Positions 1 through 64,000 of a DNA stretch of 64,000 nt are shown here, piece by piece. Under the pieces are notes generated by a model. The model saw nothing but the letters and a program-made list of their open reading frames with translations. It was not told where the DNA came from and searched no databases. Numbering within the stretch: the first letter of the stretch is position 1; each line of letters opens with the position of its first letter. This DNA comes from Saccharicrinis aurantiacus (GTDB lineage: Bacteria; Bacteroidota; Bacteroidia; Bacteroidales; Marinilabiliaceae): NCBI RefSeq assembly GCF_001660705.2, contig NZ_LYBV02000001.1, positions 1 through 64,000 on the forward strand, in the 5' to 3' direction. The translations under genes were made by a program, and so were the position numbers.

Positions 1-75
1 GTTATAAATTATAAGTTTTAAGTTATAAACGAATAAGTGCGTTTATCATTTATCCCTTATCCTTTATCATTAAAA
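1..75. repeat. AT-rich repeat of TTATAA/AAGTTATAA words
   Basis: The first 75 bases are built from repeated words (TTATAAATTATAAG, AAGTTATAAA) plus a small hairpin AAACG-AATAAGTG-CGTTT. Similar words recur at 47352-47445 as an inverted repeat. This is the intergenic spacer between the large rRNA genes and 5S; no gene is seen in it. Confidence 0.35.
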
Positions 76-83
76 CAAAATAT

Positions 84-197
<114 letters not shown>

Positions 198-200
198 AAG

Positions 201-236
201 AAGAGCAATTACATTTATTTGTAGTTGCTCTTTTTG
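201..236 (+). terminator. rho-independent terminator after 5S
   Basis: AAGAGCAATTACA pairs with TGTAGTTGCTCTT (one G-U pair) around a 6-nt loop and is followed by a T-run. It ends the rRNA operon. Confidence 0.85.
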
Positions 237-276
237 TTTAAAGGAAATTAGATTAGAGTATCAAGATACAAGCCAC

Positions 277-350
277 AAGTATCAAGACGATTTACATTGC
301 ATAATACAAGCTGTCAATCATCTTACTACTTGATACTTTTTACTTGAAAC
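277..350 (+). repeat. AGTATCAAG/CTTGATACT inverted repeat
   Basis: AAGTATCAAG near 278 is the reverse complement of CTTGATACTT near 338, with related words (AGTATCAAGATACAAG) just upstream. A long loop separates the arms. It may act as a weak terminator or be a degenerate intergenic repeat before the tRNA. Confidence 0.35.
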
Positions 351-359
351 TAAAAAAAA

Positions 360-433
360 GCCGAGGTAGCTCAGCTGGTTAGAGCGCATGATTCATAATC
401 ATGAGGTCGGTGGTTCAAGCCCGCCTCTCGGTA
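360..433 (+). tRNA. tRNA-Met (CAT anticodon)
   Basis: Complete cloverleaf of 74 nt: acceptor GCCGAGG with TCTCGGT (two G-U closing pairs), D-arm AGCTCAGCTGGTTAGAGC, anticodon stem CATGA/TCATG with loop TTCATAA (anticodon CAT), and T-loop GGTTCAAGCC. The first acceptor pair is G-U rather than the C-A mismatch of initiator tRNA, so elongator Met is favoured. A CAT anticodon could also be the lysidine-modified Ile2 tRNA. CCA is not fully encoded. Confidence 0.9.
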
Positions 434-456
434 CATAGAATACCTCAATAATGGTT

Positions 457-488
457 AAGCCTTGCAGATCTTCTGTGAGGCTTTTTTT
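457..488 (+). terminator. terminator after tRNA-Met
   Basis: AAGCCTTGCAGA pairs with TCTGTGAGGCTT (two wobble pairs) around a 3-nt loop and is followed by seven T residues. Confidence 0.8.
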
Positions 489-547
489 GTGCTTTAAAAT
501 GGACTATTGAATCTTTATAATATTACTGCTTGAATAGTTCTTGTGTG

Positions 548-633
548 AGGGATTGAAGTGACATCCTTTGTGAGCCCATTATGGCGAAGCAAAGATATAA
601 CGCAAAGCCCGACCCGCAGGGGCACACCCAAAA
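548..633 (+). repeat. dispersed repeat, copy A (inverted copy at 23.4-23.6 kb)
   Basis: The block containing CATCCTTTGTGAGCCCATTA, TGGCGAAGCAAAGATATAA and AAAGCCCGACCCG recurs in reverse complement near 23438-23570. The far copy carries about 45 extra bases between GGGTCGGGCTTT and GGGTGTTCCCC. Elements with GGGTCGGGCTTT...ATATCTTTG cores are, from memory, common in Bacteroidota intergenic DNA. No open reading frame is involved. Confidence 0.7.
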
Positions 634-707
634 TAGAGTTATCTTCTGGTTTTGAGGTTTTGGTTTAAAATATTATCTTCAAATGAGTTATTGCCAAACC
701 TATTGCT

Positions 708-2735
708 ATGTCTTTTCAAACTTATCCATTTATTAAATTCTTATTTTTTTTGTTACTCGGTAGGCTTCTGGGTGATCAAATAGGTTGGAGTTCGCATTTT
801 TATATTCCTCTGATAATTGGCTTTTTATCTTTGGTGCTATTTTACGTTCGCCCTAATATATTATCTTATAGGAGTAGGCATTGGATTGGAATAATAGTTA
901 GTTTTCACTTTGTTTTTATTGGAATAGTTACTTCCCCAGATAGGCAGAAGGAAGTATTAAGTTGTGATAAGCCGCTGATATTTTCAGCAGTTGCGACGAA
1001 GGTGTTGAAGAATTCAGGTGGGCAACAGAGTGTGCTGTTTAACTGTATAAAGGTTGATAGTTTACGATCACAAAGCTTTAATGCGATAGCTTATTTTAAA
1101 TGTGATATTATTGGTAAACGTGTATTACCAGGGGATAAATTAATTGTTAACACGAGAATTAATCCTTTTAAGGAAACGGGAAATCCTTTTTCGTTTGAAT
1201 ATTCAAAATACATGGCGTCAAAAGGCGTGTTTTATTCTTTTTATATAAATAAACCCAATTTCATAATAGTTGATTCAGAATACAATTACCGTCGTTATTT
1301 CTATAAGCTACGCGAAGCTGCTGAGTCTCGATTGAAATTATTAAGGTTATCACCTGACGAATATGCAATTATTTCAGCTTTATTGTTAGGTAATAAAGAC
1401 CATTTAGATTATGATCAGAAACAAGCTTTCTCAGACTCAGGAGCTATGCATATACTTGCAGTTAGTGGCTTGCACTTGGGTGTTATATTTATGTTGGTTA
1501 CCTCTGTTTTAGGCAAAATTACCCGCAGTAGATTAGGCGTATTAAAAGTTATCAACACAGTGAGTATATTATGGCTTTATGCTTCTGTATCTGGTTTGTC
1601 GCCATCGATTGTTCGCGCAAGTATAATGCTTACTATATTTTTGATTTCAAAATTGGTGAGTAATAAGTATAATGTATACCACACTTTAGCTATTGCGGCG
1701 TTTATAATTCTCGTTGGTAACCCATATGCACTTTTTAATGTTGGCTTTTGGTTGAGTTTTTTAGCTGTTGGATCTATTATCTACTTTTTTCCGCTTATAA
1801 ATGCCTTACTATATTTCAGGAAGCCATGGAATAAGTTGGTTTGGGATATTGTTTCAGTATCATTAGCTGCACAGATTGGAACTATATTATTGGGTGTTTT
1901 TACTTTTAAGTTCTTCCCTCTTTGGTTTTTAGTTTCTAACATATTAATGCTCCCAATCTTGCCTGTTATATTATTATCGGCTTTACTAATTGTTTTAACT
2001 CCCGAGGGTTGTTTTATTGCTAATTTATTTTCAGGGATATTAAAAGATGGTTTGTGGTATATCAACGAGATTACCAATTATGTGAGTGATTTGCCAAATG
2101 CGCGTTTTACTCTAGTACAAATTGGTTTCTACGAAATGCTAGTTTTGTATTGTATCTTATTGAGTGTGGTTTTGTGGTCACATACAAAACGTCTAATATA
2201 TTTGAATAGTAGTCTATTGCTGTTAGTTCTTTTTATGGCCTTTAATATTGCTGACTATTGGCAAAAAAGTAAGCGTAATTTATTAGTTGTTGCAAATGTA
2301 AAAGGAAGTAGTCTAATATTTGAATCAGATGGTAAAAAAGGGTTTGTAATATCAAATGATACGCTTGAGGATCGAATAATTAATCAGGTCGTTAATCCTA
2401 TGAAGCTTCACGAAGGACTTGATAGTTTGATATATGTAGTTTCAGAATCCGACGTTTTAATGCCTTTTCAGACTTCTGATAAGCGGATACTACGACTCAA
2501 TGGGGAGTGTAATAATATTGCAAATTGTTTAGATAGGTTTAAAACTGATATTGTCATTATTACCAGTAAAACACCGCTAAGCACTATTCGGCACTTAATT
2601 CAAATGAAAAATATTCAGCTTATATTTGATTCTTCATGGAGTACAAGAGGTCTTAGAAATATCAGAAAAATTAAAAGAAATAGCACTTCTTATTTTGCTA
2701 AGGATGGGGCTTATGTTCTTGTTGATCAGCTATAA
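708..2735 (+). CDS. comEC: ComEC/Rec2 family DNA-uptake channel protein
   Basis: A 675-residue polytopic membrane protein of the ComEC/Rec2 family, which carries transforming single-stranded DNA across the inner membrane. An N-terminal DUF4131-like part (about residues 1-200, two or three membrane segments, then a soluble OB-like stretch) is followed by the Competence domain (about 215-500) with the family signature around AMHILAVSGLHLGVIF, and many hydrophobic helices. The last 160 residues are soluble and do not show the HxHxDH metallo-beta-lactamase motif, as in other shorter Bacteroidota homologues. The ATG at 708 gives a natural N-terminus. It stands alone on the plus strand ahead of trkA, with no other competence genes in the window. 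Confidence 0.9.
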   Translation: MSFQTYPFIKFLFFLLLGRLLGDQIGWSSHFYIPLIIGFLSLVLFYVRPNILSYRSRHWIGIIVSFHFVFIGIVTSPDRQKEVLSCDKPLIFSAVATKVLKNSGGQQSVLFNCIKVDSLRSQSFNAIAYFKCDIIGKRVLPGDKLIVNTRINPFKETGNPFSFEYSKYMASKGVFYSFYINKPNFIIVDSEYNYRRYFYKLREAAESRLKLLRLSPDEYAIISALLLGNKDHLDYDQKQAFSDSGAMHILAVSGLHLGVIFMLVTSVLGKITRSRLGVLKVINTVSILWLYASVSGLSPSIVRASIMLTIFLISKLVSNKYNVYHTLAIAAFIILVGNPYALFNVGFWLSFLAVGSIIYFFPLINALLYFRKPWNKLVWDIVSVSLAAQIGTILLGVFTFKFFPLWFLVSNILMLPILPVILLSALLIVLTPEGCFIANLFSGILKDGLWYINEITNYVSDLPNARFTLVQIGFYEMLVLYCILLSVVLWSHTKRLIYLNSSLLLLVLFMAFNIADYWQKSKRNLLVVANVKGSSLIFESDGKKGFVISNDTLEDRIINQVVNPMKLHEGLDSLIYVVSESDVLMPFQTSDKRILRLNGECNNIANCLDRFKTDIVIITSKTPLSTIRHLIQMKNIQLIFDSSWSTRGLRNIRKIKRNSTSYFAKDGAYVLVDQL

Positions 2736-2871
2736 TTTCACTTTGGCTCGTTTTATGTATTGGCTTATATGATAGAGAGAATCATAGACTGAAGTATAGT
2801 TAATGTTCAATTATCATTGAATTAAGCTTATTTATAGAATAAGTGATACGAATTAATTTATATAGATTAAA

Positions 2872-2902
2872 TTTGTATCGATTTTCAAAAATAGTACTTT
2901 CG
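2872..2902 (+). promoter_or_regulatory. predicted Bacteroidota promoter of trkA
   Basis: TTTG at 2872-2875 is followed after exactly 19 nt by TACTTTCG at 2895-2902, one mismatch from the Bacteroidota -7 consensus TAnnTTTG. The predicted start lies about 25 nt before the trkA ATG. Confidence 0.6.
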
Positions 2903-2933
2903 AGGTCAATTTTATTATTGAATTAAACAAAAG

Positions 2934-4274
2934 ATGAGAATTATAATTGCAGGAGCTGGTGAAGTGGGTACGCATGTGGCAAAACTTATGTGTAATGCTA
3001 ATCATGATGTTATTCTGATTGATGATAATGCAGAGCGTTTGCAGCAAATGGAAGCACATTTCGACTTAATGACTATAGTTGGGTCGGTGTCATCAATTGA
3101 TGATTTAAAAAGTGCCAACGTAGAGTCATGTGACTTGTTTATTGCAGTGCCTCCTTATGAAGAATTGAGTATTATGTCTGCTATTCTAGCTAAAAAGTTA
3201 GGAGCTAAAGTAACTATAGCACGAATAAATAATTACGAATATCTTTTACCTGAAAACAAAGAGTTCTTTCAACAATTAGGAGTTGATCAGTTAATTTATC
3301 CAGAAGAACTTGCTGCTAAAGAAATAATGACATCTCTGAAAAGAGTTGGGATTAGACAGCAGATTGATTTTTCTGATGGACAATTAATTCTGTATGCAAT
3401 TAAGGTTAGAGAGAATGCACCAATAGTAAATAAAACACTTGCTGAAGTCGGTGAAATTCATAGTCAGAAATTATATAATATAGTTGCCATTAATAGGGAT
3501 GGGGAAACCATTATTCCAAGAGGAAATGAATCGTTTAAACATAATGATTTAGCTTATTTTATCACTACACCTGAAGGAACACAACAATTAATGACAGATG
3601 CTGGCAAAGAGCAATTTGACATTAAAAATGTGATGATTCTTGGTGGTAGTAGAATTGGAAAAAAAGTAGCCCAACGCCTTGAGGATGATTATAATGTAAA
3701 ACTTATTGAAATTGATAAGGAGAAAAGTAATCGCTTAGCTGATGAGTTAGAGCGAACGCTTGTTATTAACGGTGATGGAAGAAACCTTGAATTATTAAAA
3801 GACGAAGGGATTAAGAAGATGGATGCCTTTGTTGCTGTAACAGCTAATTCAGAAGTTAATATCTTAGCCTGTCAGTTGGCAAAAAAAATGGGTGTCCGTA
3901 AATCGGTTGCTGAAGTTGAAAATATGGATTATATTGATTTGGCAGAAAATGTTGGTATTGGTACGCTCATTAATAAAAAACTGATAGCGGCTAGTTATAT
4001 ATATAGGTATACTGTAAAGGCCAGAGTTTCACATGTTAAATGTTTAACTACTTCAAAAGCTGAGGTGCTTGAACTTGTTGCGAGTGATGATTCTAAAATA
4101 ATCAAAGGTAGACTATCAGAAATTAAATTACCTAAAGATGTAAATGTTGGTGGTATCATTCGTAATGGTCAGGCTATTATTGCTACCGGCAATACTCAGA
4201 TAATGCCTAATGATAAAGTGGTTATTTTTGCAATGCCATCAGGAATTAGAAAAATAGAAAAGATGTTTAACTGA
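2934..4274 (+). CDS. trkA: Trk system potassium uptake regulator TrkA
   Basis: A 446-residue cytoplasmic NAD-binding regulatory subunit of the Trk potassium channel. It has two tandem RCK units. The first Rossmann fold starts at residue 1 with GAGEVGTHVAK and a ligand-binding acidic end (VILIDD); the second begins near residue 230 with MILGGSRIGKKVAQRLE and ends in VKLIEID. Each is followed by a TrkA_C domain (about 140-220 and 370-446). Length matches the double-RCK form. trkH follows 61 nt downstream on the same strand, so the two subunits are probably co-transcribed from the promoter at 2872-2902. Confidence 0.95.
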   Translation: MRIIIAGAGEVGTHVAKLMCNANHDVILIDDNAERLQQMEAHFDLMTIVGSVSSIDDLKSANVESCDLFIAVPPYEELSIMSAILAKKLGAKVTIARINNYEYLLPENKEFFQQLGVDQLIYPEELAAKEIMTSLKRVGIRQQIDFSDGQLILYAIKVRENAPIVNKTLAEVGEIHSQKLYNIVAINRDGETIIPRGNESFKHNDLAYFITTPEGTQQLMTDAGKEQFDIKNVMILGGSRIGKKVAQRLEDDYNVKLIEIDKEKSNRLADELERTLVINGDGRNLELLKDEGIKKMDAFVAVTANSEVNILACQLAKKMGVRKSVAEVENMDYIDLAENVGIGTLINKKLIAASYIYRYTVKARVSHVKCLTTSKAEVLELVASDDSKIIKGRLSEIKLPKDVNVGGIIRNGQAIIATGNTQIMPNDKVVIFAMPSGIRKIEKMFN

Positions 4275-4335
4275 TTGTTTCTAATTATTAGTTAAAAGAA
4301 TACATTAAATTACTATTACCCAAAGGGTGTTCGTC

Positions 4336-5787
4336 ATGTTAAATCATCGCATTGTATTGCTTATATTAGGCTTGCTTCTAGTGGTAGAAGGAGTCTTTAT
4401 GTTATTAACATCAGTTGTCTCACTGATTTATGGTGAGTATGACTTGCCTTATTTTTTAGTATCTGCTTTAATATGCATTTCAATTGGAGGATTATTTTAT
4501 CTCACCAATAAAAATACCGATAAATCTATCGGGAAGCGTGAAGGGTATATTGTAGTAACATTAGTGTGGCTCGTATTTTCATTTTTTGGTCTCTTGCCAT
4601 TTTGGTTAAGTGGAGCAATTCCTTCTTTTACAGACGCATTTTTTGAAACCATGAGTGGTTTCACCACAACCGGATCCTCAATATTAAATGATATTGAAGC
4701 ACTACCTCATGGTATTTTATTCTGGAGGAGTATAATACAATGGCTTGGAGGTATGGGTATTATAGTTTTATCCTTAGCAATATTGCCGATTTTGGGAGTG
4801 GGAGGTATGCAGCTTTTTGTAGCAGAGGTTCCAGGGCCTGTACCAGATAAACTACACCCTAGAATAGCAGATACAGCAAAACGTTTATGGGTTATTTATT
4901 TATCATATACTGCAGTTGAAACCATTTTACTTTGGATTGGAGGAATGACATTGTTCGATGCAGTTTGCCACTCATTCACTACAATGGCTACAGGAGGTTA
5001 CTCAACTAAACAGGCTAGTGTAGCCTTCTATGATTCTGCATTTATTCAGTATGTAATTATCATTTTCATGTTTGTTGCAGGTGTTAATTTTTCATTGTCA
5101 TATGCAGCCTTGCATGGTAAATTTAAAGCTGTCATTAAAGATGAAGAGTTTAAATATTATACTTTAATAACGGTTTTTGTATCGGTTTTAGTAGCAGTTG
5201 TATTGTATTTCTCAGGAGATGTACCACATGTAGAACAAGCTTTTCGCGATGCTCTTTTTCAGGTAGTATCTTTAATAACAACAACCGGTTATGCAACGGC
5301 CGATTATATGATTTGGGTACCAACTATTAGTATTATCATGTTTATGCTAATGTTTGTTGGAGGTAGTGCAGGATCTACTGGAGGAGGAATTAAGGTAGTT
5401 AGAATAGTGCTTCTGATAAAAAATGCCTATTACGAACTTAAAAGATTAGTTCACCCAAATGCAATTATACCTGTTCGTTATAATTCACGAGCGGTATCGT
5501 CGCCAATTCTTACTAATATTTTGGCTTTTATAGTTATTTATATGGCAACCGTTGGGGTTAGTATGGTTATTATGTCTGTTATGGGTTTTGATTTAGATTC
5601 ATCCATTGGTGCTGTTGCTACATGTTTAGGAAATATAGGACCAGGGCTAGGAGAGTTCGGACCTGCATCAAACTTTGCTGCTGTTCCTGATTTTGGTAAA
5701 TGGTTTTTGTCTTTCCTAATGTTATTAGGACGATTAGAAATATTTACTGTAGTATTAATTCTCACTCCATACTTTTGGAAAAATTAA
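4336..5787 (+). CDS. trkH: Trk system potassium transporter TrkH
   Basis: A membrane channel subunit of about 483 residues that forms the K+ path gated by TrkA. The four-loop repeat structure is visible through selectivity-filter-like segments: SGFTTTGSS, TMATGGYST, TTTGYATADY and CLGNIGPGLGEFGP. Membrane helices run throughout. The frame is open from a GTG at 4327, but the ATG at 4336 lies a good distance behind an AAAGGG ribosome-binding-like stretch and gives the usual MLNHRI N-terminus, so it is preferred. It follows trkA directly and is followed 6 nt later by the DUF6122 gene. Confidence 0.93.
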   Translation: MLNHRIVLLILGLLLVVEGVFMLLTSVVSLIYGEYDLPYFLVSALICISIGGLFYLTNKNTDKSIGKREGYIVVTLVWLVFSFFGLLPFWLSGAIPSFTDAFFETMSGFTTTGSSILNDIEALPHGILFWRSIIQWLGGMGIIVLSLAILPILGVGGMQLFVAEVPGPVPDKLHPRIADTAKRLWVIYLSYTAVETILLWIGGMTLFDAVCHSFTTMATGGYSTKQASVAFYDSAFIQYVIIIFMFVAGVNFSLSYAALHGKFKAVIKDEEFKYYTLITVFVSVLVAVVLYFSGDVPHVEQAFRDALFQVVSLITTTGYATADYMIWVPTISIIMFMLMFVGGSAGSTGGGIKVVRIVLLIKNAYYELKRLVHPNAIIPVRYNSRAVSSPILTNILAFIVIYMATVGVSMVIMSVMGFDLDSSIGAVATCLGNIGPGLGEFGPASNFAAVPDFGKWFLSFLMLLGRLEIFTVVLILTPYFWKN

Positions 5788-5793
5788 TTGTAG

Positions 5794-6120
5794 GTGAGTT
5801 TTGTATTTGTATTACATTATAGCCTGCATTTTATTGCTCCCGGTTTAATAGCTTGGCTTTTTTTTCGCGATCAGTGGAAGAAAGCATGGTTGATTATGCT
5901 GGCCACTATGCTAGTTGATATTGATCATTTATTGGCTAATCCTATTTTTGATCCAGATAGGTGTAGTATTGGATTTCATTTATTACATAGCTATCCAGCC
6001 ATAGTTTTATATACCGTAATGTTATTCTTCAAAAAGACAAGAATTGTAGCTGTTGGCTTATTGTTTCATATGTTCACAGATTGGCAAGATTGCATGTGGA
6101 TGAAGTTAGGAGTGCATTAG
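5794..6120 (+). CDS. DUF6122 family membrane protein
   Basis: A 108-residue protein with three or four hydrophobic helices and a conserved metal-ligand-like series: HYSLHF near residue 8, DIDHLLANP near residue 45, FHLLHSYP near 65 and FHMFTDWQDC near the end. The pattern resembles the membrane-bound metal-dependent hydrolase group (YdjM/DUF457-like). Activity is not known. Translation must start at the GTG at 5794, because TAG lies just upstream in frame and no in-frame ATG precedes the conserved part. It is 6 nt behind trkH and probably translated from the same message. Its stop codon overlaps the stop codon of the convergent tsaC-like gene. Confidence 0.8.
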   Translation: MSFVFVLHYSLHFIAPGLIAWLFFRDQWKKAWLIMLATMLVDIDHLLANPIFDPDRCSIGFHLLHSYPAIVLYTVMLFFKKTRIVAVGLLFHMFTDWQDCMWMKLGVH

Positions 6121-6731
6121 TACTCTAAAGTGCCTTTTCCTTCACGTATTAGTTCAACATCGCCATTGGTACAATTAACTATTGTAGAAGGTGAGTTGTC
6201 GCCAAAACCACCATCAATAACTATGTCTACTAGCTTATGATACTTTTCATAAATAAGTTCAGGATCGGTAGTATATTCAATTATTTCATCATCATCAATT
6301 ACTGAGGTACTCAATATTGGGTGGCCTAATTCATTGATTAATTCTCTAATAATATTATTATCAGGTATCCTAATACCAACAGTCTTCTTATTGTTCTTAA
6401 ATAGTTTTGGAACGTTTGAATTGGCATCTAAAATAAAGGTAAACGGACCAGGTAGGTTTCGTTTCATTATTTTAAATACATTATTATTAATGTTCTTGGT
6501 ATAATCTGATATGTGGCTTAAATCGTAACAAATAAAAGAAAGGTGGTCTTTTTTTAGGTTGATATTTTTAATTCTCGCAACTCTTTCAACGGCCTTTGTA
6601 TTATTAATATCGCACCCTATACCATAAATAGTATCCGTAGGATAAATAATAACTTTACCCTTGCGTAATTCTTCCGCAATGAATCTTATATCTTTAGGAT
6701 TTGGATTTTCAGGGTAAATTTTAAGTAGCAT
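6117..6731 (-). CDS. L-threonylcarbamoyladenylate synthase (Sua5/YrdC/YciO family)
   Basis: A 204-residue enzyme that makes threonylcarbamoyl-AMP from threonine, bicarbonate and ATP, the first step of t6A tRNA modification at position 37. The family core is clear: a KVIIYPTDTIYGIGCDI opening near residue 30, the basic KRNLPGPFTFIL segment near 88, VGIRIPDN near 118 and LSTSVI near 140. Length fits the short, single-domain YciO/YrdC form without the Sua5 C-terminal domain. Whether it is the essential TsaC or the YciO paralogue cannot be decided from sequence alone. It is convergent with the DUF6122 gene, sharing bases of the two stop codons. Confidence 0.88.
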   Translation of the reverse strand: MLLKIYPENPNPKDIRFIAEELRKGKVIIYPTDTIYGIGCDINNTKAVERVARIKNINLKKDHLSFICYDLSHISDYTKNINNNVFKIMKRNLPGPFTFILDANSNVPKLFKNNKKTVGIRIPDNNIIRELINELGHPILSTSVIDDDEIIEYTTDPELIYEKYHKLVDIVIDGGFGDNSPSTIVNCTNGDVELIREGKGTLEY

Positions 6732-6796
6732 AATTCTTTTATTAAGTTAAAGGATTGGAGGCTTACGAATGTTCAGATTAATAAATGGTTAATACT

Positions 6797-6829
6797 AAAA
6801 AAGCCACCCTAAATAATTAGGATGGCTTT
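6797..6829 (-). terminator. terminator of the SRP RNA-tRNA operon
   Basis: On the minus strand AAAGCCATCCTAA pairs with TTAGGGTGGCTTT (one mismatch) and is followed by T residues. It lies just past tRNA-Gly. Confidence 0.8.
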
Positions 6830-6834
6830 AGTAG

Positions 6835-6907
6835 AGCGAAAGACGGGGATCAAACCCGCGACCCTTAGCTTGGAAGGCTAATGCTCTATCAGCTGAGCTA
6901 CTTTCGC
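6835..6907 (-). tRNA. tRNA-Gly (TCC anticodon)
   Basis: A 73-nt cloverleaf on the minus strand: acceptor GCGAAAG/CTTTCGC, D-arm AGCTCAGCTGATAGAGC, anticodon stem TTAGC/GCTAA with loop CTTCCAA (anticodon TCC), and T-arm GCGGGTTTGATCCCCGT. It is the last gene of the stable-RNA operon. CCA is not encoded. Confidence 0.95.
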
Positions 6908-6936
6908 ATAATGTATTCTCTAGTTGTTAAACTGAG

Positions 6937-7010
6937 AGCCAATGGAGGGACTCGAACCCACGACCTGCTGATTACAAATCAGCTGCTCTAGCCAGCTGAG
7001 CTACATTGGC
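6937..7010 (-). tRNA. tRNA-Thr (TGT anticodon), copy 2
   Basis: A 74-nt cloverleaf: acceptor GCCAATG/CATTGGC, anticodon stem GCTGA/TCAGC with loop TTTGTAA (anticodon TGT), and T-loop GGTTCGAGTCC. It is identical over its full length to the tRNA at 7188-7261. Confidence 0.95.
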
Positions 7011-7020
7011 AAAATAAAGT

Positions 7021-7106
7021 TGGTGGGCAGAGCAGGATTCGAACCTGCGAAGTCGAAAGACAACGGAGTTACAGTCCGTCCCAGTTGGCCGCTTTGGTAT
7101 CTGCCC
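7021..7106 (-). tRNA. tRNA-Tyr (GTA anticodon)
   Basis: A class II tRNA with a long variable arm: acceptor GGGCAGA/TCTGCCC, anticodon stem ACGGA/TCCGT with loop CTGTAAC (anticodon GTA), and variable stem GTCTTTCGAC. An encoded CCA is present at 7021-7023, unlike in its neighbours. Confidence 0.95.
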
Positions 7107-7187
7107 AAACAATATTTTATTTCAATAAACTTTGTCTTAAACGCCTTAAGACTGTCTCTTAATGTTTTCTACGTTTAGAAAACTGAG

Positions 7188-7261
7188 AGCCAATGGAGGG
7201 ACTCGAACCCACGACCTGCTGATTACAAATCAGCTGCTCTAGCCAGCTGAGCTACATTGGC
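7188..7261 (-). tRNA. tRNA-Thr (TGT anticodon), copy 1
   Basis: Same sequence as the tRNA at 6937-7010 (acceptor GCCAATG/CATTGGC, anticodon loop TTTGTAA). Its 5' end directly abuts the 3' end of the SRP RNA, so both must be released by processing of one precursor. Confidence 0.95.
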
Positions 7262-7363
7262 GGGTGGGCAAGCTACCTGCATCGCACCGCTACAACCATC
7301 TACCCTTGCTGCCGTCAGGCCCTGGGGGAATTCAATAGGAGCTGGTCGTACAGGACTTGCCCG
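7262..7363 (-). ncRNA. ffs: signal recognition particle RNA (4.5S-type)
   Basis: A roughly 100-nt RNA on the minus strand. The ends CGGGCAAG and CTTGCCC pair, and the apical domain shows the SRP core CAGGGCC-TGAC-GGCAGCAAGGGTA, equivalent to the Ffh-binding hairpin with its asymmetric and symmetric internal loops. The tetraloop is UGAC rather than the usual GGAA. It is the first gene of the stable-RNA operon and is followed without spacer by tRNA-Thr. Confidence 0.92.
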
Positions 7364-7379
7364 TTTTTCTTAGCGGTTG

Positions 7380-7409
7380 CAAATGTAGGCAAAAAGCTTA
7401 ACCCTGCAA
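7380..7409 (-). promoter_or_regulatory. predicted promoter of the SRP RNA-tRNA operon
   Basis: On the minus strand TTG is followed after 19 nt by TACATTTG, a perfect TAnnTTTG -7 element of Bacteroidota. The predicted start is about 10 nt before the mature SRP RNA. Confidence 0.7.
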
Positions 7410-7642
7410 GCGATTTGAATAAAAAAAATGAATTAATTTTGCATTAATTATTTAATGTTCTTGTTATCAATAGTTTATTTTTTGAACTTTTTTTGATAAA
7501 AAATGGAGCTTTCTTTAGCAATTAGATTTTTTATTCAGATCCAGAATTAATTTTAGCGGATGTAGGTTTGATATTAATGTAGAATTGGATACTTTGCTCA
7601 TTCAAATATTAATCATAAATAGTACAATTTAAAATTTCGAAA

Positions 7643-8224
7643 ATGGAAAACTCGAAACGATCTTTAATTAACAAGAGTCTCGAAGATGGATTAATCCTAG
7701 GTGGAGTAATCGTGTTTATAAACTTTATTTCTTATTTAATAATTGATCTCGAGAGTATCTCTTTTATGGCTCTTATGTCGGTTGGTGTAATTGTTGGGAT
7801 TCTACCTTTAATTATCGGATTGGTTTATTTTATTAAAAAATATAAAAAGGTTGAGCTAGGTGGAGTAATAACACTTAATCAAGGAATTAAATATGGTGTT
7901 CTCGTTACATTTATAGTAGCGTTATTCTCGTGTGTTTACAATATTACGTTCAATAATTTTATTGCCCCTGATTACGTAAAAGAATCACAAGAGATTATTG
8001 CTGAGAAGACGATTGGTTTTATGCAAGATATGAATGTACCTGATGAAGCCATAGAAGAAACCCTCAATAAATTAGAAGAAGAACGAGAATCTACTATTAA
8101 AAAGAGTAAGTTTGTATCTCCGATATTATCCATACCAGGCACTGTAGTTATTGGTTTAATTATATCCTTAATAATATCGGCAATTATTAAAACAAAGAAA
8201 CCGCCTTTTAGTGAGGTTGTTTAA
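7643..8224 (+). CDS. DUF4199 domain-containing membrane protein
   Basis: A 193-residue protein with four predicted membrane helices (about residues 17-35, 40-62, 83-105 and 155-178) and a charged, coiled-coil-prone segment rich in Glu and Lys between helices 3 and 4. The overall pattern and the N-terminal EDGLILGGV region match DUF4199, a Bacteroidota family of unknown function. It is nine nt ahead of a polyprenyl-phosphate-sugar-type glycosyltransferase gene, the usual arrangement for this family, which suggests a joint role in envelope glycan or lipid handling (inference). Confidence 0.82.
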   Translation: MENSKRSLINKSLEDGLILGGVIVFINFISYLIIDLESISFMALMSVGVIVGILPLIIGLVYFIKKYKKVELGGVITLNQGIKYGVLVTFIVALFSCVYNITFNNFIAPDYVKESQEIIAEKTIGFMQDMNVPDEAIEETLNKLEEERESTIKKSKFVSPILSIPGTVVIGLIISLIISAIIKTKKPPFSEVV

Positions 8225-8233
8225 GTATAGCAT

Positions 8234-9187
8234 ATGAATTTATCGATTGTAGTGCCACTTTATAATGAAGTGGAATCAATAGTGGAGTTAAAGGATTGGG
8301 TAAGCCGGGTTGTTGCAAAAATGAATATTGCATACGAAATCATTTTTATAGATGATGGTAGTAATGATGGATCGTGGGCTCTTGTTGAAAAAATGGCTGC
8401 AGCGCATAAGGAAGTATTGGGCATTAAATTTAGACGTAATTATGGCAAATCTGCAGCCTTATTTTCCGGTTTTAAAGCTGCCAATGGTGATGTTGTTATT
8501 ACAATGGATGCTGATTTACAAGATAATCCGGATGAAATACCCGCTTTGTATAATATGATTGTAGAGGAAGGGTATGACCTAGTGAGTGGATGGAAGCAAA
8601 AGCGACACGACCCAATAGGTAAAACTTTGCCAAGTAAATTATTTAATCGTACTGCGCGTGTGATTTCAGGGATTAAGTTGCACGATTTTAATTGTGGACT
8701 AAAGGCCTATAAAAAGGATGTCGTTAAAAATATTGAAGTGTATGGCGAGATGCATAGATATATTCCAATATTGGCAAAGAGAAGTGGCTTTAATAACATA
8801 ACAGAAAAAGTAGTTATTCATCGTGAGCGACAGTATGGTGTATCTAAATTTGGTATGGAACGTTTTCTAAAAGGTTTCTTAGATCTGTTATCAGTTAGTT
8901 TTATTTCAAAATTTGGTAAAAAACCCATGCACTTATTCGGTGGCCTCGGAACATTAATGTTTTTGGTAGGATTTATCGCATCAAGCTATTTGGGTATAAA
9001 TAAACTATACCATGTTTATCATGGCATTAAAATGCAGCTAATTACTACAAGCCCTTATTTTTATATTGCTTTAACGTCAATGGTTATCGGATCGCAACTA
9101 TTTTTAGCAGGCTTTTTAGCGGAGTTAGTATCTCGCAATAGCCCTGATAGAAATCAATATCATATAGAAAAAGAAGTTAATTTATAA
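8234..9187 (+). CDS. GT2 family glycosyltransferase (DPM1/GtrB-like)
   Basis: A 317-residue inverting GT-A glycosyltransferase. The N-terminal catalytic domain starts MNLSIVVPLYNEVES; the nucleotide/metal motif is FIDDGSNDGS near residue 40 and the catalytic TMDADLQDNP near residue 95. Two C-terminal membrane helices (about 232-256 and 270-295) match the DPM1/GtrB-like group that moves a sugar onto polyprenyl phosphate at the cytoplasmic face. The acceptor and sugar are not determined. It sits between the DUF4199 and methyltransferase genes with gaps of 9 and 10 nt, consistent with one operon. Confidence 0.88.
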   Translation: MNLSIVVPLYNEVESIVELKDWVSRVVAKMNIAYEIIFIDDGSNDGSWALVEKMAAAHKEVLGIKFRRNYGKSAALFSGFKAANGDVVITMDADLQDNPDEIPALYNMIVEEGYDLVSGWKQKRHDPIGKTLPSKLFNRTARVISGIKLHDFNCGLKAYKKDVVKNIEVYGEMHRYIPILAKRSGFNNITEKVVIHRERQYGVSKFGMERFLKGFLDLLSVSFISKFGKKPMHLFGGLGTLMFLVGFIASSYLGINKLYHVYHGIKMQLITTSPYFYIALTSMVIGSQLFLAGFLAELVSRNSPDRNQYHIEKEVNL

Positions 9188-9197
9188 AGTTGAAACC

Positions 9198-9926
9198 ATG
9201 AGCGAATTTTACCATTCAATTTCTGAATCATATGATCAGTTGTTCCCTTACAACCCTGTACAGGAAGAATTTATAACGCGTAATTTAATATCCTTGTCAG
9301 GAAAGAAGATTTTGGATGCAGGTTGTGGTACTGGTAGTTTGGCTATTTCAATGGGTCGCAAAGGAGCTAGGGTTGATGGTTTTGATCTTGATGACTCGAT
9401 GATTGCTGCTGCCAAAGCAAAGAAACCTCAGGCTATTGATGTAAATTTTGCTGTTGGAGATTTGAAAAATGTTAACCAGAATTATAAGGCGGGGATGTAT
9501 GATTTTGCCTACTGTTTTGGCAATACTCTCGTTCACTTAGATAATGCAACTGAAGTTGAGCAATTTATTTCTAGTATATCAGAAGTCCTTAAGCCTGAAG
9601 ATTCAATGTTAGCCATTCAGATTGTTAACTATGATAAGATAATGGAAAAGCGTGTGAAAAAGTTACCAGCTATCGAAAACGATAAGGTGTTTTTTAAACG
9701 CTTTTACAAGCACCTTGATAATGGTAAGATTGACTTTTTAACGACTTTAAGCGATAAAAAGACTGGGGAGGAGTTAAAGAATTCGCAAATTCTGACGCCA
9801 ATATTGGTTGAGGATTTAATGGATATAGCTGCCAAATACTTCCCATTTGTAGAGGCTTTTGGCTCATTTAAGGAAGAAATGTGGACCGATGGTAGTTTTC
9901 ATACCATATTACTTGCTTCGCGATAA
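9198..9926 (+). CDS. class I SAM-dependent methyltransferase
   Basis: A 242-residue soluble methyltransferase. Motif I is ILDAGCGTGSLAISM near residue 38, the acidic ribose-binding residue follows in DGFDLDDSM near 59, and motif IV-like FAYCFGNTLVHLDN is near 105. The substrate is unknown. It is the third gene of the likely DUF4199-glycosyltransferase operon, 10 nt behind the glycosyltransferase stop, and is convergent with miaA at a distance of 5 nt. It could act on a glycan, lipid or small metabolite; nothing in the sequence decides this. Confidence 0.82.
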   Translation: MSEFYHSISESYDQLFPYNPVQEEFITRNLISLSGKKILDAGCGTGSLAISMGRKGARVDGFDLDDSMIAAAKAKKPQAIDVNFAVGDLKNVNQNYKAGMYDFAYCFGNTLVHLDNATEVEQFISSISEVLKPEDSMLAIQIVNYDKIMEKRVKKLPAIENDKVFFKRFYKHLDNGKIDFLTTLSDKKTGEELKNSQILTPILVEDLMDIAAKYFPFVEAFGSFKEEMWTDGSFHTILLASR

Positions 9927-9931
9927 AGTAG

Positions 9932-10831
9932 CTATAACTGCTTTTCTATGTGTTTTTTAATTTCTTCAATATCGCTAGGGTTAAACCATGTAATTTCAGC
10001 GTCGCGTTTAAACCATGTAAGTTGCTTTTTAGCGTAACGTCGAGAGTTTCGTTTAATTAGTTCAATGGCTTTTTCAAAGTTATATTCGCCATCGTAGTGG
10101 GCAAAAAGTTCTTTATAACCTACGGTATTTAATGAATTGAGCTCTTTAAGCGGATACACTCTTTTTACTTCATCCTCTAAACCTGCTTCAAACATTTTAT
10201 CAACCCTCAAATTAATTCGCTCGTATAAATCAGCTCTATCCATTGTAAGACCAATTTTAATCATATTAAATGGTCTTTTTTTGATTGAGTTCGTACGAAG
10301 GGAGCTGTATGGTTTTCCTGTCATCAGGCAAATTTCTACAGCGTGTATTACTCGTTTATGATTTTTTAGGTCAACAATATCGTAAAACTCAGGGTCGAGT
10401 TTCTTTAATTGTCGCCTAATGTTTTCAATACCTTCTTTTTCGTATTGTGCTTTAAGCGAATTGCGTAACTCTTCATCTATTGTAGGTAAATCATCTATAC
10501 CTTTGCAAACAGCATCAACATACATCATTGATCCACCTGTTAAAACTAGGGTGTCGTGCTTATCGAATAATTGTATGCTAAGCTTCATCACATCTTGCTC
10601 AAATTCCCAAGCACTATAGTAATCCTTAATAGAATGCGTAGCAATCATGTGGTGCTTAGCCTGACTAAGTTCTTCTGAGGTAGGAGTTGCTGTACCAATA
10701 TTTAATTCTTTAAATATTTGTCTCGAATCAGCAGAAATTATCTCCGTATTGTAGGAATTGGCAATGTTTATTGCAGTACTTGTTTTGCCAATTCCCGTAG
10801 GGCCAACAATTATTATAAGAGTTTTCGACAT
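9932..10831 (-). CDS. miaA: tRNA dimethylallyltransferase MiaA
   Basis: A 299-residue enzyme that transfers a dimethylallyl group to A37 of tRNAs reading UNN codons. The P-loop is IVGPTGIGKTSTA near residue 8, followed by the SADSRQIFKELNIGTATP motif near 34, HHMIATHSI near 62 and GGSMMYVDAVCKGIDDLP near 100, all family signatures. The C-terminal ends in the KKQLTWFKRDAEITWF motif. It lies 6 nt downstream of the pRiA4b ORF-3-like gene, so the two are probably co-transcribed. Confidence 0.96.
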   Translation of the reverse strand: MSKTLIIIVGPTGIGKTSTAINIANSYNTEIISADSRQIFKELNIGTATPTSEELSQAKHHMIATHSIKDYYSAWEFEQDVMKLSIQLFDKHDTLVLTGGSMMYVDAVCKGIDDLPTIDEELRNSLKAQYEKEGIENIRRQLKKLDPEFYDIVDLKNHKRVIHAVEICLMTGKPYSSLRTNSIKKRPFNMIKIGLTMDRADLYERINLRVDKMFEAGLEDEVKRVYPLKELNSLNTVGYKELFAHYDGEYNFEKAIELIKRNSRRYAKKQLTWFKRDAEITWFNPSDIEEIKKHIEKQL

Positions 10832-10837
10832 TTGTGA

Positions 10838-11362
10838 TTAAAGGTCTTCTAAATTGTCAGAATATGAGATCATAGGATCGTTATCATCCTTAAATTCATC
10901 ATCAAATTTGTCAATATCAAATTCGTTAGAATCGTCACCTCCTTGTAAAATATCATCCATATTAGCTGGTTTAGGAGGATCTCCTACGCTTCTTAATACT
11001 TGTGGATCTTTACATTTTTTATTGTCTACTTCAAAAACTTCAATAAAAATATTTCTATCACTGAATAGATCGAATGTATACAGAAGTCTTTGTTTAGCTT
11101 CAGAAATGTAATCTCCTAATTTAGCTTCAGCCATGGTAATTACAGCATCGTCTGATTCAGGGTTCATATCCATTAATGGTATCTCAATTTCTTTTGTCCA
11201 GTCGTTATCTGTTTCGAAAAAAGAAGCCATTTCTCCATTTTTATAACCTAAAGCATCTTGTAAAAAGTTATGAAGGTCTAAAAATGTATTTTCTGAGTCT
11301 ATTTCAACGTCTCTAACAAAGTTTTCACTCTCATCAGAAATCAATCTTAATCTTATAGCCAT
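10838..11362 (-). CDS. pRiA4b ORF-3-like (IS1096 TnpR-passenger-like) protein
   Basis: A 174-residue acidic protein. Residues 1-120 match the PRiA4_ORF3 fold: an N-terminal beta strand pair (MAIRLRLI...FVRDVEID), the helix LDLHNFLQDALGYKNGEMASFF, then SEAKQRLLYTFDLFSDRNIFIEV. The tail is strongly acidic and low in complexity (DDSNEFDIDKFDDEFKDDND). The family was first seen on mobile elements but is widespread as chromosomal genes of unknown function. Nothing else here suggests an insertion sequence. It precedes miaA by 6 nt in a likely operon. Confidence 0.72.
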   Translation of the reverse strand: MAIRLRLISDESENFVRDVEIDSENTFLDLHNFLQDALGYKNGEMASFFETDNDWTKEIEIPLMDMNPESDDAVITMAEAKLGDYISEAKQRLLYTFDLFSDRNIFIEVFEVDNKKCKDPQVLRSVGDPPKPANMDDILQGGDDSNEFDIDKFDDEFKDDNDPMISYSDNLEDL

Positions 11363-11522
11363 TGTTCAAAATTTTGGAGGGCGAATATATTTAAATTACA
11401 GCAATTTATTGGTGTTCTATCATGTTCTATTAACAAAAAGCACACCAGTTTGTTTATAGTGAGCACTATGTGAGTTTTTTTAATGAGTTTATTGTATGAT
11501 ATAGGATAAACATATCTTTTTG

Positions 11523-11530
11523 TATGTTTG
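11523..11530 (+). promoter_or_regulatory. possible -7 element of the cytochrome c gene
   Basis: TATGTTTG matches the Bacteroidota -7 consensus TAnnTTTG. No good TTG lies at the expected -33 spacing, so support is limited. It would give a leader of about 20 nt before the ATG at 11559. Confidence 0.35.
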
Positions 11531-11558
11531 TGGCACTTTAATTAATAATGTTTTCTAT

Positions 11559-11990
11559 ATGTTTAAGTTATGTGTTAGTATGTTGGTTTTATTCACTTTA
11601 GTATCGTGTAAAAACGCGAACAAGAAAAGTGAAGATTCTACTAAATTAAAGAGTGAAAAAGCGATTTTGATGGATTTGGAGTTGGGTAAAACAGTTTATA
11701 GAGCTAATTGTGCTGCATGTCACCAACGAAATGGTATGGGAATTCCCCGCGTTCATCCTCCTATTGTGAATACTAAAAATTCAGAAGGCGATAAGAATTA
11801 TTTAATAGAAACTGTTCTTAATGGAGCTCGTGGAGAAATAAAAGTTGAGGGAGAAAAATATAATAATGTAATGACCAATTTTAAGAAGTTATCTGATAAC
11901 GAAATTGCTCAAGTCTTAAATTATATTCGTAATGGTTTCGATAACAGTGCAGAAGTAATAACTGCCGAGGAGGTTAAAGCGTTACGATAA
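11559..11990 (+). CDS. c-type cytochrome lipoprotein
   Basis: A monoheme cytochrome c of about 143 residues for electron transfer outside the cytoplasmic membrane. The ATG at 11559 is chosen over an upstream in-frame TTG because it gives a clean lipoprotein signal with lipobox LVSC (Cys17). The heme motif CAACH is at residues 51-55 and a methionine in NVMTNF is a plausible axial ligand, giving the class I cytochrome fold (Cytochrome_CBB3/C-like). It stands alone, divergent from the pRiA4b ORF-3-like gene. No oxidase or reductase partner is nearby. Confidence 0.88.
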   Translation: MFKLCVSMLVLFTLVSCKNANKKSEDSTKLKSEKAILMDLELGKTVYRANCAACHQRNGMGIPRVHPPIVNTKNSEGDKNYLIETVLNGARGEIKVEGEKYNNVMTNFKKLSDNEIAQVLNYIRNGFDNSAEVITAEEVKALR

Positions 11991-12134
11991 TACCTCTTAT
12001 TCAATACGTGTTAAAAGGGATAATCTTGCAAATAGAAACCAAAGAAGTAAATAGAGTAAGTAAATTATCTTTATTATTTGTGGAATTCTACAAATTGTTA
12101 TTTTTTTACACAATATTCTCAAAAATTGATATTC

Positions 12135-13376
12135 ATGACAATCAAAAAAGGTTACACAAGCCAATCAATACATACACCATTTTCAAAAAAAGATGCTCAT
12201 AATTCCCTTCATATGCCAGTTTATGATGGCGTGGCTTACGAATTTGATTCTGCTGAAGAAATTGAAGAGGCTTTTATGGGAAAGAAGTTCGCTCATGCAT
12301 ATAGCAGAACGAGTAACCCTACAGTTGAGCATTTTGAGAATAAGTTAAAAGCAGTTACTGAGGCTTCGAGCGTTATTGCCTTATCATCTGGAATGGCGGC
12401 TATTTCGAATACATTTTTAGCTTTGGTTGAGTCGGGGGCTAATATTATTTCTTCAAATCATCTATTTGGCCACTCTTATGCTTTATTGAAGAGCACACTT
12501 CAGCAATGGGGAATTGAAGTTCGTTTTGTAGATATGAGCGACCTTAAGGAGATAGAGAAGAATATTGATGGTAAAACGCGCGCAGTATTTTTCGAAACCA
12601 TTACTAATCCGCAATTAGAAATTATTGATATTGCAGCGGTAGCAAAATTGGCTCATGCACATAATATTGCTGTTGTTGCAGATACTACAGTTACTCCTCC
12701 ATACGTTTTTAAATCTGCTAAATTCGGTGTCGATATTGAAGTGATGTCTACTACCAAGTTTATTTCTGGTGGTGCGGCGGCTGTTGGTGGTGCTGTGGTT
12801 GATAATGGTACTTTCAATTGGTCTAAGCTTCCTGCATTAAATAAGTGGGTTGCTAATTTCGAAACCAAAGCGTTCGAATTTAGAGTACGCAAGGAAATAT
12901 TCAGGCATTTAGGTGGATGTATGTCAGCACATACAGCGCACTTTTTAAATTTAGGGCTCGATATTTTGGCTTTGCGTTTAGATAAGTGTGTTCAAAACTG
13001 TATTGAATTAGGGCGCTTTTTTAAGGAGCATAATAAAGTTAAATTAGTAAGGTATCCTGGTTTAAAAGGAGATGAAGCCTATGCTTTGGCGCAAACACAA
13101 TTTGGAGGAAAGCCAGGTGCGGTTATGACTATTGACTTAGCCTCGCAAGAAGAATGCTACTTGTTTTTAAATCGTTTGCAAATGGTTCGTAGAGCTACTA
13201 ATTTAAATGATAACAAAACTTTAATTATTCATCCTTGGTCAACAATATATAGCGAGTTCTCAGAAGAGGAACGTGCTGAAATGGGAATACGCAAATCGAT
13301 GATTCGTATTTCTATTGGGATTGAAGATGCGGAAGATTTAATAAACGATTTTAAACAAGCTTTGGAGGCCATATAA
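12135..13376 (+). CDS. Cys/Met metabolism PLP-dependent enzyme (O-acyl-homoserine sulfhydrylase-like)
   Basis: A 413-residue fold-type I PLP enzyme of the cystathionine gamma-synthase/O-acetylhomoserine sulfhydrylase family, acting in methionine or homocysteine synthesis from sulfide. Visible motifs are YSRTSNPTVEHFENKL near residue 56, SSGMAAIS near 84, the aspartate in VVADTTVTPPYV near 182 and the PLP lysine in STTKFISGG (Lys208). The ATG at 12135 starts the conserved MTIKKGYTSQSIHTPF region; an earlier ATG at 12078 adds an unconserved extension. The exact substrate cannot be read from sequence. Its product pathway links with the cysteine genes at 16-21 kb. Confidence 0.85.
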   Translation: MTIKKGYTSQSIHTPFSKKDAHNSLHMPVYDGVAYEFDSAEEIEEAFMGKKFAHAYSRTSNPTVEHFENKLKAVTEASSVIALSSGMAAISNTFLALVESGANIISSNHLFGHSYALLKSTLQQWGIEVRFVDMSDLKEIEKNIDGKTRAVFFETITNPQLEIIDIAAVAKLAHAHNIAVVADTTVTPPYVFKSAKFGVDIEVMSTTKFISGGAAAVGGAVVDNGTFNWSKLPALNKWVANFETKAFEFRVRKEIFRHLGGCMSAHTAHFLNLGLDILALRLDKCVQNCIELGRFFKEHNKVKLVRYPGLKGDEAYALAQTQFGGKPGAVMTIDLASQEECYLFLNRLQMVRRATNLNDNKTLIIHPWSTIYSEFSEEERAEMGIRKSMIRISIGIEDAEDLINDFKQALEAI

Positions 13377-13380
13377 ATTT

Positions 13381-14529
13381 ATGTTTAAACGACTACTAGC
13401 GTTTGTTGTAATTGTTTTTTGTATTACAAAGATTGATGCGCAAACAGACACAACTCAGCATTATCCTAAAAGTGTTGAGTGGATTACTGATGTTGCAGAG
13501 TGGGGGATTGATTTAATTACATTTGAGCGTGAAAATTATACTTTCTTCGTGATACCAATGGCTGGCTACGAAGAAAGAACAAAGTTCTCTTTTGGAGTTA
13601 TGCCGGTTTGGAGGTTTTATTTAAATAATTCAGATGAAGATTCTGAATATTTTCGACCCTCAAATATTAGTCCATCAGTAATGATATCTACAACAGGTAT
13701 GTATGAGTTGGATTTATCATCCGGTTTTTACACCAATAACAATTGGCTATTTGAAAATAAATGGCTTTTTCAATTTATGCCCGACCGTTTTTATGGTATA
13801 GGTAATCAGGATAAAGGAGATATTTATTCTGACTTTGATATGGAAAAGTTCGAATTTACAGGAACCGTTTCCAAAGGTCTTTCTAATACTGTATTCTTAG
13901 GTGTGAATTATGATTTAGGTTTTTTTGATATTTCTAATATAAGCGGAACTACTTTAAATCAAGATGTCCTTGGATATGAAGGTGGCTTTGTAATGGGGAT
14001 TGGGCCAACAGCTTACTATGATAGTAGAGATAATATTTCCTATCCAAGTAGTGGTCAGTATTTAGCTATTTCCTATGATTATTACTTCGGAGATTATGAT
14101 TTTTCATCCTTTAAAATTGATGCTAGAAACTATATAAAGCTGAGCGAAAATGATAAAGTATTAGCTTTTCAGGCTTATTTGAATTCAGCTTATGGAGATG
14201 TACCATTCTTTCGTATGCCAACCTTAGGAGGTAAGCGTTTGTTTAGAGGAATAGACAGACCGTATAAATATATGGATACTAATGTTGCGTATTTGCAAGC
14301 AGAATACCGTTCTCCCTTATGGTGGAGGATTGGTTATGTATTAAATACCGGTGTGGGAAATGTGTTTAATAATTGGGATAACTCTATAGTTGAAGATGTT
14401 CATGTTATGTTTGGTGCAGGTTTTCGTTTTCAGTTATTGCCAAAAGAGAAGTTAAGTTTTCGTGCTGATTTTGGTATGACTAATCGGGGTGATAAGGGGA
14501 TTTATTTTACTTTAGGGGAAGCTTTTTAG
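13381..14529 (+). CDS. BamA/TamA-family outer-membrane beta-barrel protein
   Basis: A 382-residue secreted protein with a signal peptide (residues 1-20, ending KIDAQ) and a C-terminal surface-antigen (D15/Omp85) barrel. Barrel signatures include GIGPTAYYDSRDN near residue 201, GGKRLFRGI near 283, YLQAEYRSPLWWRIG near 306 and AGFRFQLLPKEKLSFRADFG near 350. No POTRA domains are visible, so it is a short single-barrel member rather than BamA itself. It starts 4 nt after the PLP enzyme stop and is probably co-transcribed with it. Function is unknown. Confidence 0.83.
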   Translation: MFKRLLAFVVIVFCITKIDAQTDTTQHYPKSVEWITDVAEWGIDLITFERENYTFFVIPMAGYEERTKFSFGVMPVWRFYLNNSDEDSEYFRPSNISPSVMISTTGMYELDLSSGFYTNNNWLFENKWLFQFMPDRFYGIGNQDKGDIYSDFDMEKFEFTGTVSKGLSNTVFLGVNYDLGFFDISNISGTTLNQDVLGYEGGFVMGIGPTAYYDSRDNISYPSSGQYLAISYDYYFGDYDFSSFKIDARNYIKLSENDKVLAFQAYLNSAYGDVPFFRMPTLGGKRLFRGIDRPYKYMDTNVAYLQAEYRSPLWWRIGYVLNTGVGNVFNNWDNSIVEDVHVMFGAGFRFQLLPKEKLSFRADFGMTNRGDKGIYFTLGEAF

Positions 14530-14633
14530 TTTTAAATCCTATTATAAAGGTGGGTTAAAATTGAGTTTTGACTTGCTTGTTACTTCATAACTCTGTTTAT
14601 TTGTAAATCATATTAATTTGAAAGGTTATTGCT

Positions 14634-15062
14634 ATGAAGGTATCGAAAAAAACAGAATATGGTCTACGTTTTCTATTGGCATTAGCTGAGTTGGGTGAAG
14701 GAAAATTTATGGGGATTTATCAAATTTCTTTACGTCATAAAATTCCAATGAAGTTTCTCGAGGCTATTGCTGTTCAGCTTAAAAAGTTTGGTATGCTCGA
14801 GGTGAAGAAAGGAGCAGGTGGAGGTTATAAACTAAAATATCGTCCTGAAAGGATTAGTTTATTGATGGTTTTTGAATGTCTAGAAGATGCCACTCGTAAA
14901 GATTATGAACTAGATGGTGATATATCTAGTAATCAGAAGGCCGTATCTCTTGTATTGAATAATGTAATTGGTGATGTTAGAGATGTATTAGAAGCTAAAA
15001 CATTATCAGATATACAAGGAGAATACAGAAATCTAAATGAAAGTTTAATGTACTATATTTAG
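14634..15062 (+). CDS. Rrf2 family transcriptional regulator (CymR-like)
   Basis: A 142-residue winged-helix regulator. The N-terminus MKVSKKTEYGLRFLLALAEL and the recognition-wing segment VKKGAGGGYKLKYRPERISL are typical of the Rrf2 family. The three cysteines that bind an iron-sulfur cluster in IscR/NsrR are absent; only one Cys is present, in FECLED. This points to a CymR-type cysteine/sulfur regulator rather than an Fe-S sensor (inference). It lies 1.6 kb before cysK, whose upstream region carries two AATCATAC-N7-GTATGATT-like palindromes that fit an Rrf2 dimer. Confidence 0.85.
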   Translation: MKVSKKTEYGLRFLLALAELGEGKFMGIYQISLRHKIPMKFLEAIAVQLKKFGMLEVKKGAGGGYKLKYRPERISLLMVFECLEDATRKDYELDGDISSNQKAVSLVLNNVIGDVRDVLEAKTLSDIQGEYRNLNESLMYYI

Positions 15063-15084
15063 TAGTATCACATAAAGAGTTTTT

Positions 15085-15116
15085 AAAAGGAGTCATTCGT
15101 AATAATGGCTCCTTTT
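15085..15116. terminator. bidirectional terminator between rrf2 and the chemoreceptor
   Basis: AAAAGGAGTCATT pairs with AATGGCTCCTTTT (one wobble). T-runs on both strands let it serve both convergent genes. It overlaps the stop codon of the minus-strand gene. Confidence 0.8.
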
Positions 15117-16230
15117 ATGATTTAAAACCTTCCAAACTATCATTAAGAGTTTTTGATTCATTAAAGAGATACGATGAATTACCACTTAGTTCTTCAGATA
15201 GTCCAGCGTTCGATTGAGTTGTAGTATTAATTTCGTTAACTGCTGAAGTAATTTGATCTGAACCTGTTTTTAACTCCATGCTTGCACTCGTTATTTCCGT
15301 CATAAGCTCTTGGGTGATCTTCATGGTTGGAATGGTGTCTTCTAAGTTTTTAATGAGTTCCTCAGATAATAGTTTGCATCTTTCCGAGAGTTCTTGAATT
15401 TGTAAGGCAGATTTGCTACTGTTTTCGGCCAGGTTTTTGACTTCAGCAGCTACAACATTAAAACCTTTGCCTGCTTCACCAGCCTGTTTGGCTTCAATAG
15501 ATGCATTTAGTGCGAGCAAATTTGTTTCTGTAGCTATTGTGTCAATTACTTTTATATGGCCTGTAATATCAAGTATTGCCTCTTCAAGTTTGCGCGCTGA
15601 GATGCTACTTTTGTTAAGGGCGGTATTGCTTTCTTCCGATTTTTGTTTCGTTAATTGTGCATTGTCAAAAGATGCAGAAATGTTCGCGCTCATTTCTTCC
15701 ATTGATGATGAAATCTCTTCTATGGAACTTGCCTGTTCGCTATTGCCCGTCGATAGGTTTTCTGCCATAATATTCATATCGCTACTCATATTATTGATCG
15801 CGAGACTTGAAGCTTTTATTTTGGCAAAAGCGTTCACTAAAATACTGCTAAGTTTATGAGTAGATTCATCTAGTAATTTGAGTTCTCCCGTGTATTTGGT
15901 TTTGTCTTGTTTTTCTAAATTAAGATTCCCATTTGCCAATTGATTGATATTTTCAATGGCTTTGTTTAGAGGTGTTTTTACCATTTTGTAGGTCAGGTAG
16001 AAAAAGAAGGCCGTATTGCCAAGTCCAAGTGGTAGAGCAATCCAATAGGAAAAATCATCAGGGTAGGTATATAGGAATTTACTTATGGAAGCGTTGATGA
16101 TCACGTTAACAATCCATAGGAACCCAATTCTCTGAAACACGCTATTTTTAAAAAATAAACGTAGTGTAAAGTAGCCCACAATTGAGCCGGCGATAAGCAT
16201 CCTGGATAATTCGAATAGTGTGGTAAGCAT
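15115..16230 (-). CDS. methyl-accepting chemotaxis-type signalling protein
   Basis: A 371-residue MCP. The N-terminal part has three hydrophobic helices (about residues 5-25, 36-52 and 62-84) and no periplasmic ligand domain. A HAMP-like linker ([17 protein letters not shown]) is followed by a long coiled-coil signalling domain whose hairpin tip is [20 protein letters not shown] near residue 240 and [16 protein letters not shown]. The tip is well kept, so coupling to CheA/CheW would be possible, but no che genes are in the window. It is convergent with the Rrf2 gene. Confidence 0.88.
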
Positions 16231-16383
16231 ACGATTTCAATATTTAAGTGTGTGGTGGCTTGTGTTTCAATGTATAACAAATTCGAGAATTATGAAAGAT
16301 CTTGTTGATAACTGAACGGGTTTTGGTGATTAAATAAGTAAGGTAATTTAAGATGTGTGTTATGGGTATTCGTGTCCTTATTT

Positions 16384-16406
16384 AATCATACCAAAAAGGT
16401 ATGTAA
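16384..16406. promoter_or_regulatory. Rrf2-type palindrome 1 upstream of cysK
   Basis: AATCATAC-CAAAAAG-GTATGTAA. The inner CATACC-AAAAA-GGTATG is a perfect inverted repeat. It has the same half-site spacing as the second palindrome 114 bp downstream. Confidence 0.6.
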
Positions 16407-16497
16407 ATGGTTTTTGTTAAAATTGTTGTGTTTATTTAAGGATAAGATATTGTAAATTAATAACTTGTGATATTTTCATGGACTAAGAATTGTTGTT

Positions 16498-16520
16498 AAT
16501 CATACTATTAAGGTATGATT
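16498..16520. promoter_or_regulatory. Rrf2-type palindrome 2 upstream of cysK
   Basis: AATCATAC-TATTAAG-GTATGATT is a perfect 8-bp inverted repeat with a 7-nt centre. It ends 16 nt before the TTG of the predicted cysK promoter, an activator-like position. It is probably bound by the Rrf2 protein encoded at 14634-15062 (inference). Confidence 0.65.
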
Positions 16521-16536
16521 AAAGGGTGATTTTGTC

Positions 16537-16567
16537 TTGTGAGGTATAAATTCTTCTATTATGTTTG
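16537..16567 (+). promoter_or_regulatory. predicted promoter of cysK
   Basis: TTG at 16537-16539 is followed after 20 nt by TATGTTTG at 16560-16567, a perfect TAnnTTTG. The leader would be about 45 nt. Confidence 0.6.
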
Positions 16568-16619
16568 TCTCAGAATTAAAATAGTAAATCAATAGGAAAT
16601 CATATAAACAACTAATATT

Positions 16620-17537
16620 ATGAGCGGAATTGCACAGAACGTTACAGAATTAATTGGTAAAACACCACTAGTACAAGTAAACAGATTAAACGAAAGCGAA
16701 GCGCAAGTAGTTGCCAAACTAGAATATTTTAACCCAGCTAGCTCAGTGAAAGATAGAATTGCATTTGCAATGCTTGAAGCTGCTGAAAAAGCAGGAGACC
16801 TAAAAGAAGGAACTGTAATTGTAGAGCCAACAAGTGGAAATACAGGTGTAGGTTTAGCTTTTGTAGCTGCAGTTAAAGGGTATAGATTAATTTTAACAAT
16901 GCCTGAAAGCATGAGTATTGAGCGTCGTAAGCTTTTAGTAAAGTTTGGTGCTGAGTTAGTACTTACTCCTGCAGCTAAAGGGATGAAAGGTGCTATCGAG
17001 AGAGCTCAAGAAATTGCTGATGAGCACGAAAGTTCATTTGTTCCACAACAATTTAACAATCCAGCGAACCCAGCTATTCATAAAGCTACAACAGCTGAAG
17101 AGATTTGGGCTGATACAGATGGTAATATTGATGTTTTTGTTTCAGGTGTTGGTACAGGAGGTACTTTAACAGGAGTTGGAACAGTATTGAAAGAAAAGAA
17201 TCCAAATATAAAAATTGTGGCAGTAGAGCCTGTTGACTCACCAGTTATTTCAGGTGGACAACCAGGACCTCATAAAATTCAAGGTATTGGAGCTGGTTTT
17301 ATTCCAGGAAACTTAAATACAGACTTAATTGATGAAGTAGTGAAAGTTTCTAACGAAGATGCTGTACATACTAGTCATAAAGCTGCTAAACAAGAAGGTT
17401 TATTGGTTGGTTACTCTTCAGGAGCTGCGCTATGGGCTGCATTAGAAGTTGCTAAAAAGCCAGAGAATAAAGGAAAGCGAATTGTGGTACTTCTTCCTGA
17501 TACAGGTGAGCGTTACCTAAGCAGTTTTGAGATTTAA
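16620..17537 (+). CDS. cysK: cysteine synthase A (O-acetylserine sulfhydrylase)
   Basis: A 305-residue PLP enzyme that makes cysteine from O-acetylserine and sulfide. Motifs: [13 protein letters not shown] near residue 11, the PLP lysine in [11 protein letters not shown] (Lys44), the substrate loop [12 protein letters not shown] near 69 and the phosphate-binding loop [10 protein letters not shown] near 176. The length and the absence of a CBS domain fit CysK. Predicted control is by the Rrf2 regulator through two palindromes upstream, and the gene ends at a strong terminator. It opens the sulfur assimilation region. Confidence 0.95.
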
Positions 17538-17572
17538 TAATATTCATAAATCTTTTTTCTAAAAGTATTGTT

Positions 17573-17618
17573 AAGGATTATTGTATAGGTGCTTCATGTG
17601 CCACAATAATCCTTTTTT
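17573..17618 (+). terminator. terminator after cysK
   Basis: AAGGATTATTGT pairs with ACAATAATCCTT around a long loop and is followed by six T residues. Confidence 0.8.
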
Positions 17619-17675
17619 ATAAACCCTCGAGCATATCTATAAACCAATGCTCACGAATAAATTCAGACAAACAGA

Positions 17676-19475
17676 ATGATTCAGTCTTTACAAAATATAT
17701 TTTCGCCGGAGCAGGTTAAGCAGGCTCAGGAGTTGTTTGCTTCTTTATCTGCAGAGCAGCGCATTTGGGCATCCGGTTACCTAGCAGGTTTAAATCAGTC
17801 GGGAGAACTATTGGGACAAAGTCTCGTAAACGGATCTTCTAATGGAGCCGTAACTGTTGGAACAGATGTTCAAGCGCCAGCAAAACTTACTATATTATAC
17901 GGTACGCATACTGGTAATTCAAAGTTATTGGCTTTGCAGGCACAAGAGCAGGCAGAAGCTGCAGGTGTTCAGGTGCAGTTATCAGACATCCAAAAATATA
18001 AAAATAGAAATCTAAAAGAAGAAGAAAACCTTTTAGTGATTGTTTCCACGCATGGCGAGGGAGATCCACCGGTTTCTGTTGAAGATTTTTATGCCTATAT
18101 ACATGGTAAAAAAGCACCTAAATTATCAGCTCTAAATTTTGCGGTACTAGCTTTGGGCGATAGTAGCTATATCAACTTCTGTAAAACTGGTAGGGATATT
18201 TACGAGCAACTAACAAAGTTAGGTGGCAAAGGAATTTATGATATTGTTGAGTTGGATGTAGATTTTCAGGATGCTGCGGCCGTTGCGATACCAAGTATTG
18301 TTGAAAAGTTTGCTGGTCAAAACGGTCAAGCTGCTGTGTCGGCACCAACAGCAAAAGCAACAAGTGCGAATAAAGCCAATGAGTGGGTTGAAGCAGAAGT
18401 GCTCGAGAAGGTATTATTAAATGGTAGGGGTTCTGCAAAAGAGACTTATCATATTGAAATAGATATTGAAGAAACAGGCATTGTTTACGAAGCCGGTGAT
18501 GCACTTGAAATAACAGCAAAGAATAATGCTGCTTTAGTTGCAGATATTTTGGAGCAGTTAGCTATAGATGCTAGTACTGTTGTTCAGGTTGAAGGTAAAG
18601 ATGTAGCTATTCAAGAAGCATTAATTAATCAGTTTGAATTAACGGTTGTTACCCTTCCTGTTCTTAAAAAATATGCCGATTTAGCATCTAACGACAGTTT
18701 AAATGCGATAGTTGCTGACGAGGAGAAAATTGGGGAGTTTCTTTATGGATTAGATTTTCTTGATTTAATTAAAGATTATCCAGTTAAACTGGAAGCCCAA
18801 GCCTTGGTTGATTTACTTCGTAAACTACCAGCACGCTTGTATTCTATTTCATCAAGTTATGCGTACAATCCTGATGAAGTACATGTTACTGTAGGTGCGG
18901 TACGATTTGTAAATAAAGGACGCGAGCGCAACGGTGTTTGTTCAAGCTTCTTAGCAGATCAGATTCATCCGGGAGAGAATGTTTGGGTTAGAGTTCGTAA
19001 AAATGAAAGTTTCAGACTACCAGCCAACGAGTCTAACGTAATTATGGTCGGACCAGGTACCGGTATCGCTCCTTTCAGAGCCTTTTTACAAGAGCGCGAA
19101 ACGCAAGAGGCTGAAGGTAAAAACTGGTTGTTTTTTGGCGATCAACATTTTGAGTCAGACTTTTTATATCAAACTGAATTATTGCAATACAGAGCAGATG
19201 GTTTACTACAAAAGATAGATGTAGCATTCTCGCGCGATCAGGAAGAGAAAGTGTATGTGCAAGATAGATTACGCGAAAATGGCGCTGAGGTATTTCAATG
19301 GTTAAATAATGGAGGTTACTTTTACTTATGTGGCGATAAGGATAGAATGGCCAAAGATGTGAAAAAAGCTTTGGTACAAATTATCGAGGAACATGGAAAA
19401 ATATCAACACGTGAGGCTGCTGATTATTTAAAGAAGCTAAGAGCCGATGGATATTTTAGAGAAGATGTTTATTAG
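17676..19475 (+). CDS. cysJ: sulfite reductase flavoprotein subunit (CysJ-like)
   Basis: A 599-residue NADPH-dependent diflavin reductase that feeds electrons to the sulfite reductase hemoprotein. Order of domains: short N-terminal helix region; FMN flavodoxin domain (about 70-215) with YGTHTGNSKLLA and STHGEGDPP; FAD-binding domain (about 235-440) with RLYSISSS near 389; and NADPH-binding domain (about 450-599) with GPGTGIAPFRAFLQER near 462 and YLCGDKDRMAKDV. The C-terminus ends DGYFREDVY, the family's typical closing aromatic. The hemoprotein gene follows 301 nt downstream on the same strand. Confidence 0.92.
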   Translation: MIQSLQNIFSPEQVKQAQELFASLSAEQRIWASGYLAGLNQSGELLGQSLVNGSSNGAVTVGTDVQAPAKLTILYGTHTGNSKLLALQAQEQAEAAGVQVQLSDIQKYKNRNLKEEENLLVIVSTHGEGDPPVSVEDFYAYIHGKKAPKLSALNFAVLALGDSSYINFCKTGRDIYEQLTKLGGKGIYDIVELDVDFQDAAAVAIPSIVEKFAGQNGQAAVSAPTAKATSANKANEWVEAEVLEKVLLNGRGSAKETYHIEIDIEETGIVYEAGDALEITAKNNAALVADILEQLAIDASTVVQVEGKDVAIQEALINQFELTVVTLPVLKKYADLASNDSLNAIVADEEKIGEFLYGLDFLDLIKDYPVKLEAQALVDLLRKLPARLYSISSSYAYNPDEVHVTVGAVRFVNKGRERNGVCSSFLADQIHPGENVWVRVRKNESFRLPANESNVIMVGPGTGIAPFRAFLQERETQEAEGKNWLFFGDQHFESDFLYQTELLQYRADGLLQKIDVAFSRDQEEKVYVQDRLRENGAEVFQWLNNGGYFYLCGDKDRMAKDVKKALVQIIEEHGKISTREAADYLKKLRADGYFREDVY

Positions 19476-19651
19476 TAAGGCAATCCGTAACCTATCAACC
19501 TGAATTCGATGTAAAATTTTGGATTCAGACCATTTATAAATAGTAAGATTCGATTAAAAATTATGAAAGAATAGCGGGCTATTTTGAATAATTTTTAAGA
19601 TGAAGGTTACTGTTTATAATGAGACAATTTATGTCTTTTGATTAAATAACA

Positions 19652-19733
19652 CATATACTGCGTTAAATTTTTCTAGCTAGCTCGCTAGCTTTGCAAAATT
19701 TGCCTTGTATATAAGTTCTTAAATCAATCTGAA
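19652..19733. repeat. nested imperfect hairpin upstream of cysI
   Basis: Arms read inward as ATATAC, AAATTTTTC, GCTAGC and outward as GCTAGC, GCAAAATTT, GTATAT. It lies in the 301-nt gap between the two sulfite reductase genes, which otherwise holds no gene. TGAATTC words and their complements also occur in this gap. Confidence 0.5.
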
Positions 19734-19776
19734 TTCAAAAATTTTAATTGAAATCAGGTTTTAAAAAAGTAAGATC

Positions 19777-21492
19777 ATGGCAGAAGTAAAGAACAACGAA
19801 ATATTTCCAGAATGGAACCCCTCAGATGTCGAAGGCATCAAATCGCGAAGTAATTTCTTACGCGGTACACTCGAAGAAGGATTGGCGGATTTAGCCACCG
19901 GTTCTGTAAGTGAAGATGATACACAAATGATTAAGTTTCACGGTAGCTATCAGCAAACCGACAGAGATTTAGATGTGGAGCGTAAAGGGCAGAAGCTTGA
20001 GCCTTTATATAGTTTTATGATTAGAGTGCGTATTCCTGGAGGTTTGGCATCGGCCGATCAATGGATTGCATTTGATGAAATATCTAAAACACATGCTACT
20101 AGTAATACCTTAAAGTTAACTACGCGTCAGGCATTTCAATTTCATGGCATTATCAAACAAAAGCTTAAGCCAACTATGCAAGCCATTAACGAAACCTTAT
20201 TGGATTCAATTGCTGCTTGTGGCGATGTCAATCGTAATGTAATGTGTAGTACCAACGAAGCGTTATCGCCATTGGTACCTGCAGCCTATCAAATGAGTAA
20301 AGATATTAGTGAGCATTTATTGCCACGTACAACGGCATATCACGAAATTTGGTTGAATCAAAAGTTATTAGTGAATGGTAGAGTTGATGAAGAGCCTATT
20401 TACGGAAAGCTTTATTTACCACGTAAATTTAAAATTGCCATTGCAACACCTCCGTATAACGATACAGATATATTTTCAAACGATATTGGTTTAATAGCAA
20501 TTGGTAAAGACGATAAACTTACTGGTTTTAACGTAGTAATTGGCGGTGGTTTAGGAATGACTTTTACCGAAAAAGGAACTTATCCTCGCCTTGGCGATGT
20601 GGTTGGTTATGTACCTTACGAGAAGACGCTTGAAGTAGTTGAAGAAATTGTAAAGCTGCAACGCGACTATGGTAACCGTGAAAATCGCCGTAAGGCTCGT
20701 TTAAAGTATACCGTAGATCGTTTAGGACCCGATAATTTTAAAGGCCTGTTGCAAGATCGTTTGGGTTATTCTCTTGATGCGCCAAAACCATACAAATTCA
20801 AAAGCAATAGCGATGTATTAGGATGGAAAAAAGCCAAAAGTGGTAAGTGGTTTTTAGGTTTATATATTGAGCATGGTAGAGTAAAGGATACCGAGGATTA
20901 TAAACTAAAAACAGGATTACGTGCCATTGCCGAGCTAAAAAAATGTGACTTCCGTTTAACCGGAAATCAAGGTTTATTACTTGGTGCCATTAAAGATGAG
21001 GATAAAAAAGAAATTGAAGCCTTATTGAAAGAGTACAAAATATGGCCTAAGCCTAAAATGAGCGAAGCCCGTAAACATGCTTTAGCTTGTGTGGCCTTAA
21101 ATACCTGTACTATGGCTTTTGCCGAAGCAGAAAGATATCTGCCAAAGCTAATGGATAGAATAGAAGAAGTGTTGGCTGAAAGTAATTTAACCAACGACGA
21201 CTTATTAATAAGAATGACCGGATGTCCGAATGGTTGTGGTCGACCGTTCCTAGGAGAAATAGGATTTGTTGGGCGTTCAATGGGTAAATATAATATGTAT
21301 TTAGGAGCCGGTTTTACAGGCGATAGATTAAATACGCTTTACAAGGAAACCCTATCTGAGGAGCAAATTATTGAAGAGCTTCGAGTACTACTACCACGTT
21401 ATGCAAAAGAGCGTAATAAAGGAGAAAAGTTTGGTGATTTTGTGGGCCGTGTAGGTATAATTCAGCACGAGCCGGCTGTGAAAGTAATATAG
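19777..21492 (+). CDS. cysI: assimilatory sulfite reductase hemoprotein subunit
   Basis: A 571-residue siroheme/4Fe-4S enzyme that reduces sulfite to sulfide. The ferredoxin-like half-domain starts near residue 70 (FMIRVRIPGG, TTRQAFQFHG) and repeats near 350. The cluster ligands are in CVALNTC (CX5C) and CPNGCG (CX3C) near 430-490, the family's standard pairs. Siroheme-binding basic residues lie in NVMCSTN and the RKAR region. Length fits the NADPH-type beta subunit. It is followed by a long inverted repeat and then the first copy of the structured repeat family. Confidence 0.95.
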   Translation: MAEVKNNEIFPEWNPSDVEGIKSRSNFLRGTLEEGLADLATGSVSEDDTQMIKFHGSYQQTDRDLDVERKGQKLEPLYSFMIRVRIPGGLASADQWIAFDEISKTHATSNTLKLTTRQAFQFHGIIKQKLKPTMQAINETLLDSIAACGDVNRNVMCSTNEALSPLVPAAYQMSKDISEHLLPRTTAYHEIWLNQKLLVNGRVDEEPIYGKLYLPRKFKIAIATPPYNDTDIFSNDIGLIAIGKDDKLTGFNVVIGGGLGMTFTEKGTYPRLGDVVGYVPYEKTLEVVEEIVKLQRDYGNRENRRKARLKYTVDRLGPDNFKGLLQDRLGYSLDAPKPYKFKSNSDVLGWKKAKSGKWFLGLYIEHGRVKDTEDYKLKTGLRAIAELKKCDFRLTGNQGLLLGAIKDEDKKEIEALLKEYKIWPKPKMSEARKHALACVALNTCTMAFAEAERYLPKLMDRIEEVLAESNLTNDDLLIRMTGCPNGCGRPFLGEIGFVGRSMGKYNMYLGAGFTGDRLNTLYKETLSEEQIIEELRVLLPRYAKERNKGEKFGDFVGRVGIIQHEPAVKVI

Positions 21493-21497
21493 TGTTC

Positions 21498-21560
21498 AAT
21501 GATAGGTGTTGAGTTATAAATGTTAAACGTATATATAGTTTATCATTAAACACCTATCAC
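21498..21560 (+). terminator. long stem-loop after cysI
   Basis: GATAGGTGTT at 21501-21510 pairs with AACACCTATC at 21549-21558 across a 38-nt AT-rich loop. There is no T-run, so it is a stabilising stem or a weak terminator. Confidence 0.4.
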
Positions 21561-21581
21561 CATTAAGGCATCTCGGAGGCT

Positions 21582-21822
21582 GGCCTCTTTACAAAATGCT
21601 TTTGTTTTAGATAAAGCTTTAGTAAGACCGATAAGTTGAGAGCTTTGCTCGAAAATCAATCGGCCGCACTTAAGCTTTAAATAAATAAAAAAGCTTTTTG
21701 GAAAGCAGCCTTGAACTTCTTTGCTTCTGTTTCTTGTTTCAAGACATCGGGACCATTAAGAATTGAGTATTCTTAATTGTTTCAGCATAAGCCGGATTCG
21801 GGATGAAATCCCAATACATAAC
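21582..21822 (+). repeat. structured intergenic repeat family, copy 1
   Basis: First of five related elements. The outer helix is GGCctCTTTACAAAA with the complementary arm ending caGCC at 21710. The inner conserved core CTTTAGTAAGA holds helix CCGAT/ATCGG and hairpin GAGAGCTTTGCTC. Then come helix CTTGAA/TTCAAG, hairpin ATTAAGAAT...ATTCTTAAT, and a final hairpin GGGAT-GAA-ATCCC before CAATA. It lies between cysI and the DUF2061 gene on their coding strand. No ORF is involved. Confidence 0.75.
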
Positions 21823-21857
21823 ACTCATTATACAGTATCAATAGTCAAATCAACAGG

Positions 21858-22088
21858 ATGAAAGAAAAAAGATATAGAACCCTACTCAAAACTGTTTCGT
21901 GGCGAATAACAGGTACCATCGATACCTTTGTTATTTCATATTTAATAACAGGGCATATAGGTTTAGCTGCATCCATAAGTGGAGTAGAGGTTTTTACCAA
22001 AATGTTCCTATACTATTGGCACGAACGCCTTTGGAATGTTATTAAATACGGTAAAGAAAAACCAAAGCCGCCAGAGTATTATATATAA
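21858..22088 (+). CDS. DUF2061 family membrane protein
   Basis: A 76-residue protein with two hydrophobic segments (about residues 22-42 and 44-58). It carries the family motif KTVSWRITGTIDTFVISYLITG at its N-terminal half and YYWHERLWNVIKYG near the C-terminus. DUF2061 proteins are found in Bacteroidota beside or fused to sulfate-assimilation genes, which matches this position between the sulfite reductase and HemB-like genes. Biochemical function is unknown; a role in sulfur compound transport or siroheme enzyme support is only inference. It is flanked on both sides by members of the structured repeat family. Confidence 0.85.
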   Translation: MKEKRYRTLLKTVSWRITGTIDTFVISYLITGHIGLAASISGVEVFTKMFLYYWHERLWNVIKYGKEKPKPPEYYI

Positions 22089-22158
22089 GTGATATCAAGT
22101 ATCAAAATTTGCTATTAATGCAATGCATGATAGTAATAATTTGAGTGTCTCGTTTACA

Positions 22159-22242
22159 GGCCTTTTTAAAAGCAGGCTTTATTTTCTAAGCTTACTGTTG
22201 TTCATACGGCACAGTAAGTCGGGTTTTGGCTAAGTGCCAATA
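22159..22242 (+). repeat. structured intergenic repeat family, copy 5 (short form)
   Basis: A reduced member: the outer helix GGCcTTTTTAAAAGcaGGC is closed without the central domain. It is followed by hairpin CTTACTGT/ACAGTAAG and the family's final motif GTCGGGTT-TTGGC-taagt-GCCAA-TA. It lies between DUF2061 and the HemB-like gene. Confidence 0.55.
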
Positions 22243-22277
22243 AACACCCATTTTATTATCAATTAATACCCAACAGC

Positions 22278-23270
22278 ATGTTTAAACGATTCAGAAGTAC
22301 CAGGTTAAGTCCTGAAATAAGAGATAATCATGCCGATGTAGATTTACAAACGCGAGATTTAATATACCCCTACTTCCTAGTAAGTGGCGAGGCCCGTAAA
22401 GAAGCTGTACCTAGTATTGAAGGTGCATTTAAGTTTTCACTTGATTTATTGTTGCAAGACCTAGAAGGAACCATTGCCTCAGGCATTGATAAAATTCTTT
22501 TAAAAGGAATTGTCGATGATCGCGAAAAATCAAAAGATGCACGTGCAGCATTTAAGCACAATAATCTGATTGAATTAGCCGTAAAAAAAATAAAGGAAAC
22601 TTATCCATCCTTAATCGTAATTACCGATGTAGATTTAACACCCTATACCAGTCACGGACAAGGCGGTATTTTGCGCGGACTAACTGTTGATAACGATAAA
22701 ACCATTGAAATATTAGCAAAAATGGCCGAGAGTCATGCTCGTGCTGGTGCCGATTTTGTAGCACCATCAGCCATGATGGACGGACAAGTGCATGCCATCA
22801 AAACGCACCTTAAAAAACGCGGTTATCCCGATGTAAAAATAATGAGTTTTGCAGCCAAGTACGCATCTAATTATTACGGACCAGATAGAGGTATCGACGG
22901 TTTAAACCCTGCTGGGCGCGAGCAAAAAGCCTATCAGGTTGATTATCGCACCCGCTTGCAAGGACTCGATGAAGTTGCCACAGATCTCGATGAAGGGGCT
23001 GATTGGGTAGGTATCACCCCGGCGCAAACCTATTTAGATGTTATTGTGCGTTCGCGCATTAAATTTTCATCGGCACAAATTGTGGGCTATCAATCATCAG
23101 GCGAGTACATGTCTATTGTAAATGCCGCCAATCAAAATTTATTGGAGCAACAGCCCGCTATGATTGAGTCGCTCACTGCCATTAAGCGTGCCGGAGCCAA
23201 TTATATAGTTACCTATTTTGCCCCCGAAATGGCACAATATCTCAACGGAGATCCGTACTATGTAATATAG
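22278..23270 (+). CDS. divergent porphobilinogen synthase (HemB) homologue, probably altered active site
   Basis: A 330-residue TIM-barrel protein of the ALA dehydratase family. The family landmarks are present: VITDVDLTPYTSHGQGG (116-130), APSAMMDGQVHAI near 162, the first active-site lysine in FAAKYASNYYGPDR (Lys194), the YQxSGEY loop near 271 and VTYFAP near 311. However, the usual VKPAL segment with the Schiff-base lysine reads GITPAQ, so Thr247 replaces Lys. The cysteines of the usual CxCxYTSHGHC zinc site are all absent. It is therefore either a paralogue with a new role, perhaps linked to siroheme supply for the adjacent sulfite reductase, or inactive. The reading frame is intact and conserved, arguing against simple decay. 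Confidence 0.8.
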   Translation: MFKRFRSTRLSPEIRDNHADVDLQTRDLIYPYFLVSGEARKEAVPSIEGAFKFSLDLLLQDLEGTIASGIDKILLKGIVDDREKSKDARAAFKHNNLIELAVKKIKETYPSLIVITDVDLTPYTSHGQGGILRGLTVDNDKTIEILAKMAESHARAGADFVAPSAMMDGQVHAIKTHLKKRGYPDVKIMSFAAKYASNYYGPDRGIDGLNPAGREQKAYQVDYRTRLQGLDEVATDLDEGADWVGITPAQTYLDVIVRSRIKFSSAQIVGYQSSGEYMSIVNAANQNLLEQQPAMIESLTAIKRAGANYIVTYFAPEMAQYLNGDPYYVI

Positions 23271-23437
23271 TATACGGACATAAAATATAAAGAAGCAATT
23301 CCGATACCTGATGGGTTTTATAGCAGTAATGCTATTGAGTCTGTCGGGTATTTTCATTTTAAACCGCACAGCCCTCGTATCATTTCTTTTTAATTTGGAT
23401 TATGCAATAGATAGGCTAATGCATATTGCAGGTTTAA

Positions 23438-23570
23438 TGTTTGGGTGTTCCCCGCGCCATTAACAACCATAAAATAAAAACACTATTCAGGCTCGGGTCG
23501 GGCTTTACATTATATCTTTGCTTCGCCATAATGGGCTCACAAAGGATGCCATTCCAATCCCTAACACAGG
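23438..23570 (-). repeat. dispersed repeat, copy B
   Basis: Reverse complement of the element at 548-633: it shares GGGTCGGGCTTT, TTATATCTTTGCTTCGCCAT and AATGGGCTCACAAAGGATG. It has an extra AT-rich segment of about 45 bases between the GGGTGTTCCCC end and GGGTCGGG. Confidence 0.7.
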
Positions 23571-23676
23571 CCTGCGGTGTCATTCTGGTAAGGTTCGTAA
23601 TACAATGCTCGTAACAAACAAGAGGTCTATCAAATCTCAAAATAGTCTCCTAATTGCCAAACAAACAAAATTAGTC

Positions 23677-23904
23677 AATCTCGCATCAAGATACCCAATC
23701 TCGCATGCGAGATTCACCTTCCTTGATGCGAGATTGGGTATCATAGGTGCGAGATCGCCATACCGGCATGCGAGATTCATGAAATACCCCTGCGAGATTG
23801 GCTTCCTTCTATGCGAGATTCACCTCCGCCATAGCGAGATTGAACTTCCTTGATGCGAGATTGGGGTTCCCTGATACGAGATTCACCTCATAAGGTGCGA
23901 GATT
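23677..23904. repeat. 21-bp-phased TGCGAGATT repeat array, candidate partition site
   Basis: Twelve copies of a 10-bp core, consensus ATGCGAGATT. Two are inverted (23677-23686 and 23697-23706). Ten are direct, starting at 23705, 23726, 23747, 23768, 23790, 23811, 23832, 23853, 23874 and 23895, that is every 21 bp with a single 22. The second inverted copy and the first direct copy form the perfect 18-bp palindrome AATCTCGCATGCGAGATT. The 11-bp spacers are not conserved. Two turns of helix between cores puts every site on the same DNA face, as in iterons or plasmid centromeres. The parAB genes lie 450-2500 bp away. Confidence 0.85.
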
Positions 23905-23987
23905 GTACATTTTTCCCGTGTTTTGAAGGCTAACTTAGTATCGGATCTTTTATTTTTAGGGGTTTGTTTTTAAGCGTCACGCTATAT

Positions 23988-24249
23988 GGCCTCTTTACAA
24001 AAAGCTTTTGTTTTATCTAAAGCTTTAGTAAGATTGGCTAGCTGAGAGCTGTGCTCTCAGATCCGCCAATCGCACTTAAGCTTTAAATAAATAAGAAAGT
24101 TATTTGTAAAGTAGCCTTGAATTTCTTTGCTTCTGTTTCTTGCTTCAAGGTATCGGGACGATTAAGAATTGAGTATTCTTAATTGTTTCAGGATGAAGTC
24201 GGGCCTACCTGCAGGTAGGCAGGTTTGGGTTGAAAACCCAATACGTAAT
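23988..24249 (+). repeat. structured intergenic repeat family, copy 2
   Basis: Outer helix GGCctCTTTACAAA/TTTGTAAAGtaGCC is perfect. Inner helix GATTGGC/GCCAATC, hairpin GAGAGC-TGT-GCTCTC, helix CCTTGAA/TTCAAGG, hairpin ATTAAGAAT/ATTCTTAAT and final hairpin TGGGTT-GAA-AACCCA all form. The last hairpin is separated from its GTCGGG lead by an inserted palindrome (24204-24223). Confidence 0.75.
24204..24223. repeat. CCTACCTGCAGGTAGG palindrome inserted in copy 2
   Basis: A perfect 16-bp palindrome plus CAGG lies between GTCGGG and TTTGGG, which are adjacent in copies 3 and 5. It looks like a short nested insertion. Confidence 0.55.
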
Positions 24250-24314
24250 ATTATTTAGGACAATATTGGTTTTCCATTCGAATTTGATGTCTTGAAATAA
24301 GCTCTTGAGAAAGC

Positions 24315-24345
24315 CCCATGCGAGATTGTTGAAAAATCGCATGGG
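24315..24345 (-). terminator. parB-end hairpin containing an array core
   Basis: CCCATGCGA at 24315-24323 pairs perfectly with TCGCATGGG at 24337-24345, six bases past the parB stop. The left arm plus loop contains a further full ATGCGAGATT core (24318-24327). On the minus strand the loop holds a short T-run. It may be both terminator and ParB-related site. Confidence 0.55.
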
Positions 24346-24350
24346 AGACT

Positions 24351-25349
24351 TTATTCACTATCTTTTAAATCTTCCAGAGCCTTTAGGCGCTCTTGGTAAT
24401 AAGTTTTTAATTTAGAAATGGCTTCGGCACCACCTGATTTAATGATCTTTTCCGATTTTGAATTATCGGTTTTTGCATAGGTGTTAAACAGATCGAGCCA
24501 GCCCGAATTAGAACTGCTTTTTCTTTGGGTATTTAGCTTTTTATCATCGCTATCCTTGTCTTTCTGATTGCCTGAAAACAACTGTTTGATGATATCTTTT
24601 GCTTCAATATCCGATAAATCGGCCAATTCCATTATCGATTGCATTTGTATGCCAAACGAGTTTACTGAAAAATAATCGAGGCGCAAATCAATGGGCAGTT
24701 TGTTAATTCCTCTGTACAGTTTATGGTAGCGCATTATGGTTCGCTTGGTAATGCCAAACTCCGCCGCTAAATTCTCAGCCTCATTGGTATCTGATTTTTT
24801 GCCTTCGGTAATAATGCTGTTGTAAATATATCCTATATGGTAATAATAGCCCTGTTTGCTTAAGTTACGACGAGAAAGTTGTCGTCGCGACATGTAAATT
24901 TTCAGCTCATTAATGCTTTTTATATGCTTAATCTGATCCTTATCAAAAGGGAAATTCAGAATAAACTGTGGCGTAGCATCGCCCATTTCGTCGCTTAACT
25001 CACATATGGCCTTGTATCTATGGTGGCCATCAACAATAATGTAAAGAAGTTCTTCCGATTCCGGATTTTGCCATAAAAGAATGGGTTCGCGCACGCCATT
25101 CTCCTTAATATCTAGCTTAAGTGCATTATATTCCTCGGTTTGTAGTGGAGTAATATGGCTGTTGAGCTCTTCGTTAATGGTAATGCTTTGGCGAATAGAT
25201 GCATGTACCGAGGCGTTGGCCGGATTTTCGGCTAGCTTTTGGTTGGCGTCGTTAAAGTTTGTTGGCGATTTAAAACCATTGTCCTTTTTCTTTCCTTTGG
25301 CAGCGGATTTATCTGTTGGCTTATCGTTTTTTGATCCTATTCGTCCCAT
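24351..25349 (-). CDS. ParB-like partition protein
   Basis: A 332-residue basic protein. After a Lys-rich N-terminal 30 residues comes the ParB N-terminal (ParB/Srx) domain, about residues 58-150: HITPLQTEEYNALKLDIKENGVREPILLW, then YIIVDGHHRYKAI. The box usually read as GERR is DGHHRYKA here. A helix-turn-helix-type segment follows (about 170-215, with LAAEFGITKRTIMRYHKLYRG). The C-terminus is charged and probably coiled. It starts 4 nt after the parA stop, so the two form an operon. It most likely binds the 21-bp repeat array downstream (inference). Confidence 0.85.
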   Translation of the reverse strand: MGRIGSKNDKPTDKSAAKGKKKDNGFKSPTNFNDANQKLAENPANASVHASIRQSITINEELNSHITPLQTEEYNALKLDIKENGVREPILLWQNPESEELLYIIVDGHHRYKAICELSDEMGDATPQFILNFPFDKDQIKHIKSINELKIYMSRRQLSRRNLSKQGYYYHIGYIYNSIITEGKKSDTNEAENLAAEFGITKRTIMRYHKLYRGINKLPIDLRLDYFSVNSFGIQMQSIMELADLSDIEAKDIIKQLFSGNQKDKDSDDKKLNTQRKSSSNSGWLDLFNTYAKTDNSKSEKIIKSGGAEAISKLKTYYQERLKALEDLKDSE

Positions 25350-25353
25350 GGTA

Positions 25354-26373
25354 TTACAATAATTCTTTAATTATCGATTCAATTTCTTTTCGCGATTCAT
25401 TGGCTTCATGATCATCGTACAATGTTTTCATTCGCTGAACACTTTTAGGTACTTGAGTACGCGATGAGAATTTTGTTTCTAAAACTCTAATATCAGTAAT
25501 GTGTTCTCTTACGTAGGCCATGTTGGTTTTGTGCACCATGGTGTTTGCTTTTACCAAGGTGAATAATAAACCCTCCAACGAAAGTGTGCCTTGTTTTACC
25601 GACGATTGTAAATTTATGAATTTTATCAGGTTTACAATCCCCTGTACGGCCGACTTCTCGGGCTGTACTGGTATCAGCACGCTGTCGCTCGCTAAAATGG
25701 CGTTGGTAACCAAAATATTCATGGCCGGGGGGTTGTCAATCAGCACAAAATCATACTCTCCACTTACCTTTTTTAATACCTGATCGAGTCTGAATGAGCC
25801 AACGGCACCCATTGAAGTGAGTTCATTTTCAAGGTTTTGTAACAGTAGGGTAGAAGGGATGATATGAAAATCGAGTTTTTTTCGTCCGCCCACCAAAGCA
25901 TCGTATCTACACTCTAAAGGGTCTACATAACGAGGGTTGTCCTCCAACAGCATACAGTTGTATAATTCAACATCTGAATCTTGTTTGTGGTATAATTCTT
26001 CACCCTCTTCATCGGTGTGCGAATAAGTACCTAATATATCCGTTAAACTTCCCTGGGGATCATTATCAATTAATAAAACCTTGTAACCACGCTCAGCCAA
26101 TCCACGACCAATATTTGCAGTGAGTGTTGTTTTTGATACACCGCCCTTATTGTTCACAATAGAAATTACTTTAGCACCTTCTTGTGGTTCAAAACCATAT
26201 TTTTTTAAGATGCTTAGGATGCTTTCAAGTGATTCGGCTTTTATCTTTTTCACCCTACCGTGCATTAAATAGGATAGATTGCGATCGGTAATTCCTGCTT
26301 CTTTCTCCAAACCTGAGATACTTAAAGACGGATTATTGCGTAGAAAGATTCTTATTTGATCAGAAATATTCAT
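25354..26373 (-). CDS. ParA family ATPase with N-terminal HTH (plasmid type Ia-like)
   Basis: A 339-residue partition ATPase. Residues 1-60 form a helix-turn-helix-like domain (LSISGLEKEAGITDRNLSYL). The deviant Walker A motif NNKGGVSKTT spans about 74-83, with signature lysine Lys76. Walker A' LLIDNDPQGSLT is near 104 and Walker B VLIDNPPA near 205. An N-terminal DNA-binding domain is the mark of plasmid P1/F-type ParA, which represses its own operon, rather than of chromosomal Soj. Two inverted repeats upstream are candidate operators. parB follows after 4 nt. Confidence 0.9.
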   Translation of the reverse strand: MNISDQIRIFLRNNPSLSISGLEKEAGITDRNLSYLMHGRVKKIKAESLESILSILKKYGFEPQEGAKVISIVNNKGGVSKTTLTANIGRGLAERGYKVLLIDNDPQGSLTDILGTYSHTDEEGEELYHKQDSDVELYNCMLLEDNPRYVDPLECRYDALVGGRKKLDFHIIPSTLLLQNLENELTSMGAVGSFRLDQVLKKVSGEYDFVLIDNPPAMNILVTNAILASDSVLIPVQPEKSAVQGIVNLIKFINLQSSVKQGTLSLEGLLFTLVKANTMVHKTNMAYVREHITDIRVLETKFSSRTQVPKSVQRMKTLYDDHEANESRKEIESIIKELL

Positions 26374-26391
26374 GAGATAAATATGATTAAA

Positions 26392-26407
26392 GTGACAATT
26401 GTGTCAC
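26392..26407. promoter_or_regulatory. candidate ParA operator 1
   Basis: GTGACA-ATTG-TGTCAC, perfect 6-bp arms, 19 bp upstream of the parA start codon. Confidence 0.45.
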
Positions 26408-26452
26408 CTTACGGTTTAATTTCTCACAATATTAATACATAATTACCTATAA

Positions 26453-26466
26453 TCACAATGTTGTGA
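26453..26466. promoter_or_regulatory. candidate ParA operator 2
   Basis: TCACAA-TG-TTGTGA, perfect 6-bp arms sharing the TCACAA half-site seen again as CTCACAA near 26433 and 26535. The rest of the 379-bp divergent gap to the AraC gene (26374-26752) shows no gene. Confidence 0.4.
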
Positions 26467-26752
26467 TGCATTAAATTGCCCTGTATTACTGTTTTATTTG
26501 ATGTAGGTGCTTTTTTTGTAGTTAAAATGTGCCATATCTCACAAAATATTGCAAGATGACTCATTCGCGTATACTAAATGTTCAGATGGATGGTTAATCT
26601 CGATGGTTATTTTTTTCATTATTACCACACGCTTTTAATGTAGGCTAGTATATCCTTAAGCGTTATTGAGTATTATTATCTTGTATAATCAATATATATT
26701 CTATATTTTGACACGCCTTGAACCTCACCTCCATATATGGGACTAATGATTT

Positions 26753-27628
26753 ATGAAAAACACGAATATACCTAAACATCAGTTTAAATATAGCTTGAAG
26801 CGGGTTGATGGATTCGATATCAATTCATTATCTAAAGTTGAGGAACTTAGAGGCGAGTCGTTATATGAGCCGCATACAATGGGGTTTTATATTCTCATTC
26901 ATGCCAAAAAAGCAAGTGGGATTCTTTCCATCGATTTTAAACAAATTGTATTGCGCGATAATATAATTATCCCGGTAGCTCTTGGGCAGGTAATACAATA
27001 CGATAGAAATGTTGTGATGAAAGGGGATGTTATAAAATTCACCTCTGATTTTTTGTTAAAAGAGAAGGTCAACCTGTGTTATCTCTATGGTTCTATTTTG
27101 CTAAATCCTCATGTATCCTCACCTGTTTTTGCAGTAACTAAAACCATTAAACAACAAGTAAAAAGTATTATAAAAGCATTTGATAAGAAATCCAACTCTT
27201 TTCAATACGAAGAGCTCTTGCGTTGTCACCTGAAAATTTTGATTATTAATTTAGAATCCAAAAATTTGGACGAGGTTAATGATGACGTAGAATCAGATAT
27301 ATTTGAAGATTGCTATTTTTATGAGTTGTTAAACAAGCGTATCAGTTACCGTTTAAAAGTGGTTGATATAGCGGATGAGTTAAAAATTACACCCAAAAAA
27401 TTAAATCGCCTCTTAAAAAAGAAGACCGGAAGAACCACAAAAAGTTTTATAGATGAACGCCTGATATTAGAGATAAAACGTTTATTGGTTCACTCAGATA
27501 TGACCATAAAAGAGATTGCCTATCAGCTTCATTTTGATGAGGTTTGCAATATGTCTAACTATTTTAAGCGACATACATCCATCAGTCCTCTTCAATTTAG
27601 AAACGAATCAAATAGTGTTTTTTTATAA
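26753..27628 (+). CDS. AraC family transcriptional regulator
   Basis: A 291-residue regulator. The N-terminal part (to about 150) is a cupin-like sensor with no close match that I recognise. The C-terminal AraC domain (about 190-287) has both helix-turn-helix units: VVDIADELKITPKKLNRLLKK and MTIKEIAYQLHFDEVCNMSN, with the closing YFKRHTSISPLQFR. It is divergent from parA and directly ahead of the Tat-exported oxidoreductase gene (84 nt), which it may control. The ligand is unknown. Confidence 0.87.
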   Translation: MKNTNIPKHQFKYSLKRVDGFDINSLSKVEELRGESLYEPHTMGFYILIHAKKASGILSIDFKQIVLRDNIIIPVALGQVIQYDRNVVMKGDVIKFTSDFLLKEKVNLCYLYGSILLNPHVSSPVFAVTKTIKQQVKSIIKAFDKKSNSFQYEELLRCHLKILIINLESKNLDEVNDDVESDIFEDCYFYELLNKRISYRLKVVDIADELKITPKKLNRLLKKKTGRTTKSFIDERLILEIKRLLVHSDMTIKEIAYQLHFDEVCNMSNYFKRHTSISPLQFRNESNSVFL

Positions 27629-27712
27629 GCAATTGGCATTTTTTTATAAATACCTATCCTTATTCTTTAGTCATATTTGGAGCTATTAAACAAAACACAT
27701 CTGATTAAGGTT

Positions 27713-29071
27713 ATGAAAAAAGGTAATGGAACATCAAGAAGGCAGTTCTTAAAAATTGGTGCCTTAGGTTTAGGCGGACTAGTTATTAGCGAACGTTCTT
27801 ATAAATATTTTAAACGAAGCAATGTAAAAGCTAAAATCGTTATTGTAGGCGGTGGAGCTGCAGGTATTACAATGGCCGCTTATTTGAGCGAAATGATTCA
27901 CGATGAGGATATCACCATAATTGAACCCAATGTAAAACACCATTACCAACCCGGGTATACAATGATTGCTGGAGGCGTTTTTGATGCGGATGATGTGGTA
28001 AAAGATACCAAGTCCTTATTACCTCGCAATGTAAAGTGGATTCAGGATTCGGTAAAAGAATTAAATCCTGAAAACAACTCCTTAACCACCAAAAAATCAG
28101 GCGTAGTTGATTACGATTACATGGTGTTAGTGCCTGGCGGACAATTGAATTTTGATTTAATTGAAGGCATTTCACGTAAGGAATTAGGCAAGGGGAACGC
28201 GCATTGTATATACGATTTTAATGGTGCACAAAAGTGTTATGAAGCCATTACTAAGTTACCTCAGAAAAAGGATGCACAGCTTGTATTTGCAGATACTTAT
28301 ACCAAAATTAAGTGTGGTGGTGCTCCTAAAAAGATTGCTTTCATGACCGAAGATTATTTGCGTAATGAGAAGGCACGTGATGGAAAGCAGGTTGATTTTT
28401 ATACCAATAGTGGTAGTTTGTTTAAACCTGCTGTTTTTGGCGATAGGTTAGAAGAGTTGTTTGAGCAGAAAGAAATTAAACCGCATTTTCAACATCGCTT
28501 GGTATCGATAGATACCTATGCTAAAAAAGCAGTGTTTGAAAAATTACCAGCTCCTACATTAACGGCCACTCCTTTTGATGCCAACTACGAAAAAGTGAAT
28601 CTCGATTACGATTTCTTACATTTTGTACCACCAATGAGTGCGCCTGATTTTATAAAAAAATCGGATGTAGTAGTTAAACAAGGCGACCTAAAACATGGTG
28701 GCTGGGTTGACGTGGATAAGTATACAATGATTCATAATAGATATTCTAATATTGTATCGTTGGGTGATGTTTCGTCGTTACCAACTAGTAAAACGGGTGC
28801 TGCCATTCGCATACAGGCACCAATTGCTGCAAAAAATTTAATTGCCATTATGGAAGGCAAAACACCAACTGAGAAATACAATGGATATACTGCATGCCCT
28901 ATTGTTACTGAATACGGAAAAGTATTGATGTGTGAGTTTGGGTACGATAAGGAAGTGATGCCAAGTTTTTCTATGTTAGATCCGGGTGTTGATAGAAGTA
29001 TGTGGTGGATGCTGAAAAAGCATGGTTTAAAACCAATGTACTACCACGGAATGCTAACAGGCCTAATGTAA
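27713..29071 (+). CDS. Tat-exported sulfide:quinone oxidoreductase-like flavoprotein
   Basis: A FAD/NAD(P)-binding enzyme of 452 residues. The ATG at 27713 (an upstream in-frame TTG at 27677 is not preferred) exposes a twin-arginine signal, SRRQFLKIGALGLGGLVI, with Arg9-Arg10. The FAD Rossmann motif is KIVIVGGGAAGITMAAYLSE near residue 43. Cysteines typical of sulfide:quinone reductase are present in TKIKCGGAPKKI near 202 and TACPIVTEYGKVLMCEF near 400. The closest families are SQR and flavocytochrome c sulfide dehydrogenase. Export by Tat means oxidation outside the cytoplasm, probably of sulfide or polysulfide (inference), next to an AraC regulator. Confidence 0.82.
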   Translation: MKKGNGTSRRQFLKIGALGLGGLVISERSYKYFKRSNVKAKIVIVGGGAAGITMAAYLSEMIHDEDITIIEPNVKHHYQPGYTMIAGGVFDADDVVKDTKSLLPRNVKWIQDSVKELNPENNSLTTKKSGVVDYDYMVLVPGGQLNFDLIEGISRKELGKGNAHCIYDFNGAQKCYEAITKLPQKKDAQLVFADTYTKIKCGGAPKKIAFMTEDYLRNEKARDGKQVDFYTNSGSLFKPAVFGDRLEELFEQKEIKPHFQHRLVSIDTYAKKAVFEKLPAPTLTATPFDANYEKVNLDYDFLHFVPPMSAPDFIKKSDVVVKQGDLKHGGWVDVDKYTMIHNRYSNIVSLGDVSSLPTSKTGAAIRIQAPIAAKNLIAIMEGKTPTEKYNGYTACPIVTEYGKVLMCEFGYDKEVMPSFSMLDPGVDRSMWWMLKKHGLKPMYYHGMLTGLM

Positions 29072-29083
29072 AATAGATATAGC

Positions 29084-29107
29084 TAAGGTGACATTAAAGT
29101 CACCTTA
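29084..29107 (+). terminator. stem-loop after the SQR-like gene
   Basis: TAAGGTGAC-ATTAAA-GTCACCTTA, perfect 9-bp stem, followed by a T-rich stretch. Confidence 0.7.
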
Positions 29108-29120
29108 TTCACTTTCTTTA

Positions 29121-29144
29121 AACCTTCCAACCTTCCAACCTTCC
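29121..29144. repeat. short tandem repeat AACCTTCC x3
   Basis: Three perfect 8-bp units in the 330-nt gap before the response regulator. The remainder of the gap (29145-29255) shows no gene. Confidence 0.6.
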
Positions 29145-29255
29145 CATATTTTTAAAGAACAACAGGTGTTTCATAGTGCTGCCTAAATGATGGTGGTCAT
29201 CCATAATTACACCTAGGCGTTTTCCTGCTTTTCAAGAACCATCTTCGCATTTTAA

Positions 29256-29293
29256 TTCCGTGATAATTCTGTGATACTTATATCATACCTTTA
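29256..29293 (+). promoter_or_regulatory. OmpR-type direct-repeat operator and -7 element of the response regulator gene
   Basis: A 25-bp block (29256-29280) holds two CGTGATA/TGTGATA half-sites 11 bp apart, TTCCGTGATAAT then GTGATACTTA. 22 of its 25 bases recur at 32350-32374. A -7-like TACCTTTA starts exactly 30 bp after the block start, as at the other site. This is the expected layout for an OmpR-family activator replacing the -33 element. Confidence 0.65.
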
Positions 29294-29401
29294 CAAAAAT
29301 GGGATATGTTATCTGTTTTTAAGGACATAAATACTTTGGATTAAACCTTTTTATCATAAATGAGGTTTGGTATTAAGTAGCTTATCAATAAACTCAGCTC
29401 T

Positions 29402-30106
29402 ATGACAAAAGTATTATTAGTAGAAGACGATGAAAACATAACGGATTTGTTGAGCATCCACCTAAGTGATTTAGATTGTTCCACCGAAATTGCCAACGAT
29501 GGTAAACTAGGGTTTGATATGGCCATGGAGCATCATTATAATTTAATTGTGCTTGATGTTATGTTGCCTGGAATGAATGGAATTCAAGTCTGCCAAAAAC
29601 TGCGAGCCTTGGATAACCATACCCCAATATTAATGCTTACGGCTAAGTCGGAAGAAATTGATTTGGTATTGGGTTTAGAGTCGGGGGCCGATGATTATTT
29701 AACCAAGCCCTTTGGTATCCGCGAATTTATTGCACGTGTTAAAAGCATCTTGCGCAGGCAAGAGGTAAACAAGCATGAAACCGAAAGTAAAGAAAGTACG
29801 CATCATCAGTTTGAGGGATTGGTGATTGACGAACTCAAACATCGTGTTACACTTAATAGTGAACGAATAGAACTTACCCCAAAGGAATTTGATTTGTTGG
29901 TGCTGCTTTGTAAAAACCCCGGGCGAAGTTACGATAGAGATCAGCTGCTGAAAATAATATGGGGATACGAGTTTAATGGATACGAACATACGGTTAACTC
30001 GCACATTAACAGGTTGCGTGCCAAAATTGAACCCGATATTACCAATCCTAAGTACATATTAACCACTTGGGGTGTAGGTTACCGATTTAATGATGATATA
30101 GATTAG
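29402..30106 (+). CDS. OmpR-family response regulator
   Basis: A 234-residue two-component regulator. The receiver domain (1-120) has the acidic pocket VEDD at 8-10, the phospho-acceptor Asp52 in IVLDVMLPGMNG, and Lys in DDYLTKPF. The winged-helix output domain (about 135-232) has LTPKEFDLLVLLCKNPGR and HTVNSHINRLRAKIEPD. Its partner kinase gene lies 349 nt downstream, separated by copy 3 of the structured repeat. The 11-bp-spaced direct repeats upstream suggest self-regulation, and the same element precedes the lipoprotein gene at 32421. Confidence 0.93.
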   Translation: MTKVLLVEDDENITDLLSIHLSDLDCSTEIANDGKLGFDMAMEHHYNLIVLDVMLPGMNGIQVCQKLRALDNHTPILMLTAKSEEIDLVLGLESGADDYLTKPFGIREFIARVKSILRRQEVNKHETESKESTHHQFEGLVIDELKHRVTLNSERIELTPKEFDLLVLLCKNPGRSYDRDQLLKIIWGYEFNGYEHTVNSHINRLRAKIEPDITNPKYILTTWGVGYRFNDDID

Positions 30107-30177
30107 ATGTTAGATGAATAGGTTTTAGATTGTTAGTGATTTATTATAAAGGGGTTTTAAAAGGTGCTAGTTTGACC

Positions 30178-30381
30178 GGCCTCTTTTCAAAAGGTTATCG
30201 TTTTATCTAAAGCTTTAGTAAGACCAGAAAGTTGAGAGCTTCGCTCGAAAATCGTCTGGCCGCACTCAAGGTTTAGGTAAATAAGAAAGCCTTTTGAAAA
30301 GTAGCCTTGATTTTTTTTGCTTCTATTTTTTGCATCAAGGCAAAAAATGAAGTCGGGTTTGGGCAGACAGCCCAATACGAT
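30178..30381 (+). repeat. structured intergenic repeat family, copy 3
   Basis: Outer helix GGCctCTTTTCAAAAGG/CCTTTTGAAAAGtaGCC is perfect. Inner helix CCAGA/TCTGG, hairpin GAGAGC-TTC-GCTC, helix CCTTGAT/ATCAAGG and final hairpin TGGGC-AGACA-GCCCA all form, each with bases different from copies 1 and 2 but still paired. It lacks the ATTAAGAAT hairpin. It sits between the response regulator and kinase genes on their coding strand. Confidence 0.75.
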
Positions 30382-30455
30382 ATTGTTATTTATGATGCTA
30401 TGGTCTAGATCTATTGTTTTAATATGTTCATTTTATTACTTAAGAAGAAAATCTC

Positions 30456-31931
30456 ATGGGAATAATAAACTTCAGAAAAAGCTTATACTGGCGCTTGTCG
30501 CTATCCTTTTTATTGGTGCTTTTGCTATTGGCAATTTCGTACATAGTAATTGTTACTTATGCCACCGATAAATACTATAACGAAACCACACAAAGGCTAA
30601 ATGCTGAGGTGGCTGATTATTTGGTAAAAGAATCTCCACCCTTTAAAAATGGGGAAGTTGATAAGGAATCACTGGGTGTGATTATGCATTCTATGATGGC
30701 TGTAAACCCTGGTATAGAGGTTTATTTGGTGAGTCCTGATGGCGAAATATTATCCTTTGTGGTGCTTGATAAAAAAGTGAAATTGAGTAGAGTAAATACT
30801 GCACCCATTAAAAGTTTTATAGGCAGCAAAGGGCAACAATATGTATTGGGCGATGATCCGCGTAACCCAGGTGAGGAAACAATTTTCTCGGCCACTGAAG
30901 TACATCAGGATGGTCTGTTTTTAGGATATGTATATATAGTATTAGCCAGCGAAAAGTATGAAACTACACATGCTTTGGTATCCAATAGTTATTGGATTAA
31001 GTTGGGTGTAAATTCTTTTCTGTTAACTCTTATAGCTGCTTTTACCATTGGTTTAATTTTAATATGGGTGCTTACCCGTAACCTTCGGGTGATTATACAA
31101 ACGGTAAAGCAGTTTGCTGATGGCGATTTACATGCGCGCATTCCTGTGAGTAATAAACAAAATGAATTGTCGGTGTTATCAACCAATTTTAACGATATGG
31201 CTGATACCATCCTTAAAAATATTGATGAGCTTAAGCAAGTAGATAGTTTACGAAGGGAATTAATAGCCAATGTATCGCACGATTTACGTAATCCGCTGGC
31301 CATTATTCAGGGCTACATTGAAACACTGTTGATGAAATCGGATAGCTTGAGTAAGGAGGATACCATTAAATACATGAAGGTGATTCATAAAAGCAGCGAA
31401 AAATTAACGCGTTTGGTGGCCGATTTATTTGAATTATCGAAGCTTGAAGCCCGACAAGTGCAATTGCAAAAAGAGCCGTTCTTTGTGCAAGAATTAATTA
31501 GTGATGCTTGTTTAAAATCGAAGTTATTAACCGATAATAAAAACATAAGTGTTGAATCAGTAATTAGTGAAGGTATACCAATGGCCTATGGCGATTTGGC
31601 TATGATGGATCGGGTTATTCAGAACTTGCTCGATAATGCCATTAAGTATACGCCAGCCGATGGTCATATTAAGTTGTTGGTTGATAAAGTGGATGGAGGA
31701 ATAAATGTGAGCGTTCAGAATACTGGTGAAGGTATATCCGAAAAAGATTTGCCTAATATTTTTAATCGCTACTATAAGGTGGATAAAGAAAAAGAAGGCA
31801 TTGAGGGAACAGGTCTTGGATTAGCTATAGTAAAAAATATTCTAGAAGTGCATCAATCGCAAATTAAGGTGGAGAGTACAGTTAATGAAATAACCAATTT
31901 CCACTTTACACTGCCTGCTTATAGTGCTTAA
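30456..31931 (+). CDS. sensor histidine kinase (HAMP, HisKA, HATPase)
   Basis: A 491-residue membrane kinase. TM1 is about residues 12-34, a 150-residue extracytoplasmic sensor follows, TM2 is about 178-202, and a HAMP domain runs to about 255 (NLRVIIQTVKQFADGDLHAR). The HisKA motif is ELIANVSHDLRNPLAIIQGY near residue 270, with the phosphorylatable His in VSHDLR. ATP-binding motifs are NLLDNAIKYTP near 385 and GTGLGLAIVKNI near 455. It pairs with the OmpR-type regulator upstream. A strong terminator follows. Confidence 0.93.
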   Translation: MGIINFRKSLYWRLSLSFLLVLLLLAISYIVIVTYATDKYYNETTQRLNAEVADYLVKESPPFKNGEVDKESLGVIMHSMMAVNPGIEVYLVSPDGEILSFVVLDKKVKLSRVNTAPIKSFIGSKGQQYVLGDDPRNPGEETIFSATEVHQDGLFLGYVYIVLASEKYETTHALVSNSYWIKLGVNSFLLTLIAAFTIGLILIWVLTRNLRVIIQTVKQFADGDLHARIPVSNKQNELSVLSTNFNDMADTILKNIDELKQVDSLRRELIANVSHDLRNPLAIIQGYIETLLMKSDSLSKEDTIKYMKVIHKSSEKLTRLVADLFELSKLEARQVQLQKEPFFVQELISDACLKSKLLTDNKNISVESVISEGIPMAYGDLAMMDRVIQNLLDNAIKYTPADGHIKLLVDKVDGGINVSVQNTGEGISEKDLPNIFNRYYKVDKEKEGIEGTGLGLAIVKNILEVHQSQIKVESTVNEITNFHFTLPAYSA

Positions 31932-31949
31932 AAAAATAAAGGATTTGTA

Positions 31950-31988
31950 AACCCGATAGTATTCGCAGTAAAACTATCGGGTTTTTTG
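31950..31988 (+). terminator. terminator after the histidine kinase
   Basis: AACCCGATAGT pairs with ACTATCGGGTT and is followed by six T residues. Confidence 0.85.
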
Positions 31989-32072
31989 TGTTTAAAAAGG
32001 GCTATGACTAAAAATCTATTATAAATGTGAATTAAGGGTTGAAATAGTTTATTTAGAGCGCCTTGCTTTGTT

Positions 32073-32278
32073 GGCCTCATTTTTAAATATCTTTTGTTTG
32101 TGTTGAAACTTTAGTAAGACTGGGAAGCTGAGAGCTTTGCTCGAAGATCGCCCAGCCGCACTTAAGTTTTAGCATAATAAAAAGCTATTTAAAAAGCAGT
32201 CTTGATGTTTTTTCCTTAGTTTTTGTCATCAAGAACAAAAAGTAAGTCAGGGTTTAAGGGATGAAGTCCCTTAAAGTA
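32073..32278 (+). repeat. structured intergenic repeat family, copy 4
   Basis: The most diverged full copy. The outer helix is TTTTTAAATATCTTTT with AAAAGCTATTTAAAAA; inner helix CTGGG/CCCAG; hairpin GAGAGC-TTT-GCTC; helix TCTTGATG/CATCAAGA; final hairpin TAAGGGA-TGAA-GTCCCTTA. It lies downstream of the kinase terminator and before the lipoprotein promoter. Confidence 0.7.
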
Positions 32279-32349
32279 TACTAAAAAAGTTCAACTCTTG
32301 ATTTTAGTTATAAACTAAAATTAATTGCCACTTTTTTAAAACTTTATAC

Positions 32350-32387
32350 TTCCGTGATAATATCGTGATACTTAATCAGGAAATTTG
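32350..32387 (+). promoter_or_regulatory. OmpR-type direct-repeat operator and -7 element of the lipoprotein gene
   Basis: Block 32350-32374 matches 29256-29280 at 22 of 25 bases, with TTCCGTGATAAT then CGTGATACTTA. GAAATTTG (one mismatch to TAnnTTTG) starts exactly 30 bp after the block start, the same spacing as at the response regulator gene. Confidence 0.65.
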
Positions 32388-32420
32388 AATCAAAATAATA
32401 ACTCAATAAAAACTTTAATT

Positions 32421-33317
32421 ATGAAACGATTTAGATTTCCTTTAGCAGTTCTTTTTTTATCACTATTTATTATTTCATGTGATAACGATGATGACAATGA
32501 TGATGTTATGCTTGATAATATGCTAACACTCGATATTAAATACTTAGAAAACCTAGGCGCCGATGAGGTGTATGAGGGTTGGATTGTAGTTGATGGTAAG
32601 CCAGTAAGTACAGGTACCTTTACTGTTGATGATGATGGTAAACTATCAAAAACAACTTTTACCGTTGATGAAATGTACTTAATAGCAGCTACTGATTTTG
32701 TACTATCTATTGAACCAGCTAACGATGATGATCCGGCACCGAGTGCAATAAAAATACTAGGTGGTAGTTTTTCAGAGTCGTCAGCAGATGTGAGTGTTAG
32801 CCATGGTGCAGCTTTAGGTAGTACTTTTAAAAGCGCAGCTGGTAAATACATATTAGCAACACCAACAACAAACTCAATGGAAGATGAATTGAGCGGTGTT
32901 TGGTTCCTAAGCTTAGAGAGTGGTGCACCTGCAGTAGGTTTAAATTTACCTGAACTACCAAGTGGATGGGCCTACGAAGGTTGGGCTGTAATTGATGGAA
33001 TGCCAGTGAGCACAGGTACTTTTACCGAGGTTGATATGGCTGATAATGCAGCACCTTACAGCGGTACTGATAACCTAGGGCCAAGTTTCCCGGGAGAAGA
33101 TTTTATTCAAAATGCTCCTGATGGTTTAACATTCCCTACTGATTTATCAGGAACCACAGTGGTGATCTCCATTGAGCCAAGTCCGGATAATAGCTCAGCT
33201 CCATTTATGTTTAAGCCTTTAGTAGCACCTGTAATGGAGGACGCAATGGATCATAAAACTTATGACTTCATGAATAAAGTAGCAGAGACTTTCCCAATGG
33301 GAACAGTAACGAGATAG
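32421..33317 (+). CDS. lipoprotein with two anti-sigma-K-like repeats
   Basis: A 298-residue surface or periplasmic lipoprotein. The ATG at 32421 (preferred over an in-frame TTG at 32385) gives a signal with lipobox FIISC followed by an Asp-rich tether. Two similar domains follow. Repeat 1 reads YEGWIVVDGKPVSTGTFTVD and later VLSIEPANDDDPAP; repeat 2 reads YEGWAVIDGMPVSTGTFTEV and later VISIEPSPDNSSAP. This YEGW...SIEP pattern resembles the C-terminal domain of RskA-type anti-sigma factors, here detached from any sigma-binding part. Its promoter shares the two-component operator, so it is probably a target of that system. Ligand and role are unknown. Confidence 0.78.
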   Translation: MKRFRFPLAVLFLSLFIISCDNDDDNDDVMLDNMLTLDIKYLENLGADEVYEGWIVVDGKPVSTGTFTVDDDGKLSKTTFTVDEMYLIAATDFVLSIEPANDDDPAPSAIKILGGSFSESSADVSVSHGAALGSTFKSAAGKYILATPTTNSMEDELSGVWFLSLESGAPAVGLNLPELPSGWAYEGWAVIDGMPVSTGTFTEVDMADNAAPYSGTDNLGPSFPGEDFIQNAPDGLTFPTDLSGTTVVISIEPSPDNSSAPFMFKPLVAPVMEDAMDHKTYDFMNKVAETFPMGTVTR

Positions 33318-33332
33318 TAGATGGATTTTAAT

Positions 33333-33378
33333 AACAAAGAAACCCACTGGTTGAAAAGCTAGTGGGTTTCTTTGTTGT
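33333..33378 (+). terminator. terminator after the lipoprotein gene
   Basis: AACAAAGAAACCCACTGG pairs with CTAGTGGGTTTCTTTGTT with one mismatch. Confidence 0.75.
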
Positions 33379-33442
33379 ATGATTTTACTTATTTAAGCTC
33401 TGAAACTTACTTTTTTTAATAGGAATGGCCATAAAATTAGCT

Positions 33443-33612
33443 GCGGACTATACAAAACATGCGGAAAACTGCCAAAAGTATACCCAGAGATGGGTAAATA
33501 ATACTCGGAATAGACCAAAAACTAGTGGAAAGCTACTATAATTTAGTGGTGGAGTATATAAAATGTACTAGCGGAGGGGGCAAATATACCGGGGGACTAG
33601 TAAAATCAAGGG
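33443..33612. repeat. degenerate ~21-bp periodic array
   Basis: About eight units alternate a GGA-type purine core (GCGGA, TCGGA, GTGGA, GCGGA, GGGGGA) with an A-rich stretch (ACAAAAC, CCAAAAG, GTAAATA, CCAAAAA, TAAAATG, CAAATAT, TAAAATC). A-rich centres fall 19-23 bp apart. No ORF is present in the 307-bp gap. The pattern is weaker than the array at 23.7 kb. Confidence 0.4.
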
Positions 33613-33624
33613 GTTTGAGAAATG

Positions 33625-34392
33625 TTATAATTTAAAACCCAAGGCTTTTACCACTGTATCTTTACGCATGCGCGAGATGCTTACTTGCGATTTATCGTGC
33701 ATTAGCAGATAACCACCATCCGTTTTAACGTAAGCTTTTACTTCCGATTTATTTACCAAGTGCGACTGGTGTACACGCAAAAAACCTTCGTCGCTCAATA
33801 ATTCCTCAAACTCTTTTAGCGTGCGCGATACTAAAACTTTTGATCCATCGATTAAATACACATGTGTGTAATTATTATCGCCTTTGCAGCGAATAATTTC
33901 TTTGGTTTTAACAAATAGTACTTGATCCGATGAGGGGAGCCCAATGCGTTTTTCACTTGCATTGTTATTTAAATCTAATGTTTCCCATTGTTCTTGCAAA
34001 TTACTTTGCGCCGAAGTAATTTTTTGACTTACACGCTCAATGGCTTGGTTTAAATCAGTATCGTTTAATGGTTTTAGTAGATAATCGAAAGCACAAAAAC
34101 GAATGGCCTTTATGGCATACTCATCAAAAGCGGTGGTAAAAATCACTTCAAAGTTCCTATTGGGGATGGCATCAAGCATATCGAAACCGCTACCTCCTGG
34201 CATTTTAATATCCAGAAATATTAATTGAGGGTTGTGTTTTGTAATAAGCTGTACACCATTTAAAGCATTGTGTGCAATATCAATAATAGTGATGTTTGGG
34301 TGGTTTTGGTTAAGCTTATTTTTAAGATATTGGCAATTGTTTGGTTCATCATCAACAATAATAGCTGATATGTTTGTAGGTTTATTCATCAT
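33625..34392 (-). CDS. LytTR-family response regulator
   Basis: A response regulator of about 255 residues. The receiver domain begins SAIIVDDEPNN, with the phospho-acceptor aspartate (about residue 61) in LIFLDIKMPGGSG and the switch lysine in DYLLKPL. The LytTR DNA-binding domain (about 155-255) has LFVKTKEIIRCKGDNNYTHV and LVSRTLKEFEELL. The start is ATG at 34392 (or 34389), inside the end of the kinase gene, so translation is coupled. It pairs with the LytS-type kinase just upstream. Confidence 0.92.
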   Translation of the reverse strand: MMNKPTNISAIIVDDEPNNCQYLKNKLNQNHPNITIIDIAHNALNGVQLITKHNPQLIFLDIKMPGGSGFDMLDAIPNRNFEVIFTTAFDEYAIKAIRFCAFDYLLKPLNDTDLNQAIERVSQKITSAQSNLQEQWETLDLNNNASEKRIGLPSSDQVLFVKTKEIIRCKGDNNYTHVYLIDGSKVLVSRTLKEFEELLSDEGFLRVHQSHLVNKSEVKAYVKTDGGYLLMHDKSQVSISRMRKDTVVKALGFKL

Positions 34393-37321
34393 CAAGGGGT
34401 AAAGTGATTTTTACTAAAGTACCTTTTTCTTTACTGTTAATATCCGATTTATTCAGGATTTTTATGTTCTGATGATTATCCGATGCATGGTAAATCATAT
34501 TAAAACGCTTTTGCGATAGCTTAATACCTTGACCATTGATCATATTCTCTTCTACAGGATAATATCCACCGCCATTATCATCGATAGAGCACATTATTAC
34601 GCCATTATTTTTAGCTATACAAATGCGTATTTCTCCTTTGTTTTGTAAGGATGATATACCATGAATAACTGCATTCTCAATAAATGGCTGCAATAACATG
34701 GCGGGTACTTCGGTATTGAATAAATCGAGGCTTTCATCCACCTCGATATGATAAAAGAAATTAAAACGCAGCGATTCTAATTTTAAGTAAGTACGGCTTG
34801 CCTTAATTTCTTCGTTAAGCGATATCATACTTTTGTTGGAGTTGTGCAATACCTGTCGCATTAAGCCCGAAAACTCACCAATGTATTGCGACGCTTCGTT
34901 ATTTCTATTGTCGCCCACCAAATGCTGAATTGAACTAAGGGTGTTAAACATGAAATGCGGGTTGAGCTGCGAGCGAATGGCTTTGAGCTCTAAGTCTAAC
35001 TTCTCGCGTTTGTGTTGCGCTATTGCTTTATTTCGTTTTTGCCACCAGTATACACTCAATAGGCTTATAATTGTAAGAGTAATAAAAGCTAAAACTCCCC
35101 AAACTAAATTACTCTTGTTGAATTCTACGGTATTAAAATCATCTTCGCGTAAGTCGAGATAACTTTGTAGCCAATTAATAGATTCTGTTAAATAAGAATC
35201 GTATCCTTCGACATTGGTAGGTAAAAAGTACGAAGTACTTTCTATTATTCCATTAGGGTTTATCAGGAAACTAGCGTGTTTGGAAGAAATGCCGTAAGGC
35301 TTTGTAGAAGCAAACTGCCAATTAGGATTACAAAGAATAGTTCCGCTATAGTATTTCGCTAAAGAATCTATTTTTTCGGAAGTAATTACTTTATCCGTTA
35401 AAATCAACAAGGGTTTAATTCGCTTGTCATTTAATTGCTTAAAATAATTTCCTAGATCTTTTACACTTTGTAATTCAATATCAGCCTCGGAATCAATAAA
35501 CTTAAAGTATACCCATTTGCCTTTATGGTTGCTTAAGTTTACTTGTTTACCCTCGGGAGTGAGTGATGTGAAATTGGGTGCTGCAAGGCCTTTTTGTATT
35601 CTTAGGGCATCACCAATATCGTTTTTTAGGTAAGCAGCTATTTCACTTTTAGGGTACATTTGGCAAAAATCTTTCACCAATTCTTGTGCATCGCTGTTAT
35701 TTCTATTCAATAGCATTTTTTGTATTTGATTGGCAAGGGCATAATATAGCACATCGTCTTTAAAAATAAGTTTAGCCAAGGTAAACTGATCTTTTGCAGC
35801 ATTGGTACTGAATAAATTAATCTGATTCTTTTTAAATCCGCAACACTGTGTAGTTTGATTCAACTGATATTGTAAAAACGAGCCTATATATTCCCTCATT
35901 TCGTTTGATGAATAACTTCCGTAAGTATGAAAATCTGCTGCAGCTAAAAATGTATTTTGCCAATTGTTATCATAACCATTTGTAAAGTAACCTTTCTGAT
36001 TACAGAATAGGGATGCATTATAACATCCAAAATAAATGCTTGCTTTTAAATGTTGTTTGCTGAGCGCCGATATGTTTTTAGTTTCAGTTTCCTTTATTAG
36101 CTTATTTTGTAATTGTAGCATTTCGGTTTTTAGGTGGTCAACAGAAGTGTAAGTTCCCCATTGTAATAGGTTAATTTGATGCTTAATCTGTTCGTGTAAA
36201 ATGAATTTAGTAGCATTGTTTCCTGAAAACTCCCAGCTATTTTGTGCATTGTTGGCATCAATATTCATAATGACGTTATCTCCAGGTTCAAAGAAAAATT
36301 GTTTAGTTATTGAATTTTCATCTTCAACATCGCCTATTCTAAAATTAAGTTCGCAAGCTCTGTTTAAAGGGAAAGTCCAGTTAAAATATCCACTTTCATC
36401 CACTTCTAAAGAGTCGAATTGAAAATAATAACTATCAGGATATTTATTGAGAATGTATAGGCTAAGCTTGCGTGCATTTAAGTTTTGTATAGTCCCGCTA
36501 AGTTTAAAAGTTGTTTTAGCGGCTTTTATGGTGTCATCTATAAACTCGACTCTATGATAAGGTATGTTCTTTGTTTCATAGGAGTACCTACCTTTAGTAA
36601 AGCGGCCTTTCTTTTGCGAAAATAGAAGTGGCCCTTCACACGGACTATTCATGTAGTTGGCATCAAGTATTTTTGGATGCCAATAAGCAGGCTGAAAGAA
36701 TAGTAAGGAATCTTTTTTGGTAAGATATCCCATGGGAATTGATGTATCACCCTTTCTAATTATAGAGTCTTCCATACGTTTAGCATCGTAAGAAAGAGGA
36801 AATGCACCTTGCGTTATGTCTTTTATAAAGTTTTGCTTGCCAAAATAATAGCTTTCAGATTTTTTGCTGATATATTTATCAAAGTCCTTTTCATTAAATG
36901 GTATTAACGCAGTTTTATTTAGGGCTTGAGATGTACTTATATTACCATCGGATTGAACGACTATTTTATATTTATCGCCAATTTGATTCAATAAAGAGAA
37001 GTCCTCTTCAATAAACGGTAGTGCGCCCGTATGTGTATCAAAATGATGATAAGAGTTATGAGAAATAGCCCTCACTATTTCAGCTTGTAGTTCTGTCGAG
37101 TCCGGATATTCCTTGAGTGCTTTAAATGATACGAAGTATTTATTATACCATGATTCTTTTAAAGAATTTGCATTCCATCCGCGTAAATCTTGAAGCTGCA
37201 AGCTTCTTATCATAAAGGTATCCCCCTGTTTTATGTGGTATTGAATATCAGATGGCGTGTTGCTCGTCATTGTGTTAATGGAAAAACAGAATACGAGAAT
37301 GATGAGCTTGAGAAGTTTCAT
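34382..37321 (-). CDS. LytS-type sensor kinase with TlpA-like extracytoplasmic domain
   Basis: A 979-residue membrane kinase with an unusual sensor. After a signal-type helix (1-18) come about 550 extracytoplasmic residues, including a DUF4369-like beta domain (about 270-360). A thioredoxin/redoxin-like domain follows (about 578-725: APNFTSLTPEGKQVNLSNHK, KWVYFKFIDSEAD, LINPNGII). The position of the CxxC reads FIDSEADIE, so the redox cysteines are missing. One TM helix (about 739-760) leads into a His_kinase domain with LNPHFMFNTL (His789) and an ATP-binding C-terminus (FIENAVIHG, DDNGGG). The neighbouring TlpA-type gene has the same architecture with an intact CGPC, so the sensor seems to derive from it. 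The start at 37321 gives the signal helix. The stop overlaps the regulator start. Confidence 0.88.
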   Translation of the reverse strand: MKLLKLIILVFCFSINTMTSNTPSDIQYHIKQGDTFMIRSLQLQDLRGWNANSLKESWYNKYFVSFKALKEYPDSTELQAEIVRAISHNSYHHFDTHTGALPFIEEDFSLLNQIGDKYKIVVQSDGNISTSQALNKTALIPFNEKDFDKYISKKSESYYFGKQNFIKDITQGAFPLSYDAKRMEDSIIRKGDTSIPMGYLTKKDSLLFFQPAYWHPKILDANYMNSPCEGPLLFSQKKGRFTKGRYSYETKNIPYHRVEFIDDTIKAAKTTFKLSGTIQNLNARKLSLYILNKYPDSYYFQFDSLEVDESGYFNWTFPLNRACELNFRIGDVEDENSITKQFFFEPGDNVIMNIDANNAQNSWEFSGNNATKFILHEQIKHQINLLQWGTYTSVDHLKTEMLQLQNKLIKETETKNISALSKQHLKASIYFGCYNASLFCNQKGYFTNGYDNNWQNTFLAAADFHTYGSYSSNEMREYIGSFLQYQLNQTTQCCGFKKNQINLFSTNAAKDQFTLAKLIFKDDVLYYALANQIQKMLLNRNNSDAQELVKDFCQMYPKSEIAAYLKNDIGDALRIQKGLAAPNFTSLTPEGKQVNLSNHKGKWVYFKFIDSEADIELQSVKDLGNYFKQLNDKRIKPLLILTDKVITSEKIDSLAKYYSGTILCNPNWQFASTKPYGISSKHASFLINPNGIIESTSYFLPTNVEGYDSYLTESINWLQSYLDLREDDFNTVEFNKSNLVWGVLAFITLTIISLLSVYWWQKRNKAIAQHKREKLDLELKAIRSQLNPHFMFNTLSSIQHLVGDNRNNEASQYIGEFSGLMRQVLHNSNKSMISLNEEIKASRTYLKLESLRFNFFYHIEVDESLDLFNTEVPAMLLQPFIENAVIHGISSLQNKGEIRICIAKNNGVIMCSIDDNGGGYYPVEENMINGQGIKLSQKRFNMIYHASDNHQNIKILNKSDINSKEKGTLVKITLPLDDE

Positions 37322-37395
37322 AGTTTTAAAATAGAGTAGGTGCAAAAATGTAAAATAAGAAATTAAAAAGGATAAAGATTGGGTAATAATTATTC

Positions 37396-37425
37396 TACTG
37401 AATAGCTATATTTATTTATTCAGTA
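37396..37425 (-). terminator. weak stem-loop at the end of the tlpA-like gene
   Basis: TACTGAATA pairs with TATTCAGTA across the last codons and stop of the gene at 37412. With no T-run it may only reduce read-through into the kinase gene. Confidence 0.35.
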
Positions 37426-38848
37426 TAGATCTTAACTCTCTCTCCAAATCGGATTCCTCACCGTCTTTTACTTCAGTGGGTCGCGGAGCACTGTAATTTG
37501 CTAATTTACCATCCTTATCAAAAATCATATAGCAAGGAACCCAGAATATTTCCATAAAGTTATGAAGGCTTGATTTAAATCCATTTTCAAACAGGTAATG
37601 ATTGTCTTTGGTCTGTGATACCTCATATAATGTATCCCAAAGTTTATCATTATTTCCATCAACAGTTATGTATACGAATTCAATAGCCTTGTTGGCAAGT
37701 TTACTTTTAAGTTTTTTAGAATGTGGCATCGCCATTCGGCATGGGCCGCAATATGGTGACCAAATATCTAGGTATACTACTTTTCCTTTAAATTGTGTCA
37801 TCATTTCGCCGAAAGTGGATTTCACACCTGCACTATCTACGACAATGGCATTAGCCATTTCTGAGTGTAAAGGCTGACCTAGTAAGGATTGTTTGGTTTT
37901 ATATTTTTTAATAGCAGTGGCCACTTCGTAGGATGCAATTTCATCGTTATTGAGGTTATAGAATGCATCAATAAATTTTTGATCATAATTAGATTCACTT
38001 AGTTTAGACTGTATTTGCGCTGCCATAGCATATGACCTTGTTTTACCAGATAAAGAGTCGTTAATGGCAATAAATTTGGCATCATCTTTACTTATTTTAT
38101 TATTTTGAGTTCTTATTATTTCGCTTATTTCGTGTACTACACTTGCTATGTAATCATTATAAATACTATATTTTGTATCGTGGTCATTTAGTAGAGATAG
38201 ATCATATTTTTCAGTATATATTTGAGGCCATTTTACCGAGTCGCTATCTATTTTGTATTTGTGGCAGTAGAAACGTTTGGCACTTTCAATGGCACCATAT
38301 CTCGCATACTTTATATCGGCTAAATAGTAATTGTTAAATGCTTCTTCAAGTTGATAGGTTTTCTGATAATTGTATAAAAGCTGTGTTCGTCCATCTATAA
38401 AACGATTCACCTGATAAGCAAAAGTATCTAAGTTTAAATCATCGCTACATAAAGCTTTATAGATATAATCGGAATTGAATTCACTTTTCTCAACAGCTTG
38501 TAGAAAATTGTTTTTGTTGGCTCCTTTACCCTTAAAGAGTATAGAATCACCATCTATATCAATACCAATATTATCTCCAGGTAAAAAACTAACAGGTTGC
38601 GTGTAATTACCCATCTGCATTTGTCCGTTCATCAGCCGTTTTACAGGAATTTGTAAGGTGCAATTTTGGTTTACAAACACGCCTTTGTAGTCATCGGATA
38701 AATATGAAATGGGATTATCGTTCATATACTGAAATTCAATTTCAGTTGGGTTTCCAGAAATTATAGTTCCGGTTATTTTCACAGGCTTTTGTGCATTAGT
38801 AAGGATGCAGCATAATAAACTAAAACATAGTAATGAAAGCGTTTTCAT
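37412..38848 (-). CDS. TlpA-family thiol-disulfide protein with N-terminal DUF4369-like domain
   Basis: A 478-residue exported protein. The signal peptide is residues 1-19 (ending TNAQ). A beta-rich DUF4369-like domain (about 20-110, with VKITGTIISGNPTEIEFQY) is followed by a helical middle and a C-terminal thioredoxin fold (about 335-478). Its active site is IWSPYCGPCRMAMP, with Cys367 and Cys370, and the cis-Pro loop is WVPCYMIFDKDG. It should act on disulfides in the periplasm. The sensor kinase gene follows 90 nt downstream on the same strand, and the two proteins are related over most of their length. This suggests the pair senses and repairs envelope thiol state (inference). Confidence 0.85.
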   Translation of the reverse strand: MKTLSLLCFSLLCCILTNAQKPVKITGTIISGNPTEIEFQYMNDNPISYLSDDYKGVFVNQNCTLQIPVKRLMNGQMQMGNYTQPVSFLPGDNIGIDIDGDSILFKGKGANKNNFLQAVEKSEFNSDYIYKALCSDDLNLDTFAYQVNRFIDGRTQLLYNYQKTYQLEEAFNNYYLADIKYARYGAIESAKRFYCHKYKIDSDSVKWPQIYTEKYDLSLLNDHDTKYSIYNDYIASVVHEISEIIRTQNNKISKDDAKFIAINDSLSGKTRSYAMAAQIQSKLSESNYDQKFIDAFYNLNNDEIASYEVATAIKKYKTKQSLLGQPLHSEMANAIVVDSAGVKSTFGEMMTQFKGKVVYLDIWSPYCGPCRMAMPHSKKLKSKLANKAIEFVYITVDGNNDKLWDTLYEVSQTKDNHYLFENGFKSSLHNFMEIFWVPCYMIFDKDGKLANYSAPRPTEVKDGEESDLERELRSILNK

Positions 38849-38849
38849 A

Positions 38850-38898
38850 AAGGCTTTTTTTAGGATTTATAATTATGCTAAGTTATCCTACAAAGCCT
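38850..38898 (-). promoter_or_regulatory. hairpin in the leader of the tlpA-like gene
   Basis: AGGCTTTTTTTAGGAT and ATCCTACAAAGCCT pair with a small bulge directly before the start codon at 38848. The hairpin would hide the translation start region. The rest of the 309-nt divergent gap holds the CCCC motifs described separately. Confidence 0.4.
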
Positions 38899-38976
38899 AC
38901 TTTAAGTAGTAGCATGAGTATATGGTTGCTTATAATTAGAATTTGGTAAGATCCGCACAAGTTTATCTACATTAAG

Positions 38977-39030
38977 ATACCCCTATTTCATTAGACCACC
39001 TTGTTTTTCATAAATCCCCATCACATTAAT
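38977..39030 (+). promoter_or_regulatory. CCCC-motif pair upstream of GH86
   Basis: ATACCCCTATTTCATTA at 38977 and TAAATCCCCATCACATTAAT at 39011, the CCCC cores 36 bp apart, 140-180 bp before the GH86 start. Same motif as upstream of the sulfatase, GH29-3, AraC and two T9SS cargo genes. Confidence 0.5.
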
Positions 39031-39157
39031 TCGGAGTGGTTCTTCTCCCACCTATTTTTAGGAGTTTTATTTCCATTGTGGCAATTCTATAAATGTAAAT
39101 TAGCCTTTTATAAAAGTACTTTAAATCCTTGCCGCTAATGCGAAGGATAAAAAAAAT

Positions 39158-40999
39158 ATGCAGATGAAAAGAATACAAGTCGTAAAATTACTAGCCTTCA
39201 TGCTATTTCCTTTAGGTGGTGTTTCCACTCAGGCACAAGGCACAATTACTATCGATCATAAAACACAGCGCTATGTGGGCAATGAATCTACCTTTAATAG
39301 AAGTAAATATTTAACCTTCCATGCCTTTTTTAAAAAGGAAGATGCCGATTTTGAGAAGTGGAAAAAGGAATACAATATCGACTCAGATTATGTTGGTGCT
39401 CGGATGTTTAATAGTCCGGCAGCAAAACATAAAAATGGTGTTTATCCTAAAGTGAAAAAGAAATATAATGGAGTGCGCGAGGTAAGTAATTATGCATCAA
39501 CAGGACATCCTAGCTCTATTTTTTACGATAAAACAGTTGATTACTCTCAAGTAGACATAACTAAATTCAGTAAGGAAGCGGCACAGTTTTCGGCTGCTTA
39601 TTTTAGGGATGAAGCAGATTTTGTACCACTGTATTTTGAACCATTTAATGAGCCCATGATTAAGGCTGTTACATTATATCCAGAAGGAAGAAATGGCAAA
39701 TATAAAAAAGAGAAGATTAATGCTATCACAACTAAAATGTGTGAGTTCCATCGTGATGTAGCGCAAGAAATTCATGCCACGCCCGAGTTGTCTAATATGA
39801 AGGTAGCTGGTTTCGGATCGGCATTTCCTGAGTTTGATGCCAATAATTTTGGCTTGTGGGAAGCCCGATATAAAAACTTTATTGATATAGCGGGTGCAGA
39901 TATTGATATTTATACGGTTCACCTTTACGATGGGAGTGGTGTTAACAATAAGGATGGGCGCAGATCTGGATCAAACTCAGAAGCTATCTTGGATATGATT
40001 GAAGCCTATAGTTTTATCAAACTCAATGAGGTTAAGCCTTTTGCCATTACAGAATATGGTCGTCTTGTACCTGATCAGCCCAACTATAAAAAGAATGGTA
40101 ACTACGTGCCTTTAGTAAATGCGCAAGCCGTACGCTCGCAAATGCATATGGTAATGAATTTTATTGAGCGTGGTAATGATGTTGTGTTATCAACACCTTT
40201 TACCATTGGTAAACAGCAGCCCAAGGCACGCTATTCGAAATCGGGTTTATGGACTAAAACAGAAAATGGAAATTGGGAGTTAACCGAGCGTAAGTACTTT
40301 TTTGAAGTATGGAAAGATGTAAAAGGCGAAAGAGTTCGTTTTAACTCCACTAATGTGGATGTGCAAACACAAGCTTTTGTTGATGGCAAACAATTGTACG
40401 TGGTATTAAACAATTTAAACGACGAAACGCAAAATATAAATCTCGATTTACTAGATGCCAAAGGTTTAAAAGATGTAAGCATAAAGCGATTGAATATTTA
40501 TAAGGATAAATTACCCGAGTTAACAGAAACGCAACAAAGTTCGCTTACCGATTTATCGATTAATTATGGAGAAACAGTTGTATTGACTTATAATTTTAAA
40601 TCGAACATCAAGTTTACAAATACTATACGTAGTAAAAAGCATTATGCAAGCTCTTACCTAAAACCAATTAAAGCAGATACTGAAATAGATTTTACTATAG
40701 AAAATATTGAAGCAGGTAAAGGCGAAGCTACTTTACGTTTAGGCTTAGGCCGAGATCATGGTTTATCTTTACAACCAATAATATTGGTTAATGGCAACGA
40801 GCTAAATTTACCTACTGATCCTATTAGAGGTTATGATCAGAACACTAGAAAACGTTTTTTCGGGACTTTAGAGATTCCGGTTCCTATGGTATATTTAAAA
40901 GATGGTACCAATGAAATTGGGGTTAAATTTAGGGATAATGGAGGTCATGTATCCTCGGTTATATTGCAAGTTCAAAATGCTGACAAGTCCCTTAAATAG
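39158..40999 (+). CDS. GH86-like beta-agarase/porphyranase
   Basis: A 613-residue secreted glycoside hydrolase (signal peptide to about residue 27, ending TQAQ). The catalytic TIM barrel (about 30-400) shows the clan GH-A pair: acid/base Glu165 in YFEPFNEPM and nucleophile Glu299 in FAITEYGRL. Two C-terminal beta domains (about 400-490 and 500-613) complete the three-domain GH86 layout. GH86 enzymes cut beta-1,4 links in agarose or porphyran. The neighbouring sulfatase and GH29 genes make porphyran the likelier substrate (inference). An ATG six bases downstream is an equally possible start. Confidence 0.82.
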   Translation: MQMKRIQVVKLLAFMLFPLGGVSTQAQGTITIDHKTQRYVGNESTFNRSKYLTFHAFFKKEDADFEKWKKEYNIDSDYVGARMFNSPAAKHKNGVYPKVKKKYNGVREVSNYASTGHPSSIFYDKTVDYSQVDITKFSKEAAQFSAAYFRDEADFVPLYFEPFNEPMIKAVTLYPEGRNGKYKKEKINAITTKMCEFHRDVAQEIHATPELSNMKVAGFGSAFPEFDANNFGLWEARYKNFIDIAGADIDIYTVHLYDGSGVNNKDGRRSGSNSEAILDMIEAYSFIKLNEVKPFAITEYGRLVPDQPNYKKNGNYVPLVNAQAVRSQMHMVMNFIERGNDVVLSTPFTIGKQQPKARYSKSGLWTKTENGNWELTERKYFFEVWKDVKGERVRFNSTNVDVQTQAFVDGKQLYVVLNNLNDETQNINLDLLDAKGLKDVSIKRLNIYKDKLPELTETQQSSLTDLSINYGETVVLTYNFKSNIKFTNTIRSKKHYASSYLKPIKADTEIDFTIENIEAGKGEATLRLGLGRDHGLSLQPIILVNGNELNLPTDPIRGYDQNTRKRFFGTLEIPVPMVYLKDGTNEIGVKFRDNGGHVSSVILQVQNADKSLK

Positions 41000-41020
41000 G
41001 GCTATTTCATAAAATATAGA

Positions 41021-41054
41021 AAGAGGAATCTCAAGTTTGGGATTCCTCTTTTTT
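41021..41054 (+). terminator. terminator after GH86
   Basis: AAGAGGAATC-TCAAGTTTGG-GATTCCTCTT followed by six T residues. Confidence 0.9.
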
Positions 41055-41084
41055 GCGTTTAGAGTATTGCTGCTAATTAAATAA

Positions 41085-41354
41085 ATACCCCCTGTTTATA
41101 AGACTAAAAATAGGGAATGAAACTATTCTAATGATAGTATATTTACAATCGAAAAGTAGTAAAACGAATAAATGCCTGTTAGTTGTCATTATTTTCATTT
41201 TCAATATAGCTGTTTTCCTGCTAAGAAGATTAATTATAAGAAGTTAAATATTATCCTCATTTGAGCCGATGACTTAGGTTGCTCTAGTGGTTTGTTCAGA
41301 TGATGTACAGTACCTGCTCTTACTATGCAAGCATAAATAACCCCTGTTTATTCC
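41085..41354 (+). promoter_or_regulatory. two CCCC motifs in the 400-bp gap before the sulfatase
   Basis: ATACCCCCTGTTTATA at 41085-41100 and AAATAACCCCTGTTTATTCC at 41335-41354. Both share CCCCTGTTTAT in direct orientation; the second is about 115 bp before the sulfatase start. The sequence between shows no gene. Confidence 0.5.
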
Positions 41355-41458
41355 TAGAAAAGTAACTGATAAAAGGTTTAGTTATTAAATAAATTAGCTA
41401 GCTGAGAATAGTGCTTATATTTTATGTAGCACAACTAATAAAATTAATTACTTGTAAT

Positions 41459-42922
41459 ATGAACATTTTAAAACATTTTTCAGCTTTACTTTTTCTAAGC
41501 TTATTATTTCCGCAATTGGCAAAAAGCCAAGAAAAGCCCAATCTTGTGATCATTTACACCGATGAGCATAACTTTAGAACGCTAGGTTGCTACCGAGAGC
41601 AATTAAGCGAAGATCAAGCCTTTGTTTGGGGAAAGGGTGTTGAAGTAAAAACACCAAACATCGATAGATTGGCGCACGAGGGTTCCATCTGTAACAATTT
41701 TTATGCGTCATCTCCGGTGTGTACACCATCAAGGGCTTCTTTTGTATCGGGTAAATACCCTATTGCAACACGTTCTTATCGTAACGATATTCCTATGTAT
41801 GATGATGTGCAAACTTTTGCTGAGGTACTAAAAGAAAGTGGTTACGCTACATCTTACATCGGTAAGTGGCATTTAGATGGTGATGCCAAACCGGGTTTTG
41901 AACCTGCACGTAAATTCGGGTTTACTGATAATAGGTATATGTTTAACCGAGGGCACTGGAAAGCACTTGATGATGAAAATGGAGAACCAATTATTTATGG
42001 CAAATATGATGCTGAGACACAAAGACAGCAGGTTAATTTAAAAAAGATAACAGATGAAAACTTTACTACCGATTATTTGACCACAAAAGGTCTAGAGGTT
42101 TTAGAACGTGATAAAAAAGGACCTTTCTGTTTGATGCTTTCTATTCCTGATCCGCATACGCCAAACACAGTTCGCCCTCCTTATGATACTATGTATGAGA
42201 ATTTATTTTTTGAACAACCTAAAACCATGCAAACACCAAAGGATAAGATGCCAAAATGGGCAGCTGTTGGTGGCAAGAGCGAAGCAAAAGAACTTGATCA
42301 GGGAAAAATGCAACGTTACTTTGGAATGGTTAAATGTATTGATGATAATGTGGGGCGTATTCTTCAGTTTTTAGATGATAATGATTTAGCCGATAATACC
42401 ATTGTATTGTTTACATCAGACCATGGCGACTTAATGGGCGAGCACCGCAAGCACAATAAAGGAAACCCTTACGAAGCATCGGCAAAAGTGCCATTTGTAT
42501 TGCGTTATCCGAATAAAGTGAAATCGGGAAAAGTGATTAACAAGGCATTTACATCTACCGATTTTAAGCCTATTATTTTGGGTTTAATGGATGCCAAATT
42601 TACCGAAGAAACACATGGTATTGATGCCTCCAGCGATTTTACATCGAAGAAAAAAGTAGTTACCGATGATCGTATTACTTACATGACAAGCTCAGCACAA
42701 TCGTGGATTGCTAGTTTGAGCAATAGATACAAATTGGTATTATCAACAGGAAGCGAGCCATGGTTAATTGATTTACAGAAAGACCCAAATGAAGAAATCA
42801 ATTTCTATAAGAATCCAGAATATAAAGAGATTGCAAAAAAAATGCAAAGCGAATTAATACGCCAAGCAAAATTGTATAAAGACCCTGTTTTTACTAGTAA
42901 TAAGAAATTGCTTTATGAGTAG
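41459..42922 (+). CDS. S1-family sulfatase (formylglycine type)
   Basis: A 487-residue exported sulfatase. The ATG at 41459 exposes the signal peptide (to about residue 24, LAKSQ); an in-frame GTG at 41411 is not preferred. The catalytic signature is SSPVCTPSRASF, with Cys88 to be converted to formylglycine. Metal ligands are visible in VIIYTDEHNF near 31 and FTSDHGDLMGEH near 324, and GKWHLDG supplies further active-site residues. It should remove sulfate esters from the algal polysaccharide handled by the adjacent GH86 and GH29 enzymes; L-galactose-6-sulfate of porphyran is one possible target (inference). The sulfatase-maturing enzyme is not in this window. Confidence 0.9.
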   Translation: MNILKHFSALLFLSLLFPQLAKSQEKPNLVIIYTDEHNFRTLGCYREQLSEDQAFVWGKGVEVKTPNIDRLAHEGSICNNFYASSPVCTPSRASFVSGKYPIATRSYRNDIPMYDDVQTFAEVLKESGYATSYIGKWHLDGDAKPGFEPARKFGFTDNRYMFNRGHWKALDDENGEPIIYGKYDAETQRQQVNLKKITDENFTTDYLTTKGLEVLERDKKGPFCLMLSIPDPHTPNTVRPPYDTMYENLFFEQPKTMQTPKDKMPKWAAVGGKSEAKELDQGKMQRYFGMVKCIDDNVGRILQFLDDNDLADNTIVLFTSDHGDLMGEHRKHNKGNPYEASAKVPFVLRYPNKVKSGKVINKAFTSTDFKPIILGLMDAKFTEETHGIDASSDFTSKKKVVTDDRITYMTSSAQSWIASLSNRYKLVLSTGSEPWLIDLQKDPNEEINFYKNPEYKEIAKKMQSELIRQAKLYKDPVFTSNKKLLYE

Positions 42923-42932
42923 TATTTTCTAA

Positions 42933-42947
42933 GGAAAATGGGGATAT
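42933..42947 (-). promoter_or_regulatory. CCCC motif, inverted, after the sulfatase
   Basis: On the minus strand ATATCCCCATTTTCC. It lies about 120 bp before GH29-1 but in the opposite orientation to the other sites, so it may be chance. Confidence 0.25.
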
Positions 42948-42963
42948 AAATTAGTAGTAAGAT

Positions 42964-43018
42964 AAAAGTATAAAGATTAAAGACGGATTCATATACTTAT
43001 GAATCTCTTTATACTTTT
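42964..43018 (+). terminator. terminator between sulfatase and GH29-1
   Basis: AAAAGTATAAAGA pairs perfectly with TCTTTATACTTTT, and GATTCATA with TATGAATC in the inner part. Confidence 0.8.
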
Positions 43019-43060
43019 GTCTTCATGCTTAATATTATGTTTAATTAAATAGTAACAACT

Positions 43061-44575
43061 ATGAAAAAAATTACATCATTTGTTTTATTGATTATTGGAT
43101 TAGCAGCTTGTGCTCCTAATCCATCTCCATCCAAAGAAAAACCAGAATATTATGAAGCTAATTGGTCGTCGTTACAAAAACATCAAACACCGCAATGGTT
43201 GCTCGATACAAAGTTTGGTATTTATTCTCATTGGGGAGCACAATCTATAACCCTAGAAATGCAACAGCACGATATGCCAGCTCATGAAGCTATCACGCAT
43301 TGGAAAGGCGATAAATTTAATGCTGCTGAATGGGTGCAATTGTTTAAAGATGCTGGAGCTCAGTTTGCGGGACCGGTGGCATGGCATGTGAATGGTTGTT
43401 TAAATTGGGACAGTAAAATAACAGATTGGAATAGTTTTAAAAAAGGCCCTCAAATTGATATTTATGGCGAGTTGGCCAGAGAAATAAGAAAAGCAGATAT
43501 GAAGCTTGTGGCTTCGTTCCATAGCACCACACTGTGGGGCGCGATGAGTAAAACAGATGATACTTACATGGAACCTGGTAACGATTATTCTAAAAGGGGT
43601 AATACACATAAGGTTCATGGAGCTGGAGGACGATATACTTCTGAATACCTAGAGGGCTGGCTTGATAGAATGACAGAGGGTTACGAATTATATCAGCCAG
43701 ATATGGTTTGGGTTGATGTAGGTTTTGGTGGTACAGTTGGTCCTGAGAAAAAGCATATGATTAAAGAGGGCAAGATTATGGAGTCGGATAAAGACTTGTT
43801 TATCGATGGCATTCGCGAAGATATACAGCAACGTTATATCAGTGGTTATTTCAATGCCGCTCTTGATTGGGGTAAAGAGGTGGATCTGTTTTATAAGAGT
43901 AACGACATCCCTCCGGGTATTGCTATGCGCGATATTGAGAATGGTAACCTTGATGGTTTACAATACGACCCATGGATTGCCGATATTAATATGCAGCAAC
44001 ATATGGTATGGCCTACGGTTTGGTTTTACAATCCTAAAAATGAAATAAAGGATGCTAACATGCTTATTGATATGTTGGTTGATATCACCGCTAAAAATGG
44101 TCGTGTTTTATTAAATGTGCCGCCAAAAGCAGATGGTTCTTTTGCCGAGAATATTAAACAAGAGCTCTATAAAATGGGCGATTGGCTAAATTTAAATGGA
44201 GAAGCTATTTATAGCACTACGCCTTGGGTGTTTTATGGTGAAGGCCCGGCTTACGTAAAAAATACAGGTCATCACGGACAAGGGAAGAACAAAGGGAGAG
44301 ATATTCCAAGTTACACTTCCGAGGATATTCGTTTTACACAGAAGGATGGTGTGTTATATGCCATTGTTTTAGATTGGCCAACGGATGCTATAGAAATCAA
44401 ATCTTTAGGATATGAAGGAAAGTTGTATCCCAATGAAATAAAAAGTATCAGCCTTATTGGGAGTGATGCATCCATAAAGTGGGAACATAAAGCCCAAAGT
44501 TTAAAGGTGCAGTTTCCTGATAAGAAACCATGCGATTTTGCCTATGTGCTTAAAATAGGACGTAATAAATTGTAA
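43061..44575 (+). CDS. GH29 family enzyme 1 (alpha-L-fucosidase/L-galactosidase-like), lipoprotein
   Basis: A 504-residue lipoprotein (lipobox GLAAC, Cys17) of family GH29. The TIM barrel opens KFGIYSHWGAQS near residue 51. The nucleophile is Asp219 in YQPDMVWVDVGFGG, and NVPPKADGSFAENIKQELYKMGDWL near 355 is the conserved end of the barrel. A beta-sandwich C-terminal domain follows (about 395-504). GH29 enzymes release terminal alpha-L-fucose; members acting on alpha-L-galactose exist and would suit porphyran. It is 20 nt ahead of a close paralogue, so the two form an operon. Confidence 0.88.
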   Translation: MKKITSFVLLIIGLAACAPNPSPSKEKPEYYEANWSSLQKHQTPQWLLDTKFGIYSHWGAQSITLEMQQHDMPAHEAITHWKGDKFNAAEWVQLFKDAGAQFAGPVAWHVNGCLNWDSKITDWNSFKKGPQIDIYGELAREIRKADMKLVASFHSTTLWGAMSKTDDTYMEPGNDYSKRGNTHKVHGAGGRYTSEYLEGWLDRMTEGYELYQPDMVWVDVGFGGTVGPEKKHMIKEGKIMESDKDLFIDGIREDIQQRYISGYFNAALDWGKEVDLFYKSNDIPPGIAMRDIENGNLDGLQYDPWIADINMQQHMVWPTVWFYNPKNEIKDANMLIDMLVDITAKNGRVLLNVPPKADGSFAENIKQELYKMGDWLNLNGEAIYSTTPWVFYGEGPAYVKNTGHHGQGKNKGRDIPSYTSEDIRFTQKDGVLYAIVLDWPTDAIEIKSLGYEGKLYPNEIKSISLIGSDASIKWEHKAQSLKVQFPDKKPCDFAYVLKIGRNKL

Positions 44576-44595
44576 GCTAAGATACCTACTAGAAT

Positions 44596-46101
44596 ATGAA
44601 AAGAAACTACTTAATAGTACCATTTATTGCATTTTTATTGAGCTGTACAGGTTCAGGTGATACCACTGCAAAAGTTGAGGAAAAACCATATGAAGCGGAT
44701 TGGAATTCTCTGCGTAAGCATCAGTCTCCACAGTGGCTTGATGGAATGAAGTTCGGCATCTATTGTCATTGGGGGCCACAAACAGTTCAGGTGGCTTCGG
44801 GCAATAAAGAAATGACAAGGCTTGATGCAATTGAGCAATGGAAAGGAGAGCACTTTGATGCTAAAGAGTGGGTTGATTTGTTTCAGGCTGCCGGAGCTCA
44901 GTTTGGCGGCCCTGTTGCATGGCACGGAAGTGGCTTATTAAATTGGGATAGCGATATTACTGAATGGAACACAGTGCAAAAAGGACCTAAAGTAGATATT
45001 TATGGAAGCTTGGCAAAGGAGCTGCGCAAGCGAGGAATGCCAGTAATATCTTCTTTTCATACGGGAAATTTTTGGGAGCGTATGTGGGGTCCAATTTCAA
45101 AGGAGAATAGTACTTATCTCAATCCGTATGAGGATAACTCAGCATATGGGACTATGAATAATGGGAGAGTGGCCGATGTTATATACGACGCGTGGTATGC
45201 TCGTATATCAGAAGCTGTAGATAAATATCAGCCTGATATGATTTGGTTTGATACTGGTTTTGGAGGTACTGTAGGAAAGGAGTTAAAGGGCCAAGTTGAT
45301 AGAGGTCGCTGGTTGCCACATGCCAAACCGGAGCTTGGCGGAACGCCTGAAAAGTATCAACAAAAAATGATTAGTCACTTTTTTAATAAGGGCATAGAGT
45401 GGGATAAAGAAGTTGAGGTAATTTATAAATCGCACGATATACCTGTAGGTATTGGCATGCGCGATATTGAAGATGGTAATCTTGTGGGCTTACAGTACGC
45501 CCCATGGATGGCTGATATTAATATGCAGCGCCATTACGAGTGGTATTCAACTTGGTTTTATAATCCCGTTAATAAACCCAAAGATGCAGGCACTTTGGTG
45601 GATATGTTAGTGGATATCACCAGTAAAAATGGGCGTATCCTATTAAATGTTCCTCCACAAGCCGATGGTACTTTTGCGGAACCAATAAAGAAGGAACTTT
45701 ATGCCATGGGCGATTGGCTGAAAATAAATGGAGAGGCCATCTACAATACCATTCCATGGGTGTTTTTTGGAGAAGGACCTACCGAGGTAACACACCCTGG
45801 GCATCATGGTCAAGGTAAAAAACATGGTGAGTTTATTCCAAAATACACAGCTGAGGATATCCGTTTTACCCAAAATGGGAAAAACTTATATGCCATTTGT
45901 ATGGATTGGCCAGGAAAGGAAGTCGCAATAAGAACCCTTAGTTCGATGGGTAAATTATTTCCGGGATCCATAAAAAGCATTAGTATGCTTGGTTCGGATG
46001 AAGCAATTGAATGGAACCAGGATGAGGAAGCATTAGTGGTTAAAATGCCTAAAGAAAAGCCTTGTGATTTTGCTTATGTACTTAAAATAAAGAGGGAATA
46101 A
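44596..46101 (+). CDS. GH29 family enzyme 2, lipoprotein
   Basis: A 501-residue paralogue of the preceding gene. The signal ends at lipobox LLSC (Cys17). Shared landmarks are KFGIYCHWGPQ near residue 52, nucleophile Asp219 in YQPDMIWFDTGFGG and the GEAIYNTIPWVFFGEGPTEV block near 373. Against GH29-1 it has a clear insertion and many changes in the segment after the nucleophile (GRWLPHAKPELGG), so substrate preference may differ. Tandem duplication probably generated the pair. The TGA/TAA spacing and lack of terminator between them support co-transcription. Confidence 0.88.
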   Translation: MKRNYLIVPFIAFLLSCTGSGDTTAKVEEKPYEADWNSLRKHQSPQWLDGMKFGIYCHWGPQTVQVASGNKEMTRLDAIEQWKGEHFDAKEWVDLFQAAGAQFGGPVAWHGSGLLNWDSDITEWNTVQKGPKVDIYGSLAKELRKRGMPVISSFHTGNFWERMWGPISKENSTYLNPYEDNSAYGTMNNGRVADVIYDAWYARISEAVDKYQPDMIWFDTGFGGTVGKELKGQVDRGRWLPHAKPELGGTPEKYQQKMISHFFNKGIEWDKEVEVIYKSHDIPVGIGMRDIEDGNLVGLQYAPWMADINMQRHYEWYSTWFYNPVNKPKDAGTLVDMLVDITSKNGRILLNVPPQADGTFAEPIKKELYAMGDWLKINGEAIYNTIPWVFFGEGPTEVTHPGHHGQGKKHGEFIPKYTAEDIRFTQNGKNLYAICMDWPGKEVAIRTLSSMGKLFPGSIKSISMLGSDEAIEWNQDEEALVVKMPKEKPCDFAYVLKIKRE

Positions 46102-46117
46102 GTATGTAGATGTCATG

Positions 46118-46193
46118 GATAAGAGATAATAGATTTTAAATTGAGATTCATTCTTGTATTTTGTAAATCAGTCTAAAATATATTGTCTCTTAT
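46118..46193. repeat. long inverted repeat after GH29-2
   Basis: ATAAGAGATAATAGATTTTA is complementary, with few mismatches, to TAAAATATATTGTCTCTTAT. It lies between convergent genes and probably serves as a bidirectional terminator. Confidence 0.55.
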
Positions 46194-46207
46194 CTAACAT
46201 CTCCTAT

Positions 46208-47323
46208 CTATTCGCCTGTTGATAACTGAAATTTAAATTTAAAGGCTTGCTCACTCATCATGGTTTGCATATCAGGTTTATTACCTCCCTGACCTTGCAT
46301 AGAAGAAGCACCGCCAGGGCGCATTCCACCACCGGGACCTCCCATACCAGGACCACCCATTCCTCTACCACCGCCACCTGGGCCTCCAGGTCCGCCCATA
46401 CCAGGACCTCTGCCACCTTCAGGCATCTGCATAGCTAGAACACGAGGTTCAATCATAAATTCAATTTTGTCTGCAGATTTCTGTTTGTCATGTTGTTCAA
46501 CAAGTTCAGCAATTGGAATTTTAAATTCAATATTCATTTGGTTTAAATCATCCCAAGCAATATCGTAGGTAAAAGCTTTATCAGAACCATTGTTTTTTGC
46601 GATGCTAGTTACCCCGCTTACAAAACCTTCAGTATTAATGGCACTCATTAAAAATAGCCACAGTTGCTTGCGCTCTTCCATTCTTTGACTTCGGTCTTTC
46701 TGTCCTCCGCCTGATTGTTTATTACCCATTTCAGAGCCACCATTTTCTTTAGATCGGCTTTGGCCTTGCATTACCGGAAATATTATAGTAGCCCTTAGTT
46801 TCGGTTTTGTACTGGCGTTTATATTAAGGTTGAAACCCGATGACATTATTTTGTTTTGTATGGCTGTTTCTTTCACCTGAAAAGCCAAGTATAGGTAAGA
46901 ATCATCGTTTTTATAATGGTACATTATTTTTGATTCAGGATCGTAATATTTTAGCATTTCGCCCCAATCTTTAACCCCTCCATCAATGGTGATTTTGCCA
47001 TCATCCCATTTGCCTATCTCTTTTTGACTCGCATTTTGCTTGCTGCGTTTCATTTGGTTTTGTTGGGCTGTTTCTAATTCCGACGCTGTTATAAAACCAT
47101 CACCATCTTTGTCAATTCTATCAAAATTGCTTGATAGTCGATTAAACTGTTCGTGCTGTTCTAATTCTGATAGACTAACCTTACCATCATTATCCAGATC
47201 AATTAAGGCAATTATTTCTTCAGGAGTATGTCGCTTTCTTTGTTGTTGGTTCTCCTGAGCGGAAGACCATTGACTAATAGCTATGGCACATGCTAAAACA
47301 AAAATCTTTTTAAAACACTTCAT
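46208..47323 (-). CDS. exported EF-hand protein with CBM9/DOMON-like domain and Gly-rich tail
   Basis: A 371-residue exported protein (signal peptide to about residue 23). Two EF-hands follow: DLDNDGKVSLSELE near 43 and DKDGDGFITASELE near 74, both with full calcium ligands. A beta-sandwich domain (about 100-310: WDDGKITIDGGVKDWGE, YLYLAFQVKE) resembles family 9 carbohydrate-binding/DOMON-like domains. Residues about 312-350 are an almost pure Gly-Pro-Met-Arg tract (GGRGPGMGGPGGPGGGG). The ATG at 47323 is chosen over one three codons upstream because it starts the signal peptide. The TonB-type protein upstream also carries a Gly-rich insert. Confidence 0.72.
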   Translation of the reverse strand: MKCFKKIFVLACAIAISQWSSAQENQQQRKRHTPEEIIALIDLDNDGKVSLSELEQHEQFNRLSSNFDRIDKDGDGFITASELETAQQNQMKRSKQNASQKEIGKWDDGKITIDGGVKDWGEMLKYYDPESKIMYHYKNDDSYLYLAFQVKETAIQNKIMSSGFNLNINASTKPKLRATIIFPVMQGQSRSKENGGSEMGNKQSGGGQKDRSQRMEERKQLWLFLMSAINTEGFVSGVTSIAKNNGSDKAFTYDIAWDDLNQMNIEFKIPIAELVEQHDKQKSADKIEFMIEPRVLAMQMPEGGRGPGMGGPGGPGGGGRGMGGPGMGGPGGGMRPGGASSMQGQGGNKPDMQTMMSEQAFKFKFQLSTGE

Positions 47324-47351
47324 ATAATACATTTATTTTTTGCAAAAAATA

Positions 47352-47445
47352 AGTTATAAGTGTTAAATGATAAGTTATAAATTGTTGCAATGCTACCCTC
47401 AAGCAGTAAATCCGTTTATAACTTAAAACTTAACATTTATCACTC
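47352..47445. repeat. AT-rich inverted repeat between EF-hand and receptor genes
   Basis: AAGTTATAAA at 47372-47381 pairs with TTTATAACTT at 47415-47424, with further partial pairing outside (GTGTTAAATG, CATTTATCAC). Its words match the AT-rich repeat at the start of the window. Confidence 0.45.
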
Positions 47446-47451
47446 GAGAGT

Positions 47452-50247
47452 TTATTTAATATTAAAATTTCGTAAGCGATAGGTAAACGAAAGCATTACA
47501 TAGCGTTGTAAGGCATTTGTTCTTATATCTTCAATGTAAGCATCCGTTACATTGCGCGTAATATTCTGGTTTTGGTTAAGTGCATCGTATACGGTGAGCT
47601 TTATTTCTGCAGCCTGATTTTTCAGGAATTTTTTACCTAATTCGCCATTTAAAATAAAGAACGATTCTTTGTAGGCATTATCAGTCCAATAATAATATTG
47701 ATGCGAGCAAGAAGCCCTAAACACAAAGCCTTTCCAGAAAATAAGACTTAACTCGCCAGTGGTATTTTGGTTGTAATAATTGTTGTTTTGCTCACTTTGT
47801 AAACTACTATTGGCTAAGTTGTAACTTGAGTTAGAACTGATGGTAAAATCTACATTCTCGCTTATGTTACTTGCTAAAGTTACACCTGCCGTAAAAGTAT
47901 TGTCATCAGAATATATTTCTTCACCATTATAAATACCGGGGGTGTGGGTATATCGATAACCTAACGACATATTTAAGTTGGTTTTAATCGGGTTTATAGG
48001 TACTCCGTACGAACTCATCAATCTAACATTCCAATAATTATCCATGTTTTCAGGCGTAATTAGCTGGCTACCCTGCGGTAGTGTTATGGAGTTGTTAATA
48101 ACAGTATCTCTTGTGGCAAATAAGGTGTTGTTTCCAATATAGTTTTGAGTGTATTGAGCACTTCCCATTATAAAAAACATGGTACCATTATCCATATTCG
48201 ACGATGAGTATCGTGCCATTAAACGATGATTGGTGCTTTCGTTCAAGTTAGGGTTACCCATTGTTAACTGCAGAGGATTAGAATTGTCTATGGTGTTTTG
48301 CAATTGACTTACCGTAGGTTGTTGCGTGCTACTATTGTAAAATACCATTAGGTTTTTATTCCATGCTAAATTGGTTTTAAACCTGATGTTGGGCAAAATG
48401 GAATGGAACGATTTACTGATAGTATATAATTCGGGATACTGTTGCTCACTCTCCAATGTTGAGTATTGGTAATCGAGGCCAACGGTTAAAAAGGTTTTAT
48501 TCTTTTTGTACATATATCCACCACCAGCTCTGTGGGTTGCGTAAACACTGGTAAATACATTTGATAAATCGGTATTATGATCTGTATAATCGCCATCATC
48601 GTAGTTATAATCGAATACATTTCTATCGCCATCATCAAAAGTATAGTTTGAATTGGCATTAAGCATAAGCTGACTATATCTGCCCATTGGTTCGGTATAA
48701 ACCACTTTTGCACCTACTTTAGTTTTAGGATTTGAGTAGTCGGTATATTGGTTTAAGGAATCGCTCGGAAGCATCATTTCATCTTCAATGGTACGCGACA
48801 TCTGATAACTATCAGATTGTTTAGAATTGTAGGTAGTATTTCCGCTTAGCGAGAAGGTTCTGCCTTTTTTTGAGAATTTGTGCATCCACACTATTTCATT
48901 CCCCACACTATAACCTGCCATGTCGGTTGATAGCATATTTTCTGTTTTATTTACCAAAGTGTCGTTTATAAAGCTACTTCCTAAGATATTACTTTCGGAG
49001 TTATTGCCCTGAAAACTAAAACGAGGGATGATTAAAAGTTTGTTGTTATCGTTAATATCGTAATCAAACCTAAAATTAAAACGGTGATTGTAATTGGTGC
49101 TGTTAGCTTCGTTGGTTTCGGTATAATATTGATTAAAACCATCATCCTGAACAAAGTAATTTTGGTAGATATCTTGCTCGCTAAGGTTATCTGATTGGTT
49201 AAAAAAGTAACTGCCTGATACCTTTATTTTTTCGCCCCATTGATCGGCATAGTTTAGCCCTAAGGAGTGCGTTGTTGAAACACCATCTTGCTGGCCTACC
49301 ATGGAGTTTGAGTTGGATGATCCACCACCACCTCTAGGTCTGCCACCTCCAGGTCCGCCTTTAAAACCACCCCCTTTTCTGTTACCACTGCTACCGATTG
49401 CGCCCAACAAATCATCGTTGGAAAAATCTTGCTTGTTAATATTATTCGATTGGCCAACAATAGAAATACGTCTATCGCCATTAAAAAAGTTAATGTTTCC
49501 ACCAGCGCTGTATTTGTCAATACCATCGCTTCCGATGTACATATGTCCAAACTGGCCATTCTTTTTAGTCGCACGAGTCACCACATTCATTACTTTGGTG
49601 GTGTTTCCATCATCAAAACCTGTGAAGCGCGACTGCTCACTCATTTCGTCAAAAACTTCTATGCTTTGGATAATATCTGCCGGTATCGATTTTAAAGCCA
49701 GGGTAGGGTCTTGATCAAAAAATTCTTTACCGTCAACGTAAACTTTTTTAACTTCCTCGCCCTGCGCCTCAACGGTACCGTTACTTACAGTAATACCTGG
49801 CATCTTTTTTATTAAATCTTCAGCATCGGCATCGGGGTTTACCTTATAGGCATCGGCATTATACTGAATGCTATCGCCACTAACAGTGGCCAATGGTACA
49901 TTTTTTTTTACAATAACTTCGTCTAGCTCATTTGCTTTGGGAAGGAGGGTAATGGTACCAACATCTGAATTGGTATTTATATTACTGAGTTTTTTACTTT
50001 GTACAGCATAGCCTAAATAGCTAATTTGAATGGTATAATCACCAACAGGCACATCTGAGAAAATAAAATTACCTTGTTCATCAGTGGTTATAGAGTAGTT
50101 ATTATTGCCAGCCAAAAGTATATGGGCATTGCTAAGAGCCTTTTGATTTTGGTTACATACTTTCCCTTTTATAATTATTGGTTCTGCCAATAAGTTTATT
50201 GATAATAAAAGTAGGGCAATTAGTAATTGGAGTCTTGAGAAAATCAT
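47452..50247 (-). CDS. TonB-dependent-receptor-like outer-membrane beta-barrel protein
   Basis: A 931-residue outer-membrane protein. The ATG at 50247 gives a signal peptide to about residue 22; an in-frame TTG at 50277 is not preferred. Then come a carboxypeptidase-regulatory-like domain (about 22-105: GKVCNQNQKALSNAHILLAG, GNFIFSDVPVGDYTIQISYL), a plug domain (about 115-220: DLIKKMPGITVSNGTVEAQG, VYVDGKEFF) and a large barrel of the outer-membrane beta-barrel (PF14905-like) type. It is not a SusC homologue and no SusD is present. Residues about 275-310 form a Gly-Arg-rich surface segment (GGGFKGGPGGGRPRGGGG). It is transcribed ahead of the EF-hand/Gly-rich gene. Confidence 0.85.
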   Translation of the reverse strand: MIFSRLQLLIALLLLSINLLAEPIIIKGKVCNQNQKALSNAHILLAGNNNYSITTDEQGNFIFSDVPVGDYTIQISYLGYAVQSKKLSNINTNSDVGTITLLPKANELDEVIVKKNVPLATVSGDSIQYNADAYKVNPDADAEDLIKKMPGITVSNGTVEAQGEEVKKVYVDGKEFFDQDPTLALKSIPADIIQSIEVFDEMSEQSRFTGFDDGNTTKVMNVVTRATKKNGQFGHMYIGSDGIDKYSAGGNINFFNGDRRISIVGQSNNINKQDFSNDDLLGAIGSSGNRKGGGFKGGPGGGRPRGGGGSSNSNSMVGQQDGVSTTHSLGLNYADQWGEKIKVSGSYFFNQSDNLSEQDIYQNYFVQDDGFNQYYTETNEANSTNYNHRFNFRFDYDINDNNKLLIIPRFSFQGNNSESNILGSSFINDTLVNKTENMLSTDMAGYSVGNEIVWMHKFSKKGRTFSLSGNTTYNSKQSDSYQMSRTIEDEMMLPSDSLNQYTDYSNPKTKVGAKVVYTEPMGRYSQLMLNANSNYTFDDGDRNVFDYNYDDGDYTDHNTDLSNVFTSVYATHRAGGGYMYKKNKTFLTVGLDYQYSTLESEQQYPELYTISKSFHSILPNIRFKTNLAWNKNLMVFYNSSTQQPTVSQLQNTIDNSNPLQLTMGNPNLNESTNHRLMARYSSSNMDNGTMFFIMGSAQYTQNYIGNNTLFATRDTVINNSITLPQGSQLITPENMDNYWNVRLMSSYGVPINPIKTNLNMSLGYRYTHTPGIYNGEEIYSDDNTFTAGVTLASNISENVDFTISSNSSYNLANSSLQSEQNNNYYNQNTTGELSLIFWKGFVFRASCSHQYYYWTDNAYKESFFILNGELGKKFLKNQAAEIKLTVYDALNQNQNITRNVTDAYIEDIRTNALQRYVMLSFTYRLRNFNIK

Positions 50248-50522
50248 TGCTATTATTTTATATCTCTTTGACGACAAAATTTTAATTACCCTTCACATTA
50301 TCTGTTAATCAAAATAATAATTTATCATAAAATTAGTATTGTGTTTTTTGTTACTTTCGCCTTTGTAAACATAAAACTTTAATTAGTTGTATACTTTACA
50401 GACCTAAACTAGCTATATCAAGGACTTATACTCTTAAGTCTTTCTTCATCTGTTTTTAGGTTCTTAATGTAAGGTAGATAACTATTAAGGTTATTCTTTA
50501 ATCTAATATTTAAAATAGAACG

Positions 50523-51206
50523 ATGAAAAAACTAATGATTACAGCTTGTTTAAGCATTCTACTAACAAGCTTGAGTGCTCAAATTAACAAAGGTGATTTT
50601 CTTATTGAAGGATTAGTGAATTATAATCAAAGTAACTACTTAAGAGAGTCTGAGCCCGATTCTTGGAGTAAGAAGAATACAGGTAAATCGGAGAATCTAT
50701 ATTTAAGTCCTCGTGTGGGGTATTTTGTAAATGAATCATTTTTATTAGGCTTGGGTGTTAGTTATTCTCAGTCTAAATATAAATCTACTACAGATTTTGA
50801 CGATTATAGTAATCATTATGAAACCACTAAAAATATGGTATTTATTAACCCTTACATTACTAAGTATCATAAGATAGGAGAGAAACTATATTTCAATTAT
50901 ACATTTAATGTTTTATTTGGGAAGGGAGTGGATAAACTCGAGGATTATGATGAGGAATCTTATTCTGATTATAATAGAAAAACTGAAAGTAAAGTATCTG
51001 AAGTTAAACTAAACGTAACTCCAGGGTTGACTTATTTTGTTTCTGATAGAATAGCTTTCGCAGCTAATATTGGTCGTTTACATTATAGTAAATCTAAAGA
51101 AACCCTACAAGATTTAGAAGATGAACCAAAGACAGAGCGTGAGTATTATGGCTTGGATTTGAGCTTAAACACATTCACTTTAGGATTTCAATTTTACCTA
51201 AGATAG
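50523..51206 (+). CDS. outer-membrane beta-barrel protein, tandem copy 1
   Basis: A 227-residue exported barrel-type protein (signal to about residue 19, SLSAQ). Alternating hydrophobic/polar strands and the terminal aromatic pattern LGFQFYLR fit an eight-strand outer-membrane barrel. Shared with its neighbour: a GYFVNESFLLGLGVSYS-type strand, NPYITKYHKIGEKLYFNYTF and NVTPGLTYFVSDRIAFAANI. Loops are rich in Asp, Glu and Tyr. Ligand and role are unknown. Confidence 0.75.
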   Translation: MKKLMITACLSILLTSLSAQINKGDFLIEGLVNYNQSNYLRESEPDSWSKKNTGKSENLYLSPRVGYFVNESFLLGLGVSYSQSKYKSTTDFDDYSNHYETTKNMVFINPYITKYHKIGEKLYFNYTFNVLFGKGVDKLEDYDEESYSDYNRKTESKVSEVKLNVTPGLTYFVSDRIAFAANIGRLHYSKSKETLQDLEDEPKTEREYYGLDLSLNTFTLGFQFYLR

Positions 51207-51249
51207 TTACGAGTTTAATAATATTGAGATTTAATTTTACAAGATACAA

Positions 51250-51984
51250 ATGAAAAAAATATATATAGTGACATGTGTAAGCATGTTATTTTTGAATTTG
51301 AGTGCCCAGTTTGAAAAAGGAAATTTACTTATTGATGGCTCGTTTAACTGGAATGGTGGTAGTTACGATGGAATCAGAAATGTTTATTATGAGGAATATG
51401 ATAATATAAAGAGTAAATCAAATAGTTATACAATAGCGCCAAGTTTCGGTTATTTTGTGTCAGAATCATTATTGGTAGGTATTGGAATATCATATAAGTA
51501 TAGTACGAGTAGATCAGAATACAAAGAAGAATGGTATAGTGATTATTATAACAGAATAATAGAAGAGGAAATGGGTAATGTTGAAAAAAATAGACTATTC
51601 CTATTTAACCCTTACGTTACCAAATATCATAAATTAGGTGAGAAATTATATTTCAATTATACTTTTAATTTACTGATAGGTTCAGGTTCTGAAACAGGCT
51701 ATTATTATTCGTATCCTATAAACGATGAAGATATTAAATATACTTATTATTCACATGATGATCCTATTGATATCTTTGAATTTGGGGCAAATATAACGCC
51801 AGGCTTAACTTATTTTCTTAACGATAAGTTTGCTGTGAATTGTAATATAGGTCAAATATACTATGTCAAAAATATTCGTAAGCCAGCTGAAGGTTATAAC
51901 AAACCAGAAACTACAAATGAGAATTTTGGGATGAACCTTGATCTAAATACCTTTATGTTAGGATTTCAGTATTATATACGATAG
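51250..51984 (+). CDS. outer-membrane beta-barrel protein, tandem copy 2
   Basis: A 244-residue paralogue 43 nt behind copy 1. Its signal ends LNLSAQ, the strand motif is NPYVTKYHKLGEKLYFNYTF, then NITPGLTYFLNDKFAVNCNI and the terminal LGFQYYIR. Surface loops differ most (YYYSYPINDEDIKYTYYSHD), as expected for duplicated outer-membrane proteins under diversifying pressure. Confidence 0.75.
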   Translation: MKKIYIVTCVSMLFLNLSAQFEKGNLLIDGSFNWNGGSYDGIRNVYYEEYDNIKSKSNSYTIAPSFGYFVSESLLVGIGISYKYSTSRSEYKEEWYSDYYNRIIEEEMGNVEKNRLFLFNPYVTKYHKLGEKLYFNYTFNLLIGSGSETGYYYSYPINDEDIKYTYYSHDDPIDIFEFGANITPGLTYFLNDKFAVNCNIGQIYYVKNIRKPAEGYNKPETTNENFGMNLDLNTFMLGFQYYIR

Positions 51985-52053
51985 TATGTGTAGCTTAAAT
52001 GTTTAAAGCTTTTAATAGAAAAACCATATTCTATAATGCTGATGGTTTTGAGT

Positions 52054-52089
52054 ATAAAAAAAGTGAGTTCAATAAAATGAACTCACTTT
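52054..52089 (-). terminator. terminator between copy 2 and GH29-3
   Basis: AAAGTGAGTTC-ATTTTATT-GAACTCACTTT followed by T residues on the minus strand. It ends GH29-3 and may act in both directions. Confidence 0.85.
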
Positions 52090-52113
52090 AATCAGTATCA
52101 ATATTTTGTAATA

Positions 52114-53640
52114 CTATTTAGTTTTAAAGATATCGCTAGGCGCATCGTCTAATTCAATTTTAAAACCTATAGCATTTTTAACCGGGCGTTCTTTAGGGAG
52201 CTGAATAATTAACTCATTATCCTTCTGTATCCAATTAATAGTTTCATCGTAACCCATTATTGAAACGCTTTTTATAGCATCGTTAATAACTCTATTCTCA
52301 GAACCTAAAGCGCTTAAAGAAAGGGTTTCTTTACCTTCTTCCCATTCCAATAGAAATGCATAAATAGTTTGGCCTTTCTGTGTGTATCTAACATCATCAG
52401 CAGTAAAGCCTTTATCTTTCATGTTGCCATGCAATACCATTTTAGCATTGGTAGGTCCTTGTCCGAACACAGTAAATGGAGTAGTTGAATAAATACCTTC
52501 GCCATTAATTTTTAACCAAGCACCAATTTCTTTTAATATCGCTTGTTGGTCGGCAGGTATCTCGCCATGTTTATTTGGTGCTACGTTTAATAATAGAACG
52601 CCATTTTTACTTACAATATCAATTAAGTCGTTAATGTAAGCTCCCGGTTTGCGCATATCATAAGGCTTTGAGAACCCCCAGCGCCATCCGCCAAGCGACA
52701 TATCGGTTTGCCATGTTTCTTCGCGAATACGATCTAATTTTCCACTTTCAATATCTAAAACAGCAGCTCCGTCAGGTATTGGTTTCCACTTAATATTTTT
52801 GTAGTTCACAACAACCTCTTGGTTATTTTTTAAACCTTGATTGTAGTATTTCGCTAAGTACTTTTTACGTGCTTCTTCATATTCAGGTTCACATAAGCCA
52901 AGGTCGAACCACATTAAATCAGGTTTATATTGCGTCATCATATCAATGGTGCGTTTGTACCAATGGTTTACAAATTCAGGAGTGGCTGGCGACCACCTTT
53001 CGTGGGCTTTCCAATAAAAATCCTGTAGTTTCGGGTCTGTAGTTTCATACTTCTCGTCGTAAGTCCACCAGTGCCATGCATATGCATAGTGCGACGACAT
53101 ACCCACTTTCATATCTTTGTTTTTGGCTTCTTTAAATAATTCGCCTACAATATCACGTTTAGGACCCATATTTACGGCGTTCCAACGCGTAACCTTAGAA
53201 TTGTATAACGCAAATCCATCGCAGTGCTCGCCTACCGGAACCACATATTTAGCACCTGCCTCGTTAAATAAGTCAATCCATTCTTTTGCATTAAAGTTTT
53301 CAGCCTTAAATTCAGGAATGAACTTTGTATAACCATAATCCTCTGGCTTACCAAAGTTTTCAACATGATATTGATAGGCTCTCGAAGGTTCTGATGTAGG
53401 ATTACCCAAGGCATCTACAGTACCCTCATTCCACATATGGTATCCATACCATTCACTATCTTTTGCGGGTACAGTTGTAGGTCCCCAATGTATGAATATA
53501 CCAAACTTCGCATCTTTATACCACTGTGGTATTTCGTATTTTTTTAATGATTCCCAATCTGCTTTATACGGCTTTTGTGCAAATACTGATAGACTAAAGC
53601 AGATTGTTAATAGAGTTGCAATAAACTTGAATTTGTTCAT
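52114..53640 (-). CDS. GH29 family enzyme 3 (alpha-L-fucosidase-like), secreted
   Basis: A 508-residue secreted GH29 enzyme (signal to about residue 21, SVFAQ) from a different subgroup than enzymes 1 and 2: it lacks a lipobox and has a longer barrel N-terminus. Landmarks: AKFGIFIHWGPTTVPA near 44, nucleophile Asp246 in YKPDLMWFDLGLCEPEYEE, LLLNVAPNKHGEIPADQQ near 353 and the C-terminal beta-sandwich. The Glu-rich stretch EPEYEE right after the nucleophile could supply the acid/base residue. It is on the minus strand with its own terminator and a CCCC motif about 110 bp upstream. Confidence 0.88.
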   Translation of the reverse strand: MNKFKFIATLLTICFSLSVFAQKPYKADWESLKKYEIPQWYKDAKFGIFIHWGPTTVPAKDSEWYGYHMWNEGTVDALGNPTSEPSRAYQYHVENFGKPEDYGYTKFIPEFKAENFNAKEWIDLFNEAGAKYVVPVGEHCDGFALYNSKVTRWNAVNMGPKRDIVGELFKEAKNKDMKVGMSSHYAYAWHWWTYDEKYETTDPKLQDFYWKAHERWSPATPEFVNHWYKRTIDMMTQYKPDLMWFDLGLCEPEYEEARKKYLAKYYNQGLKNNQEVVVNYKNIKWKPIPDGAAVLDIESGKLDRIREETWQTDMSLGGWRWGFSKPYDMRKPGAYINDLIDIVSKNGVLLLNVAPNKHGEIPADQQAILKEIGAWLKINGEGIYSTTPFTVFGQGPTNAKMVLHGNMKDKGFTADDVRYTQKGQTIYAFLLEWEEGKETLSLSALGSENRVINDAIKSVSIMGYDETINWIQKDNELIIQLPKERPVKNAIGFKIELDDAPSDIFKTK

Positions 53641-53743
53641 TTTATGTCTGTGTTTGTAGTTTTGAATAAATCGTTTATGTATAAAAAAGTTATGGTGTAA
53701 AAGTAAGCTTTAGACTTGCTTTTTTAGGTAAGAAAAAATGAGT

Positions 53744-53760
53744 AATAAGGGGGATATATT
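53744..53760 (-). promoter_or_regulatory. CCCC motif upstream of GH29-3
   Basis: On the minus strand AATATATCCCCCTTATT, about 105-120 bp before the GH29-3 start and in the same orientation as the sites upstream of GH86 and the sulfatase. Confidence 0.5.
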
Positions 53761-53860
53761 AAAGAAAGGAGATGATTTGGAACAATCTGATAGACAGAAT
53801 TGGTTTAAGTAAGGTGGTGTATCAGAATAGACAATAGAATGTGCAATAATCCTTAATAAT

Positions 53861-53912
53861 AGTACCCCATACACATGTTAATGTGTGCAGTTTAATTGGT
53901 GTATGGGGTACT
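53861..53912. repeat. 14-bp inverted repeat with inner hairpin
   Basis: AGTACCCCATACAC at 53861-53874 is perfectly complementary to GTGTATGGGGTACT at 53899-53912. The loop holds a second hairpin (ACAC-ATGTTAAT-GTGT). It lies just past the UroD-family stop; no T-run follows. Confidence 0.6.
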
Positions 53913-53930
53913 TGTTAGATTAGAGAAATT

Positions 53931-54962
53931 TTATTGTTTGATAGATGTAAATAAAGCTTCGATGTTTTCAGGAGCAATGTCTGGTAATATTGCTTCATGA
54001 CTAGGTGAAATAATTAGTCCAGATGGAAACAGTTTTTTAATTTCATGAACTCTTTCCTTAATTTCGTTAGGTGTGCCGTTAACTAATAATTCTTGAGCAT
54101 CAACACCACCACAAAATACACCATTATTAATAGTTCTGTTCAAATTCTCAGCACTCATATCTGTTGCTAATGCTTGTATAGGATGCACAATATCAACTCC
54201 CATATCATATAGATCGTTAATTATAGGATGTATACTTCCGCATGAGTGATGAATTACTTTTAGTCCGTAACTTTTAGCTTGTTCAACTAATTTTTGTGTA
54301 CCCGGAAAAACATATGTTCTCAGCATATCAGGGTCAACCATTAAAGCAGTTTGGCTTCCAAAATCATTTCCAATTAGTACACCATCTAGTCTTCCTTTAG
54401 TAGCCTCGTAGAATTGGCCATTCAATTCTAAATAGAAATCAGTTATTCTATTAATGACTGCTTCAAACATATCAGGATACATCATCATGGTAGTAAGGGC
54501 ATTTTCCATACCAAAGGCCGCACAAGTATCCTGAAAATGGGCACTCCACATAATACCAAGTTTAAAGTAGTTGTCAGGCGCTTCATTTAAAACTTGTTCG
54601 GTTCTTTTAATATCGAGATAATCCATCGGGTTTGGCCAGTCAAAGGTATCTATGATGGAAGGATCTATTTGCCCCTCAAAAAAACCTGGTGCCGTTAATG
54701 TTCGTTCATCTTGGGTGCCGCCTTCATCTATTTTGGCAAATTGCAAGGCACAACCAACATCATTAAATGGCGCATTATTATAAGGAACTTCAATGGGCCA
54801 AACGTCGTCTTGTAGTTTTTGTTTCAAAGCTCCAATACTATCTACATTAAAGTATCTAAATAATTGGGGCAGCGCGGCCGGAACAGGTAAACCCAACCAA
54901 CTAGCAGGGTAATCAACAGGTTCTCTGTTGATAGTGGCAAAAACTCTTTCTTTTGGTGTCAT
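53931..54962 (-). CDS. uroporphyrinogen decarboxylase (URO-D) family protein
   Basis: A 343-residue TIM-barrel protein of the URO-D superfamily. A true HemE is unlikely: the N-terminal RQAGRY signature is missing. The zinc-type motif HHSCGSIHPIINDLYDMGVD near 233 resembles the corrinoid/methylcobamide methyltransferase branch. GNDFGSQTALMVDPDMLRTY near 194 is typical of the diverse URO-D-like proteins found next to carbohydrate genes in Bacteroidota. It is divergent from an AraC regulator with a CCCC motif between them. Substrate unknown; a link to sugar or methyl-group metabolism is only suggested by position. Confidence 0.8.
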   Translation of the reverse strand: MTPKERVFATINREPVDYPASWLGLPVPAALPQLFRYFNVDSIGALKQKLQDDVWPIEVPYNNAPFNDVGCALQFAKIDEGGTQDERTLTAPGFFEGQIDPSIIDTFDWPNPMDYLDIKRTEQVLNEAPDNYFKLGIMWSAHFQDTCAAFGMENALTTMMMYPDMFEAVINRITDFYLELNGQFYEATKGRLDGVLIGNDFGSQTALMVDPDMLRTYVFPGTQKLVEQAKSYGLKVIHHSCGSIHPIINDLYDMGVDIVHPIQALATDMSAENLNRTINNGVFCGGVDAQELLVNGTPNEIKERVHEIKKLFPSGLIISPSHEAILPDIAPENIEALFTSIKQ

Positions 54963-55017
54963 ATTGTAGATTAATTTAAAGCTGAATACAATGGTGAATT
55001 TAACTTGAATAGTAATT

Positions 55018-55033
55018 TTTACCCCCTAATATT
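55018..55033. promoter_or_regulatory. CCCC motif between UroD-family and AraC genes
   Basis: TTTACCCCCTAATATT, in the 140-bp divergent gap; about 75 bp before the AraC start and 60 bp before the UroD-family start. Confidence 0.45.
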
Positions 55034-55102
55034 CCGACTAAATTTTGCATAAATCCGACATTTTGTTGCGTACTATTGTAATGTTGTAAAAACGATTAAA
55101 TT

Positions 55103-55969
55103 ATGTTGGCACCAGGACTTATAAATGACATTAAGGTTAATATTTTTAATACCTCCAAGGTTACAGTTGGTATGGATTGGAATTATTCCAATATTGTGAG
55201 TCCGTTTTCACGTATATATTTAATTACGGAAGGAGAGGGGTTTGTGCATCCAAACAATCAGATGTACAGATTAAAACCCGGATACTTGTATTTTATTCCA
55301 AGCTATACACACTGCGGTTATCACTGTGTTGAATCCTTGAGTCAGTATTATTTACACTTTACCCATCAACTATCAAGTGGTATTAAGATATTTGATAATA
55401 TTACGATACAACACGAGGTGAAGGCGAGTTTGTTAGATTATAGTTTGTTTAATCGATTGTTAGAGTTGAATCCATCTTTGGCATTAAAATATTCCGACCC
55501 TAATATTTACGAGCAACGTAATTGGTATTCTAATAATATGTCGCACTTATCTAATGGAGTTCAGCTCGAAACTATCGGAATATTAAAACAGCTGTTTAGT
55601 AGGTTTATTGTTGATATTCCAGGAGAACCATCAAGCTCAAAGGCTAAAAGCAAGATGTATAAGGTTTTTGTTCATATTTCAGAGAATCTTTATCAGGATA
55701 TAAAAGTTGAAGATCTTGCACAAATAGCTTGCTGCTCAAAAGACCATTTTTCTCGGCAGTTTAAAAAGCTAACTGGTATGTTGCCTACTGATTTTATAAA
55801 TAACAAACGAATAGATAAAGCAAAGGAAATTTTAATAACTACTTCAAAGTCGCAAAGACAAATTAGTGAAGAAATAGGCTTTAATAGTCAGCAGTATTAC
55901 ACCCGTATCTTCAAGAAGATTACAGGAGAGACTCCTGCAGAATACCGTAAGATGGGGGGCTTAATTTAG
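55103..55969 (+). CDS. AraC family regulator with cupin sensor
   Basis: A 288-residue regulator. The N-terminal AraC-ligand cupin (about 25-110) has YLITEGEGFVHPNNQMYRLK and PGYLYFIPSYTHC. The C-terminal AraC domain (about 185-285) has VEDLAQIACCSKDHFSRQFK and RQISEEIGFNSQQYYTRIFK, closing GETPAEYRK. Such sugar-binding AraC proteins often control nearby glycan genes. It is the only dedicated regulator in the 39-63 kb locus and a possible binder of the CCCC motif (inference). Confidence 0.9.
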   Translation: MLAPGLINDIKVNIFNTSKVTVGMDWNYSNIVSPFSRIYLITEGEGFVHPNNQMYRLKPGYLYFIPSYTHCGYHCVESLSQYYLHFTHQLSSGIKIFDNITIQHEVKASLLDYSLFNRLLELNPSLALKYSDPNIYEQRNWYSNNMSHLSNGVQLETIGILKQLFSRFIVDIPGEPSSSKAKSKMYKVFVHISENLYQDIKVEDLAQIACCSKDHFSRQFKKLTGMLPTDFINNKRIDKAKEILITTSKSQRQISEEIGFNSQQYYTRIFKKITGETPAEYRKMGGLI

Positions 55970-55986
55970 ATGAAAGAGGGAGGTCT

Positions 55987-56091
55987 ATGATATTTTCCCT
56001 TGAAAAAAACACTCAATTTGTTGTGAATAAAGATGTAGGGTTTACCACTGTTATTTTTGAAAAAGGACACATGTTATTAGTTATTCCTTAG
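55987..56091 (+). CDS. possible 34-residue small protein
   Basis: ATG preceded at 5 nt by a strong AGGGAGG ribosome binding site, rare for Bacteroidota, then 34 codons to TAG. The peptide is mostly hydrophobic beta-like with no recognised match. It starts right after the AraC gene. It could be a leader peptide or chance. Confidence 0.25.
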   Translation: MIFSLEKNTQFVVNKDVGFTTVIFEKGHMLLVIP

Positions 56092-56140
56092 GATATATTT
56101 AGGCCTCAGAAATATATCACTAAAGTTTAATTAAAAAAGT

Positions 56141-57187
56141 ATGAAAAAAAATTACATTTTATTAGCAATGGCATTTATTGGTTTAAATGTAAGTGCTCAA
56201 ACATTAACAACGGTTTATGAATCGGATTTTACTTCATTAAATAATGGACAAAATATTCTTTTAGAAAAGGAAGGAGAGACCCTTGTTTGGACAGGAGCTA
56301 ATCAAATATGGCAAAATTTTGTAAAAAGAGAAGGTGGTCTTCAAACTCAAAGTAATTGGAGAGGGGCCCATTTGAACGGGAAACCTGTTGGAGAATGGTT
56401 AGCAGGTAAGAGTGTGCAAATAACTACAGAAGTTGTGATTACTGATGCAAGTATATTTGATGAGTCTTTTGATATTGGTGGTTCAACAGCGAGAGATTTA
56501 ATGTTTGGAATTACTGAAAGGATGGATCATGATTCTGGTAATCCAGATAGAGGTGATGCTCCATCATATGGGGGTGCAGTTTCTATAGGTTTTGAATTAA
56601 GAGATATATCAGAAACAGAAGGCGAAATGCAAGTAAGATTGGCAAATGAAATTGATAAGTCATTTGTAATTGCAAACCTTGCGGATAATGATGTTATTAA
56701 GTTTGAATATTTAGTAACGAAATTAAACGATGCTGATAGTTTTAGTTCAAAGCTGGTTATTACTCGTAATAATATTGAAGTATCTACCTTAGAAAGTACT
56801 TTTACCCAAGCTATAATTTATAATGCGGCAGCTAATAATACTGTATTTACAGCTTATACAAAGATACCTTATAATGCAGGTGGAATTTCTAATGGAACCG
56901 ATGAGGATCATGGGCTTCTATGGTCTTCAGTAAAGTTAGAAAAAGGGGATACTCCTACTAGTATTTTACCAGAGACAAAAGACGAAGTAAAAGTTTACTG
57001 TTCAAATAGCGTATTATTTATTAATAATGTGAGTAACGAAGTTTCAGCCTACAAAATCTACGACATCCAAGGTGCTATAGTTAAAGAGGGGACTTTAGCA
57101 TCCAATAAAATACAAATACCATTAACCCTAAATAAAGGTATTTATTTGGTAAGGGTAGGAAACACTACCACTAAGATTATTTTATAG
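56141..57187 (+). CDS. T9SS cargo protein 1, shared N-terminal domain
   Basis: A 348-residue secreted protein: signal peptide to about residue 19 (NVSAQ), an unnamed domain of about 240 residues, and a C-terminal type A T9SS sorting domain (about 275-348: KIYDIQGAIVKEG, LNKGIYLVRVGNTTTKIIL). The unnamed domain opens TTVYESDFTS, has the WRG motif at residues 73-75 followed by a PVGEWLAGKSVQITTEV strand, and RDLMFGITERMD. It probably folds as a beta-sandwich. The same domain occurs in the next two cargo genes. Function unknown; binding or cutting of the same algal glycan is plausible. Confidence 0.8.
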   Translation: MKKNYILLAMAFIGLNVSAQTLTTVYESDFTSLNNGQNILLEKEGETLVWTGANQIWQNFVKREGGLQTQSNWRGAHLNGKPVGEWLAGKSVQITTEVVITDASIFDESFDIGGSTARDLMFGITERMDHDSGNPDRGDAPSYGGAVSIGFELRDISETEGEMQVRLANEIDKSFVIANLADNDVIKFEYLVTKLNDADSFSSKLVITRNNIEVSTLESTFTQAIIYNAAANNTVFTAYTKIPYNAGGISNGTDEDHGLLWSSVKLEKGDTPTSILPETKDEVKVYCSNSVLFINNVSNEVSAYKIYDIQGAIVKEGTLASNKIQIPLTLNKGIYLVRVGNTTTKIIL

Positions 57188-57217
57188 ATATCGTTTTCAA
57201 TCATTAATTTTTGTTTT

Positions 57218-57250
57218 AAAGAGAGTGCAGTTTCTGCATTCTCTTTTTTT
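57218..57250 (+). terminator. terminator after T9SS cargo 1
   Basis: AAAGAGAGTGCAG-TTT-CTGCATTCTCTTT followed by T residues. Confidence 0.9.
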
Positions 57251-57301
57251 TGCATTAATATTTATGGGTTTAATGCATTGAACTCTTATTTATTATTGGT
57301 T

Positions 57302-57318
57302 TTATCCCCTAATTATTC
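57302..57318 (+). promoter_or_regulatory. CCCC motif upstream of T9SS cargo 2
   Basis: TTATCCCCTAATTATTC, about 85 bp before the start codon, with a weaker TTACCCACC 18 bp further on. Confidence 0.45.
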
Positions 57319-57395
57319 AAAAGTTACCCACCTTTATTTTGTTGTGTAGAGCATATATTGCATTTGTTAATTAATGTTTAATAAGTATAAAATAT

Positions 57396-59852
57396 ATGTA
57401 TATGAATAACGGATACACCAATTTAAAAACAATATTGCTTTTTGTTTTTCTTGTGCCTTTTACATTAGTGAATGGACAGTATACAACAGTTTACGAAAAT
57501 GACTTCAATAGTTTTGTCGGTAATTTAGGTACAGATAAGTTAGATGATAACACAACCAATGTTTGGGTAGGATCTAATCACCCCAATGGTTTAGCTTCCG
57601 ATGGTGCTGGCGGTATAACTACTATAAGTACTTGGAGAGGTTATAATATGTCAGGTAATCCTTTAAATTATTGGAAGCCGGGTAATTCTATACGAATTAC
57701 TAGTGATGTGAAAATTAATGATGTTGACAATTCTACTAATGCTGCCCGTAATTTTATATTTGGTATTACACAAAGGGTACCTTTAAGTGGAGCAACAGTT
57801 ACTGCAGATAAAAATTCAAGTGGTTCAGATGTTACTTTAGGTTTTGAAACTTATACTAATAATGGATTATTCTTTCGTTCAATAAATGATAATTCAATTA
57901 GTCATACTGCTGCAGATATTACTGATGGTGATATTGTTAGGTTCACTTATACCGTTACAAAAAAGGCAACAGAAAATATGTTTGATATTGAGCTAAAAGC
58001 TGAAAAAGTTGAAGGGGAAAGTCTAACAGAAATAACAACATTAAATAGAGTAGATCTTCAGCATGAAAAATTGTATCAAGAATGGGGCGATTTGTTAGCA
58101 TTTACAGTTTATTTTAAGCAAAATTTAGGTGGAGCTATGACATGGGATTATTTAAAATTAGAAATGGAACAAGCTCCATATCCTCCTAATCCATCTACAA
58201 TAATTACTTCTGCTACTGATGGATACTCTCGCGGTGATAATATTACAGTAATGGCAACTGCAACACCCAATGCTACATCAGGATCTCCAATCGCTAGTAT
58301 GGAATTGAGTGATGGTGTTAACACTTATACTATGACCAATAATGGAGGTACATATGAAGCAAGTTTTATAGCTAGTAAATGGCAGTATAACCTTACGGTA
58401 ACGGCAAAGGATGAAGATGGTATTGCGGATTCTGACATGAGAACAATTACAATGGTTGAGCCTGCTTATGCAGGAGGTGATGGAGATACGAATCCTTATC
58501 AAATCAATAGTGCTGCGTTGCTAAGCGAGGTATCTCAATATGTAGGGCATTATGGTAAGAATTTCATATTAACCTCTGATATTGATATGGATGGACATGT
58601 TTATTATCCAATGGGCTATACTACTGTTGATGGAGATATATCTAAATTTACAGGTAGTTTTGATGGAGATAATCATGTGATTAAAAACTTAACGGTTACT
58701 CGCCACGAAGATCAAAATAATCAGTTCTTTGGTATGTTTGGAGATGCTTCGGGTGATATTATGAACCTTGGCTTAATTAATGTAAATATTAATGCTGATG
58801 ATAATCAAATTGATGAGCGTATTGCGGCATTCTGTGGCCAATTGTACGATTTACATTCAGTTGAAAACTGTTACGTTTTAGGAGGTACAATTAGAGGTAG
58901 TGGAAAGGTTGGTTCTATTGTAGGTTATTTGCCTAAAGGTAGTGTCACAAACTGTTTTGCTGATGTAAATATTGTAGCAAACTATAGTAGTGGAGGTATT
59001 GTTGCTATGCTTGGTGATACTTGGGCTAATGGTAACGCTGCAGTAAGTAATTGTGCATTTTATGGTCACATTAAGGATAATGGTGTTGACGCCACTGCAA
59101 ATGCTATAGTAGGTCTTATTACTGCTTATACTGGAGATCCTGTTTATACCCCTACAGTTAGTAATTCTTATTATGATGAAAATTGCGGTGTTACCGATGA
59201 TAATGCAACATCTTTAACTTCTGTTGAATTACTAAATCAAGGAAGTTATGTAAATTTCGATTTTGCAACTACACCTACTTGGAAAATGCTTACAAATGGT
59301 GTTGCGGTTTTAAATTCATTTGATGATATTGATTACGGTGGTATTTTTGGTAGTGTTGAAGCTACTATTGAAGTGGAACAAAATGATGAAGTAACAGTTC
59401 CATCTTATATAAATTCACTTACTGCAATAAATTGGGAATGGACGATTTCGGATAATAGTATTTCTTTGAATGGATCGGATAGTAGATCAGCTTTATTTAC
59501 AGCTCCTGTTGTAAGTCAAGATACTGATGTTACATTAAGTCTTACTGCTACCAACGATAATGGAGACATATTTACTGGCTCAACTATTGTTACCATTATT
59601 TACGATACATCTACAGCATTAGAGGTTGATAAAACAAGCAATATTGTGGTGTACCCTAACCCAATTCAGGATATGGTGTATATTAACAATGCAGTTGTTG
59701 GTGATAATGTAATTGTTTATAGCGCAACCGGAAATGTTGTAAAAGCAGTAGTTGCATCAGATGAATCATTATCGATTGATATGTCAGGACAAGCTACAGG
59801 CGTTTACATTATAAAAGTAGGAACAAAAGCTATCAGAGTATTAAAGAGATAA
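57396..59852 (+). CDS. T9SS cargo protein 2: shared domain plus GLUG-type repeats
   Basis: An 818-residue secreted protein. The signal peptide runs to about residue 28 (LVNGQ). The shared unnamed domain (about 29-255) opens TTVYENDFNS, has WRG at 80-82, LNYWKPGNSIRITSDV and RNFIFGITQRV. An immunoglobulin-like stretch follows (about 265-355). A beta-helix or GLUG-type region (about 365-600) has repeats such as FTGSFDGDNHVIKNLTV, VGSIVGYLPKGSVTNCFADV and GGIVAMLGDT. A PKD-like domain (about 650-735) and a T9SS type A sorting domain (about 745-818: VVYPNPIQDMVYIN, VYIIKVGTKAIRVLKR) complete it. A second ATG two codons in is possible. Confidence 0.8.
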   Translation: MYMNNGYTNLKTILLFVFLVPFTLVNGQYTTVYENDFNSFVGNLGTDKLDDNTTNVWVGSNHPNGLASDGAGGITTISTWRGYNMSGNPLNYWKPGNSIRITSDVKINDVDNSTNAARNFIFGITQRVPLSGATVTADKNSSGSDVTLGFETYTNNGLFFRSINDNSISHTAADITDGDIVRFTYTVTKKATENMFDIELKAEKVEGESLTEITTLNRVDLQHEKLYQEWGDLLAFTVYFKQNLGGAMTWDYLKLEMEQAPYPPNPSTIITSATDGYSRGDNITVMATATPNATSGSPIASMELSDGVNTYTMTNNGGTYEASFIASKWQYNLTVTAKDEDGIADSDMRTITMVEPAYAGGDGDTNPYQINSAALLSEVSQYVGHYGKNFILTSDIDMDGHVYYPMGYTTVDGDISKFTGSFDGDNHVIKNLTVTRHEDQNNQFFGMFGDASGDIMNLGLINVNINADDNQIDERIAAFCGQLYDLHSVENCYVLGGTIRGSGKVGSIVGYLPKGSVTNCFADVNIVANYSSGGIVAMLGDTWANGNAAVSNCAFYGHIKDNGVDATANAIVGLITAYTGDPVYTPTVSNSYYDENCGVTDDNATSLTSVELLNQGSYVNFDFATTPTWKMLTNGVAVLNSFDDIDYGGIFGSVEATIEVEQNDEVTVPSYINSLTAINWEWTISDNSISLNGSDSRSALFTAPVVSQDTDVTLSLTATNDNGDIFTGSTIVTIIYDTSTALEVDKTSNIVVYPNPIQDMVYINNAVVGDNVIVYSATGNVVKAVVASDESLSIDMSGQATGVYIIKVGTKAIRVLKR

Positions 59853-59874
59853 TTTTCAATCATAGATTTTTTTT

Positions 59875-59905
59875 TAGGGGGATACTTTATGTATCCTCCT
59901 TTTTA
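59875..59905 (+). terminator. terminator after T9SS cargo 2
   Basis: AGGGGGATAC-TTTAT-GTATCCTCCT followed by T residues. Confidence 0.85.
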
Positions 59906-60370
59906 TAACATCAATTCAATTTTAGAATTGCCTTAAATTATTTTCAGCAGTTTTATAATGTTAGTATACATATGAGCCATTTAAAACTTAAATAAGCAAT
60001 ATTGATGTTTATCTCACCTAATAAATTACAATCAAATACCCTATATCAAAAGTATATACCACATTACGTTAGGTTAAATTTAAAAAGAGAGGAAATATAT
60101 AGTGGAATGATTGTTCTATTATTGCGGGTAGATATCTCTAACTTATATATTATCAACCAGATACTATAGCTATTTCTCGTGGTTTTCAACTTTTAAATTG
60201 CTGTATTTTATTTAAATAGGGGGTGTTTTTTTCGCATCGTTAAATTTGTTAATCTCTAATTTACCCCTTTCTTAAATTCTAATATCTTACCGTAGAAAAC
60301 AGGCTAAGTCTGTAATTTTGATTCATAATAAATGTTAAAAAAAATTAATTAAGATTTTAAAACTTATTTT
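59906..60370. other. 465-bp gap with CCCC motifs only
   Basis: AT-rich and without a convincing ORF. TTTACCCCTTTCTTAAATT near 60260-60278 matches the recurring motif about 105 bp before T9SS cargo 3. An inverted version, AAATAGGGGGTGTTTT, lies at 60214-60229. Nothing else is seen. Confidence 0.45.
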
Positions 60371-61672
60371 ATGAAAAGATTTTACACGATGTTATTAGCT
60401 TGTTTAGTGATATTAAGCACACAAGCACAATCATTAGTATTTGAAGAAACTTTTGAAGATTGGTATTCTGGTAAAATGATTCAATGGAATGATGACTGGA
60501 CATCAACTAGTAATACAAATGGATGGTCAGCAACAGGGGATGGACGTATACAAGGATTTGATTGGAGAGGAGGCATACAAACTTTAAATCCCTATTCAAA
60601 CTGGGCAGTAGGACAAAGTGTTGTATTAACAGTTGATATTGATGTACAACTACTTGATGCCCCAATTTTTGATAATCGAAAGTTTACTTTATTTGGATTA
60701 GTTGCTGATGGATTGAATACAAATGGCCAGAATAATATGGCTGGGGAAACATATAACGCTAACACTCTTGGTTTTGAAGTGCAACAGAGTTCATGGGATG
60801 ACAATGGTTCATTACCAAATGGAACAATGCGTGTATTTTCGTATTTTGGTGCTTCAAATGCAGAAGCGTTATTAATAGATGCTAATAAATGGGGCTTAGA
60901 TCCAAATGATATTGCAGCTGCCGGTACTCCAGATATTCAAAGTGATGTAATTAGAATTACTTATACAGCTACAAAAACAGCAGTACAAGATATATTTTCA
61001 ATAGATGTAATGGTAGAGAACGTTGATATTGGAGATTCTTGGGTACTTCGTAATACTCAGGTTGAAAACAACACTATTTATAGTGCAAGTGATGTTTATT
61101 TTACTGCAGCATCTGAATTTGGAGGTAACTGTATGTTTATTGGTAATGTTAAGATTGAGTCGATGACTGTTGCTGAAACATTAGCAATGGCAAAAGCTAA
61201 TTTGACTTTAGGAGATGTTTCTGCAGTTACTGAAGATATTGTTTTACCATTAATGCAAAATGGGGCTACTGTATCTTGGGAATCTTCAAATCTATCAGTT
61301 GTAGCCAATGATGGAAGTGTAGTGCAGCCTTCAGGTAGTGATGCAGCGCTTACATTAACTGCTACTATTGAGTTAGATGGATTAACAGAAACAAAAACTT
61401 TTGAAGTAATAGTTAAAGAAGGTACTGCAACTAATCTTGAAAATAAAACAAAGGAAGCTGGAATAAATGTATACCCTAACCCTGTAATTGATGTATTAAA
61501 TATAACTGATGTAGCTGACGGTTCAGTTATTACTATACACAGTGCAACAGGAAGTATAGTTTCAGTAATAAGAGCAGCTGGTGGTTTAACTCAAGTTGAT
61601 TTATCATCTCAACCAACAGGAGTATATCTTGTTAAAGTAGCTGATAAAGTTACTAGAGTACTGAAAAAATAA
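60371..61672 (+). CDS. T9SS cargo protein 3, shared N-terminal domain
   Basis: A 433-residue secreted protein: signal peptide to about residue 20 (STQAQ), the shared unnamed domain (about 21-265) in its most diverged form (LVFEETFEDW, WRG at 65-67, SNWAVGQSVVLTVDIDV, KFTLFGLVADG), an immunoglobulin/BIG2-like domain (about 275-350, VSWESSNLSVVANDGSV) and a T9SS type A sorting domain (about 360-433: NVYPNPVIDVLNI, GVYLVKVADKVTRVLKK). It closes the cargo trio and ends at a strong terminator. Confidence 0.8.
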   Translation: MKRFYTMLLACLVILSTQAQSLVFEETFEDWYSGKMIQWNDDWTSTSNTNGWSATGDGRIQGFDWRGGIQTLNPYSNWAVGQSVVLTVDIDVQLLDAPIFDNRKFTLFGLVADGLNTNGQNNMAGETYNANTLGFEVQQSSWDDNGSLPNGTMRVFSYFGASNAEALLIDANKWGLDPNDIAAAGTPDIQSDVIRITYTATKTAVQDIFSIDVMVENVDIGDSWVLRNTQVENNTIYSASDVYFTAASEFGGNCMFIGNVKIESMTVAETLAMAKANLTLGDVSAVTEDIVLPLMQNGATVSWESSNLSVVANDGSVVQPSGSDAALTLTATIELDGLTETKTFEVIVKEGTATNLENKTKEAGINVYPNPVIDVLNITDVADGSVITIHSATGSIVSVIRAAGGLTQVDLSSQPTGVYLVKVADKVTRVLKK

Positions 61673-61704
61673 TTTTGGATTAGATTTATTATAGAATGTA
61701 GTTT

Positions 61705-61738
61705 GGAGGAGGATGCAGTGATGCATCCTCCTTTTTTT
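61705..61738 (+). terminator. terminator after T9SS cargo 3
   Basis: AGGAGGATGCA-GTGA-TGCATCCTCCT followed by seven T residues. It abuts the stop codon of the convergent gene. Confidence 0.9.
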
Positions 61739-62894
61739 ATTGTATCTGTTTAAGTATGTTTTCTAATTGGGCTAACTCGCCACTTAAATGATAAACTCGT
61801 TGAAAATGTGTAATTGAATCATTAGGCATTAATTCTTTCATTGCTGAGGTGCTTTCTAATTCGTAAAATGCATTCTCATTAGGTTCGGAAAAATCCATTG
61901 GTCCATGATTATAAACTTGTATAGGTTCCCCTAAGTATGGATTATCTTGTATACTAACCTCAGAGTTAAAATATAAGGTATCATCCGTTCTTTGGTATTG
62001 TACAATTGTTAAAGTGTTGTTTTCAGGAGAAAGACTAGCAAAAGTATTTCCCATTAAAACATCAGGATTAAAACCTAACTTATTTCTATACTTTCCATCT
62101 GCCTTGTATTTCAAAATGCCATTATTAATAAGAATTCGGTCTTCATTAATATCACTTAAATAGATGCCAACTTCATTAAGTTTTACGTCTTTTTTTAAGG
62201 GTATGTATACATTGGTATTGTCGCTTCCTGGAAGCATAGCTAAACTCCAAATACAGGGTAGTCCGCTTTGTTTAGTCCACTGTATGGTATCTTTGTTAAT
62301 AAGAGAATGTTTACTGTTAAAAGCAACAGCTTTTATGCTACTATTCAGTTTAATGCCTAGGTTTGTTTCTATCTCATGTTTTTCTAATAACGAAATAGTT
62401 TTATTCACTCGTATATTAAATTCGCTTCCTATAAAATTTCTTAACAGCATTTCTTTATACATCAAAACCAAATTTTCACTTTGGTTAATAACTTCATAGG
62501 GTTCAGCATTAAAAGCATCTGGTACTTTCCAATTATCCTCGTCAATAGGCTTTATTTGTTGATAGTAGAAAGAGTATTGTCCACCAAGTGGCCCTATCCA
62601 CAAGCGATCCTCTCCGCCAATATTTTGTCCCGTATTAAGGCTGTCATTATCAAAAGCATTGTAGTTAACCCAACCATTACTTGTCCCCTTAAGCCCATTA
62701 TTTGATGAGCTAATAACTCTTCCTTGATAGTGCGGGGTAATCATTACTCTCGATTGCCCATCTTCTGAGCTTAACTCAATAACTTCCGTGTTCTTCTTAA
62801 TAAAATCAAGGTCGTAATTATAGGTTTTTGTAGGAGGTTTTGTACAAGAGTATGCTGTAAAAGCGATCACTATTAATGATAAAATATTTTTCAT
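61737..62894 (-). CDS. DUF6786-like lipoprotein (galactose-mutarotase-like fold)
   Basis: A 385-residue lipoprotein (lipobox AYSC, Cys17). The body is a long beta-rich domain: VMITPHYQGRVISSSNNGLK near 51, GEDRLWIGPLGGQYSFYY near 94, and an LPCIWSLAMLPGS segment near 210. This matches, from memory, the DUF6786 family, whose fold resembles aldose-1-epimerases. It may bind or modify oligosaccharides at the cell surface; catalytic residues cannot be assigned. It lies at the edge of the polysaccharide locus on the opposite strand. Confidence 0.68.
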   Translation of the reverse strand: MKNILSLIVIAFTAYSCTKPPTKTYNYDLDFIKKNTEVIELSSEDGQSRVMITPHYQGRVISSSNNGLKGTSNGWVNYNAFDNDSLNTGQNIGGEDRLWIGPLGGQYSFYYQQIKPIDEDNWKVPDAFNAEPYEVINQSENLVLMYKEMLLRNFIGSEFNIRVNKTISLLEKHEIETNLGIKLNSSIKAVAFNSKHSLINKDTIQWTKQSGLPCIWSLAMLPGSDNTNVYIPLKKDVKLNEVGIYLSDINEDRILINNGILKYKADGKYRNKLGFNPDVLMGNTFASLSPENNTLTIVQYQRTDDTLYFNSEVSIQDNPYLGEPIQVYNHGPMDFSEPNENAFYELESTSAMKELMPNDSITHFQRVYHLSGELAQLENILKQIQ

Positions 62895-62930
62895 GATATA
62901 GTTTGTTTAAGGGTGATTAATTTCTGAAGC

Positions 62931-62960
62931 AAAAAAAAGGTAGAACGTAAAAGCTCTACC
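62931..62960 (-). terminator. terminator of the coiled-coil membrane protein gene
   Basis: On the minus strand GGTAGAGC-TTTTAC-GTTCTACC is followed by eight T residues. Confidence 0.85.
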
Positions 62961-62986
62961 TCTGTATGTGTTAATGATATTAGTCT

Positions 62987-63625
62987 TTATTCAAAACCTT
63001 TGTACTTTTGTTTTAATTTGTTGAGCTCTCTCGCCAAATTCTGTTCTCTTTCAAGCGCCCATTTACGATGTTTATCCAATTCGTCTTGTTTATCGTTAAG
63101 AGATTCTTTTGTTTTAGTGGTAACATAGTTACTTCGCTTAAATAAGAATACCAATACCGCAATTGCAATAATTAAAACAAGCACAATTAACCACATCATT
63201 GTACTGTAAGTACCCTTAAGCATCAAAAAGCCCATAAAAGAGAAACTATCCTTCTCATTACTAACTAAGGTTAATTTCTCATTAGTTTCAGATAAGTTTT
63301 CTTTTAGCTTATTTATTTCCTTAATATGGTTATCGTTAATTACTTCTAAATCCTTAATTTGATCTTTGTAAATCTGAATAGAATCTAGAGAATTAACTTT
63401 TAATTTATTTAATGAAGAGGTTTTTACAACTTTGTATGATTGGTAGGATTCTGATTTAGTAATTACAAAATCAAATTGTTCTTTTAAATTTAATTCTTGA
63501 CCTTCTAAGCCTGATTTAACAATTTTGGCAGGCGTTGCGTTTTGTTCTTGTGCATTTATATCTTGATTGAATATTCCAATAATAAAAGCAAGAATAATAG
63601 TTGTTGTGTAAAATGCATTCTTCAT
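62987..63625 (-). CDS. exported coiled-coil membrane protein of unknown function
   Basis: A 212-residue protein with a signal peptide (to about residue 25, DINAQ), an extracytoplasmic coiled coil (about 72-122: KDQIKDLEVINDNHIKEINK), one TM helix (about 138-162) and a cytoplasmic charged helix (about 168-212). Similar Bacteroidota proteins are sometimes labelled tRNA (guanine-N1)-methyltransferase in databases, but no methyltransferase motif is present here, so that name is rejected. It could link the envelope to a cytoplasmic partner. Own terminator downstream. Confidence 0.7.
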   Translation of the reverse strand: MKNAFYTTTIILAFIIGIFNQDINAQEQNATPAKIVKSGLEGQELNLKEQFDFVITKSESYQSYKVVKTSSLNKLKVNSLDSIQIYKDQIKDLEVINDNHIKEINKLKENLSETNEKLTLVSNEKDSFSFMGFLMLKGTYSTMMWLIVLVLIIAIAVLVFLFKRSNYVTTKTKESLNDKQDELDKHRKWALEREQNLARELNKLKQKYKGFE

Positions 63626-63832
63626 GTAGCTATCAATTATATTACAAAACTAAATTTAAACCTTTTTTTTAGTTATAACAGATTAAATTTTAGTTCTATT
63701 GTTAAAGAGATTAATTAAAACGACACTAAGGTAACGCAAAAAATAGCATAAGGTTATATAAAATGATGTTTTTTGTTGATTAAAGGTGTGATTTTGGTGA
63801 TGAATGATGATTATTCATGTCTGCAAATAAAA

Positions 63833-63861
63833 AATCCTGAGTCGGAGCTCGACTCAGGATT
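63833..63861 (-). terminator. terminator after malate dehydrogenase
   Basis: AATCCTGAGTCG-GAGCT-CGACTCAGGATT, perfect 12-bp stem, with a T-run on the minus strand. The gap from 63626 to 63832 shows no gene. Confidence 0.9.
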
Positions 63862-63886
63862 CAATTGTATATTTTATAATACTAAA

Positions 63887-64000
63887 TTATAAGCTACTTG
63901 CTAAGTCAGCATTGGTTTTTTTAACACCAGCAGCAGACTCTGTTAATTTAGCTTTTTCAGCATCTGAAAGTTCAATTTCAATGATCTTTTCAACACCATT
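63887..64000 (-). CDS. mdh: malate dehydrogenase, C-terminal end (partial)
   Basis: The last 37 codons of a gene that runs off the right edge. They translate to NGVEKIIEIELSDAEKAKLT, then ESAAGVKKTNADLASSL, the typical end of bacterial NAD-dependent malate dehydrogenase (the G-V-E-K-I-I-E-I-E-L closing strand and helix). The active-site and NAD-binding parts lie outside the window. A strong terminator follows. Confidence 0.8.
   Translation of the reverse strand, partial: NGVEKIIEIELSDAEKAKLTESAAGVKKTNADLASSL

What the first reader, a model, noticed from the sequence alone, without database searches (positions are those of the whole stretch)
21582..32278. Five-copy intergenic element with covarying helices: candidate undescribed structured RNA or DNA element
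Copies at 21582-21822, 22159-22242 (short), 23988-24249, 30178-30381 and 32073-32278 share a core (CTTTAGTAAGA, GAGAGC-tty-GCTC, CCGCACTTAAG). Their helices keep pairing while the bases change. Inner helix: CCGAT/ATCGG, TTGGC/GCCAA, CCAGA/TCTGG, CTGGG/CCCAG in copies 1-4. Third helix: CTTGAA/TTCAAG, CCTTGAA/TTCAAGG, CCTTGAT/ATCAAGG, TCTTGATG/CATCAAGA. Last hairpin: GGGAT/ATCCC, TGGGTT/AACCCA, TGGGC/GCCCA, TAAGGGA/TCCCTTA, TTGGC/GCCAA. Outer helices vary in the same way. All copies lie in one orientation, within an 11-kb stretch, and several sit inside probable operons (between cysI and DUF2061, between response regulator and kinase). Selection on structure is the natural reading. It could be a REPIN/MITE-like mobile hairpin family or a regulatory RNA placed between cistrons.
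Basis: seen in the sequence. Interest (0 to 1): 0.87.

Follow-up and report, generated by a model that had tools for sequence, protein, structure and literature searches.

The report
Hopping DNA carrying conserved RNA structure
The repeats are copies of a small jumping DNA element that also occurs in other Bacteroidota, and its inside is kept as a hairpin plus a knot-like fold that selection appears to protect in the RNA, which is unusual for an element that codes for no protein.

Summary
Four copies are full (21582, 23988, 30178, 32073); the one at 22159 is a relic. A covariance model finds 42 copies genome-wide and matches in nine other genomes, 1 to 49 each. No Rfam family covers them. Covariation is strong: 88.9% of cells paired against 67% shuffled. 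G-U pairs exceed A-C mismatches 52:4 (own) and 135:43 (relatives), which points to RNA of this strand. The family is mobile: inverted-repeat ends with 9-bp target duplications in 9 of 12 Labilibacter copies and a few own copies; the copy at 32073 has such ends with a weaker duplication. At least three unlike end types flank one fold. No transposase partner was found. My reading is a MITE-like transposon whose conserved part is a cis-acting RNA, mostly sense to its neighbours (70 sense, 18 antisense), but not in Puteibacter. Function is unproven.

The parts
21582..21709 (+). copy 1, hairpin 1 (long hairpin with conserved internal loops)
   Evidence: R1 143.4 bits; fold z -4.4; the antisense strand folds better here
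21710..21743 (+). copy 1, pseudoknot strand S1 CTTGAA (21710-21715) and loop partner TTCAAG (21738-21743); the S2' arm is interrupted by an inserted palindrome
   Evidence: sequence; palindrome at 21756-21778
21756..21778 (+). inserted palindrome module TTAAGAATTGAGTATTCTTAATT in copy 1
   Evidence: similar modules at the same place in some Labilibacter and Carboxylicivirga copies (by eye)
22159..22242 (+). copy 2: relic, hairpin 1 collapsed, second hairpin left
   Evidence: sequence; not hit by R1; fold z -2.7
23988..24115 (+). copy 3, hairpin 1
   Evidence: R1 143.1 bits; fold z -8.9
24115..24150 (+). copy 3, pseudoknot strands S1 CCTTGAA (24115-24121) and TTCAAGG (24144-24150)
   Evidence: sequence; family pattern
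24162..24184 (+). inserted palindrome module in copy 3
24246..24268 (+). 3' end of type A (..ATTTAGGACAATATTG) of copy 3
   Evidence: pattern match with 1 mismatch; its 5' end is not recognisable (L025)
30178..30305 (+). copy 4, hairpin 1, between response regulator and histidine kinase genes; no recognisable inverted-repeat ends
   Evidence: R1 135.6 bits; fold z -7.9; neighbours; ends (L001)
30305..30352 (+). copy 4 pseudoknot: S1 CCTTGAT 30305-30311 with ATCAAGG 30334-30340; S2 30320-30333 with 30340-30352
   Evidence: sequence; family counts
30359..30375 (+). copy 4, last hairpin TTGGGC...GCCCAA
   Evidence: sequence; fold
32018..32026 (+). probable target duplication of copy 5, left (ATTATAAAT)
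   Evidence: 7 of 9 bases match the right copy; alone not above chance (score 20.2, best mispaired control 22.2)
32027..32043 (+). left end of copy 5, type B (GTGAATTAAGGGTTGAA)
   Evidence: 1 mismatch to type B, at the usual distance from the core
32074..32200 (+). copy 5, hairpin 1
   Evidence: R1 128.4 bits; fold z -6.6
32200..32246 (+). copy 5 pseudoknot: S1 TCTTGATG 32200-32207 with CATCAAGA 32227-32234; S2 32215-32226 with 32235-32246
   Evidence: sequence; family counts
32253..32275 (+). copy 5, last hairpin TTTAAGGGA...TCCCTTAAA
   Evidence: sequence; fold
32290..32306 (+). right end of copy 5, type B (TTCAACTCTTGATTTTA)
   Evidence: 3 mismatches to type B; inverted repeat 32030-32051/32282-32303
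32307..32315 (+). probable target duplication of copy 5, right (GTTATAAAC)

Best explanation
A non-autonomous transposable element family (MITE-like, about 180 to 480 bp by the ends found) whose conserved heart is a structured RNA. SHOWN by sequence: many insertions duplicated 9 bp; the ends are inverted repeats of at least three unlike types; the interior is one fold (hairpin 1 with conserved internal loops, then a hairpin whose loop pairs with the strand before it, then often a last hairpin), kept by base changes on both sides across genera. INFERRED, likely (about 0.75): the selected molecule is RNA of the strand called + here, made by read-through from the gene upstream, because G-U pairs are common and A-C mismatches much rarer and own copies sit mostly in sense. 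INFERRED, weaker (about 0.35): the RNA acts in cis on the transcript it lands in, by protecting or processing it or letting polymerase pass, so that an insertion between cistrons is tolerated and kept. A transposase acting in trans is assumed and was not found.
For: 42 copies in the genome; matches in 9 of 9 genomes re-searched because a locus was already known there, up to 49 in Puteibacter and 27 in Carboxylicivirga. Mobility: Labilibacter 7 of 12 copies with 9/9 and 2 of 12 with 8/9 target duplications beside the end repeat, at one distance from the core, all above the best of 12 mispaired controls; own L092 and L102 9/9 and L095 8/9 at a score that 0 of 42 mispaired controls reach; L097 8/9 just above the best control. 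L037 9/9 by eye. Ends of types A and B in the own genome. RNA: 78 relatives' rows pair 0.889 against shuffled mean 0.671, maximum 0.687; both-sides-changed cells 751 against 245, maximum 288; loops more conserved than stems, 0.82 and 0.68. Loop-to-upstream complementarity of 6 or more in 85 of 118 copies against 14% with shuffled loops; S2 pairing 0.979 against 0.722 shuffled in 68 distinct. G-U against A-C: 52:4 own, 135:43 relatives, 55:14 in S2 with a symmetric criterion. The sense 200-nt strand folds better in 109 of 119. Tandem-gene sites 70 sense, 18 antisense; own 30:4.
Against: No sense bias in Puteibacter (7:6). Between close copies, single stem changes break a pair more often than not (own 26 broken, 14 kept; relatives 49 broken, 28 kept), so single copies are at most loosely constrained. 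In window copy 1 the antisense hairpin folds better, and in copy 3 the two strands are nearly equal. Composition gives a third of the sense advantage of hairpin 1. The target-duplication score was reached in 3 of 42 own, 1 of 25 Carboxylicivirga, 0 of 25 Puteibacter, 0 of 6 G238 (one control there did) and 0 of 5 Draconibacterium copies; 20 of 42 own copies have no recognisable ends. The copy 5 duplication is 7/9 and not above controls by itself. The relatives' alignment is fitted to the model, and the S2 hairpins were chosen by pairing, so both lean to the structure; shuffles ignore relatedness. No partner transposase. No transcript data.
Confidence: 0.62

Rival explanations
1. A plain MITE. 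The interior is only a DNA palindrome; matched changes in the two arms come from template switching at the hairpin (quasi-palindrome correction) and not from selection on RNA.
For: End repeats and target duplications make it a transposon. Matched double changes are common even between close copies (11 in 12 own pairs, 24 in 20 relatives' pairs), as one-event correction would give. Many single changes break pairs.
Against: Correction should treat G-U and A-C alike; they are 52:4, 135:43 and 55:14. Unpaired loops are more conserved than stems. The pseudoknot strand and loop change together (CTTGAT/ATCAAG, CTTGAA/TTCAAG, CTTGAC/GTCAAG; a few CAGTC/GACTG). Own copies are biased to sense.
Confidence: 0.2
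2. The RNA serves the transposon and not the host transcript: it is a cofactor or control RNA of an unfound transposase, so it is conserved while the ends change.
For: One RNA fold with at least three unlike end types: own A and Labilibacter share GTCCTAAAT, own B is GTGAATCAAGGGTTGAA, Carboxylicivirga has ATGCTTAGTCTTTATTATACCAG and, in L160, another. No host pattern in Puteibacter.
Against: Solo derivatives without hairpin 1 keep both ends, L037 with a 9/9 duplication, though the loss may have followed insertion. RNA-linked nucleases or recombinases nearby were not searched for.
Confidence: 0.12
3. REP/REPIN elements moved by a Y1 (RAYT) transposase.
For: The genome has four Y1_Tnp matches, one with stops inside.
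Against: No element copy lies within 50 kb of any of the four. The region read, L033, has a different repeat. The element has inverted-repeat ends and 9-bp duplications, which are not expected of Y1 elements (recalled).
Confidence: 0.02
4. An immobile cis-regulatory RNA class (riboswitch-like) of the host that is merely multicopy.
For: Strong conserved fold; own copies mostly between co-directional genes.
Against: Window neighbours are unrelated genes; target duplications; patchy spread.
Confidence: 0.04

Closest known systems
Bacterial MITEs in general (e.g. the P. gingivalis BrickBuilt element, PMC4596501, passages seen; review PMC10969869, passages seen)
   Same: Short, intergenic, inverted-repeat ends, target duplications, no coding sequence, stable predicted fold.
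   Different: Ends differ (BrickBuilt GAGACCTTTGCA). Here one RNA fold, not the ends, is conserved across genera with matched base changes and a pseudoknot; the passages seen do not report that for those elements.
BOX, RUP and SPRITE repeats of Streptococcus pneumoniae (PMC3049150, passages seen)
   Same: Dispersed, thought to be mobile, strong RNA folds, BOX modular and shown to be transcribed with operons; thought to affect co-transcribed genes.
   Different: Different host group; here the covariation spans genera, the ends are of several types and own copies lean to sense. No sequence comparison was made.
Flavo-1 RNA (Rfam RF01705; PMC2864571 and PMC9723704, passages seen)
   Same: Structured motif of Bacteroidetes without known function; two matches lie in this window.
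   Different: Rfam does not match the element. In F. psychrophilum Flavo-1 lay indistinctly sense or antisense to transcripts, unlike the own copies here.
Candidate structured RNAs outside Rfam: GUCCY-hairpin (PMC2864571, passages) and the human-microbiome candidates of PMC8040213 (passages)
   Same: Bacteroidetes motifs, some palindromic.
   Different: Their sequences were not at hand and were not compared, so identity with one of them is not excluded.
ERIC and Correia elements (as summarised in PMC3049150)
   Same: Palindromic repeats in operons with reported cleavage sites in transcripts.
   Different: No sequence relation was tested; host groups differ.

Membership tests
MITE | terminal inverted repeats | tested here: met
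   Labilibacter, own types A and B, some Carboxylicivirga; not recognisable in 20 of 42 own copies
MITE | target-site duplication | tested here: met
   9 of 12 Labilibacter copies at 8/9 or 9/9; own L102, L092, L095 and L037; none at threshold in Puteibacter, G238, Draconibacterium
MITE | no transposase gene inside | tested here: met
   no ORF of 100 aa lies within a window copy; none of 60 aa inside L037
MITE | an autonomous partner with the same ends | tested here: inconclusive
   only the Y1_Tnp and DDE_Tnp_1 families were searched; ends of types A, B, Labilibacter and Carboxylicivirga match their six loci with 4 or more mismatches only. Genome patterns were type A and Labilibacter; type B and Carboxylicivirga ends were not searched genome-wide
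Known Rfam family | match at gathering score | tested here: not met
   window; eight loci at E up to 1 gave 0 matches
REP/REPIN with RAYT | same repeat flanks a Y1 transposase gene | tested here: not met
   no copy within 50 kb of the four Y1 matches; L033 repeats are unrelated
Intrinsic terminator | G+C-rich stem followed by a T run | tested here: not met
   none of the 15 terminator-like sites in 21400-32500 lies in the five elements
Flavo-1 | match to RF01705 | tested here: not met
   in the window RF01705 matches only 532-618 and 23492-23569
Structured RNA | covariation beyond shuffles | tested here: met
   not tree-aware, R-scape not available
Structured RNA | transcribed | not testable with these tools
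   no RNA data

The most novel reading that the evidence does not exclude
The RNA fold and not the ends is the unit that is inherited: a mobile structured RNA that has been carried by several transposon types with unlike inverted repeats, spread across Bacteroidota, and works in cis in the transcripts it lands in.
Probability: 0.35. Interest if true: 0.86.

Novelty: new variant of a known kind. Interest (0 to 1): 0.72.

Why it matters
MITEs are usually treated as deletion relics whose interior does not matter. Here a conserved RNA fold outlives recognisable ends and keeps changing in matched pairs, so the cargo of a coding-free transposon can be tested for a function in the transcript or in transposition. 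It also gives a covariance model for a repeat that fills dozens of intergenic regions in some Bacteroidota.

Tried and rejected
Transposase partner: Y1_Tnp (4 matches) and DDE_Tnp_1 (2 matches) in the own genome do not carry these ends; other transposase families were not searched. End patterns in the own genome and in Labilibacter gave known copies, solo elements without hairpin 1 (L037, L183), degraded or cut ends (L040, L184, L195, L196) and a variant with another first hairpin and a CAGTC/GACTG pseudoknot (L192) (by eye). Exact patterns in viral contigs and one copy by blastn in plasmids and phages: 0 matches.

Prevalence: the model search of 247 order genomes found matches in 4 including the own, but scored only 14 candidates a genome. 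The strict core with up to 2 mismatches was in 0 of 394 other phylum and 0 of 392 other order genomes; it also misses G238, G176 and G053, which R1 matches, so it undercounts.

Empty site at the response regulator/kinase pair: best identity 42% in the family genomes searched, so not shown. A first count of direct repeats by length alone did not separate clearly from its control; the joint end-plus-duplication scan replaced it. My first G-U count in S2 used a criterion that favoured G-U and was repeated with a symmetric one. Carboxylicivirga duplications of about 10 bp in L155 and L159 were read by eye and are not in the 9-bp scan. An invariant A.C mismatch in hairpin 1 was considered; it shows in 95 of 119 copies by fold, so it is common and not invariant. 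One search also counted a wrong letter pair for this; I do not use that count.

Literature: nine searches gave no description of this element. Seven papers are named here: passages seen of PMC4596501, PMC10969869, PMC3049150, PMC2864571, PMC9723704 and PMC8040213; PMC2817692 in a listing only, not used.
Full report
WHAT IS THERE. The window holds four full copies and one relic of one element on the + strand. A covariance model (R1) built from 31 copies of the first hairpin finds 42 distinct places in the 5.88-Mb genome; the other 35 of its 77 matches are the same hairpins read on the opposite strand. No Rfam family matches them. A scan of one genome for each of 84,980 species gave 16 exact core matches: Labilibacter 6, Puteibacter 5, Carboxylicivirga 2, Draconibacterium 1, a Crocinitomicaceae MAG 1 and a Flavobacteriales MAG 1. 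Nine genomes chosen because a locus was already known in each gave 6 (G238), 1 (G176), 1 (G053), 15 (Labilibacter, three of them opposite-strand readings), 49 (Puteibacter), 27 (Carboxylicivirga), 5 (Draconibacterium), 1 and 2 (the MAGs). The strict core was in 0 of 394 other genomes drawn from the phylum and 0 of 392 from the order. That pattern misses G238, G176 and G053, so spread looks patchy but is undercounted.

ANATOMY. From 5' to 3': an inverted-repeat end; a spacer, in this genome often with TTTAAGCGCC; hairpin 1 (GGCCTC...GCAGCC, about 128 nt) with conserved internal-loop sequences AGTAAGA and CGCACTT and, in 95 of 119 copies by fold, an A.C mismatch; S1 (CTTGAT and variants); a U-rich stretch; hairpin 2 (S2) whose 6-8-nt loop is complementary to S1; often a last hairpin; the other end. 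Extra palindromes are inserted in S2 in some copies (by eye).

RNA-LEVEL CONSTRAINT. I gathered 119 copies: own 42, Puteibacter 25 of 49 matches, Carboxylicivirga 25 of 27, Labilibacter 12, G238 6, Draconibacterium 5, Flavobacteriales MAG 2, Crocinitomicaceae MAG 1, G176 1; the G053 copy, at a contig end, is not among them. Of 97 rows aligned to R1 from relatives, 12 opposite-strand and 7 identical rows were dropped; the 78 left (which include the G053 copy) pair in 88.9% of cells against 67.1% in shuffles, with 751 both-sides-changed cells against 245. This alignment is fitted to the model, so it leans to the structure. A permissive search found a second hairpin in 118 of 119 copies, some of them the inserted palindromes; loop complementarity of 6 or more to the upstream strand was in 85 of 118 against 14% for shuffled loops, most but not all of it S1 itself. 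An undisturbed S2 directly after hairpin 1 was in 92 of 119 copies, 68 distinct, pairing 0.979 against 0.722 shuffled; these were chosen by pairing. G-U outnumbers A-C 52:4 in the sequence-only own alignment, 135:43 in relatives and 55:14 in S2 with a symmetric criterion. The sense 200-nt strand folds better in 109 of 119 and hairpin 1 in 92 of 119; composition gives about a third of the hairpin 1 difference. Not all agrees: in copy 1 the antisense folds better, and between close copies single changes that break a pair are common.

MOBILITY. In Labilibacter 7 of 12 copies have 9/9 and 2 more 8/9 target duplications directly beside the end CACATCTGTCCTAA, at one distance from the core; the best of 12 mispaired controls stayed below all nine. 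In the own genome two end types occur: A (CAATAGCGTCCTAAAT; both ends in 7 copies, of which L003 and L010 are at chance level, one end in 9) and B (GTGAATCAAGGGTTGAA; 6 copies, L029 weak, among them the window's copy 5). L092, L102 and L095 reach a duplication score that 0 of 42 controls reach; L037 shows an exact 9-bp duplication by eye. Copy 5 has the type B ends at the usual places, but its duplication is 7/9 and below the best control. Carboxylicivirga copies have another end and about 10-bp duplications in L155 and L159, and L160 has 9/9 with yet another end. No such signal was found in Puteibacter, G238 or Draconibacterium. Solo copies that lost hairpin 1 exist in two genera.

PLACEMENT. 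By a simple ORF call, copies between tandem genes are sense 70 and antisense 18: own 30:4, Carboxylicivirga 15:4, Labilibacter 7:3, G238 5:0, Draconibacterium 3:1, MAGs 3:0, Puteibacter 7:6. An earlier call with shorter ORFs gave 29:4 for the own genome. Copy 1 lies between NIR_SIR and DUF2061 genes, copy 2 between DUF2061 and ALAD, copy 3 after ALAD and before a gene on the other strand without a Pfam match, copy 4 between response regulator and kinase, copy 5 between the kinase and an RskA_C gene. No terminator-like site lies inside the elements.

READING. A MITE-like transposon family whose conserved part is an RNA. The step from conserved RNA to a function in cis is inference. Template-switch correction of palindromes is the main rival and explains matched double changes, but not the G-U excess, the loop conservation, the loop-strand pairing or the orientation in the own genome.

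Noticed in passing
window 532-618 (+) and 23492-23569 (-); also L195, by eye: Two Flavo-1 RNA matches (RF01705, 44 bits each), a known Bacteroidetes motif of unknown function; one lies upstream of copy 3, and a Flavo-1-like stretch lies beside a truncated element in L195.
   Followed up: partly
window 23791-23883: Imperfect tandem array of a 21-bp unit (TGCGAGATTGA...) upstream of copy 3; similar single units also follow copy 3 (and sequence).
   Followed up: no
L033 (G000:C21): A Y1_Tnp gene flanked by several copies of a different palindromic repeat (CCGCACGTGTCCCCACGTGTGGT / CCACACGAGAGGACTCGTGCGG), a RAYT-REP-like arrangement.
   Followed up: no
window 21756-21778 and 24162-24184: A 23-bp palindrome inserted at the same place in the pseudoknot of copies 1 and 3, with similar ones in other genera; other palindromes (with CCTGCCGGCAGGCAGG) sit nearby in other copies. 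Hairpins appear to insert into hairpins.
   Followed up: partly
L192 (G000:C8, near 5448): A variant with the same 3' end but another first hairpin and a CAGTC/GACTG pseudoknot; suggests a wider superfamily.
   Followed up: partly
L037 and L183: Solo elements in two genera in which hairpin 1 has been lost, apparently at short direct repeats, while both ends remain (by eye).
   Followed up: partly
window 21500-21559: A separate inverted repeat (TGATAGGTGTT.../...AACACCTATCA) between the NIR_SIR gene and copy 1.
   Followed up: no
L175, L174 (G785:C45, 181488-204487): Draconibacterium holds four of its five copies within 23 kb, all on one strand, a cluster like the one in the window.
   Followed up: no
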